Source of the DNA: Anaeromyxobacter sp. Fw109-5
GTDB taxonomy: Bacteria > Myxococcota > Myxococcia > Myxococcales > Anaeromyxobacteraceae
NCBI RefSeq assembly: GCF_000017505.1
Contig: NC_009675.1
Coordinates: 5,026,501-5,090,500, forward strand
Length of the DNA stretch: 64,000 nt
Reading direction: 5' to 3'
Shown here: positions 1-64,000 of the stretch, piece by piece
How positions within the stretch are numbered: the stretch's first letter is position 1
Layout of the letters: the number at the start of each line of letters is the position of its first letter
Notes under the pieces: model-generated
The model's database searches: none
The model's input: the letters and a program-made list of their open reading frames with translations, nothing else
Told to the model about the DNA's origin: nothing
Made by a program: the position numbers and the translations under genes

Positions 1-1022
1 CGCCGCCGCTCCTCGAGGTAGCGCGCGAAGAGGATGAGCCCGACGTTGATCCCGTTGCCGACGACGATCGAGCCGAGGAAGGCGGTGTTGGAGTTGAGGT
101 GCCCCACCACCAGCTCGGCGATCCCGAACGTCGCGAACGTGCCGGCGAGCAGCGGGATGCCGACGAGCGGCACCGACTTCCACGTACGGTTGTAGATCGC
201 GACGGAGGCGGCGACGGAGAGGATGACGAGGATCGTCGCCCAGACGAGGTCCTCCGCGAGCGCGTCGTGCTCCATCACCGTGGAGGTGACGTAGCCGCCG
301 TAGGCCACCTCCAGCGTGGGCGCGTACTTCTTCGGGTCGAGCGCCTTCACCGTCTCGCGGACGACCCGGTCGAGCGCGGCCACCTTGCCGTAGTCGCCGG
401 GGGTCGAGCCCAGCCGGACGATCATGGCGAGGATCGTCATCTTCTCGCCGGGCTTGCCGGGGACCGGAACGTCACCCATCGTGTAACCATCGCGGAAGCG
501 CCCGATCAGCTCCTTGCGCTCTCCCCCCAGGCGCGCGATGAGCCCCTCGACGTCCGGCGCGGCGCCGTTCGCGGCGCCCGCCTCGTTCGCGCGCTCCCAG
601 GCGATCCGCGCGGCGAGCGCGTCTCGCAGCTCCTCCAGCTCGGCCTTCTCCGGGAAGAGCAGCAGCCGCGGCCGGTAGAAGTCGACGATCTCGCCGACCC
701 GGTACTCCACCCAGCGGACGAGCTCCTCGGGCGCCTCGTCCAGCTTCTCGGCGAGATCGTCCGCGAAGAGCTGCATCGTCAGGGGATCGGCGCCGGACAG
801 GATCACGGTCTGCTCGGCGAACCCGCCCACCCGAGCGGTCACGTGCTCGAGGTCCACCGCGCTCTTGCTCGACTCGGGCAGGAGCTCGGCGAGGTCCGGG
901 CGCAGGTCGGTGTAGAGCCGCACCGTCCCGACCGACCCCGCGACCGCGACGGCGGCGCAGGCGGCGAGGATGGCGGTGCGGTGGCGGTCCGCGAAGCGGA
1001 CCCAGCGCTCGGACGGTCGCAT
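1..1022 (-). CDS. MMPL/RND-family lipid exporter, N-terminal part
   Basis: Partial gene: the ATG at 1022 is inside the window but the C-terminus lies beyond base 1. About 340 residues are visible. A membrane segment sits near residues 18-38, followed by a large periplasmic loop and then clustered membrane segments. The last visible part (FLGSIVVGNGINVGLILFAR) matches the conserved membrane core of MMPL/HpnN-type RND exporters, which use proton motive force to move lipids or hydrophobic molecules across or out of the inner membrane. It lies 122 bases downstream of the phosphoesterase on the same strand, so it may be the export step of the lipid locus. The substrate is inferred from context only. 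Confidence 0.8.
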   Translation of the reverse strand, partial: MRPSERWVRFADRHRTAILAACAAVAVAGSVGTVRLYTDLRPDLAELLPESSKSAVDLEHVTARVGGFAEQTVILSGADPLTMQLFADDLAEKLDEAPEELVRWVEYRVGEIVDFYRPRLLLFPEKAELEELRDALAARIAWERANEAGAANGAAPDVEGLIARLGGERKELIGRFRDGYTMGDVPVPGKPGEKMTILAMIVRLGSTPGDYGKVAALDRVVRETVKALDPKKYAPTLEVAYGGYVTSTVMEHDALAEDLVWATILVILSVAASVAIYNRTWKSVPLVGIPLLAGTFATFGIAELVVGHLNSNTAFLGSIVVGNGINVGLILFARYLEERR

Positions 1023-1144
1023 GGTCGGTTGGGTTCCCTCTCCCCCGGCGTCGAGGAATCGGCGCGCCAGGGGGCAGCGTCTTTTACCGCATTTCACCCC
1101 CCTTTGATTCCGGAAGGCCCCTCGGGATTCACGCGGCCGGCCGC

Positions 1145-1819
1145 TCACCCGTGCGAATCGCCGCCTTCCTCCGCCCGGAGGGTCGCGAGCCTCGCCTCCC
1201 CACGCTCCAGCACGAGGTAGGAGAGCGCCGCCGGGGAGAGCCCACCGGCGTTGGCGTAGGGATCGCCTGCGGCGAGGTGCGCCACGTGCACGTGGCCGAA
1301 CACCCCCAGGTCGCAGCCCTCGCGCGCGACGAGCGCGAGGCAGCGCCGCCGGAAGGCCGCCAGCATGCGCTCGCCGGCGAGACCCCACGCCGCCGCCTCC
1401 ACCGCGCGCGCAGCGCCGCGGACGGCGGCGAGGCGGCCGAAGCGGCGGGAGATGGCGTCACCGAGCTGCCCTGCAGGCGAGCGGCCGATCGGATCGACGA
1501 GGTGCCCGTGCGTCACCAGCACCCGCCCCGCGCCCGGGACGGTGAGGACGAGCTGGGGCGGACCCGCCGCGGGATCGTGGTTGCCCGCCGTGCGGGCGAG
1601 CCGTCCCGCCCGGACGAGCGCGGCCATCGCCTCCCCGACCTCGGGGTGCGCCGCCTCCGCCCGCGCCTCGCCGGCGAACAGCGCGTCGTGCACGTCTCCG
1701 TTCAGGATGACCTGCACGCCGGCCTCGAGCGCCCGCGCCAGGAACGCGCGCGCGAGCCGGCCGTGGACGGCAGGGCTCTCGGGCGAGAGGTGCCAGTCGC
1801 TCGCGATCCAGATCGTCAC
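1145..1819 (-). CDS. Calcineurin-type metallophosphoesterase, LpxH-like
   Basis: A 224-residue protein with the two-metal phosphoesterase signature in order: SDWH near residue 7, NGDVHD, TAGNHD, THGH and GHVHVAH. This fold hydrolyses phosphomonoesters or pyrophosphates. LpxH of lipid A synthesis has a similar layout, but the gene lies behind a glycosyltransferase and two acyltransferases, so a lipid phosphate substrate is plausible. The GTG start at 1819 overlaps the stop of the upstream acyltransferase in a GTGA junction, which fixes the start and implies translational coupling. A 12-base palindrome (1133-1144) directly follows the stop. The enzyme class is well supported; the substrate is not. 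Confidence 0.82.
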   Translation of the reverse strand: MTIWIASDWHLSPESPAVHGRLARAFLARALEAGVQVILNGDVHDALFAGEARAEAAHPEVGEAMAALVRAGRLARTAGNHDPAAGPPQLVLTVPGAGRVLVTHGHLVDPIGRSPAGQLGDAISRRFGRLAAVRGAARAVEAAAWGLAGERMLAAFRRRCLALVAREGCDLGVFGHVHVAHLAAGDPYANAGGLSPAALSYLVLERGEARLATLRAEEGGDSHG

Positions 1820-2571
1820 GGCGCCTGCGCCCTCCCCAGGCGCGAGCGGAGCTCGTCGTAGAGCGCCTGCGTGCGCTCGCGCGCGAGGGCATGGATGGAG
1901 CCCACGAGCGCCATGTCGCGGCCGCGACCCGGCGCGCGCTCCACCGCGATGCGGTCGCCGAGCGCAGCGTGGAGCCGGACCGGGAGCGGGAGCGGCGACC
2001 AGAAGGAGAGCCCCTTCACCCGGAAGCCCGGATACGCCTCGGCGCCGCCCACCACCGCGAGCGGCACGATCGGCGCCCCGGTCTCGAGGGCCAGGCGGAC
2101 GAAGCCGTAGCGTCCCTCCCAGCGCAGCCGGTAGAAGTCGCGCCCTGGCCGCGCCTCGCGCATGCCGCCGGGGGTGACGAGGAGCTGCTCGCCCCGGCGC
2201 AGCACCGCGAGGCAGCTCTCCTCGCTGGGATCGATGAGCCCGAAGTGGCGCTTCAGGAGGGGCAGGCCCGGCAGCGCCTTCTCGATGCGGGACTCGGCGG
2301 CGACCACCCGCAGCGGCGTGTGCCCCGAGCCCCGCTCGTGCCAGCCCTTCCACGCGAGGTGGTAGCCGGCGAGGACCAGGTCGAGCACGAGGTAGCCCGC
2401 GCCGTGGAGCGCCACGTAGATGCACGGCCCCTCGGGCGGAGGGGGCCCCTCGAGCCGCATGCGGTGGTAGGCGGAGAGCGCCCGCGCCCACGGGAGATAC
2501 GCCCGCCGGTAGTACCAGCGCCCGGCGTCGATCCGGGGTGGCTCGGGGCGCGGCTCGGGGGAGCTCGTCAC
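1816..2571 (-). CDS. Lysophospholipid acyltransferase-family protein (second of pair)
   Basis: A 251-residue protein of the PlsC-like/DAGAT acyltransferase superfamily, which moves acyl chains from acyl-CoA or acyl-ACP to a glycerol or sugar hydroxyl at the inner membrane. Visible features are an N-terminal amphipathic stretch, a divergent acceptor motif around YVALHGAGYLVLD (H followed by D), the region TPGGMREA in place of the usual FPEGTR block, and IVPLAVVGG. It starts at GTG 2571 inside a GTGA overlap with the previous acyltransferase and ends in a GTGA overlap with the phosphoesterase. The family assignment is good. The acceptor could be an inositol glycolipid, judging only from neighbours. 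Confidence 0.78.
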   Translation of the reverse strand: MTSSPEPRPEPPRIDAGRWYYRRAYLPWARALSAYHRMRLEGPPPPEGPCIYVALHGAGYLVLDLVLAGYHLAWKGWHERGSGHTPLRVVAAESRIEKALPGLPLLKRHFGLIDPSEESCLAVLRRGEQLLVTPGGMREARPGRDFYRLRWEGRYGFVRLALETGAPIVPLAVVGGAEAYPGFRVKGLSFWSPLPLPVRLHAALGDRIAVERAPGRGRDMALVGSIHALARERTQALYDELRSRLGRAQAP

Positions 2572-3284
2572 TCGAGGCTCCACGGCGCGCGGCGGGCGGC
2601 CACTGCGCGCGCGAGCAGGGCCTGGGCGGCCGCGGCGACCGAGTCGGCGAAGGCGCCCACCGCGGCGCGCTCGCAGGACGCCGGCGCCTCCATGGGCGCG
2701 CCGAACCAGTAGTCGAGCGGGACGGGGAGCGGGGCCGGCGGTAGCCACGCGCTGCGCCCCGGCCCGAGCGGCAGGCGGAGCGGGTGCTGCTGGTCGGCGC
2801 CCGCGATGGCGACCGGCACGACGGGCACGCGCGCCCGCGCCGCGAGGCGCGCATAGCCACGCCGGCCCGTCCAGTCGATCGCGTCCGCCGCCCCGTGGAG
2901 CTCGCGCGCACCGCCCGGGAAGAGGAGCACCGACTCGCCGCCGGCGAGCGCCGCCAGCGCGGCCTCCTCGGTCGCCTCGATGGCGCCGACGTGCCTGCGC
3001 ACCCAGCCGAGCGCCGGCAGGCGGTGCAGCGAGGTGCCGCGCTTCTCCATCGGCCGGAAGGGCACGCGCCCCGGGTCCCAGAACGACACGAGCCCGAGCA
3101 GGATCGTCTCGAGGTAGAGCCAGGTGCGCGGGTGCTTCGCGACGTAGACCACTGGCCGGTCCACCGGCACGGCGTCGAGGCCGTGCACCCGCGGTCGGTA
3201 GTACACCCGCAGCGCGCGCGCGAGCGGCGCGAGCACCGCTCGCTGCCGCCACGTCCGCGGAAAGCGCGCGCCGGGAGGGCTCAC
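2568..3284 (-). CDS. Lysophospholipid acyltransferase-family protein (first of pair)
   Basis: A 238-residue protein of the same superfamily as the next gene and partly similar to it (both have PIVP/PVVPVA-like and PGG-R-E motifs), so the pair may derive from a duplication. Motifs seen are YVAKHPRTWLYLE, FPGGARELHG and VPVVPVAIAGADQQ. The GTG start at 3284 is fixed by the GTGA overlap with the glycosyltransferase stop. Membrane-associated acyl transfer is expected. Mycobacterial phosphatidylinositol mannoside loci also place an acyltransferase next to a GT4 mannosyltransferase, which gives this locus a similar look. Confidence 0.78.
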   Translation of the reverse strand: MSPPGARFPRTWRQRAVLAPLARALRVYYRPRVHGLDAVPVDRPVVYVAKHPRTWLYLETILLGLVSFWDPGRVPFRPMEKRGTSLHRLPALGWVRRHVGAIEATEEAALAALAGGESVLLFPGGARELHGAADAIDWTGRRGYARLAARARVPVVPVAIAGADQQHPLRLPLGPGRSAWLPPAPLPVPLDYWFGAPMEAPASCERAAVGAFADSVAAAAQALLARAVAARRAPWSLE

Positions 3285-4408
3285 CGGGCGGCCTCGAGGA
3301 GGAGCGCGGCCCCGGGCTGCGCCTCGCGCGCCGCCGCCTGCGCGTAGACGAGGAGCACCCGCGCCGCGACGCGGCTCCAGCAGAGCGCGGCCGCGCGCGC
3401 CCTGCCTCGCTGGGCGAGCCGCTCCCGGAGCTCGGGGTCCGCCACCGCCCGCCAGATCGCCACCGCGAGGGCGCCCGGATCCCCCGCCGGCGTGAGCAGC
3501 GCGGCCCCGCGCGCGGCCTCGGCGTATCCCGGCAGATCGCTCGCCACCACCGGGCAGCCCGCCGCCATGGCCTCGACGAGCACCATGCCGAAGCTCTCGC
3601 CGCCGAGCGACGGGGCGCAGAACAGGTCGGCCGCGGCGTACGCCCGCGCGAGCGCCGCGTCGGAGAGCCGGCCGCGGAAGAAGACGCCCAGCCGTTCCGC
3701 GCGGCGGCGGAACCGCTCCGGCGCGCCGTCCCCCACCACGTCCACCTCGACGAGCCGCCCCTGCGCGCGCAGCAGCGCCACCGCGTCCAACAGCACCGAG
3801 AGCCCCTTCCGCGGCTCGCCGAAGCGGCCGACGAAGAGCACGCGCGGCGCGCCGGGTGCGCGCGCCCGCCCGCGCGTGGGGGCCGTGGAGAAGCGCGACA
3901 GGTCCACGCCGTTCGGGATCACCGCCGTGCGGCCCCGGTAGATGGCGCGCGAGAAGGCCTTCGCCGCGCGCGACACCGCGATGGCGGCGTCGATCCGGCC
4001 GAGCCCGGCGGCCGCGACGGCGCGGAGCGCGCGCTGCAGCGGCAGCTCTCGCTCGGCGCTGGCGTGGAAGGTCGCGACGACGGGGACGCGCGCGAGGCGC
4101 AGGGCGTGGCGCCCCGGCCCCGGGACGATGGGCTCGTGGACGTGCACCAGATCGAAGCGGCCGGCGGCGAGGTAGTCGCGCGTCGCGCGCGCGGACTGGA
4201 GGAGCCCGATGCGGGCCACCGAGCCGTTCGCCGGCACCGGCACGACGCCCGGGACGCCGTCGCAGCCTTCCGGCACCGCGCCGCTCGCCGGGCCGAGCAC
4301 GCGCGCGTGGTGCCCGGCCCCGCGCAGCGCACGCGCGAGCTCCTGCGCGTGGCGGTTCACGCCACCTTCGTGCGAGAGGTCGTAGGGCGTGACGATGCAG
4401 AGACGCAC
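3281..4408 (-). CDS. GT4-family glycosyltransferase, PimA-like
   Basis: A 375-residue GT-B glycosyltransferase. The N-terminal loop SHEGGVNRHAQELA binds the donor diphosphate region in this family. The C-terminal half has VLFVGRFGEPRKG and the E-x7-E motif GESFGMVLVEAMAAGCPVV typical of GT4 retaining enzymes that use nucleotide sugars. The layout resembles phosphatidylinositol alpha-mannosyltransferase PimA and related glycolipid enzymes. It is the first gene of a four-gene overlapping run with the acyltransferases and phosphoesterase, and inositol-1-phosphate synthase lies 162 bases upstream, which supports an inositol lipid acceptor. The sugar donor cannot be read from sequence. Confidence 0.82.
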   Translation of the reverse strand: MRLCIVTPYDLSHEGGVNRHAQELARALRGAGHHARVLGPASGAVPEGCDGVPGVVPVPANGSVARIGLLQSARATRDYLAAGRFDLVHVHEPIVPGPGRHALRLARVPVVATFHASAERELPLQRALRAVAAAGLGRIDAAIAVSRAAKAFSRAIYRGRTAVIPNGVDLSRFSTAPTRGRARAPGAPRVLFVGRFGEPRKGLSVLLDAVALLRAQGRLVEVDVVGDGAPERFRRRAERLGVFFRGRLSDAALARAYAAADLFCAPSLGGESFGMVLVEAMAAGCPVVASDLPGYAEAARGAALLTPAGDPGALAVAIWRAVADPELRERLAQRGRARAAALCWSRVAARVLLVYAQAAAREAQPGAALLLEAAR

Positions 4409-4497
4409 GGCCGGACCGCGCGGAGCGGCTCGCGGGGGCGCCCCGCGCGCAGGCGGCCCCGCCGCCCGCGACGGCGGGCGCTGCCACTGTAAACCAC

Positions 4498-4534
4498 GGC
4501 GCGATCCCCGATCACCTGGATCGGGGATCGCGCC
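4498..4534 (-). terminator. Strong hairpin after inositol-1-phosphate synthase
   Basis: A perfect 16-bp stem (4498-4513 with 4519-4534) closes a 5-base loop, 37 bases past the stop of the synthase gene and 90 bases before the glycosyltransferase start. Read on the minus strand it is followed by GTGGTTTAC, a weak T-run. It probably limits transcription from the synthase gene into the glycosyltransferase operon, so the two may be expressed at different levels. Confidence 0.7.
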
Positions 4535-4570
4535 CGGAACTTCTTCGTCTTCTGCGCGCGAACGGCCGGA

Positions 4571-5875
<1,305 letters not shown>

Positions 5876-6128
5876 GTGTCTTTCCTCGTGGGCTGGCCGT
5901 CCCGGCCTGCACCGGAAAGGGGGTGCGGTCGACGGCAAGCGCGGTTTCTACCGCATGGCGCCCCGCGGCGGAAGGGGCCGAGTGTTCGTGCACCCGCGCC
6001 GTCGGACGGAGAGTTCGCTTACGGACGACCTGCCGACTGATCATCCCTCGGAGCCCCGACCGAGCGCCGAGGATTCGCGACCGATGGTCGACGCGGCGCG
6101 GCGGGCGTCCTACCTGTTCAGGAGGACC

Positions 6129-6602
6129 ATGGCAGAGCGCGTCTTCCACCTCCTCGCCGTCTCCGCGGTGGTCATGGGGATCGCCCAGACCGTCGCGAAG
6201 GAGAAGGTGTTCGCGCCGCTGCGCGACGCGCTCGGGGGCAAGGACACCTGGCTCGGCTACCTCGTCTCCTGCCCGTACTGCCTCTCGCACTGGCTCGCGT
6301 TCCTCCTCGTGCCCCTCACCGGCGCGACCTACGTCCGCGTCGCGCCTCGCTGGGGCGCCGCCTCGACGATCCTCGACTGGTTCCTGTCCTCGATCCTCGT
6401 GGTGGTGATCGCGGCGTTCCTGCGGGTGGGCTTCTGGTTCGTGGACGAGAGCCAGGGCCTCGTGCGGCGGCAGCAGAAGACCGAGGAGGCGACGGCGCGG
6501 CTCGTGCGGGAGCGCGCCGAGGCGCTGCGTGAAGGCGCCGACGAGCCGGCGAGCGGCGAGGGCGTGGAGCGAGTGGACGAGCGGGCCCCTCCCCGGCATT
6601 GA
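6129..6602 (+). CDS. DUF1360 membrane protein
   Basis: A 157-residue protein with about three membrane segments. The CPYCLSHWLAF motif inside a helix is the mark of DUF1360, a family of unknown function best known from sporulation proteins of Firmicutes and found widely elsewhere. The C-terminal 60 residues are charged and helical, probably cytoplasmic. The ATG at 6129 has AGGAGG only 3 bases upstream; an in-frame ATG at 6084 would add 15 residues and is a reasonable alternative. It stands alone between the divergent inositol phosphate synthase gene and the exporter operon. No function can be assigned. Confidence 0.8.
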   Translation: MAERVFHLLAVSAVVMGIAQTVAKEKVFAPLRDALGGKDTWLGYLVSCPYCLSHWLAFLLVPLTGATYVRVAPRWGAASTILDWFLSSILVVVIAAFLRVGFWFVDESQGLVRRQQKTEEATARLVRERAEALREGADEPASGEGVERVDERAPPRH

Positions 6603-6778
6603 CCGCCGATCGCTCGCCCGATCGCCCGGCCCCACGCCGCTCGGCAGCGCGCCCGCTGCCGCAACTGTAGGCGGTTGCCCGACGCCTCCCCGGTGTCGAT
6701 TCTTCGCAGCGAGGGGAATGGGGGGGACCGGCGAGGGCGGCGGGCACGGAATCGTTCCCGCCGCCCTCGTCGCCCGGA

Positions 6779-6816
6779 GGGCGGTGAGGCCAGCAGGCCT
6801 CCCGCCCTTCACTTTT
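6779..6816 (+). terminator. Rho-independent terminator after DUF1360 gene
   Basis: The arms GGGCGG-GAGGCC and GGCCTC-CCGCCC pair with one bulged T around the loop AGCA (stem 6779-6807). They are followed by TTCACTTTTCTTC, a T-rich tail on the plus strand. It lies 177 bases past the DUF1360 stop, so it would end that transcript before the exporter operon promoter. A second hairpin (6732-6744 with 6757-6769) precedes it. Confidence 0.7.
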
Positions 6817-6982
6817 CTTCACCTCGAGGACGTGCCCTCGCAATCGCCGCGGGCGAAGGTCGCGGCGATGCCGCCTCGGACCGCCTTCACGCCGCGTGTC
6901 GCGCCCACGGGGCGAGACCGCGTTCGCCCGCCGGCACGCCGTGCGGCCGTCACGCCCGAGCCCGTACCGTCTCCCTGTTCTT

Positions 6983-7010
6983 TTGACAGCCGGGCGGCGA
7001 AGCGTGAAAT
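6983..7010 (+). promoter_or_regulatory. Sigma-70-like promoter of the exporter operon
   Basis: TTGACA at 6983-6988 is a perfect -35 element. With a 16-base spacer, TGAAAT at 7005-7010 matches 4 of 6 bases of the -10 consensus. The expected start of transcription is about 40 bases before the ATG at 7057. Confidence 0.55.
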
Positions 7011-7056
7011 ACGGCCCGCACCGACTACGTAAGGGGCCGCACGCACCTCTCCTCCC

Positions 7057-7785
7057 ATGACCACGACCGAGCTCCTGCAGGACGGAACCGTCATCGCTCG
7101 TGCGCTCGCCGCGCCGGCGCGGATCGTCGACGTGCCCGAGCGGCGCCGCGTCCTCACCGCGCTCGCCCTCGCCACCGTCGCCTCGCTCCTCTTCGCCGCG
7201 GTCGCGGTCCCGCGCGTCGACTACGAGGCCGCCGCGCAGGCGCGGATGCGCGGCCCCGAGGCCCAGGAGCTGACGCAGTTCCAGCGCGAGGAGGCGGTCG
7301 CCACCACGCGCAAGCTCGGGCACATCACCGGGTGGGCGGGCGCGGCGCTGGCTCCGAGCCTGCTCGCCCTCGGCGCCGCGGTGGCGCTGCTCGCGGGCTT
7401 CCGAGTCGCCGGGACCCGGCCCGGCTTCAAGGAGACGTTCGCGGTCGCGGCGCACGGCATGCTGCCGGTGTGGCTCGGTGGGCTCCTCGCCATCCCCGCC
7501 GCCGTGGCGCGCGCGCCCATCCCTCCCGAAGATGTGCCGCGGCTGCTGCCCTCGAGCCTCGCCGCGCTCGTGCCGCGCGCGGCGCCGCCGCTCGCCGCCG
7601 CGCTCTCCGCCGTCGATCTGTTCGCGCTCTGGGCGCTCGTGCTCGTCGCCACCGGCATGGCGCGCGCCGCGGGCGCCTCGCGCGCCCGGGCCTTCACCGT
7701 CACCCTCGTCCTGTTCGCCGCCTACGTCGCCCTGCTGAAGGTCGTCCCGGCCGCCGCCTTCGGCGGTCCGAGAGGAGGCCCCTAG
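7057..7785 (+). CDS. Yip1-domain membrane protein
   Basis: A 242-residue inner-membrane protein with about five hydrophobic segments and a long N-terminal soluble part. The arrangement and segments such as FKETFAVAAHGMLPVWL resemble bacterial Yip1 (PF04893) proteins. Their role in bacteria is unknown; the eukaryotic family acts in membrane trafficking. It is the first gene of the exporter operon and is followed after 2 bases by the TolC-like gene. That position suggests a link to envelope export, but no mechanism can be read from it. Confidence 0.75.
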   Translation: MTTTELLQDGTVIARALAAPARIVDVPERRRVLTALALATVASLLFAAVAVPRVDYEAAAQARMRGPEAQELTQFQREEAVATTRKLGHITGWAGAALAPSLLALGAAVALLAGFRVAGTRPGFKETFAVAAHGMLPVWLGGLLAIPAAVARAPIPPEDVPRLLPSSLAALVPRAAPPLAAALSAVDLFALWALVLVATGMARAAGASRARAFTVTLVLFAAYVALLKVVPAAAFGGPRGGP

Positions 7786-7787
7786 CC

Positions 7788-9134
7788 TTGGCCCACCCCA
7801 TCGCCGCCGCGCTCGCGCTCGCGCTCGCCGCCCCAGCGGGCGCCGACACCGCGCTCACGCTCGACGACGCGCTCGCCCTCGCGGCCCGCGCCAACCCGGA
7901 CCTCGCCCTCGCCCGCGCCGACGCCGAGATGGCCCGCGCCGACCGGACCGCGAGCGTGGCCGGCGCGCTCCCGCGCCTCGACCTCACCTCCTCGTTCGGG
8001 CACAGCTTCATCGGCGAGACGTCCGAGGCGCGCGACATCTTCGATCCCCGCACCGGCGAGGTGATCACCACGACCGGCAGCGCCACCGACTCCGAGGCCT
8101 ACTCGCTCGGGCTCCAGCTCAGGCAGCCGCTCTTCGACTGGGCGACCCTGAACGACGTGCGCCGCTCCGGCTTCAACCGGCGCGCCGCCGAGCGCCAGTA
8201 CGACGAGGCCACGCTCTCCGTCGCCTTCGAGGTCACCCGCCGCTTCTACGAGGTGGTCCGCGCGGAGCGGAGCCTCGCCGTGCTGGAGAACACCGCCGCC
8301 CGCTCGAAGGATCTGGTGGACCGCTCCGACGCGCTCTTCGCCGCCGGCCGAGCGCCGAAGAGCGACACCTACAGCGCGCGGGTGAACCTCGGCAACGACC
8401 TCATCAACGTGGAGGGCCAGCGCGCCGTGGTCGCGCAGGCGCGCTCCGCGCTCGCGCAGGTGCTCGGGGAGGAGGCGCTCGAGGCGCGCATCGTGGCGCC
8501 CGCGACCCTCGACCCCGCCGCCGGCGCGCCGGGCGAGCCGCCCGCGGCGGACGCCCTCCTCGCCAGCGCGCGAGCGCGCCGCCCTGTCCTCGCCGCCGAC
8601 CTGGCCCTGGTGGAGGCCGCGGACGCCGCCATCGGCGTCGCCCGCGCGGGCTACCTGCCGCGCCTGGACCTGGAGGCCGCCTACTCCCGCAGCGGGGTCG
8701 TGCTCTCCGGCACCGGGGGCGTGTGGGGCGACCCGGCGCGCGACTACACCGCGAGCGTGCAGGTGGTCGCCTCCTGGAACCTGTTCGAGGGCCGGCGCAC
8801 CTCCGCGGACGTGCAGCGGGCGCGGTCCGGCGCCGAGCGCGCCCGCGCCTCGGCGGAGCGCAACGTGGACGCGGTCGCGAAGGAGATCGCGGACGGCCGC
8901 GCGCTCGCGGGGTCGCGCGCGCGCCAGGTCTCGCTCGCGACGGACAACCTGCGCCTGGCGCAGCAGGGGCTCGTGCTCGCGCGGGAGCGGCTCGAGGCCG
9001 GCCTCGCGACGCAGCTCGAGCTGCGCGACGCCTCCCTGAAGTTGACGCAGGCGGAGCTCGCGCTCGTCGAGGCGAGGATCGATCACGCGGTGGCCATCGC
9101 GGAGCTCGCGCGCGCCGCCGGAGGGCCCATCTAG
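7788..9134 (+). CDS. TolC-family outer membrane efflux protein
   Basis: A 448-residue outer membrane factor. TTG at 7788 is chosen: GAGGAGG lies 9 bases upstream, and the N-terminus then reads as a signal peptide (LAHPIAAALALALAAPAGAD) with cleavage after about residue 20. The mature protein shows the internal duplication of the family, with two blocks of long coiled-coil helices (TLDDALALAARANPDL at the start, and AQQGLVLARERLEAGLATQL near the C-terminus). It would form the trimeric outer-membrane channel for the MacA/MacB-like inner-membrane complex encoded immediately downstream. Confidence 0.92.
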   Translation: MAHPIAAALALALAAPAGADTALTLDDALALAARANPDLALARADAEMARADRTASVAGALPRLDLTSSFGHSFIGETSEARDIFDPRTGEVITTTGSATDSEAYSLGLQLRQPLFDWATLNDVRRSGFNRRAAERQYDEATLSVAFEVTRRFYEVVRAERSLAVLENTAARSKDLVDRSDALFAAGRAPKSDTYSARVNLGNDLINVEGQRAVVAQARSALAQVLGEEALEARIVAPATLDPAAGAPGEPPAADALLASARARRPVLAADLALVEAADAAIGVARAGYLPRLDLEAAYSRSGVVLSGTGGVWGDPARDYTASVQVVASWNLFEGRRTSADVQRARSGAERARASAERNVDAVAKEIADGRALAGSRARQVSLATDNLRLAQQGLVLARERLEAGLATQLELRDASLKLTQAELALVEARIDHAVAIAELARAAGGPI

Positions 9135-10535
9135 ATGGCGACGCACAACCCCGTCCCGAAGCATGCCCCCGATCCCGGCGAGCGCCCCGCGCCCGCCGAG
9201 GGCCCCGTCCTGGCGCGCCCGCCTCCGCCCATCCGCATGAGCTGGCCGAGGCGGATCGCCGCGGCCGTGTTCGTGGTCGCCGTCGCCGCCGTCACGGTGG
9301 CGTCGCTCCGGCCCCGGCCGCAGCCGCCCATCGGCATCCAGGCGACCACCGCGCGAAAGGGCAGCATCACGCGCATCGTCACCGCCGCCGGGAAGCTCCA
9401 GGCCGCCACCGAGGTGAAGCTGTCGTCGAACATCTCCGGCGACCTCCTCGAGCTCACCGTGAAGGAGGGCGCGCGGGTCACGAAGGGCCAGGTGCTCGGC
9501 CGCATCGACGCGCGCCGCTTCAGCGCGCAGGTCTCGCAGCAGGAGGCCTCGCGGTCCTCGGCCGCGGCGGATCTCCAGTCGCAGAAGGTCAACGTCGAGC
9601 AGCTCGAGCAGGAGCTCGCCCGCGTGGAGCGGCTGGCGGGGACCGGCAACGCGAGCGACGCGGAGGTCGAGCAGGCCCGGGCCAAGCTCGCCGCCGAGCG
9701 CGCCCGCGCCGACGCGGCGCGCGGCCGCATCCAGCAGGCCGACGCGTCGCTGCGCGAGGCGCGCCACCTCCTCTCGCTCACCACCCTCGTCTCGCCCATC
9801 GACGGCGTGGTCACGAAGCGCGAGAAGCAGGTCGGCGAGCGGGTGCGCGGCTCGGACTTCTCGGAGGACGTCATCCTCGTCATCTCCACCCTCTCGCAGA
9901 TGGAGGTGAAGGTGGAGGTCGGCGAGCACGAGGTGGTGTTCGTGAAGGAGGGAGACACCGCCGACGTCGAGATCGACGCCCTGCCCGAGAAGAAGTTCCC
10001 CGCCCAGGTGGTGGAGGTGGCCCGCAACGCCACGGTGAAGAACCAGGGCACCGAGGGCGAGGTCACGACCTTCTTCGTGCGGCTCGCGCTGACCGAGCCG
10101 GTGCCGGGCGCGCTCCCCGGGATGAGCGGGCAGGCGTCCATCGCGACCGACACGCGCGACGGCGCCGTGGTCGTCCCGATCCAGGCGGTGACGGTGCGGA
10201 CGGAGAAGGAGCTGCGCGGCGAGGGCGAGGCCCGGGCCGAGGGCGCCGAGCCGCCCCCGCAGCAGGCCGGCGGCGCGCCGGGCCAGCCCGGCAAGAAGCC
10301 GCGCCGCGAGCCCCTCCGCAAGGTGGTCTTCGTGGTGGACGGCGGCGTCGCCAAGGTGCGCGAGGTGGAGACCGGCCTCGCGAGCGACACCGAGCTCGAG
10401 ATCGTGAAGGGGCTCGCCGAGGGCGAGAAGGTCGTCGAGGGTCCGTACCGCGTGCTCTCGCGCGAGCTCGCCGACGGCAAGCCCGTCACCGAGGAGGCGC
10501 CGGGCGGCAAGGGCGCGAAGGGCCGGAAGGGCTAG
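9135..10535 (+). CDS. macA: MacA-like periplasmic adaptor
   Basis: A 466-residue membrane fusion protein. A single membrane anchor lies near residues 41-57, followed by the lipoyl-like half motifs (KEGARVTKGQVLGRID), a coiled-coil hairpin of about 100 residues, the second half motif (SPIDGVVTKREKQVGERV), a beta-barrel region and a membrane-proximal domain. It bridges the inner-membrane ABC transporter and the TolC channel. It begins at the base directly after the TolC stop. An insert rich in Pro, Gly and Lys near residues 360-395 separates the last two domains. MacA is used in the broad family sense; the substrate (peptide, lipid or drug) is unknown. Confidence 0.88.
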   Translation: MATHNPVPKHAPDPGERPAPAEGPVLARPPPPIRMSWPRRIAAAVFVVAVAAVTVASLRPRPQPPIGIQATTARKGSITRIVTAAGKLQAATEVKLSSNISGDLLELTVKEGARVTKGQVLGRIDARRFSAQVSQQEASRSSAAADLQSQKVNVEQLEQELARVERLAGTGNASDAEVEQARAKLAAERARADAARGRIQQADASLREARHLLSLTTLVSPIDGVVTKREKQVGERVRGSDFSEDVILVISTLSQMEVKVEVGEHEVVFVKEGDTADVEIDALPEKKFPAQVVEVARNATVKNQGTEGEVTTFFVRLALTEPVPGALPGMSGQASIATDTRDGAVVVPIQAVTVRTEKELRGEGEARAEGAEPPPQQAGGAPGQPGKKPRREPLRKVVFVVDGGVAKVREVETGLASDTELEIVKGLAEGEKVVEGPYRVLSRELADGKPVTEEAPGGKGAKGRKG

Positions 10536-10538
10536 GCC

Positions 10539-11267
10539 GTGGACGACGCGCTCATCCTCGTCGAGGACCTGTGCCGCCACTACGAGGTGGGCGGCGAGAC
10601 CGTCCGCGCCCTCGACGGCGTCTCCTTCGCCATCCGGCGCGGCGAGTGGGTGGCCATCGTCGGCCAGTCGGGCTCGGGCAAGTCGACGCTCATGAACCTG
10701 CTCGGCTGCCTGGACACGCCCACCTCCGGCAGCTACCGCCTGAACGGCGCGAACGTGCAGCGCCTGCAGGACGACCAGCTCGCCGACCTGCGCAACGAGG
10801 AGATCGGCTTCGTCTTCCAGACGTTCCAGCTCCTCCCGCGCGCGACCGCCCTCGCCAACGTGGAGCTCCCCCTCGTCTACCGCGGCGTCTCCCGCCGCGA
10901 GCGGCGCGCGCGCGCCGAGGCGGCGCTCGCCTCGGTGGGGCTCACGAACCGCATGCACCACCGGCCGAACGAGCTCTCCGGCGGTCAGCGCCAGCGCGTC
11001 GCCATCGCGCGCGCGCTCGTCGGCGAGCCGTCCATCCTCCTCGCCGACGAGCCCACCGGCAACCTCGACTCCGCCACCGGCGAGGAGATCATCCGGCTCT
11101 TCGACGAGCTCAACCGGCGCGGCCACACCATCATCCTCGTCACGCACGAGCCGCGCCTCGCCGCGCGCTGCCCGCGCGCCATCCGGCTCACCGACGGGCG
11201 CATCGTGGGCGACGGCCCCGGCGCGGAGGTCGCCGCCATCGGCGCGGCGCGGGTGGTGCACGGATGA
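10539..11267 (+). CDS. MacB/LolD-type ABC transporter ATPase
   Basis: A 242-residue ATP-binding subunit with a GTG start 3 bases after the adaptor stop. Walker A is [12 protein letters not shown], the signature is [15 protein letters not shown], and Walker B is [13 protein letters not shown] followed by a conserved His in LVTHEP. It belongs to the MacB/LolD/FtsE class of mechanotransmitting transporters. Here the ATPase is a separate polypeptide, unlike E. coli MacB where ATPase and permease are fused. It powers the two permeases that follow, and its stop overlaps the first permease ATG by four bases. Confidence 0.92.
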
Positions 11268-12526
11268 GGAGCTTCCGGCGCGGGCTCGTCCGGGCGAGCT
11301 CCGAGATCGTGGAGGGCGTGCGCATCGCCCTCGGGAACCTCGTCGGCGCGCGCCTGCGCAGCTTCCTCACCACGCTCGGCATGGTCATCGGCGTGATGAC
11401 GGTCATCGCCATCGTCGCGATCATCCAGGGCCTGAACGCCTCGTTCGAGTCGCAGATCTCGACCCTCGGCGCGGGCACCGTGTACGTCTCGAAGTTCGGC
11501 TGGTTCGTGCAGGGGCGCGACGAGTGGTGGGAGATGCGCAACCGCAAGGACCTCGGCAAGCGCGAGCTCGAGGCCATCCAGCGCGAGGCGGTGCACGCCT
11601 CGGCCGTCGCCCCCATGGCCATGACGCGCGGGCCGGTCACCCGCGCCGAGAAGGAGGTCTCGGGCGTCCAGATCATCGGCACGAACGCCCAGTACCTCGA
11701 CACCGGCGCGGGCTCCATCGCCGCCGGCCGCTTCCTCGGCGAGGTCGACGTGGACCTGTCGCGCAACGCGGTGGTGCTCGGCGCGGAGGTGCTCGACCGC
11801 CTCTTCCCGGCGAGCGCGCCGGAGGCCGCCCTCGGCAAGAAGGTGATGGTGAACGGGATCCCCTTCACCGTCATCGGCACGGTCGGGCGTCGCGGGCAGC
11901 TGCTCGGCATGAACATGGACGCGAACGTCATCGTCCCGTACACGACGTTCCTGCGGGACCTCGGCGCGAAGCGCTCCCTCAACATCGCGGTCGCCGCCGC
12001 CCCCGAGGACCTCCCCGCCCTCGAGGACGAGCTGGTCGGCGTCCTGCGCCGCGTCCGCCAGGTCCCGCCCGACAAGAAGGACGACTTCGCCCTCAACCGG
12101 CAGGAGCAGTTCCTCAAGATCTACCGGCAGCTCACCGGCGCGCTCTACGGCGTCGCGATCGGCGTCGGCATGATCACCCTCGTGGTCGGCGGCATCGGGA
12201 TCATGAACATCATGCTGGTGTCGGTCACCGAGCGGACCCGCGAGATCGGCGTGCGGCGCGCGCTCGGCGCCCGGCGGCGCACCATCCTGCTCCAGTTCCT
12301 CATCGAGTCGTCCATCGTGGCGGCGCTCGGCGGGGCGGTGGGCACCGCGCTCGGCCTGGGGGTCGCGCAGGTGGTGGCGCTCGTCACGCCCCTCGCCGCC
12401 GCGGCGACGTCGTCGGCCGTGGTGCTCGGCATCGGCTTCTCCGCGGGGGTGGGGCTCCTCTTCGGCTCGTGGCCCGCCTGGCGGGCGGCGCGGCTCGACC
12501 CGGTGGAGGCGCTGCGCTACGAATGA
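11264..12526 (+). CDS. MacB-type ABC permease, first copy
   Basis: A 420-residue permease with one N-terminal membrane helix (near residues 35-58), a periplasmic MacB_PCD domain of about 230 residues and three C-terminal helices. The C-terminal coupling motif [21 protein letters not shown] is characteristic. It starts at ATG 11264 overlapping the ATPase stop, and its own stop overlaps the next ATG. With the second permease it probably forms a heterodimer, where the E. coli enzyme uses two identical chains. The periplasmic domain shows no extra fused module. Confidence 0.92.
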
Positions 12527-13752
12527 CCGCCCTCCTCGACACCATCGCGATGGCCCTGGGGACGCTCCGCTCGAACGTCCTGCGCTCCGTCCTCACCCTG
12601 CTCGGCATCGTCATCGGCGCGTCCACGGTGGTCGCCATGATGTCGCTCACCGAGGGCTTCCGGCTGAAGCTGACGAGCGACTTCGCCGCGCTCGGCGCGG
12701 GCGCGTTCCAGGTGCAGAAGTGGCCGGCCCTGCAGTTCGGTCACAACGACCGCCGCAAGTACGAGCGCCGCCCCGATCTCACCCGCGAGCAGGGCGAGGC
12801 GCTGCGCGACCTCCCGCACGTGGCCTACGTCTCCATCGAGGAGTGGGCGCGGCGGCCGGAGACGCTCTCCACCCGCGAGAAGGCGACGAAGAACAACATC
12901 AGCGTCTGCGGCGGGCTGCCGGACTACGAGCTCGCGAACGGCGTGGAGATCGCCCGGGGCCGGTTCATCAGCCACACCGACGTCCAGCTCGGCCGCCGCG
13001 TCATCGTGGTCGGCGCCGACGTGCAGGACATCCTCTTCCCCGGCCAGGATCCGCTCGGCCAGGAGGTCCGGGTCCGCGGCGTCCCCTTCGAGGTGATCGG
13101 GGTGGCCGAGCGCGAGGGCTCGATCCTCGGACAGTCGAAGGACGGCTGGGCGGTCGTCCCGTGGACCGCCTACGAGCGCGCGCTCGGGAAGGTGCGGAAC
13201 AACAACATCGCCGTCATGGCGACCACCCCCGACGACTCGGCGAAGGCGCTCGAGGAGGTGGTGGCGCGGCTCCGCCGCGTCCGCGGGCTCGCGCCGCACG
13301 AGGAGAACGACTTCGAGATCTTCTCGAACGACACCTCCGCCCAGCTCTTCGACAACCTCGCCCAGATGGTCGGCGCGGCGACGTTCGGGGTGTGCGCGCT
13401 GGCCCTCCTCGTCGGCGGCATCGGGGTCATGAACATCATGCTCGTCTCGGTGACCGAGCGGACCCGCGAGATCGGCATCCGCATGGCGCTCGGGGCGCGC
13501 CGCCGGCGCATCCTCTCCCAGTTCCTGGTCGAGTCCGTCACCCTCTCCGCCCTGGGCGGGCTCGTGGGCGTGCTCCTCGGCGGCGGCCTGGCGGTGGCGG
13601 CGCGGGAGATCTGGCAAGTTCCCGCGAGCATCCCGGCCTGGGCGGTGGTAGTCTCCCTCGCCTCCGCGGGCGGGGCGGGCCTCCTGTTCGGCATCTACCC
13701 CGCCGCGCGGGCGTCGAAGCTCGACCCCGTCGAGGCGATGCGGACCGAATAG
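12523..13752 (+). CDS. MacB-type ABC permease, second copy
   Basis: A 409-residue paralogue of the preceding permease with the same layout: one N-terminal helix, a periplasmic domain and three C-terminal helices around [21 protein letters not shown]. The two share the C-terminal third closely and differ more in the periplasmic part, as expected if the two halves contact different partners. The start at 12523 overlaps the previous stop (ATGA). The signal peptidase gene follows after 14 bases. Confidence 0.92.
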   Translation: MTALLDTIAMALGTLRSNVLRSVLTLLGIVIGASTVVAMMSLTEGFRLKLTSDFAALGAGAFQVQKWPALQFGHNDRRKYERRPDLTREQGEALRDLPHVAYVSIEEWARRPETLSTREKATKNNISVCGGLPDYELANGVEIARGRFISHTDVQLGRRVIVVGADVQDILFPGQDPLGQEVRVRGVPFEVIGVAEREGSILGQSKDGWAVVPWTAYERALGKVRNNNIAVMATTPDDSAKALEEVVARLRRVRGLAPHEENDFEIFSNDTSAQLFDNLAQMVGAATFGVCALALLVGGIGVMNIMLVSVTERTREIGIRMALGARRRRILSQFLVESVTLSALGGLVGVLLGGGLAVAAREIWQVPASIPAWAVVVSLASAGGAGLLFGIYPAARASKLDPVEAMRTE

Positions 13753-13766
13753 GAGACGCCCGTAGC

Positions 13767-14456
13767 GTGGACCGGTCGAAGCTCGTGAAAGAGGTGCGGG
13801 GCTGGACCCTCACCATCCTCGCCGTCCTCGCCTTCCGGACGTTCCTGTACGAGGCCGTGTACATCCCGTCGGGCTCGATGATCCCGACGCTGCAGATCGG
13901 CGACTACGTCATCGTCGAGAAGTGGGCGTACGGCGCGCGCCTGCCGTTCACCGAGACCGCGCAGGCGCTCTGGAGCAGCCCGGAGCGGGGCGACATCGTG
14001 GTGCTGCTCGCGCCGCCGGGGAACCCGCGCGACGACGATCTCATCAAGCGCGTCGTGGCGGTGGGCGGCGACACCGTGGAGATCCGCGACGGGCACCTCG
14101 TCCTGAACGGCGAGCCGGTGCCGCGCGAGCGCGTCCCCGGCCGCTGCGTGTACACGAACAAGATCGAGGGCGGGCCCTGGCGCGAGGAGCCGTGCGTCGA
14201 CTTCGTCGAGACGCTCGGCGATCACCGCTACCACACCCACTGCACGCCCTACCTGCCCTGCGACGACGTGGCCGCGCAGAAGGTGCCGGCCGGCACGGTG
14301 TGGCTCGCGGGCGATCACCGCGATCACTCCGCGGACAGCCGCGTGTTCGGCCCGGTGCCCGTCGGCCGCATCAAGGGCCGCGCCTGGCTCGCGCTCGTGT
14401 CGTGGGGTCCCGGCGGCCCGCGCTGGGACCGGCTCTTTCATTTCGTGAATCACTAG
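13767..14456 (+). CDS. lepB: Signal peptidase I
   Basis: A 229-residue membrane-bound serine protease that removes signal peptides from secreted proteins. One membrane anchor lies near residues 12-30. The catalytic serine is S37 in IPSGSMIPTL and the general base is K94 in LIKRVVAVGGDTVE; the box GDHRDHSADSR is also present. The GTG start at 13767 has AGGAGA about 10 bases upstream. It is the last gene of the exporter operon, 14 bases after the second permease, which suggests co-expression with the transporter. This may be one of several signal peptidases in the genome. A Cys-containing insert (near residues 120-165) lies between the Lys box and the SADSR box. Confidence 0.93.
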   Translation: MDRSKLVKEVRGWTLTILAVLAFRTFLYEAVYIPSGSMIPTLQIGDYVIVEKWAYGARLPFTETAQALWSSPERGDIVVLLAPPGNPRDDDLIKRVVAVGGDTVEIRDGHLVLNGEPVPRERVPGRCVYTNKIEGGPWREEPCVDFVETLGDHRYHTHCTPYLPCDDVAAQKVPAGTVWLAGDHRDHSADSRVFGPVPVGRIKGRAWLALVSWGPGGPRWDRLFHFVNH

Positions 14457-14562
14457 CCCGAGCGGCGCCCACGTTTTCCGATCGGGGTTCGTCGGTCGCG
14501 GTCGAGGTCGGCCTCACGAGATCCGTCGGGGTCGGGGGCGCGGTCGACGTCGGGGTCGGGGT

Positions 14563-14617
14563 CCCTCGACTCCGCTCCGTCGCTGACGCGACGGAGGCAC
14601 GCTCGGGATGACCGGCC
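14563..14617. repeat. Repeat family B, intergenic copy
   Basis: GGTCGG-type hexamer runs (about 14500-14562 and 14636-14656) flank a hairpin with arms CTCCGTCG (14575-14582) and CGACGGAG (14589-14596), then CGCTCGGGATGACCGGCC. The same block, with a few changes, occurs inside the gene at 50082-51521. It looks like a small dispersed palindromic element with unstable hexamer tracts. Confidence 0.65.
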
Positions 14618-14666
14618 TCAGGAGATCCGGCGGAATCGGGGTCGGCGTCGAGGTCGGGTGAAGCGG

Positions 14667-14691
14667 CCCCCAGCAGCACCGCTGCTGGGGG
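14667..14691. terminator. Bidirectional hairpin between lepB and AhpD-like gene
   Basis: A perfect 11-bp stem (14667-14677 with 14681-14691) closes a 3-base loop in the gap between two convergent genes. No T-run follows on either side, so its strength as an intrinsic terminator is uncertain. Confidence 0.55.
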
Positions 14692-14713
14692 GCGGTCCAC
14701 TCCCATCATCCCC

Positions 14714-15148
14714 TCAGTGCTGCATCGGCGGCTGCTGCTGCGTGGTGCTCGCCGTCGCGGCGGGCTTGTGCGCGCGGACGTACTCGAGCATCTCGTGCAG
14801 CTCGCGGCTGAACGTGTCGTAGTCGGTCTGCTGCGCGTTCAGGAACGTGCTGCCCGCCATGGTCGCCGCGCCCATCATGCTCGCCTCGGCGAGCTCGTCG
14901 TCCGTGGCGCCGAACATTCGCGCCGCCTCGGTGTGGAACAGCGCGCAGTAGCGGCAGCGCGTCGCCCCGGCCACCGCCAGGCCGATGAGCTCCTTGTACT
15001 TGTTCGGGATGCGCGTCTCCGCGAGCTGGAAGTCGCGCATCATCGTCCAGAACCCGGTCACCGCCGACTCGGGCATCTCCTTCACCCACGTCGGCACGAG
15101 CCCGAACAGCTCCTTCACCTCGTCGTGAATCCGCTTCACGTCGGCCAT
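14714..15148 (-). CDS. Carboxymuconolactone decarboxylase-family (AhpD-like) protein
   Basis: A 144-residue all-helical protein. The motif TRCRYCALFHTEAAR is the CxxC-x3-H active site of the AhpD-like branch, in which the cysteines reduce peroxides or partner thiols. The start at 15148 is supported by GAGGAGG 6 bases upstream. The C-terminal 20 residues are Gln/Thr-rich and probably disordered. It stands alone, convergent with lepB. A role in peroxide or thiol redox defence is known for the family; the partner here is unknown. Confidence 0.85.
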   Translation of the reverse strand: MADVKRIHDEVKELFGLVPTWVKEMPESAVTGFWTMMRDFQLAETRIPNKYKELIGLAVAGATRCRYCALFHTEAARMFGATDDELAEASMMGAATMAGSTFLNAQQTDYDTFSRELHEMLEYVRAHKPAATASTTQQQPPMQH

Positions 15149-15418
15149 GTCGCCTCCTCGCGGCGCTGGTCGATCGCGGGCCCGCGGCGGCCGGGGTCGC
15201 CGCCGGCCGCGCAGGCCCGGGTCGGCGCGGCGTCGGGCGGATCCTTTAGCGCTGCGGCACTTCGCCGCAATACGCGGGACCGAGCACGACTCGCCCGAAG
15301 GCGGCGGCCGTGACCGTCCGGGTTCCGGAGTCCACCGTAATCCAGCGCGAGCCGATCGCCCACGCAGCCGAAGGCGCTCGTCGCCGGAGCGGCGGGCAGG
15401 GCGTGGACGCGCGGGGGA

Positions 15419-16978
15419 TCACGTCCCGCGCTCCGCCGCCACCTGACGAGCGTGCAGCGCCCGCACCGTCGCGATGGTGTCCGCCTCCTCCGGCCGCTTG
15501 TCCTCGCGGTAACGCTTCACCCGCGCGAACCGCAGCGCGAGGCCGCCTGGATAGCGCGAGCTCTCCTGGAGGCCGTCGAAGGCGACCTCCACCACGAGCT
15601 CCGGCCGGAGGTGCACGACGTAGCCGTCGGTCGAGCCGAGCGCGAGCGCGCGGAAGCGCTCGGTCTGCCAGGCGAGCATCGCGTCGGTCATGCCCTTGAA
15701 CGTCTTGCCGAGCATGACGAACCCGCCCCCCTCCGGATCGCGGGCGCCGAGGTGCAGGTTCGACAGGAACCCCTCGCGGCGGCCGCTCCCCCACTCCGCG
15801 GCGAGCACCACGAGGTCCAGGGTGTGCGCGCGCTTCACCTTGAGCCAGCTCGCCCCGCGCCGGCCCGCCTCGTAGGGCGCCGTGAGCGACTTCGCGAGGA
15901 GCCCCTCGTGGCCGCGCGCGAGCGCGCCCTCGAGGAAGGCCGCCGCGGCGGCGCCGTCGGAGGTGACGAGCCGGGGCACGCGGAGCGCGTCGGGGACCGC
16001 GGCGGCGAGCGCGAGGTGGCGCTCGGAGGCGGGCCGCGCGATGAGATCCTCCCCGGCCGTGTGGAGCGCGTCGAAGAACAGCACCGAGAGCGGCACCCCC
16101 TCGCGCAGGCCCGCCACGTCGAGCTTGCGGCCGAAGCGGCGCATCGTCACCTGGAACGGCTCGGGAGCGCCGTCCCCGCGCAGCGCGATGGCCTCTCCGT
16201 CCAGCACCAGCGAGGACGCGGGCAGGCGCCGGACGGCCTCGACCACCTCCGGGACGGCCGGCGTCACGTCCCGGAGCGCGCGCGAGAACACCCGCACCTC
16301 GCCGCCGTCCTTGTGGACCTGAACGCGGGCGCCGTCGAGCTTCCACTCCAGCGCGGCCTCGCCGAGCGCGGCGAGCGCCTCGTCCACGCCGGCCGCCGGC
16401 TGCGCGAGCATCGGCTGCACCGGCTCCAGCAGCCGCAGCCGGAAGCGGGAGAGGCCCGCCGCGCCCTCGGCGAGCGCCGCCTCCGCCACCGGGGGGAGCG
16501 CGCCGGCCATCATCACGGCGCGGCGAACCTCCCCCGCCGGGACGGCCGCCGCGCGCGCCACCGCCTCGACGAGCACGCCCTCGAGGGCGCCCTGGCGGAG
16601 CTCCCCGAGCACGAGCCGCGCGAGGAAGTCGCGCTCGTCCGCCGAGGCGCGGGCGAGCAGCGCCGCGAGCAGCGCCGCCCGCTCGCGTCCGGAGCCCGCG
16701 CCACGCGCCGCGGCGAGGCGGTCGAGCGAGGCGTCCACCTCGCGCACCGCGAGCGCGGGCGCGTCCGCCGGGGCGGTCGCCTCCAGCGCCGCCCGCACCG
16801 CGGCGGGCCCGAGGCCGATCCTGCCCTGGCGCAGCTCGCCGGCGAGCCAGCTCGCCCCGGCGAGCCGCTCCTCGGGCGCGAGCCCCCGCAAGGCGTCGGC
16901 GAGCCGCGCGATCTTCTCCAGCCGCCCGGCGGTGCGCGCGACGACGTCGGAGGTCTGGACGAGCTCGGCGAGCTGCAC
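15419..16978 (-). CDS. ATP-dependent DNA ligase
   Basis: A 519-residue ligase of the archaeal/eukaryotic ATP-dependent type. The N-terminal 200 residues form the helical DNA-binding domain. Motif I is [12 protein letters not shown], with the nucleotide-accepting lysine at residue 213. [10 protein letters not shown] matches motif III and [15 protein letters not shown] motif IV, and the C-terminal OB domain contains WLKVKR. This is an accessory ligase to the NAD-dependent LigA and is usually linked to repair. The start is GTG 16978. It is divergent from the Sir2 gene, 108 bases away, but is not next to Ku or other end-joining genes. Confidence 0.92.
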
Positions 16979-17074
16979 CCCGGTTCCCTAACCGGCGGCC
17001 GCCCGCACCACCCGGCCCGGGCCGAGGCAGGGGCCCCTCCCGAGCATGGCAGGCGGCCTCCCCGCGCGCGCCGC

Positions 17075-17080
17075 TACAAT
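17075..17080 (+). promoter_or_regulatory. -10 element for a leaderless Sir2 transcript
   Basis: TACAAT matches 5 of 6 bases of the -10 consensus and ends exactly 6 bases before the ATG at 17087, so transcription would begin at the start codon. No Shine-Dalgarno sequence is present. No clear -35 is seen. Confidence 0.5.
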
Positions 17081-17086
17081 CCGGAC

Positions 17087-17956
17087 ATGCGCGACACGCA
17101 CGCCGCGGCCGCCGCCGCGCTCCGCTCCGCCGGCGCCCTCGTCGTCACCGCTGGCGCGGGGATGGGCGTGGACTCCGGGCTCCCCGACTTCCGCGGCGAC
17201 CAGGGCTTCTGGAAGGCGTATCCGCCCTACGAGCGGCTGGGCCTCTCCTTCGTGGACGCCGCGAACCCGGTCCACTTCGAGCGGGATGCGGCGTTCGGCT
17301 GGGGCTTCTACGGGCACCGCGCGCGCCTCTACCGCGAGACGACGCCGCACGCAGGCTTCGCGCTCCTGCTGCGCTGGTCCCAGCGGCTCGGCCTCCCCTG
17401 CTTCGTCGTCACCTCGAACGTGGACGGTCAGTTCCAGAAGGCCGGGTTCGCGGAGGAGCAGGTCCTGGAGGTCCACGGCTCCATCCACCACCTCCAGTGC
17501 ACCGAGCCGTGCTGCGGCACGATCTGGAGGAACGGCGAGGACGTCCCGGTGGACGAGGCGAGCATGCGCGCGCGGCGGATCCCGCGCTGCATCCGCTGCC
17601 ACGGCGTGGCCCGGCCGAACATCCTCATGTTCGGCGACGGCGCGTGGCTGTCCTCGCGCACCGAGGCGCAGGCGCTGCGCTTCGAGGAGTGGCTCGCCGA
17701 GCGCGGCGAGGAGCGGCTCGTGATCCTGGAGCTGGGCGCCGGCACCGCCGTCCCGACGATCCGCTGGCACTCCGAGCGGCTCGGGGCCCGTCCCGGCGCG
17801 ACGCTCGTGCGCGTGAACCCCCGCGAGCCCGACGTCCGCCCGCCGCACCTGTCCATCCCGAGCGGCGCGCTGGAGGCGCTGGAGGGGATCGACGCGTCCC
17901 TCGACTCCGCGCCCCCGCTCACGCGGGGGCGCGACGCGCGGGATGAACGGCCGTGA
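17087..17956 (+). CDS. Sir2-family NAD-dependent protein deacylase-like protein
   Basis: A 289-residue sirtuin-like protein. It has the NAD loop GAGMGVDSGLPDFRG, then TSNVDGQFQKAG, the catalytic His at 130 in EVHGSIHHLQC, and a four-cysteine zinc site split between CTEPCC and CIRC. ILELGAGTAVPTIR near residue 220 replaces the usual GTS block and is divergent. Sirtuins remove acetyl or other acyl groups from lysine using NAD, or ADP-ribosylate proteins. The altered NAD ribose region leaves activity uncertain. The start ATG has no ribosome site but a -10-like box 6 bases upstream. Confidence 0.85.
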   Translation: MRDTHAAAAAALRSAGALVVTAGAGMGVDSGLPDFRGDQGFWKAYPPYERLGLSFVDAANPVHFERDAAFGWGFYGHRARLYRETTPHAGFALLLRWSQRLGLPCFVVTSNVDGQFQKAGFAEEQVLEVHGSIHHLQCTEPCCGTIWRNGEDVPVDEASMRARRIPRCIRCHGVARPNILMFGDGAWLSSRTEAQALRFEEWLAERGEERLVILELGAGTAVPTIRWHSERLGARPGATLVRVNPREPDVRPPHLSIPSGALEALEGIDASLDSAPPLTRGRDARDERP

Positions 17957-17985
17957 GTGCCCGCCGTCGGGGTCGGCGGTCCCTG

Positions 17986-18318
17986 CTACAGCGTGATGAC
18001 CTGATCCACCTTCGCCCCCGCGAGCGCGGCGTAGAGATCCGGGAAGCAGCCGATGGGGATCCCTTCGATGAGCCTGTCGGCGATGGCGCGCTGGTAGCAG
18101 CACTGGTCGCAGCCCATGAGCAGCATGCCGCTCCTGCGCGCGATGGCCGCGAGCCGCTCGCCGGTGGGGTTTCCGCGGACGAGCAGGTAGTTGTTGTCCA
18201 CGAAGAAGAACATCCCCACCACGTCCGCGCCGTGCCGGCCCTCCTCGAGCTGCGGGACGATCATCTTCTCGAGGACGAAGGAGGCGTTCGGGGTGGAGAA
18301 CACGTAGGCGACGTTCAT
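17986..18318 (-). CDS. DsrE-like sulfur relay protein, SaoD-like
   Basis: A 110-residue single-domain protein with the alpha/beta pattern of DsrE/DsrF proteins, which carry sulfur as a cysteine persulfide. Candidate cysteines are C70, C73 and C74 in MGCDQCCYQR and C91 in IGCFPDLY. The blocks GMFFFVDNNYLL and MGCDQCCY recall a DsrE-related family I know as SaoD, associated with selenium/sulfur gene clusters; I could not verify this. The ATG at 18318 has GGAGGAG 7 bases upstream and overlaps the NifU-like stop. It is the last gene of the hydrogenase operon, so a partner role with the TusA-like protein at the other end is likely. Confidence 0.72.
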   Translation of the reverse strand: MNVAYVFSTPNASFVLEKMIVPQLEEGRHGADVVGMFFFVDNNYLLVRGNPTGERLAAIARRSGMLLMGCDQCCYQRAIADRLIEGIPIGCFPDLYAALAGAKVDQVITL

Positions 18319-18662
18319 CCGGGCTCCTCCGGTTCGAGCGTGGCGGCGCGGAGCGCCGCGGCGACGAGGTCCGCGCGGACGAGGTGACCGGGGTGGACGC
18401 CCGCGAGCGAGGCCCGCAGGCGCTGCGCGTCGAGCGCCGCGGGCGGCAGCCCCGCCTCGAGCGCGGCGCAGGCCACCTCTGCGTAGGCGATGAGCGAGGC
18501 GCAGCTCGTCGCGCGAAAGCGGGCGCGGACGATCCGGTCCCCCTCGGTCCAGAGCCCCAGCGCCACCAGGCGATCGCCGGCCGCCGCGCGGCCGACGCGG
18601 GTCGCGCCGTCGAGCGGGCCGGCGTGCGCGGGGTCGGAGAGGCAGTCGGCGACGGTCGGCAT
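18315..18662 (-). CDS. Degenerate NifU/IscU-like small protein
   Basis: A 115-residue protein with the outline of the NifU N-terminal/IscU scaffold: DPAHAGPLDG near the start, GRAAAGDR where IscU has the first cysteine ligand (A28 here, D30 kept), and ATSCASLIAY with the second ligand (C54). The third ligand region reads VHPGHLVRADL with no cysteine. Only one of the three usual cluster ligands remains, so it cannot be a standard Fe-S scaffold; C7 and C65 lie elsewhere. The ATG at 18662 lacks a good ribosome site, and GTG 18668 is an alternative. It overlaps the DsrE-like gene and follows the hydrogenase protease by 86 bases. Confidence 0.68.
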   Translation of the reverse strand: MPTVADCLSDPAHAGPLDGATRVGRAAAGDRLVALGLWTEGDRIVRARFRATSCASLIAYAEVACAALEAGLPPAALDAQRLRASLAGVHPGHLVRADLVAAALRAATLEPEEPG

Positions 18663-18748
18663 CGGCACGGTGTGATGCCCGAGCGAAGGCGGTCTCGCCA
18701 CCCGATCTTCGACGCCCGCGCGGGCCGGTCTCGCGGCGCCGCGGACCG

Positions 18749-19210
18749 TCACGGTGCGGCGAGCGCCGCCGCCGCCCGCCGCACGGCGGCGACGGCAGCG
18801 GGGATCGCCGCGGCGACCGCGGGCGTGAGCCCCTCGCCCACCTCGTCGAGCTCCAGCGCCTCGACGGCCACCACCTCGATGCGCGACGGGACGGGCGCGC
18901 CGGCGGCCGCGGCGCGGGCGAGCGCCGAGGGCAGGCCGATGGCGTGGGGCGACGGCCCCTCGGGCGCGTGGAGCGCGTCGAGCGGGAAGGCGAGGACCGT
19001 CCCGGGCGCATGCGCGGCGGTCCGCACCGCGTCCACCACCACGACCCGGTCGAAGCCCTCCATGTCGTCGAGCAGGTAGAGGCCCGCGGCGGCGCTGCGC
19101 CGGACGACGATCCCGGCCACGGGGTTCCGGTCGAGGGCGTCCGCGACGTGGAGCGCCACCGCGTCGTCGCGGCGCAGCGCGTTCCCGAGGCAGAGGACGA
19201 GGACCTCCAA
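18749..19210 (-). CDS. [NiFe] hydrogenase maturation protease
   Basis: A 153-residue endopeptidase of the HycI/HyaD (M52) family that trims the C-terminal extension of the hydrogenase large subunit after nickel insertion. The family start LCLGNALRRDDAVALHVADAL is present, with the metal-sensing aspartate region near residue 16 and DRVVVVDAVR in the middle. The start is TTG at 19210, 3 bases after the large-subunit stop, so the pair is coupled. The only large subunit nearby ends with a DPCNACASH site followed by 36 residues, its predicted substrate. Confidence 0.85.
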   Translation of the reverse strand: MEVLVLCLGNALRRDDAVALHVADALDRNPVAGIVVRRSAAAGLYLLDDMEGFDRVVVVDAVRTAAHAPGTVLAFPLDALHAPEGPSPHAIGLPSALARAAAAGAPVPSRIEVVAVEALELDEVGEGLTPAVAAAIPAAVAAVRRAAAALAAP

Positions 19211-19213
19211 GGC

Positions 19214-20710
19214 TCACCCCCGCTGCCGATCGTCCTCTTCGGGGACGCGGCGGCGGATCACCTCGCGCACCGCGCCGTCCGCCCCGCGCACGGTGACGAC
19301 GAGCGGCAGCTCTCCCGGGAGCGCGTGCGACGCGCAGGCGTTGCAGGGGTCGTAGGCGCGGAACGCCATCTCGAGCTGGTTCAGGAGGGCGGGATCGACC
19401 TTCCCGTTCCGGATGAGCCCGCGCGCCGCCTTGCGCACCGAGATCTGCACCGGGGCGGCGTTGTGCTGCGAGGCCACCACCAGGTTCGCGGCGGTGAGGA
19501 GCCCGCTCGCGTCCGCGGCGAAGTGGTGGATGAGCGTCCCGCGCGGCGCCTCCACCACCCCCACGCCCTCGCTCGGCCCCGCGAGCGGCGCGGGCACCGT
19601 CCGCACCTCGCGCGCCTCGAGGTCGGGATCGGCCGCGAGCGCCTCGATCGCCTCCGCCGCCTGCAGCGCCTCCACGAGGCGCGCCCAGTGGAACGCCAGG
19701 GTCTGGTGCGCTGGCCAGCCGAGCGCGTCGAACAGCCGCTGCCGCTCCGCCTCGGCGAGCGGGGTCGCCATCTCCCGCGCCACGTTCAGCCGCGCGAGCG
19801 GGCCCACGCGATAGAGCCCGCTGTCGTCGCCCTCGGTGAACCCGGTCCAGCCCTTCGCCTTGAGGAACGTGAGCTTCGCGTAGGTCCAGGGCTCGACCCG
19901 CTCGGCGAGGTGGAGGAGCCAGTCCCTCGGCGCGAAGCGCGCGAGCTCGCCGCCCCGCGGATCCACGATCCGCAGCACCCCGTCGAGGAAGGTGAGCCGC
20001 CCCGCCTCGTCCACCATGCCCATCGAGTGGCAGCGGACCCGGTACATCTCGCTCGAGAGCGCCTCGCCGTACTCGCCGCTCCCGAGCACCGCGGCGCGGA
20101 ACGACTCGAGCGTGTCGGCCGCGAACCGGACGAGCCCGGGCGCGAGCTCTCGCGCGCGGCGGACGGTGTCGGGGTCGAGCGGCCGGGAGACGCCGCCCGG
20201 CAGCGCGAACACCGGGTGGATGGTCCGCCCGGCGATCGCGGCCATGAGCTCGCGCGCCTCCTTGCGCGCGCCGAGGATGCGCCGGCCGAGGTCCGCGCCG
20301 ACCTTCGCGAGGACGCCGACGATGCTCCGCATGGGCGCGGGCGCCGACGAGCCGGCGTAGAAGTCCGGCCCGCCCATGTACCAGTAGTGGAGGAGGTGGT
20401 CCTCGAAGATGAAGAGGTTGTAGTAGAGCGCCTGGATCTTCCGCGCCGCGGCGGGGGGGACGACGCCGTACATCGCGTCGAGCGCCCGCGCCGCGGCGAG
20501 GTGGTGGGCCGCGGGGCACACGCCGCAGACGTGGGCGGTGAGCTGCGGCATCTCCTCCGCCGGCCGCCCCACGCAGAACCGCTCGAACCCGCGCAGCTCG
20601 GGCACCTGCAGGAACGCGCTCTCGGCGTTCCCGTCCGCGTCGAGGAAGACCTCGATCTTGCCGTGGCCCTCGAGGCGCGTGATCGGGTCGATGGTGATCC
20701 GGCGCGTCAT
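19214..20710 (-). CDS. [NiFe] hydrogenase large subunit, MvhA-like
   Basis: A 498-residue catalytic subunit. The N-terminal nickel site is HVCGVCPAAHH (C62, C65) and the C-terminal site is DPCNACASH (residues 454-462), followed by a 36-residue extension expected to be removed by the protease encoded next. The protein lacks a signal partner for export and lies with HdrA and an MvhD-type domain, so it belongs with cytoplasmic group 3 (F420-non-reducing, Mvh-like) hydrogenases. It oxidises H2 or reduces protons and passes electrons to the small subunit. The ATG at 20710 overlaps the upstream stop by four bases. The exact subgroup needs a tree. Confidence 0.93.
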   Translation of the reverse strand: MTRRITIDPITRLEGHGKIEVFLDADGNAESAFLQVPELRGFERFCVGRPAEEMPQLTAHVCGVCPAAHHLAAARALDAMYGVVPPAAARKIQALYYNLFIFEDHLLHYWYMGGPDFYAGSSAPAPMRSIVGVLAKVGADLGRRILGARKEARELMAAIAGRTIHPVFALPGGVSRPLDPDTVRRARELAPGLVRFAADTLESFRAAVLGSGEYGEALSSEMYRVRCHSMGMVDEAGRLTFLDGVLRIVDPRGGELARFAPRDWLLHLAERVEPWTYAKLTFLKAKGWTGFTEGDDSGLYRVGPLARLNVAREMATPLAEAERQRLFDALGWPAHQTLAFHWARLVEALQAAEAIEALAADPDLEAREVRTVPAPLAGPSEGVGVVEAPRGTLIHHFAADASGLLTAANLVVASQHNAAPVQISVRKAARGLIRNGKVDPALLNQLEMAFRAYDPCNACASHALPGELPLVVTVRGADGAVREVIRRRVPEEDDRQRG

Positions 20711-22173
20711 CCCTCGCCCTCCTCGCCGGCGGGCCGCACGCGCGCGGGCACGAGCCCGGCCGCGTACGAGTAGCGCCAGAAGGTCCCGGCGGGATCGGGC
20801 AGCGCCTCGGCGAGGGCCCGCAGCTCCGCCTCGCCCCCCGCGAGCAGCGACGCGAAGGCGGACAGCATCGCCGCCCCGGGGTCTCGCACGCCGTCGAGCG
20901 GCCCGAAGCAGCCGCGGCACGGCATGCCGGCCTCGACGCAGCCGGGCTGGCAGCCCTGGCGCGTCGCCGGCCCCAGGCAGACGAGCCCCTGCGCGAGGAA
21001 GCAGCGCTCCGGATCGACGGGCGAGGTGGCGAGGCGCCGGAGCGCGGTCACCTCGAGCCGCTCCGGGCGCGATCCCTTGCGCGGACAGCTCTCGCAGAGG
21101 GCGGCGTCGGGGGCGAGCACCGCGCCGCGCGGCGGCGGCGCGTCGCCCAGCAGCGCGTCGAGCGCCGCCTGGACGAGGGCCGGCGAGGGCGGGCAGCCCG
21201 GCACGGTGTAGTCGACCGGCACGACGTCGGCGAGCGGGAGCGCGCGCGGGAGGAGCACCGGCAACGACGGCGCGCGCCCGTCGCCGCCGCCGCCCGGGAG
21301 CGGCGCGCCGGGGTTCGAGACGGACGCGGGGAGCCGGTAGGCGGCGTCGAGGATCTCCTCCGGGGTGGCCAGGTTGCCGAGGCCGACCACGCCGCCCATG
21401 TGGGCGCAGGCGCCGAACGACACGAGCACGCGCGCCTTGCGGCGCAGCAGGCGCGACCAGTCCTCCTGCTCGTCGAGCCGCACCGCGCCGTTCACGAACG
21501 CGACGTCGATCCCACCGTCGGGCAGCGCCTCGACGTCCGCGCGCTTGTGATCGAGCGCCACGGGCCAGAGGACCACCTCGACGCGGTCGAGCAGGGCCGG
21601 GAGCCCCTCGCCGAGGTCCACCACGGCCTCCTCGCAGCCGCCGCAGGAGGCGTTCCAGTAGAAGGCGACGCGAGGCTTGCCGGGCGCGCGGGGCGGCAGC
21701 GGCGCCGGCACGTCGAACGCGGCGGGCGCAGGCCGCACCTCCTCCGCGGCCGCGGCGAGGGCGCGTTCGGGGTAGCGGAGAGGCCCGAGCGCTCGCAGCG
21801 CCCCGGTCATCTCGCGCACGGTCGCGGCGAAGCGCTCGCCCTCGGCGGCGCTCGCCCAGGCGACGCGGAAGCGCGCCGGCTCGATGCCCGCCTGCTCCAG
21901 CGCGCGCACGAGCACCGCGTGGCGCGCCGCCGCGCGGAGGTTGCCGTCGAGGTAGTGGCAGTCGCCGGGGTGGCAGCCCGCGACGAGCACGCCGTCGGCT
22001 CCCTCCCGGAACGCCTGCAGCACGAAGGCCGGCTCGACCCGACCGGTGCACATGACGCGCACGGTGAGGAGGCTCTGCGGGTACTCGAGGCGCGCCTGGC
22101 CGGCGCGGTCGGCGGCGGAGTAGGCGCACCAGCTGCACAGGAACGCGACGATGCGGGGCTCGCGGGGCGGCAC
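20707..22173 (-). CDS. MvhD-MvhG fusion: electron-transfer domain plus hydrogenase small subunit
   Basis: A 488-residue two-domain protein. Residues 8-125 match MvhD/FlpD, with the five cysteines expected for its [2Fe-2S] site (C13, C16 in FLCSWC; C42; C67 and C72 in AGCHPGDC). A Pro/Ala-rich linker near 147-165 leads to a hydrogenase small subunit: proximal cluster ligands C177/C180 (NASCGGCEE), C256 (GACAHMG) and C327 (VPGCPPS), then further cysteines at 360, 363, 391, 399, 408, 412, 419 and 422 for two more clusters. In methanogens these are separate proteins, MvhD and MvhG. The GTG start is 3 bases after the HdrA stop. The fusion gives a direct wire from the hydrogenase to HdrA. Confidence 0.88.
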   Translation of the reverse strand: MPPREPRIVAFLCSWCAYSAADRAGQARLEYPQSLLTVRVMCTGRVEPAFVLQAFREGADGVLVAGCHPGDCHYLDGNLRAAARHAVLVRALEQAGIEPARFRVAWASAAEGERFAATVREMTGALRALGPLRYPERALAAAAEEVRPAPAAFDVPAPLPPRAPGKPRVAFYWNASCGGCEEAVVDLGEGLPALLDRVEVVLWPVALDHKRADVEALPDGGIDVAFVNGAVRLDEQEDWSRLLRRKARVLVSFGACAHMGGVVGLGNLATPEEILDAAYRLPASVSNPGAPLPGGGGDGRAPSLPVLLPRALPLADVVPVDYTVPGCPPSPALVQAALDALLGDAPPPRGAVLAPDAALCESCPRKGSRPERLEVTALRRLATSPVDPERCFLAQGLVCLGPATRQGCQPGCVEAGMPCRGCFGPLDGVRDPGAAMLSAFASLLAGGEAELRALAEALPDPAGTFWRYSYAAGLVPARVRPAGEEGEG

Positions 22174-22176
22174 GCG

Positions 22177-24126
22177 CTACTCCCCGCCCGCGGGCGCCGC
22201 GCGGAGCAGCGCGCTGATCTCCGCCGCGATCTGCGCGCCGGTGAATTGGGGCGCGCTCGCCGCCCCCGCCGGGCAGGCCGCCACGCAGGTGCCGCAGCCG
22301 CGGCAGAGCACCGCCGCCACCACCGCCGGGCCGGTCGGCGCTTCGAGCGAGATGGCGCCGAAGGGGCAGGTCGAGGCGCAGACGGCGCAGCCGCTGCACC
22401 GGGCCGCGTCGATGTCCGCGGCGAACGGCTCGAGGGGGATCCGGTCGCCCGGGGCGAGCGAGGAGAGCACGAGCCCGGCCGCCGCCGCGCCGTCGCGGAT
22501 CGCCTCCCGTATGGAGCGCGGCCCCGCGGCGGCCCCCGCCACGTAGATCCCCGCGAGCCGGGTGGCGGTGGGCTCGAAGGGGCTCGCGCCGCGCTCCGCG
22601 ACGAAGCCGCGCTCGTCCACCTCGAGGCGCAGCAGCTTCGCCAGCGCGGCCGCGCCGTCCGAGGCGAGCGCGGGCGCGTGGATCGCGACGAGGTCGGCCG
22701 TGCGCGTGCCGCCACCGGAGAGCCGCGCCCGCACGCCCTCGGCGCAGGCCTCCAGCGAGCCGGGGTCGAGCGCGCCGGCGAGGAGCTCCACGCCCGCCGC
22801 CGCGAGCGCGACCCCGCGGCGGCCTGCGCCGGGGAGCCGCTCCAGCCCACCCGCGATGGCGAGCCTCGCCCCCGGCAGCTTCGCGCGGAGCCGGGCGGCG
22901 AGCTTCAGGATCTCCTCCACCGCGAGCGCCCCGTCCTCCTCGGCCGCGGTGGTCGCGAGCAGCACGGATCGCGGGAGGCGGCCGTGCGCGCCGCGCACCT
23001 CGCCGCCGGTGGGGCCGTCCGGGTGCAGCATCCGCTCGAGCGCGTACGTCGAGACCACGCCGTCCGGTCCGTCCACCGCGCCGGGGCGCATGCCGGTGGC
23101 GATCACGATCGCGCCGGCGCTCACCTCACGCGTCCGCGCCGGCTCGTCGAGGCGCACCGCGCCGAACGGGCAGGCGCGGGCGCACGCGTCGCAGGCCTCG
23201 CCCGCGGCCCGCAGGCAGGCGGCGGCGTCGATGGCCGAGGCGTGCGGGAGCGCGCCCGGGTAGGGGACGCCGATCGCCTTGCGCGCGGGGCCGCCGTCGG
23301 GGTCGGGGCGCGAGGCGGGGCAGGCCGCGCTGCACGCCCCGCAGCCGAGGCACGCCGCCGGGTCGACGCCGCGCGAGCGGACCGCGAGCTCGACCTCGAA
23401 GCGGCCGTGGGCACCGCGCACGCGGCGCAGCTCCGCGCCGGTCAGCACCTCGATCCGCTCGGAGTGGAGCACCTCGTCGAGCACCGGCTCCATGAAGCAG
23501 CTCGCGCACTCGCCCGCGGGGAAGATCTCGTCGAGCCGGTTGGCGAGCCCCCCGATGGCGAAGGAGCGCTCGACGAGGACCACCCGCCGATCGCGGCGTG
23601 CGAGGGCGCGCGCCGCCGCGACGCCGGCCGCCCCGCCGCCCACCACGATCACGTCCGGCGACGCCGCCACGTCGCACGGGGGGATCGGCCAGTGGAGCCG
23701 GACGCGCGCGAGCCCCGCCGCGACGAGCCTGCGCGCCCGCTCGGTGGCGGCGCCGGGAGCTCCTCCCACCCACTCCACCTGCTCGCGCAGGTTCACGAGC
23801 TGCAAGTGCTCGGGCGAGCGGCCGGCCGCGGCGAGCACCGCGCGGAAGGTCGCCTCGTGCTCGCGGGGCGAGCAGGCGCCGACCACCACCCGCTCGATCC
23901 CACGGTCGTGGATCCGCGCGGCGAGCCAGGCCCTGCCCTCCGGCGAGCAGAGCACGTCGTGCACCGCCACGTCCCGGGCGCCTGGCCAGGCGGCCGGTTC
24001 ACCGAGCGATCCGAGCCGCACCAGCGCGCCGAGGTTCGGGCCGCAGCGGCAGAGATAGATGCCGGTGGGGCGCTGCTCCGCCTCGGAGGTGGCCGCCGAC
24101 GGGCCCGGCTGCCGCGCCTTGCTCAC
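22177..24126 (-). CDS. hdrA: HdrA-like flavin/iron-sulfur subunit
   Basis: A 649-residue homologue of heterodisulfide reductase subunit A. Order of parts: N-terminal domain with YLCRCGPNLG and VVGACSPREHE, the FAD loop VIVVGGGAAGVAAARALA near residue 158, CASCFMEPVLDEV, an inserted ferredoxin with CLGCGACSAACPAS and CDACARACPFGAV, the thioredoxin-reductase-like remainder, and two C-terminal 4Fe-4S motifs (CSGCAVCASTCPFGA, CRGCGTCVAACPAG). HdrA carries the bifurcating flavin in HdrABC-MvhADG complexes. HdrB and HdrC, which hold the disulfide site, are absent from this operon. It starts at GTG 24126, 17 bases after the TusA-like stop. Confidence 0.9.
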   Translation of the reverse strand: MSKARQPGPSAATSEAEQRPTGIYLCRCGPNLGALVRLGSLGEPAAWPGARDVAVHDVLCSPEGRAWLAARIHDRGIERVVVGACSPREHEATFRAVLAAAGRSPEHLQLVNLREQVEWVGGAPGAATERARRLVAAGLARVRLHWPIPPCDVAASPDVIVVGGGAAGVAAARALARRDRRVVLVERSFAIGGLANRLDEIFPAGECASCFMEPVLDEVLHSERIEVLTGAELRRVRGAHGRFEVELAVRSRGVDPAACLGCGACSAACPASRPDPDGGPARKAIGVPYPGALPHASAIDAAACLRAAGEACDACARACPFGAVRLDEPARTREVSAGAIVIATGMRPGAVDGPDGVVSTYALERMLHPDGPTGGEVRGAHGRLPRSVLLATTAAEEDGALAVEEILKLAARLRAKLPGARLAIAGGLERLPGAGRRGVALAAAGVELLAGALDPGSLEACAEGVRARLSGGGTRTADLVAIHAPALASDGAAALAKLLRLEVDERGFVAERGASPFEPTATRLAGIYVAGAAAGPRSIREAIRDGAAAAGLVLSSLAPGDRIPLEPFAADIDAARCSGCAVCASTCPFGAISLEAPTGPAVVAAVLCRGCGTCVAACPAGAASAPQFTGAQIAAEISALLRAAPAGGE

Positions 24127-24143
24127 TCGGTCGCTGCGATCGC

Positions 24144-24371
24144 TCAGTACTGGATCTGGATGACGACCTTCTGGCCGTCCGGCCGCACGGAGAGGAGCGT
24201 CTTCTTGCGCCGCTCGCAGAACGTCCGGATGTCCTTCTCGAACGTCGGGCAGTCGCCCACGATTTCCACCACCGTGCCGGCCGTCGTCTCCGCGGTCTCG
24301 ACGGCCAGCTTCAGCACGGGCTGAGGGCAGCGCATCCCGGAGCAGTCGATCCGGAAGAAGTTCTGGGCCAC
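24144..24371 (-). CDS. TusA-like sulfur carrier
   Basis: A 75-residue protein of the TusA/SirA family. The active cysteine is C15 in SGMRCPQPVL, which carries a persulfide in sulfur trafficking; C10, C44 and C54 are additional. The GTG at 24371 has AAGGAG about 10 bases upstream and is preferred over longer starts. It is the first gene of the hydrogenase operon, and a DsrE-like protein is the last, the same pair that hands sulfur along in Dsr and sHdr systems. A role in delivering or accepting sulfane sulfur at the HdrA complex is inferred. Confidence 0.82.
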   Translation of the reverse strand: MAQNFFRIDCSGMRCPQPVLKLAVETAETTAGTVVEIVGDCPTFEKDIRTFCERRKKTLLSVRPDGQKVVIQIQY

Positions 24372-24446
24372 TGGATGCGTTCTCCTTGCGGGGCGGCGGC
24401 GGGGCCCGGACGTCCGGCGCGTGCGCGCTGGATGGGCCGGCGCGAC

Positions 24447-24494
24447 ATTACCCACGGGCATTCGACGTGGTCAAACGATGGCGAACCGTGGGTA
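24447..24494 (-). promoter_or_regulatory. Promoter and inverted-repeat operator of the hydrogenase operon
   Basis: On the minus strand, TTGACC (24469-24474) and GGTAAT (24447-24452) are 16 bases apart, a good sigma-70-like pair about 75 bases before the GTG at 24371. A perfect 9-base inverted repeat, TACCCACGG (24449-24457) and CCGTGGGTA (24486-24494), brackets the -35: one arm overlaps the -10 and the other lies upstream. The arms are centred 37 bases apart, about 3.5 turns of DNA. This fits a repressor or activator that binds both arms. Confidence 0.5.
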
Positions 24495-24543
24495 CGTGAG
24501 GGGTGCGCGCCGCCGCACACCGCGCGCTCGCCCGCCTGCCCGC

Positions 24544-25002
<459 letters not shown>

Positions 25003-25127
25003 GGGGAACCGGCGTCAGCTAACACAGGTGGCAACGCGTGGGCAAGACGGCAAGCGGAGCCTCTCCTCACGCCACCTCGCGCCGCCTGCCGCCGTCGCGC
25101 CACCGGCGCGAGGAGCGGTCCCGAGGC

Positions 25128-25155
25128 GGCTCCGCGCCCGGCCGGGCGCGGAGCC
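25128..25155 (-). terminator. Perfect palindrome after hpf
   Basis: A 12-bp stem (25128-25139 with 25144-25155) around GGCC lies 16 bases past the hpf stop. No T-run follows on the minus strand, so it may act as a partial terminator or RNA-stabilising hairpin between hpf and ptsN. Confidence 0.45.
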
Positions 25156-25170
25156 ATCGGACGCGACGAG

Positions 25171-25728
25171 CTAGCTCGGGCGCGCCTCGATGAGGCCGAA
25201 GCCCCCGTCGTCGCGCCGGTAGACCACGTTCACCGCGCGGTCCTCGGCGTTCTGGAACACGTAGAACTTCGCGTCGAGCAGCTCGAGCTGGAGGATCGCC
25301 TCGTCCACGCTCATCGCCCGCGCCTGGAACTTCTTGCTCTTCACCACCCGGTGGCTCGGACGCTCGGGGTGCTCGAGGATGTCGAGCACGTCGTGCCGGA
25401 CGTCCACCGGGGCCCAGGGCGCCGGCGTGCCGTTCGACTTGTAGTGGTTCGTGAGCTTCTCCTTGTGCTTCTTCAGCTGCCGCTCGATCTTGTCGGCCGC
25501 CTGGTCGATGGACGCGTACATGTCCGCCGAGCGGGCGGTGCCCCGCAGCAGGAATCGTCCGGCCTTCACGGTGATCTCGGCGTGGTGGTCGAGGTTCTCG
25601 ACGTGCAGGACCGCGTGCGCCTCACTCGGCCGGTCGATGTAGCGCTGGACGTGCTCGACACGGCCTTTGACGTGAGACTTCAGCGCTTCGGTGGGCTCGA
25701 GGTGCCGGAAGGTGATGTTCACCTGCAT
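25171..25728 (-). CDS. hpf: Ribosome hibernation promoting factor, long form
   Basis: A 185-residue protein with two domains: an N-terminal S30AE/YfiA-like domain (residues 1-100, starting MQVNITFRHLEPTEAL) that binds the 30S decoding region, and a C-terminal dimerisation domain (residues 125-185, with VVKSKKFQARAMSVDEAILQ and NVVYRRDDGGFGLIE) typical of the long form that forms 100S ribosome dimers. The ATG at 25728 has AGGAGG 7 bases upstream; the longer upstream frame has no such site. It follows rpoN after a 204-base gap that contains a putative promoter and palindrome. Confidence 0.93.
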   Translation of the reverse strand: MQVNITFRHLEPTEALKSHVKGRVEHVQRYIDRPSEAHAVLHVENLDHHAEITVKAGRFLLRGTARSADMYASIDQAADKIERQLKKHKEKLTNHYKSNGTPAPWAPVDVRHDVLDILEHPERPSHRVVKSKKFQARAMSVDEAILQLELLDAKFYVFQNAEDRAVNVVYRRDDGGFGLIEARPS

Positions 25729-25813
25729 TGACCGCCTCCTGTGGAGGACCGCAGAAAATGCTTCGGCCGCGGGCCGGCGGGACCTGAGTCCACCGGAGCC
25801 GCGGCCGTCGCCG

Positions 25814-25851
25814 ATGTTGCCCACGCTGGCAACATGCTCATGCCAATCATA
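25814..25851 (-). promoter_or_regulatory. -10 box and palindrome upstream of hpf
   Basis: On the minus strand TATGAT (25846-25851) matches 5 of 6 bases of a -10 element. Just downstream, at the expected transcription start, is an 8-bp inverted repeat ATGTTGCC / GGCAACAT (25814-25821 and 25828-25835, 6-base loop). The repeat could be an operator or a hairpin at the RNA 5' end. No matching -35 is seen. Confidence 0.4.
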
Positions 25852-25932
25852 ACAGAGCCCCGCCGGAAGGCATGCCCCCCCGGCCCGCGGCGCGCGCTCT
25901 TCGGGGGCGTCGCCGGCCCGGCGCGGCGATCC

Positions 25933-27438
25933 CTAGAAATACTTCTTGCGCTTCGAGGAGGGGAGGATCCCCAGCACCTCGCGGTACTTCGCGACGGTGC
26001 GGCGCGCGATCTCGATCCCCTGGCCCTTGAGGATCTCGACGATCCGCTGGTCGGAGTGCGGGTGCTTCGGGTCCTCGGCGGCGACGATCTGCTTGATGTG
26101 GTTCTTGACCGCCTCGCTGGCGATCTCGTCCCCGCCCGTCCGGTTGATGGCCGAGTTGAAGAAGAACTTGAGCTCGTAGATGCCCTGCGGCGTGTGCACG
26201 TACTTGTTCGTCGTGACGCGCGACACCGTGGACTCGTGCATGCCGATGTCCTCCGCCACGTCGCGGAGGATGAGGGGCTTCAGGTAGGCGATGCCCTTGT
26301 CGAGGAACTCGCGCTGGAACTTCACGATCGACTCGGTGACCTTGTAGATCGTGCGCTGCCGCTGGTGGATGGAGCGGATGAGCCACACCGCGCTGCGGAG
26401 CTTGTCCTGGATGTACTCCTTCGCCTCGCCGGCCTGCCCGTTCTTGAGGGCCGCGCGGTACATCCCGCTGATGCGCAGCTTCGAGAGCCCGTCGTCGTTG
26501 AGGACCGTGACGTACTTGTCCCCCATCTTGTGGACGTAGACGTCGGGGGTGATGTACTGCGCCTCCTCGCCCGAGTAGGCGCGGCCGGGCTTCGGCTCCA
26601 GGCGGCTGATCACCTTCACCGCCTTCACGACCTCCTCGACGGTGATCTTGAGATCCTTGGCGATGGCCCCGTAGTTCTTCGACTCGAGGTGCCGCAGGTG
26701 CCGCTCGATGATCGCCACGATCTCGGGCGTGTCCGCGTTCAGGTGGCGCACCTGGTTCAGCAGGCACTCGCGCAGGTCGCGCGACGCGATCCCCACCGGA
26801 TCGAGCGCCTGGACCTTCTTCAGCACGCCTTCGGCGAACTCGATGCCCACGGCCGCCTCGAAGGACACCCGGACGAGGGGATCGCGCGTGGCCGACTCCT
26901 CGCTCTCGCCCTCGACCGGCGGCATCTTGAAGTAGCCGTCCTCGTCGAGGTTCCCGATGATGAGCATCGCGACGCGCTCCTCGTCCTCGGTGAGGTGCGA
27001 GAGGCGGAGCTGCCAGACGAGGTGATCGACGAGATCCGTCTTCTTGGTGAGCGTCGCCTCGTACCCCGGCAGCTCCTCGTCGGTGAGGCCGCGGTTCGAG
27101 GGGGCGGTGTGTCCCTGGAGCTGGTAGTGGTCGAGGTACTGGTCCCAGTCGATCTCGTTCGCGCCCTCCTCGCCCTTCACCTCCTCGGCCTTCTCCGCCT
27201 CCTTGTGCTGCGGCTCCGCCTCGAGCTGCGCCTGCTCCGTCGGGCTCGCGCCCTCGGCGCGCGACTCCTCCTCGCCCTCGGCCGGATCCTCGAGGAGGGG
27301 GTTCTCGGTGAGCTCGGTGCGGATGAGGTCCACGAGCTCCATGCGCGAGAGCTGCAAGAGCTTGATGGCCTGCTGCAGCTGGGGGGTCATCACCAGCTGC
27401 TGGGTCATCTTGAGGTGCTGCTTCAGCTCGAGGCTCAT
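25933..27438 (-). CDS. rpoN: RNA polymerase sigma-54 factor
   Basis: A 501-residue sigma-54. The Gln/Leu-rich activator-interaction region I is at the N-terminus ([19 protein letters not shown]), followed by an acidic, low-complexity region II (about residues 50-115), the core-binding domain, the helix-turn-helix region, and the C-terminal RpoN box [10 protein letters not shown] that reads the -24 element. It recruits polymerase to promoters activated by AAA+ enhancer-binding proteins, of which myxobacteria have many. The ATG at 27438 overlaps the lptB stop. Confidence 0.97.
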
Positions 27439-28190
27439 CGCCGCTCCATGGCCGGAGCGTCGTCCAGCCTGAACTTCTCACCGAGATAGACCGCCCGCGC
27501 CTTCGGGCTCGCGGCGATCTCGGCGGGCGTGCCCGCCTCCAGGATCGCGCCCGCGGACAGGATGTACGCGCGCCCGCAGATCCCGAGCGCCTCGCGCACG
27601 GCGTGGTCCGTGATGAGCACGCCGATGCCGCGATCGCGCAGGGACCCGATGAGCCGCTGCAGCTCGCCCACCGCGATCGGATCGACCCCCGCGAACGGCT
27701 CGTCGAAGAGGATGTACTTCGGGCTCGAGAGGAGGCTCCGCGCCACCTCGGCGCGCCGCCGCTCGCCGCCCGAGAGCTGCTCGCCGAGGCTCTCCGCCAC
27801 CTTCTCGAGCCGGAACTCGGCGAGGAGCGCGTCGGCGCGCCGCTCCCGCTCGGCGCGTCCGACCCCGAGCGCCTCGAGGACGCCGGTGAAGTTCTGGCGC
27901 ACCGTCAGCCGCCGGAAGATGGACGCCTCCTGCGGCAGGTAGCCGACGCCGAGCCGCGCCCGCCGGTGCATGGGCTCGCGGGTGAGGTCGAGGTCGCCGA
28001 GCGACACCCGGCCGCCGTCCGGCGTCACGAGCCCCACCACCATGTTGAACGAGGTGGTCTTGCCCGCGCCGTTGGGCCCGAGGAGCCCGACCACCTCGCC
28101 GGGGGCGACGTGGAAGGACACGCCGTCCACCACGCGGCGGCCGCGGTAGCTCTTCACGAGCCCCTCGGCGCGGAGGAGCTCCGCCGTCAC
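27435..28190 (-). CDS. lptB: LPS export ABC transporter ATPase LptB
   Basis: A 251-residue ATPase that drives lipopolysaccharide extraction from the inner membrane with LptF/LptG, passing it to LptC and LptA. Walker A is [12 protein letters not shown], the signature [15 protein letters not shown] and Walker [13 protein letters not shown]. The LptB-type region [15 protein letters not shown] is also present. The GTG start at 28190 lies in a GTGA overlap with the LptA-like gene. LptF and LptG are not in this window. Confidence 0.95.
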
Positions 28191-28747
28191 GGTGTGCCTC
28201 CCTTGCGCCGCTCCTCGAGCTGGCGGCGGCGGGCGTCGACCTCGCCGCCCGGCAGGACCAGCCGCGCCCCCTCGAGCCGCGCCTTGTCGATCTCGAGGTC
28301 GTAGACGAGGCGCGTGCCGCTCGCCTCGCTCGGCCCGTCCCTCAGCACCGGGTTCCCCTCGCACACGAGCCGCGCCGCGGCCGCCTCGTAGGTCGCCTTC
28401 TCGCAGGTCACGAGCCGCTCGCCGCGCTCGAAGCGGACGTCGCCCGAGCAGACCGCGCGGGCGATCTCGCCGCGCGCGTCGTTCGTCGCGACGAGCCGCC
28501 TGCAGGTGAGCCGCGCGTCGCCGCGCGTGAGGACGACGGGCGTCCGCTTCCCGGTGAAGATCACCTCGCGCTTCTGGAAGACGTACTCGAGCTCGTCCGC
28601 GTCGATGTGGACCTTCGCCTCGCCCGCGACCGTCGCGACGGGGCTGCGCGAGGCCGCGCTCGATGGGCGCCTGGGCTTCGCGGCGGTGGCCGGCGCCGCC
28701 GGAGCCGCGGCGAGCGCGGCGAGGGCGAGGAGGGCGGCGAGCGTCAT
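28187..28747 (-). CDS. lptA: LptA-like periplasmic LPS bridge protein
   Basis: A 186-residue exported protein. The signal peptide is Ala/Leu-rich (residues 1-23), followed by a low-complexity spacer to residue 45, then an OstA/LptA beta-jellyroll that starts [22 protein letters not shown]. The body has two CxxC-like cysteine pairs (LTCRRL, AVCSGDV, VTCEKA, LVCEGN), unusual for LptA and possibly disulfide-bonded. The C-terminus is Arg/Glu-rich. The ATG at 28747 overlaps the LptC-like stop, and the stop overlaps lptB. Position and fold support LptA even though primary sequence similarity is modest. Confidence 0.85.
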
Positions 28748-29295
28748 GGCGCCCCGCGCCCGGCTTCCAGGTGGGCGCCTCCCTCGATCACGATCTTGCC
28801 GAGCTGGGGGTCGAGGGTGAAGCGAGGCCCGTCGAGCCGGTACCCTTCCCCCTCCACCACGACGGGCTCGTCGCCGCGCACCAGACCCGCGCCGTCGGGC
28901 GAGGGCTCGTACCGGGCGCTGGCCGTCCGCGCGACGTCGCCGCGGCTGCTCACCACCACCCCGCCGGTGGCCGAGAAGACGCGGGTGGTGAGCATCCCCT
29001 CCCCTCGCTCGGCGGAGATGCGGACCGGGGCACCCTCCCCGGGCAGGACGGCGACGAGCTCGCGGGCCGTGACGCGCGTCGAGTCCCTGCGCAGGGTGGC
29101 CGTGGTGGCCTCCCCGGACGCGCGGAGCTCCTCGCCGCGGAACACGTGGAATCGTACCCCTTCGAGCTTCAGCTCCGGCGCCACCTGTGCAGCCTCCGTC
29201 GATCGCTTCGAGCCGCATCCCGGCAGGGCCAGGAGGCAGGCGGCGAGCGCCATCGCTCGCCCTATCCATGTGGAAAACCGCGGAAACGGTAGCAT
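28744..29295 (-). CDS. lptC: LptC-like lipoprotein
   Basis: A 183-residue predicted lipoprotein with an N-terminal signal ending in LPGC (lipid-carrying Cys at 27), then an LptC-like jellyroll ([20 protein letters not shown] and later [15 protein letters not shown]). LptC normally has a membrane helix instead, so a lipoprotein version is a variation. The ATG at 29295 is preferred because it supplies the two arginines of the signal N-region; ATG 29253 would leave none. It directly precedes lptA and lptB with a four-base overlap. It opens the lpt-rpoN operon after a 408-base gap. Confidence 0.78.
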
Positions 29296-29703
29296 TCTTT
29301 CCCAACCCGATCGACGGGCACACACCTTGCTATGCGGGGCGGTGGCTAGGCGCCGGACAATTCAACGGTTTTGGGCATCGTGCTTGCTTGCTGCGCCGCG
29401 GCAGCCTCACCGACCGGGACGCGTCTTCAGGGCTCGTGCACCCACATCCACCCCTGGAGGCTACCCGGATGGACGCCTCCCGGGCGTGCGAGCAGGCCTC
29501 CGACAGCCAGAGCGCTCCGCGAGCGGGGCCGGAGCGAAGGGACCGATCGCGCGCGGCGGGCAGCGGCCGTGAGAGGAGCCGGAGGGCTGCGCGCACCAGC
29601 GCACACCGCACGCTCGCTCGATCCGCTGGCGCAGCGGGACCGTCATGGCGTCCGGAACCTAGCACGGGATTCGGGGCTACCGGCAGCCCCGCGGACGGCC
29701 CGG
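29296..29703 (-). other. Gap between kdsC and lptC
   Basis: No gene is supported here. It should contain the promoter of the lpt-rpoN operon. TTGAAT (revcomp, near 29367) is a possible -35 but no convincing -10 follows. The base composition is less GC-skewed at 29330-29400 than around it, as expected for a promoter region. Confidence 0.4.
29672..29691 (-). terminator. Hairpin after kdsC
   Basis: A 7-bp stem CGGGGCT / AGCCCCG (29672-29678 and 29685-29691) with a 6-base loop lies 12 bases past the kdsC stop. No T-run follows, so confidence is modest. Confidence 0.4.
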
Positions 29704-30207
29704 CTAGACGGGAATGTTCCTCGCCGCGAGCAGCAGATCGCACAGCTCGCGCACCGCCCCGCGGCCGCCCGGCGCGGACGTGACGAGGTGCGCGGCCGCC
29801 CTCGCCTCCGGGCGCGCGTCGGCGGGCGCGGCGGCGAGCCCGACGCGCCGCAGGAGCGCCACGTCGTTCACGTCGTCCCCCATGTACGCGACCGCCTCGT
29901 CCGGCAGCCCCAGGTGCGCGAGCCGGGCGTAGCCCTCGAGCTTGTCGCGCTCCCCGAAGATGAGGTGCTTGAAGCGGAGCTCCTGGAGCCGCACCTGGGT
30001 GGCCTTGCCGGGGCGGCCGGAGATGACGCCGAAGTCCACGTGATCGCGCAGCAGCACGATGCCGTGCCCGTCGCGCACGTCGAAGGCCTTCAGCGCCTCG
30101 CCCTCGGGCCCGTACCAGATCCGCCCGTCGGTGAGGACGCCGTCCACGTCGAGGAGGACGAGCCGCACGCGCGCGGCGCGCGCGAGGAGGTCGTCCGGGG
30201 TGCTCAC
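29704..30207 (-). CDS. kdsC: 3-deoxy-D-manno-octulosonate 8-phosphate phosphatase
   Basis: A 167-residue HAD-family phosphatase without a cap domain, which acts as a tetramer. The nucleophile motif is LDVDGVLTDGRI, followed by ISGRPGKAT and the metal motif YMGDDVNDVALL. It releases phosphate from Kdo-8-phosphate, the third step of Kdo synthesis for lipid A core. The GTG start at 30207 overlaps the kdsA stop (GTGA). It completes the set kdsB-pyrG-kdsA-kdsC. Confidence 0.93.
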   Translation of the reverse strand: MSTPDDLLARAARVRLVLLDVDGVLTDGRIWYGPEGEALKAFDVRDGHGIVLLRDHVDFGVISGRPGKATQVRLQELRFKHLIFGERDKLEGYARLAHLGLPDEAVAYMGDDVNDVALLRRVGLAAAPADARPEARAAAHLVTSAPGGRGAVRELCDLLLAARNIPV

Positions 30208-31034
30208 GGCTGCCCCAGCGCCCGCCGGACGGCGAGCACGTCGGCGAGGAGCCGGTCCGCCATGTCGAAGTCGAGCGAGTTCGGCCCGTCCGACCTCGCC
30301 ACCGCCGGGTCCTCGTGGATCTCGCAGAAGAGCGCGTCGATGCCGACCGCCGCCGCCGCGCGCGCGAGCGGCGCCACGTACTGCCGCTCGCCGCCGGTGG
30401 TGTCGCCCCCGCCGCCGGGCAGCTGCACCGAGTGCGTGGCGTCGAGGCACACCGGCACGCCCAGCTCGCGCATGATGACGAGGCCGCGCATGTCCACGAC
30501 CAGGTTGCCGTAGCCGAAGGTCGCGCCGCGCTCGACCAGGAGCACGTTCTCCTGCCCCGCCTCGCGGCACTTCGCCACCGCGTGGCGCATCTCCTTCGGC
30601 GCGAGGAACTGGCCCTTCTTCACCGACACGCTCTTGCCGTGGCGCGCGCAGGCGAGGACGAGGTCCGTCTGGCGGCACAGGAAGGCCGGGATCTGGAGCA
30701 CGTCCACGACGCGCCCGGCCGGCTCCGCCTGCCAGGGCTCGTGCACGTCGGTGGTGCAGGGGAGCCCGGTCTCGCGCTTCACCGCCTCGAAGGCGGCGAG
30801 CCCCTTCTCGAGCCCGACGCCGCGGTAGCTCTTGCCCGAGGAGCGGTTCGCCTTGTCGAAGCTCGCCTTGAACACGGCGGGCAGGCCGTGCCGCTCCGCG
30901 AGCGCCTTCACCTTGCGTGCATGAGCGAGCGCGTGCGCCTCCGACTCCATCACGCACGGCCCGGCGATGAGGAGCAGCCGCCGGCCGTCCCCGACCTCGT
31001 GCCCGCCGATGCGGGCCAGCACCCGATCGGCCAT
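30204..31034 (-). CDS. kdsA: 3-deoxy-8-phosphooctulonate synthase
   Basis: A 276-residue cytoplasmic enzyme that condenses phosphoenolpyruvate with arabinose 5-phosphate to Kdo-8-phosphate. Motifs are IAGPCVMESE, FKASFDKANRSS, TDVHEPWQ and FCEIHEDPAVARSDGPN. Whether it is the metal-dependent or metal-independent type is not settled by eye, though the cysteine and histidine pattern (IAGPCV, CEIHED) leans to the metal-dependent class. The ATG at 31034 is 2 bases after the pyrG stop. Confidence 0.96.
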   Translation of the reverse strand: MADRVLARIGGHEVGDGRRLLLIAGPCVMESEAHALAHARKVKALAERHGLPAVFKASFDKANRSSGKSYRGVGLEKGLAAFEAVKRETGLPCTTDVHEPWQAEPAGRVVDVLQIPAFLCRQTDLVLACARHGKSVSVKKGQFLAPKEMRHAVAKCREAGQENVLLVERGATFGYGNLVVDMRGLVIMRELGVPVCLDATHSVQLPGGGGDTTGGERQYVAPLARAAAAVGIDALFCEIHEDPAVARSDGPNSLDFDMADRLLADVLAVRRALGQP

Positions 31035-31036
31035 CG

Positions 31037-33455
<2,419 letters not shown>

Positions 33456-33592
33456 ACCGGGGCGCCAACGTACGGGAAGGACGGCACCCCGTCAACGCCC
33501 GCCCGCAAGCGATCGATCTCGCGCCGGAAATGCACGAGCGCCCCGGCGCTCGCTCGAGCGGCGGGGCGCGACGGCGCTCGTGGCGGGCGGCG

Positions 33593-34231
33593 CTAGTACC
33601 AGTCGAAGCCGGCGTAGAGCATCCAGAACTGCGAGCCCTCCGGGTCGAGGTCGCTCGAGCCGTAGAACTGCTTCGACGCGTCGAGGTTGACCGTCAGGTT
33701 GAACTGCTTGCCGAGCCAGAACGCGTAGCCGAGGCCGCCCAGGATGTTCGTGCCGCCGTAGGTGTCGGTGACGTCGTCGAGCCCGTCGTCGTACGCGAGC
33801 GACAGCGCCGAGAGCCCGAGCCCGCCGCGCACGAAGAAGCCCCGCTCCATCGGGAAGAACGTCGCGACCGCGTCGTAGTTGGTGATCTGGGTGGCCGTCG
33901 TCACGCCGCCGCCGCTCGCCTGCGCACGAGCGGCGGTGATGTCGAAGCCGAGGAGGAGGCGGGGGGTGACGGTCCAGCCGACCTTGAAGTTGAGCCCGAT
34001 GCGCGTCGGGTCGCGATCGAAGTTCATCTCGTTGAAGGACAGGCTCTCGCCCTGACCGGACACGCTCCCGTCGCCGAAGCCGACGCCGAAGCCGATGTAC
34101 CAGCCGTCGCGCTGCTGCGAGCGCGGGTAGTAGGGAGCCGCGCCGCTCGACGACGGCTGGGGCGGAGCGGGGACGTCCTGGGCGGCGACCGCGAGCGGGA
34201 GCGCGACGAGCAGCGCGAGCAGCTTCCTCAT
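33593..34231 (-). CDS. Outer-membrane beta-barrel protein
   Basis: A 212-residue exported protein. The signal peptide MRKLLALLVALPLAVAAQ ends near residue 18, a Pro/Ser-rich linker follows, and then about eight alternating beta strands rich in Gly and aromatic residues end in a terminal aromatic (FDWY), the signature of an OmpA/OmpW-like barrel inserted by BAM. The ATG at 34231 has AAGGAGAG 5 bases upstream. The gene stands alone, divergent from the pseudouridine synthase gene. No specific function can be given. Confidence 0.82.
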   Translation of the reverse strand: MRKLLALLVALPLAVAAQDVPAPPQPSSSGAAPYYPRSQQRDGWYIGFGVGFGDGSVSGQGESLSFNEMNFDRDPTRIGLNFKVGWTVTPRLLLGFDITAARAQASGGGVTTATQITNYDAVATFFPMERGFFVRGGLGLSALSLAYDDGLDDVTDTYGGTNILGGLGYAFWLGKQFNLTVNLDASKQFYGSSDLDPEGSQFWMLYAGFDWY

Positions 34232-34383
34232 GGATCTCTCCTTGGTTGGGAAGGGGGCGTCCGAGCGAGCGTAGCCTTTCCCGCCGTTCCAAGTCACGTT
34301 CGGGGCGTGTGCGGGAGAGTGAGCCTCCGGAGACGGGCCGGCGCGCGAGCTGGCGGCTGGGCGCGCGAAGCGGACACCTTTGC

Positions 34384-34389
34384 TATGGT
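34384..34389 (+). promoter_or_regulatory. -10 element for leaderless pseudouridine synthase transcript
   Basis: TATGGT (4 of 6 consensus matches) ends exactly 6 bases before the GTG at 34396. No ribosome-binding site precedes the GTG. Confidence 0.4.
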
Positions 34390-34395
34390 CCGCCC

Positions 34396-35361
34396 GTGCC
34401 CGAGGTCGTCCGCGTCCGCTTCACCGTCGAGCCGAACTACGCAGGCTGGCGGCTCGATCGCTACCTGCAGGAGAAGATCCGGCGGCTCTCGCGCGAGCGG
34501 GTGCAGCGGCTCATCGAGACCCGCCTGGAGGCCGAGGACGGACGGCGGCTCAAGCCGTCGACGCGGGTCGTGGCAGGGCTCGCCTTCGCGCTCCTCAAGG
34601 ACGCCGAGCCCGAGCCCGATACGCCGCAGGTCTTCGACGTCGTCCACGACGACGGCGCGCTCCTCGTGGTGGACAAGCCCGCCGGCCTGCCGGTCCATCC
34701 GACCGCGCGCTACTCCGCGAACACGTTCACCTCGCTCGCGCGGGCGCGCTTCCCGGACCGCAAGGTGGACCCGGCCCACCGGCTCGACCGCGAGACCTCC
34801 GGGCTCCTCGCCTGCGGGAGCGCGCCGGAGTGGACCTCGCGCATGAAGCGCGACTTCGCCCAGGGCCGCGTGAAGAAGACCTACCTCGCCATCGCCGAGG
34901 GCGCGCCGCGGGAGGACACCTTCACGGTGGACGCGCCGCTGGCGCTCACCGGCGCCTCGGCCGTGCGCGTCCGCATGCACGTCGACGCGGGCGGGCTCGC
35001 CTCGGCGACCGACTTCGAGGTGCTCGCCCGGCGCGTGCTCGCGGGCGGCGTCCCCGTCGCGCTCCTCGCGTGCCGGCCGCGCACCGGGCGCCAGCACCAG
35101 ATCCGCGCGCACCTCGCGCACGCGGGGCTCCCCATGGTCGGCGACAAGATCTACGGGCCCGACGAGAACATCTTCGACCGCTTCACCCGCCACGCCCTCA
35201 CCGACGAGGATCACGCGCGCCTGCGGCTGCCGCGCCACGCCCTGCACGCGTGGCGGCTCGAGCTGCCGCACCCGCGCACGCGCGAGCCGGTCGGTCTGGA
35301 GTCGCCGCTGCCGCCCGATCTGGCGACGTTCTGGGGCGGCTGTCGCGAGGAGGCCGCGTGA
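34396..35361 (+). CDS. RluA-family RNA pseudouridine synthase
   Basis: A 321-residue enzyme that isomerises uridine in rRNA or tRNA. An S4-like domain (residues 15-60, WRLDRYLQEKIRRLSRERVQ) precedes the catalytic domain, whose nucleophilic aspartate is D131 in HRLDRETSGLL. VVDKPAGLPVHPTARY and CRPRTGRQHQIRAHLAH complete the RluA pattern. The C-terminal part after KIYGPDENIFDRF is longer than in E. coli RluC. The GTG start is inferred from the -10-like box and the lack of any upstream ribosome site. The exact RNA target is unknown. Confidence 0.88.
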   Translation: MPEVVRVRFTVEPNYAGWRLDRYLQEKIRRLSRERVQRLIETRLEAEDGRRLKPSTRVVAGLAFALLKDAEPEPDTPQVFDVVHDDGALLVVDKPAGLPVHPTARYSANTFTSLARARFPDRKVDPAHRLDRETSGLLACGSAPEWTSRMKRDFAQGRVKKTYLAIAEGAPREDTFTVDAPLALTGASAVRVRMHVDAGGLASATDFEVLARRVLAGGVPVALLACRPRTGRQHQIRAHLAHAGLPMVGDKIYGPDENIFDRFTRHALTDEDHARLRLPRHALHAWRLELPHPRTREPVGLESPLPPDLATFWGGCREEAA

Positions 35362-35720
35362 ACGCGTACGACTTCCCCGGGCTCGTCGGCGGCGTCGCCG
35401 GCGCATGGCTGTTCTTCCTCGGGACGCTGCTCGCCGTGGGCGCCGGCCTACGGCTGGCCTGGCTCGCGAGGCGGCCCGGCAAGGGGCGCCTCGCGCGCGG
35501 GCTCGTGGCGGCGGGCGCCACGCTCTCCGCCGCGGGCATCGCGCTCTTCTGGGCCGCGGAGCGGAGCGCCCTCAAGCGCGAGATCGATCTCCTCGCCCCG
35601 TGGATCGCGGTCCTCGCCGTGGCGCTCGGCGCGTTCGCCGCCGTCTGGATCTCGCGGCGGCCGGCGGCGACCGCGCGCCCGACGAACGCAGGAGCAGCCG
35701 CTGACCGCCCGGAGGTGTGA
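35358..35720 (+). CDS. Small membrane protein of unknown function
   Basis: A 120-residue protein with three hydrophobic segments (about residues 10-35, 45-65 and 80-98) and a short Ala/Arg-rich tail. The GTG start at 35358 overlaps the pseudouridine synthase stop (GTGA) and has GAGGAGG 5 bases upstream, so it is certainly translated with it. I do not recognise the family. Confidence 0.7.
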   Translation: MNAYDFPGLVGGVAGAWLFFLGTLLAVGAGLRLAWLARRPGKGRLARGLVAAGATLSAAGIALFWAAERSALKREIDLLAPWIAVLAVALGAFAAVWISRRPAATARPTNAGAAADRPEV

Positions 35721-36440
35721 GGTCGGGGGCGAGGCCGGGGTGTTTGTCATTCGTCACATCGGCTCGCGCTGGACTCCGGACGAGGTGCCGACCGCGCGAC
35801 CGTGGTGGGCACGCACGAGGGAGCAGTACGAGCAAGGGAAAGCGGGCTACGAGGGGCCGGAGGGGCGGCGTCGCCGCGCGTCCGCCGCGTCGCCGGAAGG
35901 CGCTGCGGTCGGCATGGCCCCCGTTCCGCCGACCGCGGTCACGTTGCCCACAAGCCCTGCTGAATGGCAGCTGGGGCGGTGTTCTTGGAGTGCCGTTCGC
36001 CCTGAGCCTGTCGAAGGGCGAGCGGCGTCCCGCTCGTGGTTCGACAAGCTCGCCACGAGCGGTCGTTAGGCGGGCGGCTTCGAGATCCTCAGCCAGCGAT
36101 AGCTCTTGCGAGCGACGCGAGTCCCAGTTGCGGGGTGAACGTTGCCCTCTTGAGCGCGCCGGTCCTCGGGGGGCGTGGCGATGATGGAGAGGTCGCGCAC
36201 CGAGGTTCGAGGCGAAACGCGCTCACACGTCTTCGGCGCGTCGAGAAAGACAGCAGATACCGTAAGTGAATGTCGCGAGACATTGCGCGACCTTCCTCGG
36301 ACCTGCTCTGCCCGCTCGTCCAGTCCTCGCGCCGACGGCGATGAAGACCCGCCGGTGCGATGCGCGACGCGGGTCGAGGTCGAGGGGTCGGGGTCGGTCG
36401 GCGGGAGCGCCGGACCGCCCGGAGCGGGCCCGGCGCCGTC
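35721..36440. other. 720-base gap with REP-like repeats
   Basis: No gene is supported: the open frames are short, change frame with the repeats and have no ribosome sites. The stretch holds a pair of REP-like hairpins (35997-36061) and, near 36370-36400, a GGTCGG tract like the one flanking repeat family B. It may be a decayed gene or an accumulation site for small repeats. Confidence 0.55.
35997..36061. repeat. Paired REP-like palindromes (family A)
   Basis: Two hairpins in tandem: TCGCCCT / AGGGCGA around GAGCCTGTCGA (35997-36021), and CGCTCGTGG / CCACGAGCG around TTCGACAAGCTCG (36031-36061). The loops are inverted relatives of one another. Further family A copies lie at 40227-40255, 56764-56781 and 60371-60409, all intergenic. 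Confidence 0.65.
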
Positions 36441-37634
36441 CTACCCGCGCCACCGCTCGAACGCGCGTGCGAGCCGCGCGACGCCCTCGGCGATCCGCGC
36501 AGGGGCGCTGTGCGTGAAGTTGAGCCGGAGCGTGTCCTTCCCCTCGCCCTCCCGGTGGAACTCGCCGCCCGGCACGAAGGCGAGCCCCTCCGCGAGCGCG
36601 TGGGTGAGGAGCTCGGCCGCGTCGCCTCCCGCGGCGATGCGCGCCCAGAGGAACATGCCGCCGCCGGGGCGATTCCACGACAGCCGATCTCCCATCGTCG
36701 CCGCGAGCCCACCCTCGAGCGCGTCGCGGCGAGCGCGATACTCGCGCCGGAGACCCTCGACGTGGCGCGCGAACCCGTCCTGGCCGAGCAGCTCGAAGAG
36801 CAGGTGCTGCCCGAGCGTGTTGGTCTGGAGGTCCGTCGCCTGCTTCGCGAGGACGCCGCGGCGGACGATGGCGGGCGGCCCCAGCAGGAAGCCGACGCGC
36901 AGGCCCGGGACCGCCGTCTTGGAGAAGCTGCCGAGGTACACGGCGCGCGCGGGGTCGTGTCCGAGCACGACGGGCGGGGGCGGCGCCGCGTCGAACCAGA
37001 TGTCGCGGTACGGATCGTCCTCGAGCACGATCACGTCGGAGCTCCGGAGGACCTCGCGCACCTCGCGCCGGCGCGCCTCCGGGTAGCAGAGGCCGCTCGG
37101 GTTCTGGAACGTGGGGGTGAGGTAGAGGAGCTTCGGGCGCCGTCGGAGCGCGTCCGCGAGCGCGTCGGGCCGGAGCCCGTCCGCGTCGCAGGGCAGGAAC
37201 GTGACGCGCGCCCCGAAGAAGCGGAACACCTGGACCGCGCCGAGATAGGCGGGCGTCTCGACGAGGACCTCGTCGCCGGGATCGAGGAACAGCTTCGCGA
37301 GGAGATCGAGCCCCTGCTGCGAGCCCTGCGTCACGAGGATCCCGTCGTCTCCGAACGCGCTCGCAGGGAACGGCACCCGCCCGAGGATGCGCGCGCGCAG
37401 TCCCTCGTGCCCCTCCGTCTCCGCGTACTGGAGCGCCGCCGGCCCGCGGGGCGAGACGAGCAGCTCCCGCGCGAGCGAGGCGAGGGCCTCGGTCGGGAAG
37501 AGCTCGGGTGCGGGCAGGCCCCCGGCGAACGAGATGACGTCGGGCCGCGCGACGACGCGCAGGATCTCCCGGATGGCGGAGCTCCTCAGCGAGGCCACGC
37601 GCGCGGCGAAGGCGTAGTCGGGGGCGTTCGTCAT
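36441..37634 (-). CDS. PLP-dependent aminotransferase, class I/II
   Basis: A 397-residue fold-type I aminotransferase. The PLP lysine is K239 in LGSFSKTAVPGLRVGF; other landmarks are ISFAGGLPAPELFP, LVTQGSQQGLDLL, YLTPTFQNPSG and VLEDDPYRDIWF. This is the branch that includes 2-aminoadipate/LysN-type and branched-chain or aromatic enzymes, and also the catalytic half of MocR regulators, though here there is no DNA-binding domain. It stands alone. TAGACT ends 6 bases before the ATG, suggesting a leaderless message. The substrate is not determined. Confidence 0.9.
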   Translation of the reverse strand: MTNAPDYAFAARVASLRSSAIREILRVVARPDVISFAGGLPAPELFPTEALASLARELLVSPRGPAALQYAETEGHEGLRARILGRVPFPASAFGDDGILVTQGSQQGLDLLAKLFLDPGDEVLVETPAYLGAVQVFRFFGARVTFLPCDADGLRPDALADALRRRPKLLYLTPTFQNPSGLCYPEARRREVREVLRSSDVIVLEDDPYRDIWFDAAPPPPVVLGHDPARAVYLGSFSKTAVPGLRVGFLLGPPAIVRRGVLAKQATDLQTNTLGQHLLFELLGQDGFARHVEGLRREYRARRDALEGGLAATMGDRLSWNRPGGGMFLWARIAAGGDAAELLTHALAEGLAFVPGGEFHREGEGKDTLRLNFTHSAPARIAEGVARLARAFERWRG

Positions 37635-37640
37635 GGCGGG

Positions 37641-37646
37641 AGTCTA
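37641..37646 (-). promoter_or_regulatory. -10 element for leaderless aminotransferase transcript
   Basis: On the minus strand TAGACT (4 of 6 matches) ends 6 bases before the ATG at 37634, and no Shine-Dalgarno sequence precedes that ATG. Confidence 0.4.
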
Positions 37647-37683
37647 CGCGAGTCGGCCCGCGGTCGCGGCAGGTCGCGGGCGC

Positions 37684-38286
37684 CTACCGCCGCTCGCGAA
37701 ACCGGATCGCGCTCGCCTGCGCCGGCCGCTTCCCGGCCTTCCCCGCGTAGAAGGCGCGGATCCGCTGGAGGTCGGCCGCCTCGTCGCCGGTCATCGTCAC
37801 GTAGGTGTCGAGGCCCACCCGGCGGGCTCTCCAGTCGATGTAGCCCAGCCCCACCGGCGCCCCGGCCTCCAGGGCGAGCCGGTAGAAGCCGGACTTGAGG
37901 TGGTCCCGGTACGCCCGCGTGCCCTCGGGCGCGATCGCGAGCCACATCCGCGGGCGGCGACGGAGCTCCTCGGCGAGCGCGCCGACGAACCCCCGCGGCG
38001 CGCGCCGGTCCACGGGGATCCCTCCCATGCGGCGGAAGAGCGGCCCGAACGGCCCCCGGAACAGCGTGTCCTTCCCGACGAAGCGCAGCGGCAGCCCCGA
38101 GGCCAGCTTCGCGAGGTAGCCGACCACGAAGTCCCAGTTCGAGGTGTGGGGGTAGACGATGATGATGCACCGCGGCCCGGGGGGCGGGACGATCTCGGCG
38201 CGCCAGCCGGCGAGCGCGAGGAGGCCGCGCGCGAGGAGTCGCAGGGGGCTCGCCGTCCGGGAGCGGGGCGGATCGGGGGGGCTCAT
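37684..38286 (-). CDS. Lysophospholipid acyltransferase-family protein
   Basis: A 200-residue 1-acylglycerol-3-phosphate O-acyltransferase-like protein. The catalytic H-x4-D motif is YPHTSNWDF near residue 50, the acceptor motif is PEGTRAYRDHLKSGFY, and AGAPVGLGYIDWRARRVGL follows. A hydrophobic N-terminus would tether it to the inner membrane. Compared with PlsC it is short, like the small bacterial family that ends glycerophospholipid or ornithine lipid pathways. It is separated from its neighbours by about 50-60 bases and gives no operon clue. Confidence 0.82.
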   Translation of the reverse strand: MSPPDPPRSRTASPLRLLARGLLALAGWRAEIVPPPGPRCIIIVYPHTSNWDFVVGYLAKLASGLPLRFVGKDTLFRGPFGPLFRRMGGIPVDRRAPRGFVGALAEELRRRPRMWLAIAPEGTRAYRDHLKSGFYRLALEAGAPVGLGYIDWRARRVGLDTYVTMTGDEAADLQRIRAFYAGKAGKRPAQASAIRFRERR

Positions 38287-38348
38287 CGCGGCCGCATTGT
38301 AGGACGGCCGCGTACGCCCGGCGCGACGACGGCGGAGCGCGAGCGCGC

Positions 38349-39068
38349 TCAGCGGCGCCGCGCCGCGCGCCGCTCGTCGACCCGCTCGGCCTTGGCGATC
38401 CTGGCCCGCTGCTTCACCGCGAGCACGTAGAACCGCTCGCGCAGCGCCGCGGCCTCGAGCTCGGAGAGGTCGCCGTGCCGGCCGCGCTCCGCCGCGCGCC
38501 GCTCGACCGCCTTCGCGATCGAGATCGCCGCGGCGACCGACACGTTGAGCGACTGCACGAAGCCGTGCATCGGGATGACGTACACCGCGTCCGAGAGCGC
38601 GACCGCCTCGTCCGAGACGCCGCGGTGCTCGTTGCCGAACACGAGCGCCACCTTGCCCGCGAACGACAGCGCGTCCAGCGTCCTCGCGCCCTCTCCCAGG
38701 TGGGTGGCGTAGATCGCGAACCCCTCGGCCTTGAGGTGCGCGAGGCACTCGCCCGTCGAGCTCCAGCGCCGGACGTCCACCCACTTGTCCGCGTTCTGGC
38801 TGATCTTCTTGTTGCGATCGTAGGGCTTCATGGGCCCCTCGATCACGTGGAGCTCCTGGATCCCGAACGCCTCGCAGGTGCGCAGCACCGCGTTCACGTT
38901 CTGCGGATCGCAGAACGCCTCCATCACGACGGTGAGCGTGCGGGTGCGGTTCGCGACGACGGCGTCGATGCGGGCGCGGCGCTCGGGGACGAGGAACCCG
39001 GCGTCGCCGAGCCGAGGCCGCTCGTCGCCGCCCGCGGGCTCCGCCGCCGCCTCGCCGCGCCGGGTCAC
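38349..39068 (-). CDS. SpoU/TrmH-family RNA ribose methyltransferase
   Basis: A 239-residue 2'-O-methyltransferase with the trefoil-knot SAM site. Motifs are VVMEAFCDPQNVNAVLRTCEAFG, LVFGNEHRGVSDEA and QSLNVSVAAAISIAKAVERR. The pattern is closest to the TrmH tRNA Gm18 type, though the exact nucleotide is not provable here. The GTG start at 39068 lies in a GTGA overlap with obgE, so the two are translated together. The C-terminal 40 residues are basic and may bind RNA. Confidence 0.88.
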   Translation of the reverse strand: MTRRGEAAAEPAGGDERPRLGDAGFLVPERRARIDAVVANRTRTLTVVMEAFCDPQNVNAVLRTCEAFGIQELHVIEGPMKPYDRNKKISQNADKWVDVRRWSSTGECLAHLKAEGFAIYATHLGEGARTLDALSFAGKVALVFGNEHRGVSDEAVALSDAVYVIPMHGFVQSLNVSVAAAISIAKAVERRAAERGRHGDLSELEAAALRERFYVLAVKQRARIAKAERVDERRAARRR

Positions 39069-40126
39069 TTCTCCGCCCTCGGCTTTCCGAGCCGCCGGCC
39101 GCGGCCGCCGCGGCGGGGCGCCTCGGCGTAGAGGGCACGCCCGACCGCGTCCATCAGCTCGGGCATCCCCTCGCCGGTGACCGCGGAGACGAGGTGCACC
39201 TCGACCGGCTGCTTGCGGCGCGCGAACGCCTTCCTGAGCTTCTCCCCGGCGGCGCGCGCCTCGGGGACGTCGATCTTCGTGACGGCCAGGATCTGCGGCT
39301 TCTCCGCCAGCGTCGGCGAGTACAGCGCGAGCTCGCGGTTGATGGCCTCGTAGTCGGCCTTCGGTGAGCGCCCCTCCTCCGGGTTCGCGCCCTCGACGAG
39401 GTGGACGAGCACGCGGCAGCGCTCGACGTGGCGGAGGAACTGGTGGCCCAGGCCAGCGCCCTCGTGCGCCCCCTCGATGAGCCCCGGGATGTCGGCGACC
39501 ACGAAGCTCCGCTCGCGCCAGGAGACGACGCCGAGGTTCGGCACGAGCGTCGTGAACGGATAGTCCGCGATCTTGGGTCGCGCGCGGGAGATGCGGCTGA
39601 TGAGGGTCGACTTGCCGGCGTTCGGGTAGCCCACGATGCCGACGTCGGCGAGGAGCTTGAGCTCGAGGACGAGGTCGCGCTCCTCGCCCAGCGTGCCGTC
39701 CTCCGCGTAGCGTGGCGCCTGGTTCGTGGAGGTCGCGAAGTTCATGTTGCCGAGGCCGCCGCGGCCGCCCTTCGCCACCACGAGCCGCTCGTCCGCCGCG
39801 CCGAGGTCGGCGATCAGCTCGCCCGTCGCCGCGTCCTTCACCACCGTCCCGGGCGGCACCCGCAGGACGAGCGGCTCCCCGTCCCGGCCGTTCATGTCCG
39901 AGCCCTGCCCGTGCTCGCCGCTCTTCGCGCGGTGCTCGCGCACGTAGCGGTAGTCGAGCAGCGTCGAGAGCTGCGGGTCGACCACCAGCACGACGTCGGC
40001 GCCGTTGCCGCCGTCGCCGCCGGCCGGGCCCCCGCGCGGGATGAACTTCTCCCGCCGCCACGCCACGGCGCCGTTGCCGCCGTCGCCGGCCTTCACGTGG
40101 ATGCGGACCTCGTCGACGAACTTCAT
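39065..40126 (-). CDS. obgE: Obg family GTPase
   Basis: A 353-residue essential GTPase of ribosome assembly and stress control. The Gly-rich Obg domain (residues 1-158) is followed by the G domain with GYPNAGKSTLIS (G1), DIPGLIEGAHEGAGLG (G3) and AVTKIDVPEA (G4). There is no C-terminal OCT domain; the protein ends with a short Arg/Gly-rich tail. The start ATG has AAGGCGACC just upstream. A terminator-like hairpin sits 24-49 bases before the start, between rpmA and obgE. Confidence 0.96.
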   Translation of the reverse strand: MKFVDEVRIHVKAGDGGNGAVAWRREKFIPRGGPAGGDGGNGADVVLVVDPQLSTLLDYRYVREHRAKSGEHGQGSDMNGRDGEPLVLRVPPGTVVKDAATGELIADLGAADERLVVAKGGRGGLGNMNFATSTNQAPRYAEDGTLGEERDLVLELKLLADVGIVGYPNAGKSTLISRISRARPKIADYPFTTLVPNLGVVSWRERSFVVADIPGLIEGAHEGAGLGHQFLRHVERCRVLVHLVEGANPEEGRSPKADYEAINRELALYSPTLAEKPQILAVTKIDVPEARAAGEKLRKAFARRKQPVEVHLVSAVTGEGMPELMDAVGRALYAEAPRRGGRGRRLGKPRAEK

Positions 40127-40149
40127 GGTCGCCTTGCTAGAAATGCGAA

Positions 40150-40175
40150 CGCCGCGGACCTGATGGCCCGCGGCG
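40150..40175 (-). terminator. Hairpin between rpmA and obgE
   Basis: The arms CGCCGCGG-CC and GG-CCGCGGCG pair around TGAT with one mismatch. Read on the minus strand the tail is TTCGCATTTCT. The HU terminator at 60955-60990 has the same plan and the same GCATTTCT tail. It ends about 12 bases before the obgE ATG, so obgE is reached only by read-through or by another promoter. Confidence 0.6.
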
Positions 40176-40226
40176 TCGACATAGGGTCACCGCTGGTCCC
40201 GACCGCTGCGATGGGCCCGAGCGGCC

Positions 40227-40255
40227 GCTCACCCTGAGCCTGTCGAAGGGTGAGC
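40227..40255. repeat. REP-like palindrome (family A) downstream of rpmA
   Basis: Perfect 9-bp arms GCTCACCCT / AGGGTGAGC enclose GAGCCTGTCGA, the family A loop. It lies 17 bases past the rpmA stop and may assist termination. Confidence 0.65.
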
Positions 40256-40271
40256 CCGTCGAGGCGGGAGC

Positions 40272-40529
40272 TCAAGCCTCCGGGAGGATGGAGACGATAC
40301 GCCGATCGCCCCGGGCGCGGCTGTACTTCACCGTGCCGTCCACGAGCGCGAAGAGCGTGAAGTCCTTGCCCATGCCGACGTTCGCGCCGGGGTGGACGAG
40401 GGTGCCGACCTGGCGGACGAGGATGTTGCCCGCCACGACCTTCTCGGACCCGTAGACCTTGATGCCGCGGTGCTGGCCGGGAGAGTCACGGCCGTTGCGC
40501 GAGGAGCCTTGTCCCTTTTTGTGAGCCAT
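40272..40529 (-). CDS. rpmA: 50S ribosomal protein L27
   Basis: An 85-residue ribosomal protein beginning [19 protein letters not shown], whose N-terminus reaches the peptidyl transferase centre. There is no extra N-terminal segment of the kind cleaved in Firmicutes. It follows rplU by 32 bases in the standard rplU-rpmA-obgE order. Confidence 0.98.
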
Positions 40530-40561
40530 TTTCTACTCCGCTGAAGCCAGAGGGGCGCGAG

Positions 40562-40867
40562 CTACGCGCGCACCGCGGTGATGAGGACCTCGGTGTACGG
40601 CTGCCGGTGGCCCCGCTTCTTCGTCCAGCCTTCCTTCTTCTTGCGGAAGTGGACGACCTTCTTGTGCTTGTCCTGGGCGACGATCTCGCCCTCGACCGCC
40701 GCGCCCGAGACGACCGGCGCACCGATCTTCGCCTCGCCGTCGCCGCCGACGAGCAGCACCTCGAAGCTGATCTTGCCGCCGACGTCGCCTGCGAGCTTCT
40801 CGACCTTGAGCCGATCGCCCTGCGCGACGCGGTACTGCTTCCCGCCGGTCCGAATCACCGCGTACAT
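40562..40867 (-). CDS. rplU: 50S ribosomal protein L21
   Basis: A 101-residue ribosomal protein ([18 protein letters not shown] at the start, [12 protein letters not shown] near the end). The ATG at 40867 is chosen over a longer frame because GAGGAGAAG lies upstream and family members start at MYAVI. A strong promoter and a structured leader of about 75 bases precede it. Confidence 0.98.
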
Positions 40868-40879
40868 CGCCTTCTCCTC

Positions 40880-40897
40880 GAAATCTGGGAGGATTTC
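40880..40897 (-). promoter_or_regulatory. Possible L21 leader hairpin
   Basis: In the rplU leader GAAATC and GATTTC can pair around CTCCCA, directly before the ribosome site GAGGAGAAG. The loop bases CTCC are complementary to GGAG of that site. This could be a translational control element, as L21 leaders are in other phyla, but no alignment was made. Confidence 0.3.
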
Positions 40898-40948
40898 CCC
40901 GGCGCGCGGCCGCGAAACGGCGCGCCTCCGGGCCTCCGGAAGGGCGGT

Positions 40949-40978
40949 CATATACGATCGACTCGGCGGGGCTGTCAA
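40949..40978 (-). promoter_or_regulatory. Strong sigma-70-like promoter of rplU-rpmA
   Basis: On the minus strand TTGACA (40973-40978, perfect) and TATATG (40949-40954) are 18 bases apart, about 80-110 bases upstream of the rplU ATG. This is the clearest promoter in the window. Confidence 0.75.
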
Positions 40979-41078
40979 GGAATCCCGAGGCTTGGCTCGG
41001 GTCGCTCCCCTGGTGCGCCTGCCTGCCTAACCGCCTCACATTGCGCGGACCACCCGATCACCGGATCCTGCGCCCACT

Positions 41079-41561
41079 ATGCGCAAGCTCACGCTCGCTC
41101 TCGCCGGAGCGCTCCTGCTGCCGGCGCTGGCCGAGGCGCAGATCCGCGCCTCCGCCGGCATCAGCATCGATCTCCCCGTCGTCCTCCCGCAGCTCGTCGT
41201 GATCCAGCCCGGGGTCCAGGTCGTCCCGGAGTGCGATCACGAGGTGTTCTTCGTCGACGGCTACTACTGGGCCCGCGAGGATCACGTCTGGTACCGCTCG
41301 CGCTCGCACCGCAGCGGCTGGGTGGTCGCCCCGGCTCGGGTCGTCCCCGCCAGGCTCGTGAAGATTCCCCCCGGCCACTACAAGCGCTGGAAGCCCGCGA
41401 AGGGGAAGCACTACGCCGGCCCCGGACGGCCCCAGCCTGCGCCCGCGTACTACCGAGGCCGCGATCACGACCGTCGCGATCACGACCGCCGCGATCGTCA
41501 CGACCACGATCACGACGATCACGGCCACGGCGGCCACGGCAAGCACAAGGGCAAGCACTAG
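41079..41561 (+). CDS. Secreted histidine/aspartate-rich protein
   Basis: A 160-residue exported protein. The signal peptide is MRKLTLALAGALLLPALAEA; the mature part has an aromatic segment (FFVDGYYWAREDHVWYRS) like small YXWGXW-type periplasmic domains, then a basic Pro/Lys stretch. The last 35 residues contain 10 His and a similar number of Asp in DHDRRDHDRRDRHDHDHDD-type repeats, a likely metal-binding tail. At the DNA level the tail comes from GATCACGAC-type repeats. The family is not recognised. It may buffer nickel, zinc or copper outside the inner membrane, which is inference. Confidence 0.78.
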   Translation: MRKLTLALAGALLLPALAEAQIRASAGISIDLPVVLPQLVVIQPGVQVVPECDHEVFFVDGYYWAREDHVWYRSRSHRSGWVVAPARVVPARLVKIPPGHYKRWKPAKGKHYAGPGRPQPAPAYYRGRDHDRRDHDRRDRHDHDHDDHGHGGHGKHKGKH

Positions 41562-41587
41562 CCCGCCGCCGCGACGCTGTCCCCTGC

Positions 41588-41619
41588 GGGCCACGCCGGC
41601 TATCTCACCGGCGTGGCCC
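41588..41619 (+). terminator. 12-bp hairpin containing the MBL gene start codon
   Basis: Perfect arms 41588-41599 and 41608-41619 enclose CTATCTCA. It ends the transcript of the His-rich gene 27 bases after its stop, but its right arm contains the GTG start of the next gene, and the loop contains the -10-like TATCTC. Read-through RNA would hide the start; RNA starting at the GTG would not contain the left arm. Confidence 0.55.
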
Positions 41620-42494
41620 TTCGTGCGCGCGCCGCCCCGGAGAACGCTCCGGGCGATCTCTTCGTCGACGATCGCTGCATCGCCTGCGACACCTGCCGCC
41701 GCCTCGCGCCGGCGACCTACGGCGGCGGCGAGGACGACCGCGCCTTCGTGGCGCGCCAGCCCGCGGATCCCGGGGCGCGGGACCGGGCGCTCATCGCGCT
41801 CGTGTCCTGCCCGGTCGCCGCGATCGGCTCGGACTCCGGCGCGGGCGTGCGCGAAGCATCGCGTGCCCCGCCCGTCGCGCTCGCGCCGGACGTCCCCGAC
41901 GTCCTCGACTGCGGCTACGCGGCGGAGTCCTCCTTCGGCGCGGCCTCCTGGCTCGTGCTGCGCCCGGGAGGCAACGTCCTCGTCGACTCGCCCCGCTTCG
42001 CGGCGCCGCTCGTCGAGCGGGTCCGCGCGCTGGGCGGCGCCCGCTTCATGTTCCTCACCCACCGCGACGACGTGGCCGATCACGCCCGCTGGGCGGAGGC
42101 GCTCGGCTGCGTCCGCGTGCTCCACGCGCGCGACGTGACCGCGCGCACGCGCGAGGTGGAGCTCCGGCTCGACGGCGACGCGCCGGTGCCGCTCGCGGAC
42201 GGCCTCGTCGCCATCCCGGTGCCGGGCCACACCGCGGGCTCGACGGCGTTGCTCTTCCGCGAGACGTACCTCTTCACCGGCGATCACCTGTGGGGCGACG
42301 CCGAGGGCAGGCTCGGGGCGTCTCGCGCGGTGTGCTGGTGGGACTGGGAGGCCCAGACGCGCTCGATGGGGCGGCTCGCGGCCCACCGGTTCGAGTGGGT
42401 GCTGCCGGGGCACGGCCGGCCCTGGCGCGCGCCCCACGCCGCGGCCGCGCAGGCGGCGGTCCGCGCGCTGGCCGCGGAGATGCGAGCGCCCTGA
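41613..42494 (+). CDS. Ferredoxin domain fused to MBL-fold hydrolase
   Basis: A 293-residue protein. Residues 16-75 form a single-cluster ferredoxin with DRCIACDTCRRLAP and ALVSCPVAAI. The remainder is a metallo-beta-lactamase fold in which the usual HxHxDH motif reads THRDDVADHARW, with VPGHTAGSTALLF, FTGDHLWGD and LPGHGRPW following. The altered motif belongs to an MBL subfamily often annotated beside ferredoxins and suggests a changed metal site. GTG 41613 has a -10-like TATCTC 6 bases upstream and no ribosome site, pointing to leaderless translation. The substrate is unknown. Confidence 0.85.
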   Translation: MALRARAAPENAPGDLFVDDRCIACDTCRRLAPATYGGGEDDRAFVARQPADPGARDRALIALVSCPVAAIGSDSGAGVREASRAPPVALAPDVPDVLDCGYAAESSFGAASWLVLRPGGNVLVDSPRFAAPLVERVRALGGARFMFLTHRDDVADHARWAEALGCVRVLHARDVTARTREVELRLDGDAPVPLADGLVAIPVPGHTAGSTALLFRETYLFTGDHLWGDAEGRLGASRAVCWWDWEAQTRSMGRLAAHRFEWVLPGHGRPWRAPHAAAAQAAVRALAAEMRAP

Positions 42495-42533
42495 CGGCGC
42501 GACGTCGAGGCGCGGCCGCCCTCGCCGTGATCG

Positions 42534-43091
42534 CTACATGACCCCCGGCGCCGCCGGGGCCGGCGCGACGCACGCGCCGGCGGAGCAGATCCGATCACCC
42601 TTGCAGTCGGTGTCCTTGGTGCAGCCCGGCGCGGGAGCGCCGTGACTGGACGCGTTGGTCGTCGCCAGCGAGCACTGGGTGACCGCAGCGCGACCTTCCG
42701 CCTCGTCGACGAGGTGCAGGGCGCTCCGCGGCGCCGCGAAGCCCATCTTCACCTCCTGCCACACGAAGTAGTTCTTCCCCGGCTCGGCGGCGAAGACGAT
42801 CTCCGCCGTGTTCTCCGCCTTGGAGATCACGCGGTGCTCGCCGGGAGGGATCGGCAGGTGGAGAAAGGTCTTCGCCGCGGTGTCCCCCAGCCAGGTGCCG
42901 TCGAGCAGGACGCCCATCGACACCGCGTACCCGAACTGCTCGTGGCGGTACACGTAGAGGTTCGCCGTCTGCTGCGCGGGAGCGAACTGCTTGGCCGCGA
43001 GGTCCTGGGCGGGCGGCGCCATCGGCACGTGGGCCGCGCAGCCGGTCGCCATCATCAGGGCCAGGCCGAGTACGAGCGTCTTCCTCTGCAT
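42534..43091 (-). CDS. DUF2846-type lipoprotein with Cys-rich tail
   Basis: A 185-residue lipoprotein with lipobox MATGC (Cys18). The central domain (residues 40-135, NLYVYRHEQFGYAVSMGVLLDG through EPGKNYFVWQEVKMGF) matches DUF2846, a family of unknown function. The C-terminus adds PGCTKDTDCKGDRICSAGAC, a six-residue-spaced cysteine pattern seen in small extracellular domains of myxobacterial surface proteins. The ATG at 43091 has GGGGGAG upstream. It probably faces the periplasm or cell surface. Confidence 0.78.
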   Translation of the reverse strand: MQRKTLVLGLALMMATGCAAHVPMAPPAQDLAAKQFAPAQQTANLYVYRHEQFGYAVSMGVLLDGTWLGDTAAKTFLHLPIPPGEHRVISKAENTAEIVFAAEPGKNYFVWQEVKMGFAAPRSALHLVDEAEGRAAVTQCSLATTNASSHGAPAPGCTKDTDCKGDRICSAGACVAPAPAAPGVM

Positions 43092-43284
43092 CGCTGCTCC
43101 CCCTCGGAGCGTTCGGGTCGAAGAGACCCACGCATGGTAGCACCGGGAGCGAAGGGACACGGAGGGACCAAGCAACGATTTTCGACTGCTCGGGTCCGCG
43201 CTCGCGACGAACGAGCGCGTCGATTGTCGAATCGCGCGGCGAACGAGCACGGAGCCGCGGACGCAGGCACCGCGCCGTACGACA

Positions 43285-43749
43285 TCAAAGACCGAAGTGA
43301 GCCGGCGAGAGCCCCTTCCACGAGCAGTACTCGCGGAGCTCGCGCTTCACGAGGCCCCAGGTCATCGCGAGCAGCACGGCGTCGTCGGCCAAGCCGATGG
43401 GGAACAGCACGTCCGGAACGAGGTCCAGCGGCGAGAGCACGTACGCGACCGCCGCCGCCAGCGCGGCGAGCGACTTCCACGGCACCTTGCGGTAGGAGCC
43501 GTTCGCGTAGTCTCGCAGCACCATCCACAGGAGCCGCAGCTTCGCGCGGAACGCGCCGGGTGTGCGGCGCGCGTACCAGGGCGGCCGCCGCAGGAACCGG
43601 CGCGCCGCCGAGACGCGCTCGGGGAGGCTCTCCGGCGTGATGTCCCTCGCCTCGCGGGCGAGCTCGTTCGCCGCGGCCTCGCGACAGGAGAGGCAGTCCG
43701 CGCTCGAGCCGAGCGGGCGCGCGCAGGCGGGGCAGGTGCGGGTCGCCAT
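43285..43749 (-). CDS. DUF1232 (YkvA-like) membrane protein with zinc ribbon
   Basis: A 154-residue protein. The N-terminus carries a short CPAC...CLSC zinc ribbon (residues 6-22), and the C-terminal half has the DUF1232 signature AVAYVLSPLDLVPDVLFPIG and DDAVLLAMTWGLVKREL. The function of the family is unknown. TAGATT ends 6 bases before the ATG, a leaderless-type start, and no ribosome site is seen. Confidence 0.85.
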   Translation of the reverse strand: MATRTCPACARPLGSSADCLSCREAAANELAREARDITPESLPERVSAARRFLRRPPWYARRTPGAFRAKLRLLWMVLRDYANGSYRKVPWKSLAALAAAVAYVLSPLDLVPDVLFPIGLADDAVLLAMTWGLVKRELREYCSWKGLSPAHFGL

Positions 43750-43755
43750 CGCTCG

Positions 43756-43761
43756 AATCTA
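43756..43761 (-). promoter_or_regulatory. -10 element for leaderless DUF1232 transcript
   Basis: On the minus strand TAGATT (4 of 6 matches) ends 6 bases before the ATG at 43749. Confidence 0.35.
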
Positions 43762-43804
43762 ACGCATCGCGGCGACGCTCGCCGGCCCCCGATCCGGCCG
43801 CCCC

Positions 43805-44704
43805 TCAACGCGCGGCGCGCCGCGGGGTGCGCTCGCCGGGGGGCTCGATCGCAGTCACCTCGTGGAAGCGGCGGTAGTCGACGGCGTGGTCTCCCCGGGG
43901 CAGGACCTTCACGATGTCGCGGAAGCGCGCCTCCCAGCGCAGGTCCTCGGGCAGGTAGGTGCGGCGCGCGTGGATGACGCGGCTCAGGCCCTCGTCGAAG
44001 CCCGAGAGCGTCACGACCAGCTCCGCGTCCGCCGCCGCGAGCGACGCCTCGGTCTCGCCGGAGAGCGGGCTCTCCCGGGTGATGGGATGGACCGCCGTCC
44101 AGGCGTGCGAGAACAGCGCCGAGCCGCCGCGGGCGAGCGGCAGGTCGTGGGCGCGCCGCACCACCTCGCCGTCCTCGCCGGGCTCGTCGCGCACGAGCAT
44201 CACCGAGACCTTGGCGTCGAGGATGTGGCTCGTCCGCTCGTTCGCCATGCGGAACAGGAGGGCCCGCCCGCCCGCGTGCGGGCCGACGACGGCCACCCGG
44301 CTGAAGATGACGCGCGCCGGGATGCGCGAGTACTTGGCGAGGAGGATGCCGGCGCCGATGACCGCGAGGAGCCAGCGGACGAAGGTCTCGACGGCGGACA
44401 CGGCGCCGGCGGCGAGCCACCGTCCGGAGAGGGGCGCGGCGGGCGCGGGCGGCGCGTCCGCGGCGGCGAGCAGGGCGGGCAGCAGCGCCGTCCCCGGCGG
44501 CCACTCCGCCGCGAGCGCGAGGTGGGCGAGCCCGAAGAGCGCCTGCGTGCCGAAGAAGACGAGCGCGTAGATCGTGACGAGGCGGGACCAGCTCCCCGTG
44601 GCGAGCCGGTGATAGAGGTCCGCGAGCGGGCGGCGCCGGAGCCCGATGATCTTCACGCCCCGGCGGGCGTGCCCGAAGACCCGCGTCGAGCCGATGTCGG
44701 CCAT
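43805..44704 (-). CDS. KirBac-type inward-rectifier homologue lacking the selectivity filter
   Basis: A 299-residue protein. Residues 135-290 match the cytoplasmic domain of bacterial inward-rectifier potassium channels (SRVAVVGPHAGGRALLFRMA, WTAVHPITRESPL, YLPEDLRWEARFRDIV). An interfacial helix near 25-35 (PLADLYHRLATGSW), TM1 near 42-62 and TM2 near 103-124 are present. Between them, residues 65-98 are Ala/Pro-rich and have neither a pore helix nor the T-V/I-G-Y-G filter that all potassium channels need. It cannot be a normal potassium pore. It may be a channel subunit, a sensor or a decaying paralogue; the reading frame and cytoplasmic domain are intact. It follows mtnA by 53 bases. Confidence 0.82.
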   Translation of the reverse strand: MADIGSTRVFGHARRGVKIIGLRRRPLADLYHRLATGSWSRLVTIYALVFFGTQALFGLAHLALAAEWPPGTALLPALLAAADAPPAPAAPLSGRWLAAGAVSAVETFVRWLLAVIGAGILLAKYSRIPARVIFSRVAVVGPHAGGRALLFRMANERTSHILDAKVSVMLVRDEPGEDGEVVRRAHDLPLARGGSALFSHAWTAVHPITRESPLSGETEASLAAADAELVVTLSGFDEGLSRVIHARRTYLPEDLRWEARFRDIVKVLPRGDHAVDYRRFHEVTAIEPPGERTPRRAAR

Positions 44705-44757
44705 GCGGGCGCGGATGTTAGACGCAACGTGACGGGCGCCGGAAGGCGCCGGTTTGC

Positions 44758-45767
<1,010 letters not shown>

Positions 45768-45771
<4 letters not shown>

Positions 45772-45983
45772 CGCGACTGCCTCCCCAGCCCCGCGAAGAG
45801 CCGCAGGGCGAAGTAAACCGCCGCCATCGCGGCGGCCGCGGCGGCGGAGAAGCGGCGCTCGATCGCGAGGACGCCCGCGACGATGGCGCAGCCCACGAGC
45901 GCGATGGCCAGGAACAGCCGTGTCGGCCCGCCGGCCGCGCCGGCGCCGGAGGGCCCTGCGCCCCAGCCTGCCCACCTCGCCAT
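45768..45983 (-). CDS. Small membrane protein
   Basis: A 71-residue protein with a Gly/Ala-rich N-terminus and two hydrophobic segments (about residues 23-40 and 47-64). It overlaps the mtnA start by four bases and is 80 bases downstream of gatB. No family is recognised. The overlap is the main evidence that it is real. Confidence 0.6.
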
Positions 45984-46063
45984 TCCCTCGCTCCCGCGCC
46001 CGCGCCAGGGCTTGCTCGCCCGCGCCGGTGCGCGCGGAGCGGTCCACCACCGAGGAGCGGACT

Positions 46064-47515
46064 CTACCCGCCCAGCTTCCTCTTGAGGAGGGCGTTCACC
46101 ACGGCGGGGTTACCCTTGCCGCGCGTCTCCTTCATCACCTGCCCGACGAAGAAGCCGAGGAGCTTCTTGTTCCCGCCGCGGTAGCGCTCCACCTCACCCG
46201 CGCTCGCGGCGAGGACGCGGTCCACGGCGGCCTCGAGTGCGCCCTCGTCCGACACCTGCGCGAGCCCCTTCTCCCGCACCACCTCGGCCGGCTCGGCGCC
46301 GGAGCGGAAGACCTCCTCCACCACCTGCTTCGCGCCGGGCCCGCCGATGGTCTGCGCGTCCTGGAGGCGCAGGATCGCCGCGAGCTGCGCCGGCGCGATC
46401 CGCCACGCCGCGGGCTCCAGCGAGAGCTCGTTCGCCAGCCGGGCGACGTCGCCGTTGAGGAGGTTCGCGATCCGCTTGGCCGCGTCCGGCGAGGCGCCGT
46501 ACGCCGCGAGCGTCGCGTCGAAGAAGTCGCCGATGCCCTTGTCGGAGACGAGGAGCTCCGCGTCCTGGGCCGAGAGGCCGAGGTCGCGCTGGTAGCGCGC
46601 CGAGCGCGCCCGCGGGAGCTCCGGGAGCTCGCGCCGGATGCGCTCGACGAGCGCCTCGTCCACCAGCACGGGCGGCAGGTCCGGCTCCGGGAAGTAGCGG
46701 TAGTCGTGCGCCTCCTCCTTGGACCGCATCGAGCGCGTCTCCCCGCGATCGGGGTCGAAGAGCCGCGTCTCCTGGTCGACCTTGCCGCCGGACTCGATGA
46801 GCTCCACCTGCCGGCGCACCTCGTAGTCGATGGCCTGCCGCAGGAAGCGGAAGGAGTTCATGTTCTTGAGCTCGCAGCGCGTGCCGAGCCGGGTGGCGCC
46901 GCGGGGCATGACCGACACGTTCGCGTCGCAGCGGAACGACCCCTCCTGCAGGTTCCCGTCGTTCACGCCGAGCGCCATGAGGATGGCGCGCAGCGACTTG
47001 AGGTAGGCGATGGCCTCGTCGATCGAGCGGAGGTCCGGCTCCGAGACGATCTCGAGGAGCGGCACGCCGGCCCGGTTCAGGTCCACGCCGGAGCCCGCCG
47101 CGGTCACGTCGTGCACGTTCTTGCCCGCGTCCTCCTCCATGTGGATGCGGGTGAGGCGGATGCGCCGCGCCTCGCCGCCCACGGCGATGTCCACGCCGCC
47201 GCCGGAGCAGATGGGCAGCTCGTACTGCGAGATCTGGTAGCCCTTCGGCAGGTCCGGGTAGAAGTAGTTCTTCCGCGCGAACACGCTGCGGCGCTGGATC
47301 TCGCAGCCGAGGGCGAGCCCCGTGCGGATCGCCATCTCCACCACCGCGGCGTTCAGCGCGGGGAGCGCGCCGGGGAGCCCCAGGCAGACCGGGCAGACGT
47401 GGGTGTTGGGTGCGCCGCCGAACTCGGTGGGGCAGGCGCAGAAGATCTTGCTGCGGGTGAGGAGCTGGGCGTGGACCTCGAGCCCGAGGACCACCTGGAA
47501 GTCCGAGACCGGCAT
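46064..47515 (-). CDS. gatB: Aspartyl/glutamyl-tRNA amidotransferase subunit B
   Basis: A 483-residue subunit of GatCAB, which converts misacylated Glu-tRNA(Gln) and Asp-tRNA(Asn) to the correct amides. The kinase/cradle domain starts [20 protein letters not shown], with [24 protein letters not shown] and [12 protein letters not shown], and the C-terminal YqeY-like tail domain is complete. The ATG is at 47515, 2 bases after a small membrane gene that interrupts gatA-gatB. Confidence 0.97.
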
Positions 47516-47517
47516 CG

Positions 47518-47952
47518 CTAGTGGGCCCCCTGGCGCGGGCCGAGCGCGCCGCCGGAGCCGGCCGGCGCGAGGCGGTTCCAGCGCCGATCGCTCGGGTAGA
47601 GGAAGGCGAGGGCGACGACGTCGAGCGCGAGCACCACGACGAGGCGCGCGTCGCGCGTGACGAGGTAGGCGACGAGCGGGAACAGCGCGGCCGCCTCGCA
47701 GAGCGACCAGCCCACGAGGAAGCGCGTGAGCGTCGCCGCCTCGCGTCCGCTGCCGCGCGCCGAGTAGAGGCGCGGCGGCAGGACCCGCGAGAGCGCCACG
47801 TTGAAGGCGGAGGCGGCGGCGGCCAGCCACAGGAAGAGCGTGCGGTGCTCGGTGGCCGGCGCGCCGCGATCGAGCGTCAGGGCGACGCCCAGGAAGGCGA
47901 GCGGCACGACGAGGAGCGCGGCCCAGAGCAGCGTGGCGATGCGGCGGGTCAT
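47518..47952 (-). CDS. Four-helix membrane protein of unknown function
   Basis: A 144-residue protein with four hydrophobic segments (about residues 8-28, 40-58, 75-97 and 102-118) and a polar tail. It lies between gatA (16 bases) and gatB (2 bases) on the same strand, so it must be co-transcribed with both. No family is recognised. Confidence 0.68.
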
Positions 47953-47968
47953 GGCGCGTGCCTCACGT

Positions 47969-49437
<1,469 letters not shown>

Positions 49438-49441
<4 letters not shown>

Positions 49442-49725
49442 TCGATGATCCTCGGCACCACGAAGAACGTCCCCTCGCGCGCGGGCGCGTTCGCGAGCGC
49501 CTCCTCCGGCGGGAGGCCCGGGCGGACCTCGTCCGGACGGGAGGGCACCCCCTCGGCGAGCGCGTGCGTCATCGGCTCGACCCCCGAGACGTCCAGCTCC
49601 GCGAGCTGGGCGACGTGATCGAGGATCGCCGAGAGCTGACCCGCGAAGGTGCGCTCCTCCTCGGGCGAAAGACGGAGGCGCGCCAGCGCGGCGATGCGCC
49701 GGACCTCGTCGAGCGTGAGCGACAT
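49438..49725 (-). CDS. gatC: Aspartyl/glutamyl-tRNA amidotransferase subunit C
   Basis: A 95-residue subunit that wraps GatA against GatB. It starts [20 protein letters not shown] and contains the family [21 protein letters not shown]. It overlaps gatA and lies 9 bases after the zinc-ribbon gene. Confidence 0.95.
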
Positions 49726-49734
49726 GCGGCGCGC

Positions 49735-50076
49735 CTAGACGGGCTTCTTCGTCTCGGGCTTGAACCAGTTGAGGATCGAGCTCATGACGCCCTTCGACTC
49801 GGGCTTCTCGATGTGCTCGAGCTCGCCCTGGTCGAGGAAGATGCCGTTGCAGGAGAAGCACACGTCGACGTCCACGCCGCGCAGCCGCACCTCGTGCATC
49901 TGCATCCCGCACTTGGGGCAGCGCATCCAGTGCAGCTCCTTCAGCCGCTGCTGCTCGGCGGCCTCGGTCTGCTTCTTCACCTGCAGCGCGAGCTTGCGCT
50001 TCTTCTCGGCGTCCTCGCGGACGAAGTACTCGTCTTCGGTGGTCGTCGCCTTCCCAGGTGTTCCGCGATCGGGCAT
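49735..50076 (-). CDS. TFIIB-type zinc-ribbon protein
   Basis: A 113-residue cytoplasmic protein. A charged, Lys/Gln-rich coiled N-terminal half precedes a zf-TFIIB zinc ribbon: [22 protein letters not shown] with [14 protein letters not shown]. The role of the family is unknown. ATG 50076 is preferred because GAGGAG lies 9 bases upstream; ATG 50085 would overlap the previous gene by four bases but leaves no spacing to that site. Confidence 0.78.
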
Positions 50077-50081
50077 GTCGT

Positions 50082-51521
50082 TCATCTCCTCAGCTCGGCG
50101 ATGGCGTTGCGCGCGACGGCGGCCTCCTCACCGTCGGGGTGCTCCGCCAGGTATCTCTCGTAGCGGCGGATCGCGTCCGCGTCCCGTCCCTGCGCCCGGT
50201 ACGCCTCGGCGAGGCCCAGGAGCGCGTCCGCGTGAGCGGGGACGAGCTCCAGCGCGGCCTCGAAGCTGGCCGCGGCCGGGGCGTAGCGGGAGAGATCGAG
50301 ATAGCACAGCCCCCGCCCCGCCAGGGCGTCGGCGTTCTGAGGATCGTCCGAGGCGACCCGGCCGAACAGCTCCAGCGCGCCCCGGTAGTCGCCCCGCGCG
50401 CGGAGCCGGCCGGCCTCGGCGAGCAGGGCCTTCGGCCCGCGCGGGCGGCTCGGCTGCTGGGCGGCCTGGGCTTCGGTGGCAGGCGCGGCGGGCTCGGCGG
50501 ACGCGGAGACGACGGCCGTGCCGGCGGGTGAGGAGCCTGGCTGCGGGAGAGCCGCCACCACGGCCGGACCTTCCTCGACCGGGCTCGTTCCTCGGTTCCG
50601 GTCCGCGGCTTCGGAGGCGGAGCTCCCCTCGGTCGGGGTCGCGGTCGCGGTCGCGGTCGAGGTCGGGGTCGGGGTCGCGGTCGGGGTCGTCCCTCGACTC
50701 CGCTCCGCCGCCTCGGCGACGGAGCTACGCTCGGGATGAGCGGCCTGTGGGTCCACGCCCGCGGTCGGGGTCGCGTTCGCGGTCGGCCTCCCCCGCGCGA
50801 TCGCGGTCGAGACGACGCTCACCCCGGCGCGCACCTTCTCTTTCGCGCCGGGCACGAAGCCGTACGCGCCCGCCGCCGCGGCCACGAGGAGGAGGGCGGC
50901 CACGGCGCCCCAGAGCGCGGCGCGCCCCCGCCGTCGGACCGGCGAACGCGCGCGGGGCGCAGGGGCGGGAGCGGGCCTCGCCGCCGGCGGCCGCGCCAGC
51001 GTGGCGGGGGGCGGGAGCGGCAGCGCGGGAGGCGGAAACCCCGAGGGCGGCGGGGGCGGGACGCGCGGGGGGCGGGGGGTCTCGACGGGCGTCGCGCGGG
51101 CGCGCTCCGCCTGCTCCACCACCGCGAAGAAGCTGCCGAGCTCCTCGATCTCGCCGAGCCGCTTCCAGGTGTCGCCGCCCGCCGAGATCTCGGCCTCGCG
51201 GGCGATCTTCCCCTCCACGATCCACTTCTGCACGGTGGTGAGCTCGCGGCAGGTGAGGACGCCGCCGCCGGGGCTGCGCACGCGCCACTCCCGCGGCTCG
51301 CTGCGCGGCGGGGCGCCGCCGCTCGGGCGCGCGGCGGCGCTCGCCGGCAGGGGCGCGCGGTCGAGCTCGCCCGGCTTCACCGGCACGGTGACGACGAGCT
51401 CCTTCTTCTTCACCTTGAAGAGGTGCCCGCAGTTGGTGCACTGCACGGCCAGGCCCGACGGCGTGACCTGCTCGTCGTCGAAGACGTACTGGGCCTTGCA
51501 GCGCTCGCAGCGGACGTCCAT
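50082..51521 (-). CDS. MJ0042 zinc-ribbon / GYF-like / TM / TPR protein (GltJ-like plan)
   Basis: A 479-residue protein. Order: MJ0042-type zinc ribbon (C5, C8, C28, C31), a GYF_2-like domain (about residues 78-130, [17 protein letters not shown]), a Pro-rich stretch, one membrane helix near 205-228, a Thr/Pro/Ala-rich linker (about 238-300) and three or more TPR repeats at the C-terminus (periplasmic if the zinc ribbon is inside). The N-terminal plan recalls myxobacterial motility protein GltJ/AgmX; that is inference. The linker is encoded by repeat family B: GGTCGG hexamers give Thr-Pro/Thr-Ala pairs and the hairpin gives [17 protein letters not shown]. It starts the gat gene run. Confidence 0.78.
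50634..50745. repeat. Repeat family B copy inside a coding region
   Basis: A GGTCGG/GGTCGC hexamer tract (50634-50690) is followed by the same hairpin block as at 14563-14617 (CCCTCGACTCCGCTCCG ... CGCTCGGGATGA). A diverged second half-copy lies at 50588-50634. The element is in frame and codes for a Thr/Pro linker. Confidence 0.65.
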
Positions 51522-51584
51522 GGCGCTCCGAAAAGTCGCGAGTTCTCGCGGATCTTACGCGAGGTCACCGCACCCGCCGAAAAA

Positions 51585-51612
51585 TTGACCCTCGGGGCCC
51601 CCCCGATATCCT
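51585..51612 (+). promoter_or_regulatory. Sigma-70-like promoter of ftsK
   Basis: TTGACC (51585-51590) and TATCCT (51607-51612) are 16 bases apart, about 100 bases before the ftsK start and divergent from the zinc-ribbon gene. Confidence 0.55.
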
Positions 51613-51713
51613 CCGAGGGACGAGGCCTCGTCCAGCGGAGGCGGGCCCGGGTGCGCCTGCGCGGCAGCACCGGCGCGGGCGTTTCACGGAGCGAGGGGCA
51701 GGTGGTCGCGCGC

Positions 51714-54488
51714 ATGGGCAAGGCCAGGTCGAACCGTCGTCTTCCCGAGAAGGAGCGCTCGAAGAAGGGCGACAAGGAGTCGCGCGCCGCGGGCAAGGCG
51801 GCGCCGCGCACCGGGATGGCCCGGGACATCGGCGCCGTGGTGCTCCTCGCGCTCGCCGCGACGAGCGGCCTCGCCTTCGCGACCTACTCCTCGCTGGACG
51901 GCGCGCTCATCGCGCGCGGCATGGCGCCCTCGAACCTCGTCGGCCCCGTGGGCCACCGGCTCGCCGGCGGCGTGTACGGCGTGCTCGGGTTCTCCGCGCT
52001 GGTCCTCCCCGTCGCCCTCGGCGCCGCCGCCTGGCGGCTCTTCCGCGGCGCGCCGCCGCGGCTCACCATCGTGGGCGCGCTCGCCTACGCGGTGCTGACG
52101 CTGTGCGTCGCGACGCTCGGCCACCTCGCCCTGGGCGGCCACCAGCTCGCCTCGTTCCCGGCGGGCGGCGCGGTGGGGCGGGCGCTCAGCGCGAGCGCGG
52201 AGGGGCTCCTCTCGACGTGGGGCAGCGCGATCGTGGTCACGGCCACCGCGCTCGTGGCGCTCATCGTCGCCGCGGACGTGAAGCCCCAGACCATCGTCGG
52301 CCTGCTGGCGGACGCCGCGCGCGGGCTGTTCGGGTTCGCCACCGATCGGGTGGCCGCCGCGGTCGAGGAGCACCGCATCGCGGTGGCCGAGCTGCGCGCC
52401 GAGGAGGCCGCGGACCGCCAGCGCCGCGCCGGCTCCGAGGCGCTCGCCGAGGACGACACCATCGAGGCGAGCGACGACGACTCGCGCGCGGAGGCCCGCG
52501 CCGTCGCCGGCGCCCTCGCGCTCGAGCACGCCCGCCGCACCGGCTTCGAGGATCCGGCCTGGGTGAGCGGCCTCGGTCCGCCCGCTCCCGCCGACGAGGA
52601 GCCGGAGCCGCCCGCCGAGCCGGCCCGGAAGAAGCGCAAGGCGCGCGACGAGAAGGAGCCCGCCGAGGCGAAGTCCGAGGCGAGGCCCGCCGCGGTGGAG
52701 CTGCCGCCTTCCGAGGCCGCCGCCCCGGAGCCGCTGCCGGAGCCGCCGGCGAGGCCCGAGATCGTCGTGTCCCAGGCGATGCTCGAGCGCAGCAAGAAGA
52801 AGGAGAAGAAGAAGGAGGCCCCGGCGTTCGCCTTCACGAAGGCCGGCGACGTCTTCAAGCTCCCCTCCACCGACATCCTCGACGCCCACGAGGAGAAGGC
52901 GAAGGCGGTCGACGAGCAGGCGCTCACGCGGACCGCCGACGTCATCGTCGCGACCCTCCGCCAGCACGGCATCGAGGGCGCGATCAAGCACATCCGGCCG
53001 GGCCCGGTGGTGACGCTCTACGAGTTCTCCCCGGTGGCCGGCGTGAAGCTCGCGCGCATCGAGAACCTCGACAAGGAGCTCACCATGGCGCTCAGCGCCA
53101 TGCGGATCCGCATCATCGCGCCGATCCCGGGCAAGGGGGTCGTGGGCATCGAGGTGCCGAACCGCGATCGCGCCACCGTCTACCTGCGCGACATCCTCGA
53201 GTCCGACGCGTTCGCCACGGCGGGTGGCTTCATGCCGCTCGGCCTCGGCAAGAACATCGAGGGCATCCCGTACTGCGTCGACCTCCAGAAGATGCCCCAC
53301 CTCCTCATCGCGGGCACCACCGGCTCCGGCAAGTCGGTGGGGCTCAACACCATGATCTGCTCGCTCCTCTACCGGCAGACGCCGGCCGAGGTGCGGATGA
53401 TCATGGTCGATCCGAAGATGACGGAGCTGACGCTCTACGAGGACATCCCGCACCTGCTGCTGCCCGTCGTCACCGATCCGCAGAAGGCCGCGCGCGCCCT
53501 GCAGTGGGCGGTGGACGAGATGGAGCGCCGCACGCAGGTCCTCGCCGACACTGGCTCGAAGGACCTGAAGAGCTACAACGGCAAGGTCGAGAAGCTCCGC
53601 GCCGAGCAGCGCACCTTCGAGGAGAAGGACGCGCCGCCGCCCCGCAAGCTGGTGGTGGTGGACGAGGTGGCGGGCGAGACCGAGGAGGAGGCCGCGCTGC
53701 GGGCCGCTGCAGCTCCGGTCGCGCAGGAGCCCGTGCAGGCGAGCCCCGAGTTCGAGGACCCCACCGTCCCGCCGCCCGCCGACCCGGTGGCGGCGCGCGA
53801 CGAGCGGAAGCTCCCGCAGAAGCTGCCGTACATCGTGGTGGTCATCGACGAGCTCGCCGACCTCATGATGACCGCGCCGCGCGAGGTGGAGATCTCCCTC
53901 GCCCGGCTCGCCCAGAAGGCGCGCGCCACCGGCATCCACCTCATGGTCGCGACGCAGCGGCCCTCGACCGACGTCATCACCGGGATGATCAAGAACAACT
54001 TCCCGGCCCGCATCAGCTTCCGCCTCGCCTCGCGCCACGACTCGCAGACCATCATCAACGGCCCCGGCGCGGAGACCCTCCTCGGCGACGGCGACATGCT
54101 GGTCCTCACCGCCACCCAGCCCGTCACCCGCGTGCAGGGCGCGTTCGTGTCGGAGGAGGAGCTCCAGCGCGTGGTGGAGTTCCTCAAGGAGCAGGGGAAG
54201 CCGGTCTACGACGACTCGATCCTGAAGGCGCGCGAGGGCGGCGGCGACGGCCGCTACGACTCCGACGAGGACGACCCGGTCTACGACCAGGCCCTCGACC
54301 TCGTCTCGCGGATGGAGGAGGTGTCGGTCTCGAAGCTCCAGCGCGAGATGCGGCTCGGCTACAACAAGGCCGCGAAGATCATCGAGCGCATGGAGCGCGA
54401 GGGCGTCGTCGGTCCGGCGAACGGCGTGAAGCCGCGCCAGGTGCTCATCCGCCCCGTGGGCGAGGTGTCGCCGGTGCCGAACGTGTAG
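51714..54488 (+). CDS. ftsK: DNA translocase FtsK
   Basis: A 924-residue septal DNA pump. Four membrane helices (about residues 35-200) are followed by an acidic/Pro linker (to about 390), the alpha/beta motor with Walker A GTTGSGKSVGLN and Walker B YIVVVIDELADLM, and the gamma winged-helix domain at the C-terminus (DPVYDQALDLVSRMEEVSVS) that reads KOPS-type sites. Between the motor core and Walker B there is an insertion of roughly 60-70 residues rich in Glu, Ala and Pro. An in-frame GTG at 51702 lies closer to a GAGGGG site and is an alternative start. FtsK segregates the chromosome terminus and activates XerCD/dif. Confidence 0.95.
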   Translation: MGKARSNRRLPEKERSKKGDKESRAAGKAAPRTGMARDIGAVVLLALAATSGLAFATYSSLDGALIARGMAPSNLVGPVGHRLAGGVYGVLGFSALVLPVALGAAAWRLFRGAPPRLTIVGALAYAVLTLCVATLGHLALGGHQLASFPAGGAVGRALSASAEGLLSTWGSAIVVTATALVALIVAADVKPQTIVGLLADAARGLFGFATDRVAAAVEEHRIAVAELRAEEAADRQRRAGSEALAEDDTIEASDDDSRAEARAVAGALALEHARRTGFEDPAWVSGLGPPAPADEEPEPPAEPARKKRKARDEKEPAEAKSEARPAAVELPPSEAAAPEPLPEPPARPEIVVSQAMLERSKKKEKKKEAPAFAFTKAGDVFKLPSTDILDAHEEKAKAVDEQALTRTADVIVATLRQHGIEGAIKHIRPGPVVTLYEFSPVAGVKLARIENLDKELTMALSAMRIRIIAPIPGKGVVGIEVPNRDRATVYLRDILESDAFATAGGFMPLGLGKNIEGIPYCVDLQKMPHLLIAGTTGSGKSVGLNTMICSLLYRQTPAEVRMIMVDPKMTELTLYEDIPHLLLPVVTDPQKAARALQWAVDEMERRTQVLADTGSKDLKSYNGKVEKLRAEQRTFEEKDAPPPRKLVVVDEVAGETEEEAALRAAAAPVAQEPVQASPEFEDPTVPPPADPVAARDERKLPQKLPYIVVVIDELADLMMTAPREVEISLARLAQKARATGIHLMVATQRPSTDVITGMIKNNFPARISFRLASRHDSQTIINGPGAETLLGDGDMLVLTATQPVTRVQGAFVSEEELQRVVEFLKEQGKPVYDDSILKAREGGGDGRYDSDEDDPVYDQALDLVSRMEEVSVSKLQREMRLGYNKAAKIIERMEREGVVGPANGVKPRQVLIRPVGEVSPVPNV

Positions 54489-54576
54489 CGCGGGAGCTGG
54501 GCTTCGGCCTTCACGCTCACTGGTCCGGCGGAGGCGTCCGCGAGGCCGGCGCCTCTCCGGGGGCCCGAGAGCCGCC

Positions 54577-55188
54577 TCACACCCGCATCCGCTTCTCCTC
54601 GCCGCGCACCAGCCGCCGGATGTTCTCGCGGTGGCGCACCACGATGAGCGCGGCGAGCGCGAGGCCGGCCCAGCTCACCGGGCTCGTCCAGCCGTGGGCC
54701 ACGAACGTCCCGAGCACGCACACCGCGGTGCCGGAGAGGGAGCCCACCGAGGAGATGCGCGTCGCGCCGTAGGCGACGCCGTAGGTGACGGCGCCGGCGA
54801 GGGCGGCCCAGGGCGAGAGCACGAGGAAGATGCCGAGGCCCGTGGCGACCCCTTTGCCTCCCCTGAACCCGAGCCACACCGGGTAGAGGTGCCCGACGAA
54901 GGCGGCGAGCGCGACGAGCACGGTGAAGAGCTCGGCCCGCGGCGTGCCGGCGAGGAGCCAGCGGGCGACGAGGATCGGGACGATCGCCTTCGCGGCGTCG
55001 AGGAGCAGCACGGCGATCCCGAGCTTCTTGCCGCCGGCCCGCGCGACGTTGGTCGCCCCGATGTTCCCCGAGCCGACCTGGCGCACGTCCACCCCGAGCA
55101 CGAACCGCCCGAGCACGACGCCGAAGGGGATCGAGCCCGCGAGGTAGCCCGCGGCGACGAGGACGAGACCGAGCACCGTGTCGCTCAC
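54577..55188 (-). CDS. plsY: Glycerol-3-phosphate acyltransferase PlsY
   Basis: A 203-residue integral membrane enzyme that acylates glycerol 3-phosphate from acyl phosphate, the first step of phospholipid synthesis. The three conserved loops are GSIPFGVVLGR, GSGNIGATNVAR and GHLYPVWLGFRGGKGVATGLG. The GTG start at 55188 overlaps the DUF2752 stop (GTGA). It is convergent with ftsK. Confidence 0.95.
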   Translation of the reverse strand: MSDTVLGLVLVAAGYLAGSIPFGVVLGRFVLGVDVRQVGSGNIGATNVARAGGKKLGIAVLLLDAAKAIVPILVARWLLAGTPRAELFTVLVALAAFVGHLYPVWLGFRGGKGVATGLGIFLVLSPWAALAGAVTYGVAYGATRISSVGSLSGTAVCVLGTFVAHGWTSPVSWAGLALAALIVVRHRENIRRLVRGEEKRMRV

Positions 55189-55598
55189 GAGCGGAGCTCC
55201 CGCAGGACGAGGAACGCCCAGTTGCCGAGGAGTGCCACCAGCCCGAGCGCGACCGCGCAGCGCGCCGCCCGCTCGGAGGGAACGGGCAAGGGCGCGCCGA
55301 GCGCGGCGCGCGCGAGGTCGAGCGCGGCGAAGAGCCAGGCCGCGGCGGCGAGCGCCGCGCCGAGCGGGCTCGCGGCGACCGCGGAGGCGACCTCGCCGTG
55401 GGCGAGGTGGACGAACGCGTGGGTCATGCCGCACGTGGCGCAGGGGATGCCGGCCAGCCCGCGCATCGGACAGACGAACGGGAGCGAGAGCAGCGGGAGG
55501 AACCGCGCCGCGAGGAACGACAGCGCGCCCATGATCGCGAACACCTCGGCGTGCCCGAAGCGCGAGGTCCGCCGCCACCGTACCGCGCTCGTGATCAC
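55185..55598 (-). CDS. DUF2752 membrane protein
   Basis: A 137-residue protein with three hydrophobic segments and the DUF2752 signature VCPMRGLAGIPCATCGMTHAF, a Cys-containing loop of unknown function. The GTG start at 55598 and its stop both lie in GTGA overlaps, with the Yip1 gene and plsY respectively, so the three form one unit. Confidence 0.83.
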   Translation of the reverse strand: MITSAVRWRRTSRFGHAEVFAIMGALSFLAARFLPLLSLPFVCPMRGLAGIPCATCGMTHAFVHLAHGEVASAVAASPLGAALAAAAWLFAALDLARAALGAPLPVPSERAARCAVALGLVALLGNWAFLVLRELRS

Positions 55599-56734
55599 AG
55601 GCTCACCGAGTGCGTGCCGCCCTGCAGCACCCCGCCGAACCCGAGCCCGGCCGCGGCGCAGCAGGAGCAGATCACGATCAGCAGGAGCGGGGACAGCACC
55701 GCGAAGGTGGACTTCCCGGGGCCGCAGCGCTGCGTCTCCCCGAGCCCGACGATCATGGCCACCGCCGCCCACCCGAGCGCGAGCAGCCCGCCGCAGCCGG
55801 GCACCACGAGCAGCAGGTTCAGGCCGAACGCGTACGCCACCGCGGTCAGCGTGGCGTTGAACCCGCGCGGCGCCCCGCGGACGAGGAGCAGGATGCCGTG
55901 GACGATGGCCGACCACAGGTAGACGCCGATGATCGCGGCGAGCGGCGCGAGCACGATCTGCGCGACCGTCGAGGAGCCGGACAGGCTCTCCACGTACATG
56001 CGCACGTAGCGCGCCTGCTCCTCGGGCATGCCCTCCGCGACGGCCTCGAGCATCTCCGCGACGCGGCTCCCGGTCGCGAGGCTGTAGAACCCCTGGAAGA
56101 TGTTACCAATGGTGTAGGCGATCACCGCGAAGAGCACGGCGGCGCCGGGCTGGTCCACGCGCACGCGCCGGAAGAAGGCGCCGGGGTGCAGGGCCACGAG
56201 CTTCCAGGTCTCGAAGAACGAGGAGACGAGGCCGCGCTGGCGCCGCTCGGCGAACGGGGCGGGCTGCTCGGGACCCTGCGGGCCCCGCGGACCGCCGGGG
56301 CCCCCGGGACCACCCCAGCCGCCTCCGGGGGGAGGTCCCCACCCTCCTCCCGGCGGGCCACCCCAGCCGCCCCCAGGTCCGTAGCCGCCGGGGGGCGGCC
56401 CGGGCGGAGGCGGCAGCTCCGGGCCACGCGGGGCGGCGTGCTCCGGAGGCGCAGGCGGCGCGCCCCAGGACGGCTGCTTCGAGCCGCGCATCCACGCGGG
56501 CTCGGGCGCCGGGGCCTCGGCCCGGGGCAGCTCGCCGGGCGGCGGCGGGGGAGCGGCCTCCGGCGCCGCCTCGGCGGGAGCCGCGGGCTCAGGCGGGGGA
56601 GGCGGCGCGCCCGCGGGCGGCAGCGGCGCGTTGGGATCGGTGAGGAGCAGCTCCGCGCCGCAGTGCGGGCACCTCTGGCGCCCGAAGGTGTCGGTCTGGA
56701 AGGTGCCCTGGCAGCGCGCGCAGCGAGCGATCAT
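55595..56734 (-). CDS. Zinc-ribbon Yip1 membrane protein with Pro/Gly linker
   Basis: A 379-residue protein: zinc ribbon at residues 1-28 (C5, C8, C22, C25), then about 140 residues of Pro/Gly/Ala low-complexity linker with GGGWG-type repeats, then a Yip1 domain with five membrane segments (from about residue 185). It resembles the first gene of the exporter operon only in the Yip1 domain. A DUF2752 protein follows in overlap; both may act on the membrane, but no function is known. Confidence 0.8.
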   Translation of the reverse strand: MIARCARCQGTFQTDTFGRQRCPHCGAELLLTDPNAPLPPAGAPPPPPEPAAPAEAAPEAAPPPPPGELPRAEAPAPEPAWMRGSKQPSWGAPPAPPEHAAPRGPELPPPPGPPPGGYGPGGGWGGPPGGGWGPPPGGGWGGPGGPGGPRGPQGPEQPAPFAERRQRGLVSSFFETWKLVALHPGAFFRRVRVDQPGAAVLFAVIAYTIGNIFQGFYSLATGSRVAEMLEAVAEGMPEEQARYVRMYVESLSGSSTVAQIVLAPLAAIIGVYLWSAIVHGILLLVRGAPRGFNATLTAVAYAFGLNLLLVVPGCGGLLALGWAAVAMIVGLGETQRCGPGKSTFAVLSPLLLIVICSCCAAAGLGFGGVLQGGTHSVSL

Positions 56735-56763
56735 GCCGCGAGCTTACCCCGGCGCGTGCCGCC

Positions 56764-56781
56764 GTGCCCTGAGCTTGTCGA
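56764..56781. repeat. Diverged REP-like element (family A)
   Basis: CCCTGAGCTTGTCGACGG is a variant of the family A core, in the 119-base gap between nuoK and the Yip1 gene. A second, weaker half (GAAGGGCGCTCACCCCGAG) follows near 56808. Confidence 0.5.
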
Positions 56782-56853
56782 CGGCCCGCTCGCCCTCGGC
56801 GCCCGGCGAAGGGCGCTCACCCCGAGCCGGTCCGTCGAGGTCGCGCCGCCGCG

Positions 56854-57156
56854 TCACTCGTGCAGCGCGCGGACCTCGTCGATGTTCACCGTGCCGCGCG
56901 TGCGGTAGATGGCGATGACCACCGCGAGCCCGACCGCCGCCTCGGCCGCCGCGACCGCGATGACGAAGAAGGCGATCGCGTGGCCGCCCACGTCACCCGT
57001 CTGCCGGGCGAACGCGAGGAACGTGAGGTTCGCCGCGTTGAGCATCAGCTCGACGCTCATCATGACGATGAGGGCGTTGCGCTTGAGGAGGACGCCGGAG
57101 AGCCCGATGGTGAAGAGCATCGCGGCGAGCCACAGATACCAGGTGACGGGGACCAT
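56854..57156 (-). CDS. nuoK: NADH-quinone oxidoreductase subunit K
   Basis: A 100-residue complex I membrane subunit with three helices and the conserved glutamates in [19 protein letters not shown] and [17 protein letters not shown], part of the proton path. It is 3 bases after nuoJ. The next complex I genes (nuoL, M, N) do not follow. Confidence 0.96.
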
Positions 57157-57159
57157 GGC

Positions 57160-57672
57160 TCAGATCTTCTCCTTCGCGACGACCACCGCGCCCACGATGG
57201 CGACGAGGAGCAGGAGGCTCGTCACCTCGAAGGGCAGGAGGTACTCGGTGTAGAGCACCTGCCCGACCGCCTTCACGGTGCCGAAGCGGTCCGGCTGCGC
57301 GAGCGCGCCCATGGCGCTGTCGGGCACGCGGGCGATGGCGGCGACGAGCACCGCGAAGAGCGACACCGCGCCGATGGCGCCCACGTACTGCATCACCCTG
57401 CGGCGCTCGCGCTCGCGGTGCTCCTCGCCCGTCGAGAGCAGCATGATGACGAACAGGAACAGCACCATCACCGCGCCCGCGTACACCAGGATCTGCATGA
57501 GCGCGATGAGGTGGGCCGCGAGGAGGACGTAGATCCCGGCCATGAAGAAGAACGCGGCGACGAGGTTCATCGCGGCGTAGACCGGGTTCCGCGCGACGAC
57601 CACGCCCATGGCGGTGAGCAGGAGGGGGATCGCGAAGATCCAGAAGATGACGAGCTCTGCCGTGGTCTCCAT
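57160..57672 (-). CDS. nuoJ: NADH-quinone oxidoreductase subunit J
   Basis: A 170-residue complex I membrane subunit with five helices. NPVYAAMNLVAAFFFMAGIY and QILVYAGAVMVLFLFVIMLL are the family landmarks. It is 3 bases after nuoF. Confidence 0.95.
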   Translation of the reverse strand: METTAELVIFWIFAIPLLLTAMGVVVARNPVYAAMNLVAAFFFMAGIYVLLAAHLIALMQILVYAGAVMVLFLFVIMLLSTGEEHRERERRRVMQYVGAIGAVSLFAVLVAAIARVPDSAMGALAQPDRFGTVKAVGQVLYTEYLLPFEVTSLLLLVAIVGAVVVAKEKI

Positions 57673-57675
57673 CGC

Positions 57676-59001
57676 CTAGTACCTCACCCCGCCGACCAGG
57701 GCCGGGCGGGAGGACTGGTCGAGGCCCCAGCCGTGGTCGCCGAACGGACAGCGCCGCTCCTCGACGTGGCGGAGGAACTCGTCCCGGAACTTCTTCACGA
57801 AGGACTGCACCGGCATGGAGGCCGCGTCGCCGAGCGCGCAGATGGTCTGCCCGCCGATGTTCCCGGCGATCTGCTCGAGCTTCGCGACGTCCGCCGCGGT
57901 GCCGTGGCCGTGCTCGATCTTCTCGACGATCCCCTCCATCCACGAGGTGCCCTCGCGGCAGGGGGTGCACTGCCCGCAGCTCTCCTCTGCGTAGAACTTG
58001 GAGATGCGGGCGAGCGCGCGGACCATGCAGGTCGAGTCGTCGAAGACGATCACGCCGCCGGAGCCGGACATCGAGCCGGCCGCCTTCACCGCGTCGAACT
58101 CGAGCGAGATGTCGATCTCGTCGCCGCGCAGCACCGGCGAGGAGGAGCCGCCCGGGATGACGGCCTTCACCTTCCGGCCGCCGGGGATCCCGCCGCAGTC
58201 CTCCATGATGAGCTTCTTCAGGTTGTAGTCGACCGGCTTCTCGAACACGCCCGGCCGGTTCACGTGGCCGGAGACGCCGAACAGGCGCGTGCCGCCCGAC
58301 TTGCCCACGCCCAGCCCGGCGAAGGCGTCGCCGCCGTTCGCGACGATCCAGGGGACGTTCGCGATGGTCTCGACGTTGTTGATGATGGTGGGCTTGCCCC
58401 ACAGGCCGACCACCGCCGGGAACGGCGGCTTCAGGCGGGGGTAGCCCTTCTTGCCCTCGAGCGACTCGAGCAGCGCCGACTCCTCGCCGCAGATGTACGC
58501 GCCCGCGCCGCGGTGCACGAAGACGTCGAGGTCGAAGTCCTTCTTGCCGAGCAGCCGCTGCCCGAGGATCCCGGCCGCGCGCGCCTCCTCGATGGCCGCC
58601 TCGAGGATGCGCGCCTGCCGCGCGAACTCGCCGCGGATGTAGACGTAGGCGAGGTGGATGTCGAGGGCGTAGCAGGTGATGGCGATCCCCTCGATCAGCA
58701 TGTGGGGATCGTGCTCGATGATGTAGCGGTCCTTGAACGTGCCCGGCTCGGACTCGTCCGCGTTCACCGTGAGGTAACGGGGCCGGATGTCCTTGGGGAG
58801 GAAGGTCCACTTGAGCCCGGTGGCGAAGCCGGCGCCGCCGCGGCCGCGCAGGTTCGACCTCTTCACCTCGTCGACGATGGCGGCCGGCTCCATGCCGAGC
58901 GCCTTGTCGAGCGCGGCGTAGCCGCCGTCGGCCCGGTACGTCCGGAGCGCGGCGGAGTCGGGCTTCCCCCAGCGTCGGGTCAGGATGAGCGTCTCGCTCA
59001 C
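57676..59001 (-). CDS. nuoF: NADH-quinone oxidoreductase subunit F
   Basis: A 441-residue subunit that binds NADH and FMN and the N3 [4Fe-4S] cluster. RGRGGAGFATGLKW is the NADH site, ADESEPGTFKDRYI and GAGAYICGEESALL the FMN region, and ESCGQCTPCREGT carries three cluster cysteines. The GTG start at 59001 overlaps the nuoE stop (GTGA). nuoG, which normally follows, is absent. Confidence 0.96.
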   Translation of the reverse strand: MSETLILTRRWGKPDSAALRTYRADGGYAALDKALGMEPAAIVDEVKRSNLRGRGGAGFATGLKWTFLPKDIRPRYLTVNADESEPGTFKDRYIIEHDPHMLIEGIAITCYALDIHLAYVYIRGEFARQARILEAAIEEARAAGILGQRLLGKKDFDLDVFVHRGAGAYICGEESALLESLEGKKGYPRLKPPFPAVVGLWGKPTIINNVETIANVPWIVANGGDAFAGLGVGKSGGTRLFGVSGHVNRPGVFEKPVDYNLKKLIMEDCGGIPGGRKVKAVIPGGSSSPVLRGDEIDISLEFDAVKAAGSMSGSGGVIVFDDSTCMVRALARISKFYAEESCGQCTPCREGTSWMEGIVEKIEHGHGTAADVAKLEQIAGNIGGQTICALGDAASMPVQSFVKKFRDEFLRHVEERRCPFGDHGWGLDQSSRPALVGGVRY

Positions 59002-59513
59002 TCGAGCCTCCCCAGGATCTCCTCGACCTTCTTCGGGTCGAGGCGCTCGTACATCTCCTCGTCCACCAGCATCGCCGGAGCGGTGCCGCAGGCTCCGAGG
59101 CACTCCACCTCGCGCAGCGTGACGCGCCCGTCCTGCGACGTCCCGCCGTTCGTCACCCCGTACTTGTGCTTGAGGTACTCGAACAGCCGGTCGCCGCCGG
59201 TGAGGCAGCACGAGACGTTGGTGCAGACCTCGACGAGATGCCGGCCGATCGGCCTGGTGTTGAACATCACGTAGAACGTGGCCACCTCCTCCGCGCGGGC
59301 GGGAGAGGTCCCGAGCCGGTCGGCGGCGAGCCGCTGCACGGCGGGGGTGAGGTAGCCGAAGATTTCCTGGCCGATTCGGAGGGCCGGCAGCATCGCCGCG
59401 GCCTTGCGATCGGGCGGGTAGCGACGAAGGACTTCCGCGAGGTCACGGTCGAAGTGCTCGACCTTTTCACGCGGCAGTTCTTCGGCCGTCCCGACGAGCG
59501 GTGGATTCGTCAT
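58998..59513 (-). CDS. nuoE: NADH-quinone oxidoreductase subunit E
   Basis: A 171-residue thioredoxin-like subunit with the N1a [2Fe-2S] cysteines in VCTNVSCCLTGG and CLGACGTAPAMLV. The ATG at 59513 is chosen; a longer frame exists but has no ribosome site. It is the first gene of nuoE-F-J-K and diverges from the PilZ-receiver gene through an overlapping promoter region. Confidence 0.94.
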   Translation of the reverse strand: MTNPPLVGTAEELPREKVEHFDRDLAEVLRRYPPDRKAAAMLPALRIGQEIFGYLTPAVQRLAADRLGTSPARAEEVATFYVMFNTRPIGRHLVEVCTNVSCCLTGGDRLFEYLKHKYGVTNGGTSQDGRVTLREVECLGACGTAPAMLVDEEMYERLDPKKVEEILGRLE

Positions 59514-59548
59514 AGAAGTCCGAGAAGGCAGGGGCGAAAGCGCGCCGA

Positions 59549-59598
59549 GGCTAAGTGAGCACATGTAAGATTGTCAAGGAGATCCGCCGCTGTATACT
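59549..59598. promoter_or_regulatory. Overlapping divergent promoters of nuoE and the PilZ-receiver gene
   Basis: Plus strand: TTGTCA (59571-59576), 16-base spacer, TATACT (59593-59598). Minus strand: TTGACA (59572-59577), 17-base spacer, TTAGCC (59549-59554, weak). The two -35 boxes share five bases, so the promoters should compete for polymerase. Confidence 0.6.
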
Positions 59599-59610
59599 CG
59601 ACCACTCCGG

Positions 59611-60357
59611 ATGGAAATCGGTCGAGAAAAACGTCGCGATCCGCGCGTCCCGCTCGTCCTGCGCGTCGACTATCCCGGCATGCAGCAAGCGGTCCGCGAC
59701 GTGACGGAGAACGTCTCGGCGGGCGGCCTGTTCATCCGCACGGATCGCGATCTGCGCGAGGGCGACCGCGTCCCCTTGCAGGTCAGCTTCCCCGGGCTGC
59801 TCGAGCCGGTGGAGGTCGAGGTGGAGGTGGTGCGGCGCCGACCCGCCGGCCAGGACCAGGCGCGCGGCGTGGCGGTCAAGGTCCCGGTCGACCGGGTGGA
59901 CGACCGGCACAAGCTCGCCCGCATCGCCGAGACCGCGCGCACCGGCCTCGGCCGGGCCAAGCGCACCTACCGCGTGCTCGTGGTCGAGGACAACGCGCGG
60001 GTGGTGGAGATGTACCAGTACGCCCTGCGCAAGCTGCGCTCCGAGGGCGAGAACGGCGTGGACGTGGCCGTGGAGTACGCGCCGAACGGCCACGAGGCGC
60101 TCGCCCGGCTCGTCGAGCCGCCGCCCATCGACCTCGTGATGGCCGACCTCTACATGCCGGTGATGGACGGGTTCGCGCTGGTCGAGCGCATGCGGGCGGA
60201 TCCGGCGCTCGCCGGGACCCCCATCGTGATCATCAGCGCCGGCGGGCCGGACGCCCGCGATCGCGCGGCCGAGCTGGGCATCGACGTGTACCTCCAGAAG
60301 CCGGTGCAGTTCGCGGACATCATCGCGACGGTCAGCACGCTGCTTCGGATCCGCTGA
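59611..60357 (+). CDS. PilZ domain fused to a response-regulator receiver
   Basis: A 248-residue cytoplasmic regulator. Residues 5-110 form a PilZ domain of the myxobacterial type, with the Arg-rich start REKRRDPRV and the NVSAGGLF motif that in PilZ domains binds c-di-GMP. Residues 120-248 form a receiver with acidic pocket E126/D127, phosphoacceptor D179 (VMADLYMPVMDG) and the conserved Lys in YLQKPVQF. There is no output domain, so it probably acts by protein contact, integrating c-di-GMP and phosphorylation. TATACT lies 12 bases before the ATG, leaving a leader of about 6 bases and no ribosome site. Confidence 0.88.
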   Translation: MEIGREKRRDPRVPLVLRVDYPGMQQAVRDVTENVSAGGLFIRTDRDLREGDRVPLQVSFPGLLEPVEVEVEVVRRRPAGQDQARGVAVKVPVDRVDDRHKLARIAETARTGLGRAKRTYRVLVVEDNARVVEMYQYALRKLRSEGENGVDVAVEYAPNGHEALARLVEPPPIDLVMADLYMPVMDGFALVERMRADPALAGTPIVIISAGGPDARDRAAELGIDVYLQKPVQFADIIATVSTLLRIR

Positions 60358-60370
60358 CGGTCGGCCGGCG

Positions 60371-60409
60371 GCACCGCCCTCCCTTCGACAGGCTCGGGGG
60401 GAGCGGTGC
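60371..60409. repeat. REP-like hairpin (family A) between convergent genes
   Basis: Arms GCACCGC and GCGGTGC with further partial pairing enclose TTCGACAGGCTCG. It occupies nearly all of the 53-base gap between the PilZ-receiver and GNAT genes and may end both transcripts. Confidence 0.6.
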
Positions 60410-60410
60410 G

Positions 60411-60848
60411 CTACCTCGCGAGCGGCTTGCGCATCACCACGTGGGCGATGCCGGCCTCCTCGAACGGCTCGCCGGCGCGCCGGTAGCCCGCGCGCGCGTA
60501 GAACGCCTCCACGTAGCACTGGGCGTGCAGCTCGATCTCCGCGAGCCCGTCGGCGATCGCCCGCGCCTCGAGCGCGGCGAGGATCTGCTCTCCGATGCCG
60601 CGCCGGCGAGCGGCGCGCTCGACGGCCATCCGTCCGACGCGGCCGACGCCGCCCGGCTGGCGGACGAGCCTGCCGGTGGCGACGCAGCGCCCGTCCTCGA
60701 GGGCGACCGCGTGGAACGCGCCGTCGTCGTGCTCGTCGCGCTCGAGCTCGACCGGCACGTGCTGCTCCTCGACGAACACCGCGTGGCGCAGCGCGAACGC
60801 CTGCGCGCGCAGGGCGGGGGTGTCGGCGGGGACGACGATGACGCTCAT
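60411..60848 (-). CDS. GNAT-family N-acetyltransferase
   Basis: A 145-residue acetyltransferase. The start FALRHAVFVEEQHVP and the acetyl-CoA loop VERAARRRGIGEQIL fit the ElaA/YjcF-like branch; EIELHAQCYVEAFYARAGYR is the C-terminal core. The ATG at 60848 has GGAGCG 6 bases upstream. The substrate is unknown. Confidence 0.88.
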   Translation of the reverse strand: MSVIVVPADTPALRAQAFALRHAVFVEEQHVPVELERDEHDDGAFHAVALEDGRCVATGRLVRQPGGVGRVGRMAVERAARRRGIGEQILAALEARAIADGLAEIELHAQCYVEAFYARAGYRRAGEPFEEAGIAHVVMRKPLAR

Positions 60849-60954
60849 CGTTCGCTCCATCACCCCGCGCGCGTCGGGCGCCGCTCGGGCCGCGACGTTC
60901 ACTGCGGGGCTCCGCCTCTCCATGCTCCGCCGGAGCGGCCGTCGCCCAGAAATG

Positions 60955-60990
60955 CGACGCCCGCCAGGCCGTGAGGCCGGGCGGGCGTCG
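60955..60990 (-). terminator. Terminator of the HU gene
   Basis: An 11-bp outer stem (60955-60965 with 60980-60990) and a GGCC/GGCC inner stem close on GTGA. The minus-strand tail is GCATTTCTGGG. It lies 17 bases past the HU stop and has the same plan as the rpmA hairpin. Confidence 0.7.
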
Positions 60991-61006
60991 GGACCTTCTC
61001 GAAAGG

Positions 61007-61294
61007 CTACTTCTTGCCCTTCTTGTTGAAGATGTCCTTCAGGCCCTTGGCGGGCGTGATCTTGATCGCGGTGCGCGCCGGGATCTTGATCTGCTCGCCC
61101 GTCGCCGGGTTGCGGCCGATGCGGGCCTTGCGGTCCACGAGCTTCACCGCGCCGAGGCCGCCGAGCGGGATCTTCCCCTCGCCCTTCAGCTTCTTCGTCA
61201 CGACATCCTCGACCGCCTGGAACACCTGACGGACCTGGGCCTTCGACAGCTGCGCGCCCTCGGCCACCGCCTGGAAGAACTGAGCCTGCGTCAT
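61007..61294 (-). CDS. HU/IHF-family DNA-binding protein
   Basis: A 95-residue histone-like protein. The helical N-terminus MTQAQFFQAVAEGAQLSKAQ is followed by the beta-arm region GLGAVKLVDRKARIGRNPATGEQIKIPARTA split over the usual arm, and a Lys-rich tail (FNKKGKK). It bends DNA and organises the nucleoid. The ATG at 61294 has AGGAGGG 9 bases upstream. Confidence 0.95.
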   Translation of the reverse strand: MTQAQFFQAVAEGAQLSKAQVRQVFQAVEDVVTKKLKGEGKIPLGGLGAVKLVDRKARIGRNPATGEQIKIPARTAIKITPAKGLKDIFNKKGKK

Positions 61295-61343
61295 GTGGAA
61301 AGCCCTCCTGTCGACCGCCCGCCCAGGGCGGCGAATGGCTTGC

Positions 61344-61372
61344 GTGATATCGCTTCCCGATCGAGGCGTCAA
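61344..61372 (-). promoter_or_regulatory. Sigma-70-like promoter of the HU gene
   Basis: On the minus strand TTGACG (61367-61372) and TATCAC (61344-61349) are 17 bases apart, about 55 bases before the ATG. An 8-bp inverted repeat TCACGATC / GATCGTGA (61383-61390 and 61408-61415) lies just upstream and could be a regulator site. Confidence 0.6.
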
Positions 61373-61452
61373 CTTCACGTCATCACGATCACCCTGAAAA
61401 ATGGGCCGATCGTGACGATCGCTCCCGGGGGGCGGCCGAGGCGTCCGCACCG

Positions 61453-62586
61453 TCAGCGGAAGGCGGCCACCACCTCCCACAGGATGAGGAGGATGATGGC
61501 GACCTCGAGGAGCTCGCTCCGGCTCGTGTCCGCGGCGTCGCCGATGAGGTCGTTCACCTCGGCGAGGAGCCGCTGCTTGCGCAGCACCGTCTCCTGCCAG
61601 GCCGGGAGCCGGAAGCGCCGGACGGCGCTCTGGTACAGCCGGGCGAGGTAGAAGTCCCCGACGATTTTCACCGCATTTTCGAGCCTTTCGGTCATCTCGG
61701 AGAGCTCGAGCAGGAGCGCGGCGGTGCGCCGCTGGAGGGCCCGGTAGCGGCGGGTGAAGATGTTCACGACCGGGCTGCCCCCCCGCTCGATCTCGTCGTA
61801 GATGCGGTGCAGCTCGCGGTCCAGCAGCGCGTCGTAGTAGCGCAGCTCGAGCAGGTGAGCGGTCGCGAACTCCAGCAGGTCGGGGATGTCCTCCACCCCC
61901 GAAGGCTCGACCACGAGGGCGCTGTTCCAGTGCACCACCGCGAGGTCGTCCTCCAGGTAGGTGTAGTGGTGGGAGAGGACCTCCTGGCGCTCGGCGGTCG
62001 AGAGGCGGACCGCGCTCGTCTCCCCCAGGAGCAGCTCCGGGATGGGGGCGCCGGCGAGGAGGTCCTGCGCCCGCAGCGCGCCCTCCGCGAAGCGCCGCAC
62101 GAAGAAGATCTGGTAGCTCTCCAGGCCGTCCCAGCGGTGCGGCCGCTCGAGCGCGCCGCCCAGCGCGCGGCAGAGCTCCTCCGCCTCCCGCCGCGCCGCC
62201 CCGTCGATCTCCGGGGTGGACTCGCCGAACAGCTCCTCGCCGAGCCGGACGAGGTCCTCGAGCGCGGTGCCCGGGGAGATGGGCAGCTTGTAGAGGATCG
62301 ACACGACCCCGTAGTCGAAGACGTGCGCGCTCGCCTCCGCGGCGCGCGCCCCCGAGCCGAGCGGCACCTCGCGCCCGCCGAGGGTGATCGCCAGGGGCGG
62401 GCGCGGCAGCTCCAGCGCGGTCGCTGCCGGCGCGCCGGTGAGGCGGGCGCGCGACTTGGGCGCCGCCATCGCCACCTCGACGGCGCGCTCGGCGGCGGGC
62501 AGATCGATCGCGTCGGCCACGTCGAACAGCCGGTAGACGTGGACCCTCCCGTCCGCGACGACGTAGCGCTGAGGGTTCGCCGCCAT
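61453..62586 (-). CDS. RMD1/DUF155-family membrane protein
   Basis: A 377-residue protein of the family that includes yeast Rmd1 and human mitochondrial RMND1. The core has FDYGVVSILYKLP near residue 90, then LELRYYDALLDRELHRIYDEI with the conserved YYD block, a long helical region, and a single C-terminal membrane helix (about residues 358-375, LLEVAIILLILWEVVAAF). The mitochondrial members support translation in the organelle; the bacterial function is not known. It stands alone. Confidence 0.85.
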   Translation of the reverse strand: MAANPQRYVVADGRVHVYRLFDVADAIDLPAAERAVEVAMAAPKSRARLTGAPAATALELPRPPLAITLGGREVPLGSGARAAEASAHVFDYGVVSILYKLPISPGTALEDLVRLGEELFGESTPEIDGAARREAEELCRALGGALERPHRWDGLESYQIFFVRRFAEGALRAQDLLAGAPIPELLLGETSAVRLSTAERQEVLSHHYTYLEDDLAVVHWNSALVVEPSGVEDIPDLLEFATAHLLELRYYDALLDRELHRIYDEIERGGSPVVNIFTRRYRALQRRTAALLLELSEMTERLENAVKIVGDFYLARLYQSAVRRFRLPAWQETVLRKQRLLAEVNDLIGDAADTSRSELLEVAIILLILWEVVAAFR

Positions 62587-62703
62587 GCGCGTCCGAGCTT
62601 AAGCACGCTCTCCGACGCCACGGCGGCCCCACCTGCGCGGCCGCCCCGATTGAGCGGTGGGCAAACGGTCGGCGCGCGAAGCGAGCCGCCCGGTGCCGTC
62701 CGC

Positions 62704-64000
62704 TCAGGAGCCGACGACCCGCAGCGGCGGCGCCGGGGTGCGCTTCGGGAACGCGACGAGGTACTCGCCGGAGAAGCAGGCGTCGCAGAAGGTGGAGCGG
62801 TCCTCGCCGATGGCGGCGTAGAGGCCGGGCTGCGACAGGTAGCCGAGCGAGTCCGCGGTGACGTAGGTCGCGATCTCTTCCACCGAGTGCGTGCTCGCGA
62901 TGAGCTCCTGCCGCGTGGGCGTGTCGATGCCGTAGTAGCAGGGCCAGGCGGTGGGCGGCGAGCTGATGCGGAGGTGGACCTCCTTCGCGCCCGCCGCGCG
63001 GATCATCTTCACGATCTTGCGGCTCGTCGTGCCGCGCACCACCGAGTCGTCCACCACCACCACGCGCTTGCCGGCGAGCACGCCGCGCAGCGCGTTCAGC
63101 TTCAGCTTCACGCCGAAGTGGCGGATCGACTGCTGCGGCTCGATGAAGGTCCGGCCGACGTAGTGGGAGCGGACGAGCCCCATGGCGAAGGGGATCCCCG
63201 AGCGCTCGGCGTAGCCGATGGCGGCGGGGACGCCGGAGTCCGGGACCGGGATGACGAGGTCGGCGGGGACGGGGTGCTCCTCGGCGAGCTTCCTGCCGAA
63301 GGCGTGGCGCACCTCGTAGACCGACTTGCCGAAGAGCACGGTGTCCGGGCGGGCGAAGTAGATGTGCTCGAACACGCAGCGGCCGAGGCGCGACGGCGGC
63401 TGGGCCGGGAAGAGCCGCTCGCTGCGGAGCCCGTCGCCGTCCAGGACGACCAGCTCGCCCGGCTCGACCTCCCGGACGTACTCCGCCTCGATGAGGTCGA
63501 GGGCGGTGGTCTCGCTCGCGACCACCCAGCTCCCCTTCAGCTTGCCGAGCACGAGCGGGCGGAAGCCCATCGGATCGCGCGCGGCGACGAGCGCCTTCGG
63601 GGTGAGGAACAGGATCGAGTACGCGCCCGACACGCGCCAGAGCGCCTCGCGCACGGCGCCGACGAGCTGCTCGACCGAGCCGGCCGGGCCGGGGGCGCGC
63701 GCGCGGGCGAGCAGGTGGACGATCACCTCGGTGTCGGTCGAGGCCTGGAAGATGGAGCCGTCGCGCTCGAGGTCGGCGCGCAGCGCCTCGGCGTTCACGA
63801 GGTTGCCGTTGTGCGCGACCGCCACCGCGCCGCCCGCGTACTGCACCGCGAGCGGCTGCGCGTTCTTCACGTGCGAGCCGCCCGCCGTCGAGTAGCGGAC
63901 GTGACCGATGGCCGCGCCGCCCTTGAGCCGCTGGATGACCTCGGCGGTGAAGATGTCCGCGACGAGCCCCATGTCCCGGTGGACGTGCAGGGTCTCGCCG
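62704..64000 (-). CDS. purF: Amidophosphoribosyltransferase, C-terminal part
   Basis: Partial gene: 431 residues are visible and the frame stays open to the right edge (the cut end reads [17 protein letters not shown]), so the N-terminal catalytic Cys lies outside. It commits PRPP to purine synthesis. The glutaminase part shows HVRYSTAGG and [10 protein letters not shown]; the PRPP loop is [22 protein letters not shown] near the C-terminus fits the Fe-S-containing Bacillus-type enzymes. Confidence 0.95.

Follow-up and report, generated by a model that had tools for sequence, protein, structure and literature searches.

A KirBac-type gene without a potassium filter beside mtnA in Anaeromyxobacter sp. 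Fw109-5

Described NirBac channels and their filter-bearing relatives

Kir-type channels with an altered pore loop have been described in several organisms, and those of Anaeromyxobacter are the closest to the gene considered here. Zubcevic 2015 reported three KirBac homologues with odd P-loops, namely, NirBac1.1 from A. dehalogenans 2CP-C, NirBac1.2 from Anaeromyxobacter sp. Fw109-5, and NirBac2.1 from Gemmatimonas, and re-sequenced the NirBac genes (PMC4607889). Purified NirBac1.1 and NirBac1.2 formed oligomers of about 120 kDa, consistent with tetramers, and by 22Na+ flux in liposomes neither was selective among monovalent cations; NirBac1.2 had a mild preference for Na+, K+, and Rb+ and did not pass Ca2+ (PMC4607889). 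Both were activated by POPG, and NirBac1.1 was inhibited by PIP2. The two proteins are >66% identical outside the loop, and their loops were termed unrelated, with their origin unknown, in that paper (PMC4607889). The filterless Kir-type channel itself is thus already known, having been described and tested in 2015 (PMC4607889). Our additions to that work are small and concern the mtnA locus, the proposed rewriting of the loop in place, an intermediate that joins the two loop types, and the marks left in TM2, none of which we found in the available text of the 2015 paper.

The remaining Kir-type proteins resemble NirBac1.2 less closely. NirBac2.1 (Gemmatimonas aurantiaca) was also classed as a NirBac for its odd filter, but its overall P-loop is kept and only the filter is altered, to TTGTD (PMC4607889), and it is therefore a different kind of change, probably independent of the NirBac 1.x proteins. 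The Trypanosoma brucei channel TbIRK, like NirBac1.2, lacks the signature TxGYG, but it has GGYVG in the filter place and is still K+-selective (PMC5429665), whereas NirBac1.2 has no filter-like motif left. KirBac3.1, the nearest solved structure, and KirBac1.1 share the slide helix, the two transmembrane helices, and the Kir cytoplasmic domain with NirBac1.2, but they have a K+ pore helix and TxGYG, both absent from it. A further difference lies at the inner constriction, where KirBac3.1 has the aromatic Y132, one of two constriction points in that channel (PMC8745282); NirBac1.2 is without it and carries R110-W111 in TM2.

The gene, its product, and its identification

The window analyzed here, a 64,000-nucleotide stretch of the Anaeromyxobacter sp. 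Fw109-5 genome, has a GC content of 73.7%. The open reading frame of interest (Table 1) starts with ATG, has no internal stop, and encodes 299 amino acids; its minus-strand orientation had not been given in the original prediction. The original prediction had described its product as an inward-rectifier homologue with a well-preserved KirBac cytoplasmic domain and two outer helices but an Ala/Pro-rich linker where the filter should be, and this description proved accurate on each point. The only Pfam match was IRK_C (E 1.8e-28), and the pore families (the IRK transmembrane domain and Ion_trans_2) gave no Pfam match in this protein, whereas filter-bearing homologues from sister genera are recognized by IRK_C and by both pore families. 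In a phmmer search, KirBac3.1 aligned to residues 17-284 (E 4e-42). An AlphaFold2 model (mean pLDDT 80.9, about 65 in the loop) contained both transmembrane helices and a beta-rich cytoplasmic domain, and its best structural matches were KirBac3.1 chains, with Z about 23 and an rmsd of 9 A across 247 residues.

Table 1. Features of the NirBac gene and its neighbors, in positions of the window
Feature	Coordinates	Strand	Basis
DUF1232 gene, downstream neighbor conserved within the genus	43285..43749	minus	
NirBac CDS, 299 aa	43805..44704	minus	ORF call, Pfam, phmmer
Slide helix, residues 26-36	44597..44629	minus	AlphaFold2 model; aligned with KirBac3.1
TM1, residues 39-64	44513..44590	minus	AlphaFold2 model
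Ala/Pro-rich stretch, residues 65-98, at the KirBac P-loop position	44411..44512	minus	Sequence, loop comparison
Short helix, residues 74-83, at the pore-helix place	44456..44485	minus	AlphaFold2, local pLDDT about 65
Coil, residues 84-93, at the TxGYG filter place	44426..44455	minus	Sequence, AlphaFold2 model
TM2, residues 94-124	44333..44425	minus	AlphaFold2 model
R110-W111 in TM2	44372..44377	minus	Invariant in 8 NirBacs, found in 0/77 filter-bearing KirBac rows
L122 at the inner constriction, corresponding to KirBac3.1 Y132	44339..44341	minus	Alignment with KirBac3.1 and KirBac rows
Kir cytoplasmic domain IRK_C, residues 132-289	43838..44311	minus	Pfam
mtnA (methylthioribose-1-phosphate isomerase), conserved upstream neighbor	44758..45810 (start as searched)	minus	

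No GYG occurs in the coding frame of the Ala/Pro-rich stretch. Nor does any of its five remaining frames contain a filter-like TxGYG, so the loop is not the product of a simple frameshift; a frameshift origin was likewise rejected for four NirBac loops, whose other frames hold no filter-like sequence. In the model of a NirBac1.1-type relative, a similar short helix lies at residues 75-83, and a second one (88-94) occupies the place where the 299-aa protein has a Pro-rich coil.

For identification, we compared the protein with the homologue L006, which we take to be NirBac1.1 of A. dehalogenans 2CP-C. The two were 67.9% identical before the loop and 67.8% after it, but 37% identical inside, and the loop of the putative NirBac1.1 is three residues longer; the two share locus, fold, and the absence of a filter. 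Because the identity of about 68% outside the loop agrees with the published >66%, we conclude that the open reading frame is almost certainly NirBac1.2 (YP_001381495). It agrees with the published protein in organism, architecture, missing TxGYG, and divergence from NirBac1.1, and we know of no difference between them. The protein thus has what marks the NirBac 1.x group, i.e., a Kir/KirBac architecture, a P-loop that lacks TxGYG and resembles no other filter, and high identity to NirBac1.1 outside the loop, and of the marks of a KirBac K+ channel it has the Kir cytoplasmic domain but neither the TxGYG filter nor the K+ pore helix.

Conservation of the missing filter and the case for a channel

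Eight of the nine Anaeromyxobacter genomes hold a NirBac gene at this locus, and the filter is absent from all eight products (0/8). The seven other homologues are 59 to 92% identical to the 299-aa protein, and since they have the same filterless loop, the sequencing error in the pore region that the original prediction had allowed for can be dismissed. An isolated deletion, its other reservation, also fails, since the missing filter is shared across the genus. Nor has the family as a whole lost residues: the NirBac1.1-type loops of 53 residues equal most loops of sister-genus KirBacs in length, and the loop of the 299-aa protein is 3 shorter. Beyond the genus, we surveyed 195 Myxococcota genomes together with extra matches from a contig scan. 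A Kir domain was present in 54 of the 195 genomes, and T[IV]GYG was found in 64 distinct loops from these Kir-bearing genomes and the extra matches. Intact filterless loops in the survey belonged to Anaeromyxobacter NirBacs only, with every other intact homologue having T[IV]GYG, and the contig scan with two peptide patterns found no filterless loop outside Anaeromyxobacter. Three further rows that appeared filterless (L085, L093, and L060) were truncated or in shifted frames and were rejected as real losses.

A. oryzae Red232 (G007) was the sole genome seen carrying both types: besides the NirBac at its mtnA locus, it has a canonical TIGYG KirBac (L026, G007:C1:457222-458049), which groups with other myxobacterial KirBacs in the tree.

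The NirBac gene is under purifying selection. In close pairs, dN/dS was 0.08 to 0.26 overall and 0 for TM2; ratios for long pairs (1.1 versus 1.2) were set aside because third positions are about 98% GC, which depresses dS. A decaying KirBac pseudogene or an assembly artifact could be suspected from the lost filter itself and from the loss of the gene in one Anaeromyxobacter genome. However, the frame is open in eight genomes under this selection, its conservation across the genus refutes decay, and others re-sequenced the gene and found the protein functional (PMC4607889). We regard this explanation as having next to no chance of being right, in agreement with the original view of an intact, conserved gene.

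Three other roles that had been proposed for the protein, as a dominant-negative partner, a ligand sensor, or a protein scaffold, became unneeded in light of the published channel activity of NirBac1.2. A dominant-negative or regulatory subunit would join true K+ channel subunits to silence or modify them, for which the tetramerizing cytoplasmic domain is intact, and in A. oryzae, where NirBac and a canonical KirBac coexist, such heteromers could form. In the Fw109-5 genome, however, searches found neither a second Kir homologue (E<=0.01) nor an Ion_trans_2 match (E<=1; the control search was positive in 12/14 genomes), which leaves no obvious channel as a target, and the purified homotetramers conduct alone (PMC4607889), which makes this role very improbable. 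A role as a ligand sensor or membrane scaffold that does not conduct, with the Kir cytoplasmic domain retained for binding, seems to us just as improbable. By family match, conservation is indeed strongest in the cytoplasmic domain, and the loop is the least conserved part, but in close pairs TM2 (dN/dS 0) is under tighter constraint than the cytoplasmic domain, and the 2015 study measured cation flux together with activation by POPG and inhibition by PIP2 (PMC4607889). Since purified NirBac1.1 and NirBac1.2 tetramers carry 22Na+ flux, the protein is itself a channel.

We are highly confident that the gene encodes NirBac1.2, a tetrameric, inward-rectifier-type protein with two transmembrane helices. 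Replacement of the KirBac pore helix and of TxGYG gives a channel that does not select among monovalent cations, and an anionic phospholipid (phosphatidylglycerol) activates it. In the mechanism we propose, the short helix at residues 74-83 would stand in for the pore helix, and the Pro-rich coil, or the second short helix in NirBac1.1-type proteins, would line a wide mouth with no stack of ion-coordinating carbonyls, through which cations would pass largely hydrated. We infer this helix-and-coil mouth from models whose confidence in the loop is modest.

Origin of the filterless pore at the mtnA locus

The gene order in Anaeromyxobacter is gatA-gatB-mtnA-NirBac-DUF1232. In five sister-genus genomes (G010, G012, G013, G014, and G018), a TIGYG KirBac gene directly follows mtnA on the same strand, and match coordinates place mtnA and KirBac side by side in three more (G015, G021, and G023); in G011, the order is mtnA-DUF1232-KirBac. 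Because a filter-bearing KirBac occupies the position of NirBac in sister genera, filter loss in place is favored. The KirBac at the mtnA locus would then have lost its filter in a single event basal to the genus, and a short re-entrant helix, together with new contacts of TM2, would have held the pore from then on.

DUF1232 also adjoins mtnA in sister-genus genomes that lack a Kir gene (G009, G016, and G017). In the one Anaeromyxobacter genome without NirBac (G004), mtnA and the DUF1232 gene are 305 bp apart, and the gap between them holds no trace of a channel gene. This clean loss (L043, G004:C126, about 3058 to 3364) left a gap of short GC-rich CACGGGNCACGG-like repeats.

In a tree built on the transmembrane and cytoplasmic domains, the NirBacs formed one clade (support 100/100) on a stem of 0.89 changes per site. 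They did not join the sister-genus KirBacs (0/1000 bootstraps), although this grouping was not rejected either (AU p 0.18). The KirBac at the mtnA locus could thus have been replaced by a horizontally acquired copy, a matter of origin that leaves the function unaffected, and the long stem together with the lack of tree support for the grouping speaks for such a transfer. Against it, the locus and its neighbors are the same as in sister genera, the best matches from outside the genus by E-value are mostly sister-genus KirBacs at 36 to 43% identity, the AU test is compatible with the grouping, and no filterless donor lineage was found in the Myxococcota sample or the two-pattern contig scan. On balance, we consider transfer unlikely.

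The loop itself, bounded by the conserved F57 and E106, is 52 to 54 residues long in sister-genus KirBacs (mostly 53), 53 in NirBac1.1-type proteins, and 50 in NirBac1.2-type proteins. We scored NirBac loops against a gapless profile from 46 KirBac loops, with 2000 shuffles per test. In the four NirBac loops of 53 residues, both flanks (18 residues at the start and 15 at the end) resembled the profile (z 3.6-5.3, 0/2000 shuffles as high), whereas the 20-residue core, which covers the pore helix and filter, did not (z -0.3 to -0.8), so the rewritten part in these proteins is the core rather than the whole P-loop. The 50-residue NirBac1.2 loop was not significantly similar to KirBac loops when compared directly (z 0.9-1.6), and the link to KirBac is drawn through the 53-residue NirBacs. 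A direct comparison of loops 1.1 and 1.2 was no more than suggestive (z 2.8, 4/500 shuffles as high), and the loop of L005, from a metagenome-assembled Anaeromyxobacter, matched both 1.2 (z 6.7, 0/500) and 1.1 (z 3.8, 1/500). With this intermediate, chance similarity was rejected, and the most fitting reading is that the two loop types diverged from a single loop; on these comparisons, a statement of "no homology" between them looks too strong.

The 50-residue loop occurs in two lineages that are separate in the tree, the basal L005 (L005/L032) and L001-L003, which group with the 53-residue L004. The 3-residue change therefore occurred twice, or the loop recombined.

TM2 differs from that of KirBacs as well. 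R110, W111, and L122 are invariant in the 8 NirBacs and found in none of 77 filter-bearing KirBac rows, which have G/S/A at the R110 position, L/M/I/V/P (mostly L) at the W111 position, and F at the L122 position in 75/77. With L122 aligned to the constriction residue Y132 of KirBac3.1, this is a hint, though no proof, that the loss of the filter was accompanied by a change in the gate. NirBac-specific residues occupied 4/37 columns in TM2 versus 5/155 in the cytoplasmic domain, an enrichment that was not significant (Fisher p 0.07), so the TM2 marks are a lead, not a result.

Taken as a whole, we lean toward a pore rebuilt in place at one locus over the swapping in of a foreign P-loop ("modular design"), and hold this view with moderate confidence. 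About 20 core residues would have been rewritten at constant length, TM2 would have changed with them (R110, W111, and the aromatic inner-gate residue lost at 122), loops 1.1 and 1.2 would have diverged from one ancestral loop, and gate and filter would have changed together.

Our best guess for the role in vivo is a lipid-gated cation leak for turgor or membrane-potential control. The NirBacs show that the filter by which the superfamily is defined is not required for a tetrameric cation channel to assemble and to conduct. The mtnA locus offers a natural before-and-after pair, with a filter-bearing KirBac in sister genera and a filterless NirBac in Anaeromyxobacter, and the TM2 changes provide a short, testable list for how a pore survives the loss of its filter.

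Follow-up and report, generated by a model that had tools for sequence, protein, structure and literature searches.

The window analyzed here is a 64-kb stretch of DNA, bases 5,026,501-5,090,500 of the single-contig genome of Anaeromyxobacter sp. Fw109-5 (5,277,990 bases; G000), and it was compared with eight other genomes of the genus (G001-G008). Its minus strand carries a gene whose product contains a Zn_ribbon_4 domain at residues 1-36, a membrane helix, a long linker, and TPRs from about residue 397 (Pfam). A sequence-only reading of the region had described a block, CCCTCGACTCCGCTCCG...CGCTCGGGATGA, accompanied by GGTCGG hexamers and present both between genes and, as an in-frame linker between the membrane helix and the TPR domain, within the TPR gene. 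Both occurrences are indeed present (Table 1), and the open reading frame runs uninterrupted through the coding one, which specifies an 18-residue peptide (residues 260-277). A covariance model of this repeat family, family B, was built from 12 copies (R1). It detects three complete copies in the window, with E values from 1.5e-16 to 6e-15; each of them is on the minus strand. An Rfam scan of the window at the gathering threshold matched no family.

Table 1. Family B copies, adjoining hexamers, and host gene within the 64-kb window
Feature	Position	Strand	Remarks
Zinc-ribbon/TPR host gene	50082..51521	-	479 aa, continuous ORF; Zn_ribbon_4, membrane helix, linker, TPR; Pfam, gene caller, genus orthologues
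Main coding copy of family B	50689..50739	-	R1 74.4 bits, E 1.5e-16; absent from the G005 and G008 orthologues
Ten GGTCGN hexamers	50631..50690		NCGACC on the coding strand, a [PAST]-Thr repeat of 20 residues
Two more GGTCGN hexamers, opposite flank of coding copy	50763..50774		more degenerate units to ~50809
Diverged second copy, same frame	50587..50632	-	15-residue peptide; 36/46 identity, ungapped, to main copy
Intergenic copy between two convergent genes	14561..14611	-	74.0 bits; gene ends 105 and 102 bases away
Upstream extension CCGGCCTCAGGAGATCC (coding strand GGATCTCCTGAGGCCGG)	14612..14628	-	common to many copies
GGTCGN hexamers adjoining intergenic copy	14494..14511		looser array reaches 14563
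Third copy, antisense	17896..17946	-	68.0 bits; overlaps 3' end of SIR2-family gene 17087-17956 (+), Pfam SIR2

The third full copy had escaped the sequence-only reading. It adjoins the stop codon of the SIR2-family gene and supplies the C-terminal tail ASLDSAPPLTRGRDARDERP; similar antisense copies at 3' ends occur at L174, L182, and L308. That reading had also proposed a diverged second copy preceding the main one in the TPR gene. The shared frame and the ungapped identity uphold the relationship, and in a local alignment only 1 of 16,880 coding windows of the genome scores as high, but R1 places this copy below significance (10.9 bits, E 1.5). It precedes the main copy in window coordinates only; in the gene it comes after it. 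Relatives of the TPR protein are found in Anaeromyxobacter terrae, A. soli, and A. oryzisoli; the G005 protein looks identical to that of A. soli and the G008 protein to that of A. terrae, so that these two genomes may represent those species. An AlphaFold model based on an alignment of three sequences assigns pLDDT values of about 60-89 to the TPRs (mean for the protein, 52.6) and values below 50, without secondary structure, to residues 218-257 and 259-360.

The family B element is a 51-nt palindrome that consists of constant arms, TCATCCCGAGCG...GAGTCGAGGGAC, and a covarying 10-bp stem; on the sense strand the order is TCATCCCGAGCGTAGC, the stem-loop, and GCGGAGTCGAGGGAC. In a flank listing of 53 copies, many continue upstream with GGATCTCCTGAGGCCGG, which reads GSPEAG in genes. 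The outer pairing is 4 bp, and a target duplication, if there is any, is hidden by the hypervariable hexamer flanks. In the alignments GTAG commonly stands immediately before the stem, some 11 nt inside the 5' end of the element; it is thus not terminal, and it varies. Stem positions changed on both sides number six pairs in the first 12 copies, 29 cells in 25 coding copies (an alignment that leaves out the second, identical DnaE2 copy and a later 46-nt copy), and 32 cells in 18 intergenic copies of 51 nt; in each case 0 of 500 shuffles did as well, although common descent of the copies may inflate these counts. Five copies folded as single-stranded DNA gave -12.5 to -24.1 kcal/mol (z -1.29 to -5.54), the weakest being the coding copy of the window, which 23 of 200 shuffles equal. 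A second palindrome family, of the CCTTCGACAGGCTCAGGAC type, sits inside the loop or an arm of the family B copies at L016, L018, L020, and L024 and at L001, L003, and L008; it is also found singly in the window near 35993, 40225, and 60374.

Within the window alone, a 16-mer of the element with three mismatches is no more frequent than in shuffles (8 versus a mean of 7.0), so the family owes its significance to the element as a whole and to its genome-wide occurrence. Genome-wide, a 17-mer with at most two mismatches occurs 60 times versus 2 for its reversed control pattern. With scoring confined to 150 candidates, R1 yields a minimum of 105 matches at E <= 0.001. A sample of 464 kb (twenty evenly spaced 20-kb stretches and the window) contains 7 copies at E <1e-5, 3 of them in the window. 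Fifty-six G000 copies, each of at least 50 bits, were read from a ranked list ending near 52 bits, in which weaker copies are under-sampled; genes were called with a codon-usage caller trained on ORFs with GC3 >0.85. Thirty of these copies are intergenic and 26 overlap called genes, 22 of them internally, in 16 genes. Thus, where the sequence-only reading saw one recruitment, in-frame insertion is a genome-wide habit. Of 53 copies, 40 have the minus-strand orientation in the assembly.

All 22 internal copies lie on the coding strand in one phase and read (A/G)HPERS...RSRGT. Twenty-one of them are 51 nt long and one, in a DUF4175 gene, is 46 nt; among the other G000 copies the 51-nt length is found in 16 of 34 (Fisher p 1.4e-4). 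The remaining four gene-overlapping copies are antisense: three sit at gene 3' ends (the SIR2-family gene, L174, and a phage-integrase gene at L182), and the fourth falls within a probably spurious ORF of 106 residues. Avoidance of stop codons would not by itself lead one to expect a common frame, because four or more frames are free of stops in most of the 21 in-gene copies that were tested; the single frame has a log10 p of -12.6, a value that assumes independent copies, which tandem copies within one gene are not.

The host genes are otherwise unrelated (Pfam assignments throughout). Single copies are present in genes for an HrpB helicase, a Ser/Thr kinase, an AMP-binding/acyltransferase protein, a peptidase C69, a DUF4388-DnaJ protein, two CheA proteins, Lhr, DnaX, the DUF4175 protein, and the TPR protein of the window. 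A DnaE2-type polymerase, a PD40 protein, a ClpA-type ATPase, and an ABC ATPase-permease each carry two, and a response regulator-DUF4388-TPR protein carries three in tandem. In 15 of the 16 genes the best Pfam stretches do not include the copies, which occupy tails or the gaps between domains; the exception is the 46-nt copy, which lies inside a long Pfam match. Alignments to PDB chains break at the insertions in Lhr (query 812-886 opposite chain residues 1003-1011) and DnaE (query 296-471 opposite 279-323), and those of ClpA begin only past the insert.

NCGACC hexamers flank most G000 copies in a fixed polarity, although some host copies, such as L154, have few or none adjoining. Within 100 nt of 53 copies, CGACC occurs 325 times on the strand of the element and 12 times on the opposite strand; random sites would give 33. 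Windows of four GGTCGN units number 1389 in G000, 1185 in G008, 174 in G007, 80 in G005, 49 in G004, and 17 in G003; there are none in G001, G002, and G006, and the reversed control gives 0 in all nine genomes. Arrays of three or more units within genes read [PAST]-Thr in 14/14 cases in G005, 7/7 in G008, and 15/18 in G000, where the three that do not sit in ORFs of 106 and 132 residues; a small scan found one further reading, LDLD, in a short ORF. Many long arrays are intergenic, and the hexamer repeat is therefore not merely a protein pattern. One intergenic array, at L180 805-1338, has 89 units, and others exceed 200 bases.

Orthologues of the TPR protein show how the two parts of the linker vary. 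G000 has the palindrome and hexamers, only hexamers are present in G005 and G008, and neither part occurs in the other Anaeromyxobacter orthologues read, such as that of G003; the direction of change in this gene is assigned by parsimony. The two sister species thus lack the 20-residue palindrome block, and their [PAST]T tracts in the same linker differ in length. Together with the multicopy nature of the element and the low pLDDT of the linker, this supports the earlier suggestion that a small palindrome, presumably mobile, inserted in a tolerated linker and that the hexamers vary in number. A search for the contrary case, a linker conserved at the nucleotide level in distant species whose genomes lack further copies, yielded none.

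The same pattern recurs in other genes. In DnaE2, two palindromes and a long tract in G000 are matched by a short tract only in G005; the stretch from VPNRSLR to GMALLR is 357 nt in the former and 114 nt in the latter, and the flanks are closely similar. The ABC gene has two palindromes in G000 and hexamers only in G005 and G008. ClpA has two palindromes in G000, one, with the same stem core, in G008, hexamers only in G005, and neither in five other orthologues spanning the linker, the ninth being truncated there. The sister status of G005 and G008 is judged from two genes (96.2% versus 86% in the TPR protein; the ClpA values are partial). Since the first ClpA copy is shared by G000 and G008 and is absent from G005, it must have been lost at least once or inserted repeatedly. 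Presence or absence of the palindrome thus differs between species at the same linkers, and because the tracts are hypervariable, none of the empty sites is exact to the base.

Hexamers also mark these linkers independently of the palindrome. Of 12 G005 genes with hexamer arrays (11 collected regardless of palindromes, plus the TPR gene as starting point), 9 are orthologues of palindrome hosts in G000, G008, or G004, with the array at or near the same linker; without the TPR gene the fraction is 8/11, and a hypergeometric value for the overlap, which rests on assumed gene totals, is indicative only. In PilQ the G005 tract corresponds to a second HPERS-like site of G008. As the hexamers fill the same linkers without the palindrome, they are not its by-product. 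The ABC ATPase and permease are a single ORF in G000, G005, and G008, with a hexamer tract at the joint (L267-L274), and are separate called genes in G001, G002, G003, G004, and G006. That the palindromes fused these genes was considered and rejected, since G005 and G008 share the fusion with only hexamers at the joint; the fusion is tied to the clade and the tract rather than to the palindrome.

The occurrence of internal copies is similarly uneven. In G008, 5 of 11 copies are internal, all on the coding strand, in the same phase, and 51 nt long. Elsewhere the counts are 0/10 in G001, 0/31 in G002, 0/5 in G006, 0/2 in G003, 0/1 in G007, and 1/6 in G004; one G002 copy lies antisense at a C terminus. 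G000 and G008 together thus have 27/67 internal copies versus 1/55 in the other genomes (Fisher p 1.3e-7). The single G004 case is a 50-nt antisense palindrome near residue 179 of recG (L280), and consequently the rule of a single frame applies to the hexamer-rich clade only. The recG gene of G005 (L258) has a hexamer tract near residue 159. In the hexamer-free genomes G001, G002, and G006, the 46 copies read include 45 intergenic ones and no in-frame internal one; neighboring copies there, 44-50 nt long, are often oppositely oriented, resembling REP doublets. A phylum-wide R1 search of 97 genomes with stricter filters gave, among the candidates scored, matches in five of the sampled genomes of the genus and one weak single match elsewhere. 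In the sample searched, family B is restricted to Anaeromyxobacter.

The explanation that we consider probable is that family B is a small, non-autonomous palindromic repeat, coupled in fixed polarity to hexamer tracts in the clade of G000, that survives in genes only when it lies in a harmless frame, mainly in interdomain linkers. A hexamer tract would come first, in a permissive linker; the palindrome would then land in or beside the tract, or be copied there by recombination between tracts, and both routes fit. The NCGACC tracts would lengthen and shorten by slippage or unequal recombination. Within genes, selection against other frames would leave both parts only as [PAST]-Thr and (A/G)HPERS...RSRGT, which are hydrophilic, stop-free, and probably disordered. 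By fixing orientation and frame, the tract is proposed to make insertion harmless.

A possible alternative, although one that we doubt, is that family B is an ordinary REP, mobilized by a RAYT (Y1) transposase, and that the hexamers are mere bystanders. In most copies GTAG directly precedes the stem of the hairpin, but at a variable, internal position rather than at one end. Y1_Tnp matches occur in 9/9 genomes of the genus; however, the stretches around the four weak Y1_Tnp ORFs of G000, searched for such linkage (L214, L215), contain no R1 match, and G005 has Y1 matches yet only two R1 matches among the candidates scored. The available part of one study reports REPs inside DnaE2, helicase, and other DNA-repair genes (PMC3733652). 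The hexamers, in turn, share the polarity of the element and fill the same linkers without it, and are therefore not bystanders. Movement of the palindrome itself by a Y1/RAYT enzyme, unlinked here, is possible. Weak Y1_Tnp ORFs are present at L031, L214, and L215, that of L031 being trailed by a different, unrelated-looking direct repeat.

It is unlikely that the protein-level module is primary, that is, that useful disordered [PAST]T-HPERS linkers were spread between genes by recombination and that the intergenic copies are cast-offs. Such a history would account for the single frame in 27/27 internal copies of G000 and G008, for the preference of in-gene copies for 51 nt (21/22), and for the use of the same linkers by different species. 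However, the nearly exclusive intergenic location of the copies in the three genomes without hexamer arrays indicates that the element thrives without coding, and the stem of intergenic copies covaries too. Less likely still is that the hairpin in coding copies is not just tolerated but retained because it acts as a nucleic acid, through mRNA stability, pausing at linkers, or protein binding. The stems of coding copies have 9.24 Watson-Crick pairs out of 10, versus 6.75 (sd 0.25) after synonymous recoding, and at one stem position of ClpA G000 has a T-A pair where G008 has C-G; but recent insertion alone would keep the stem, the changes may predate insertion, and many host genes are copy-free in sister species. 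NCG and ACC are preferred codons in GC-rich genomes, and Thr/Pro-rich linkers are common. A codon-biased, low-complexity Thr/Pro/Ala linker that resembles intergenic DNA by chance is nevertheless refuted by the element score at the same site (E ~1e-16), the reversed-pattern controls (0 and 2), the long hexamer arrays between genes, and the differences of whole blocks between orthologous linkers.

Tentatively, tract and palindrome might form one two-part system in which the tract is the landing site and its polarity steers the palindrome into the only harmless frame. If so, this would be a mobile element with built-in coding safety that builds disordered interdomain linkers, and a system that welds neighboring genes, such as those for the ABC ATPase and permease, into multidomain proteins, with "hot" linkers recurring across species. 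In-frame palindromic insertions are known mainly from Rickettsia, where the usual explanation is that selection is relaxed in an intracellular parasite. The insertions described here lie in core genes, in a single frame, and in a bacterium that is free-living and GC-rich and has a large genome. The near-complete sister genomes provide natural pairs with and without the insertion (DnaE2, ClpA, CheA, ABC, and TPR), and whether an insertion is neutral, harmful, or useful is thus directly testable. The hexamer tracts represent a concrete DNA route to disordered linkers and possibly to fused multidomain proteins.

Several known systems resemble family B in part; they are compared here as described in the accessible portions of the papers cited. 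Rickettsia palindromic elements (RPEs) are found between genes and in frame within many unrelated conserved protein genes, where they encode a conserved peptide (PMC2229807, PMC10969869). Family B is likewise a palindromic hairpin with a covarying stem that is both intergenic and in frame in unrelated genes (22/56 copies internal, 16 genes). RPE-1 type elements of intracellular alphaproteobacteria are 105-146 bp long; unlike RPEs of about 100-150 bp with a 12-bp terminal inverted repeat (PMC2229807), family B is 51 nt with an outer pairing of 4 bp. By description, family B also differs in belonging to a free-living myxobacterial genus and in having companion hexamer tracts that also occur alone. 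Small non-autonomous bacterial MITEs with ORFs (ERIC/RU-1, YPAL/RU-2, and the 107-bp NEMIS) can be fused in frame as well (PMC2229807), but these are about 100-200 bp long with terminal inverted repeats and often a TA target duplication, whereas family B has its 4-bp outer pairing, and its hypervariable flanks would hide any duplication. Tandem coding hexanucleotide repeats, whose units are divisible by three, similarly alter linker length without a frameshift; unlike these, NCGACC is coupled to a palindrome, has a fixed polarity, and is expanded in only some species of the genus.

Intragenic GTAG/CGTC REPs (Opitutus terrae, Rickettsia RPE-4/6, Thauera, and Xanthomonas) are short hairpins translated inside ORFs. 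Their hosts include DnaE2, DNA-repair, and helicase genes, they sometimes occur twice per gene, and their termini can supply stop codons (PMC3733652). Family B shares with them DnaE2 and helicase genes as hosts and two copies in some genes, and shares with REPs in general a high copy number (at least 105) and a mostly intergenic location (30/56 copies in G000 and 45/46 in G001, G002, and G006). Unlike GTAG REPs, it has GTAG internally and not at one end, and no cognate RAYT gene flanked by its copies was found (stretches L214 and L215); unlike intragenic REPs, it is found in one frame only and with hexamer tracts. The accessible text of PMC3733652 mentions neither Anaeromyxobacter nor Myxococcota. 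A literature search found no report of the element in Anaeromyxobacter; it covered the subscription literature thinly, and absence from print is not claimed. The hexamer coupling, the single frame, the ABC fusion, and the recurrence of the same linkers across species found no precedent in the RPE/REP literature accessible to that search and look new. Within that literature, the nearest precedents are the RPEs and the intragenic REPs, down to DnaE2 as a host.
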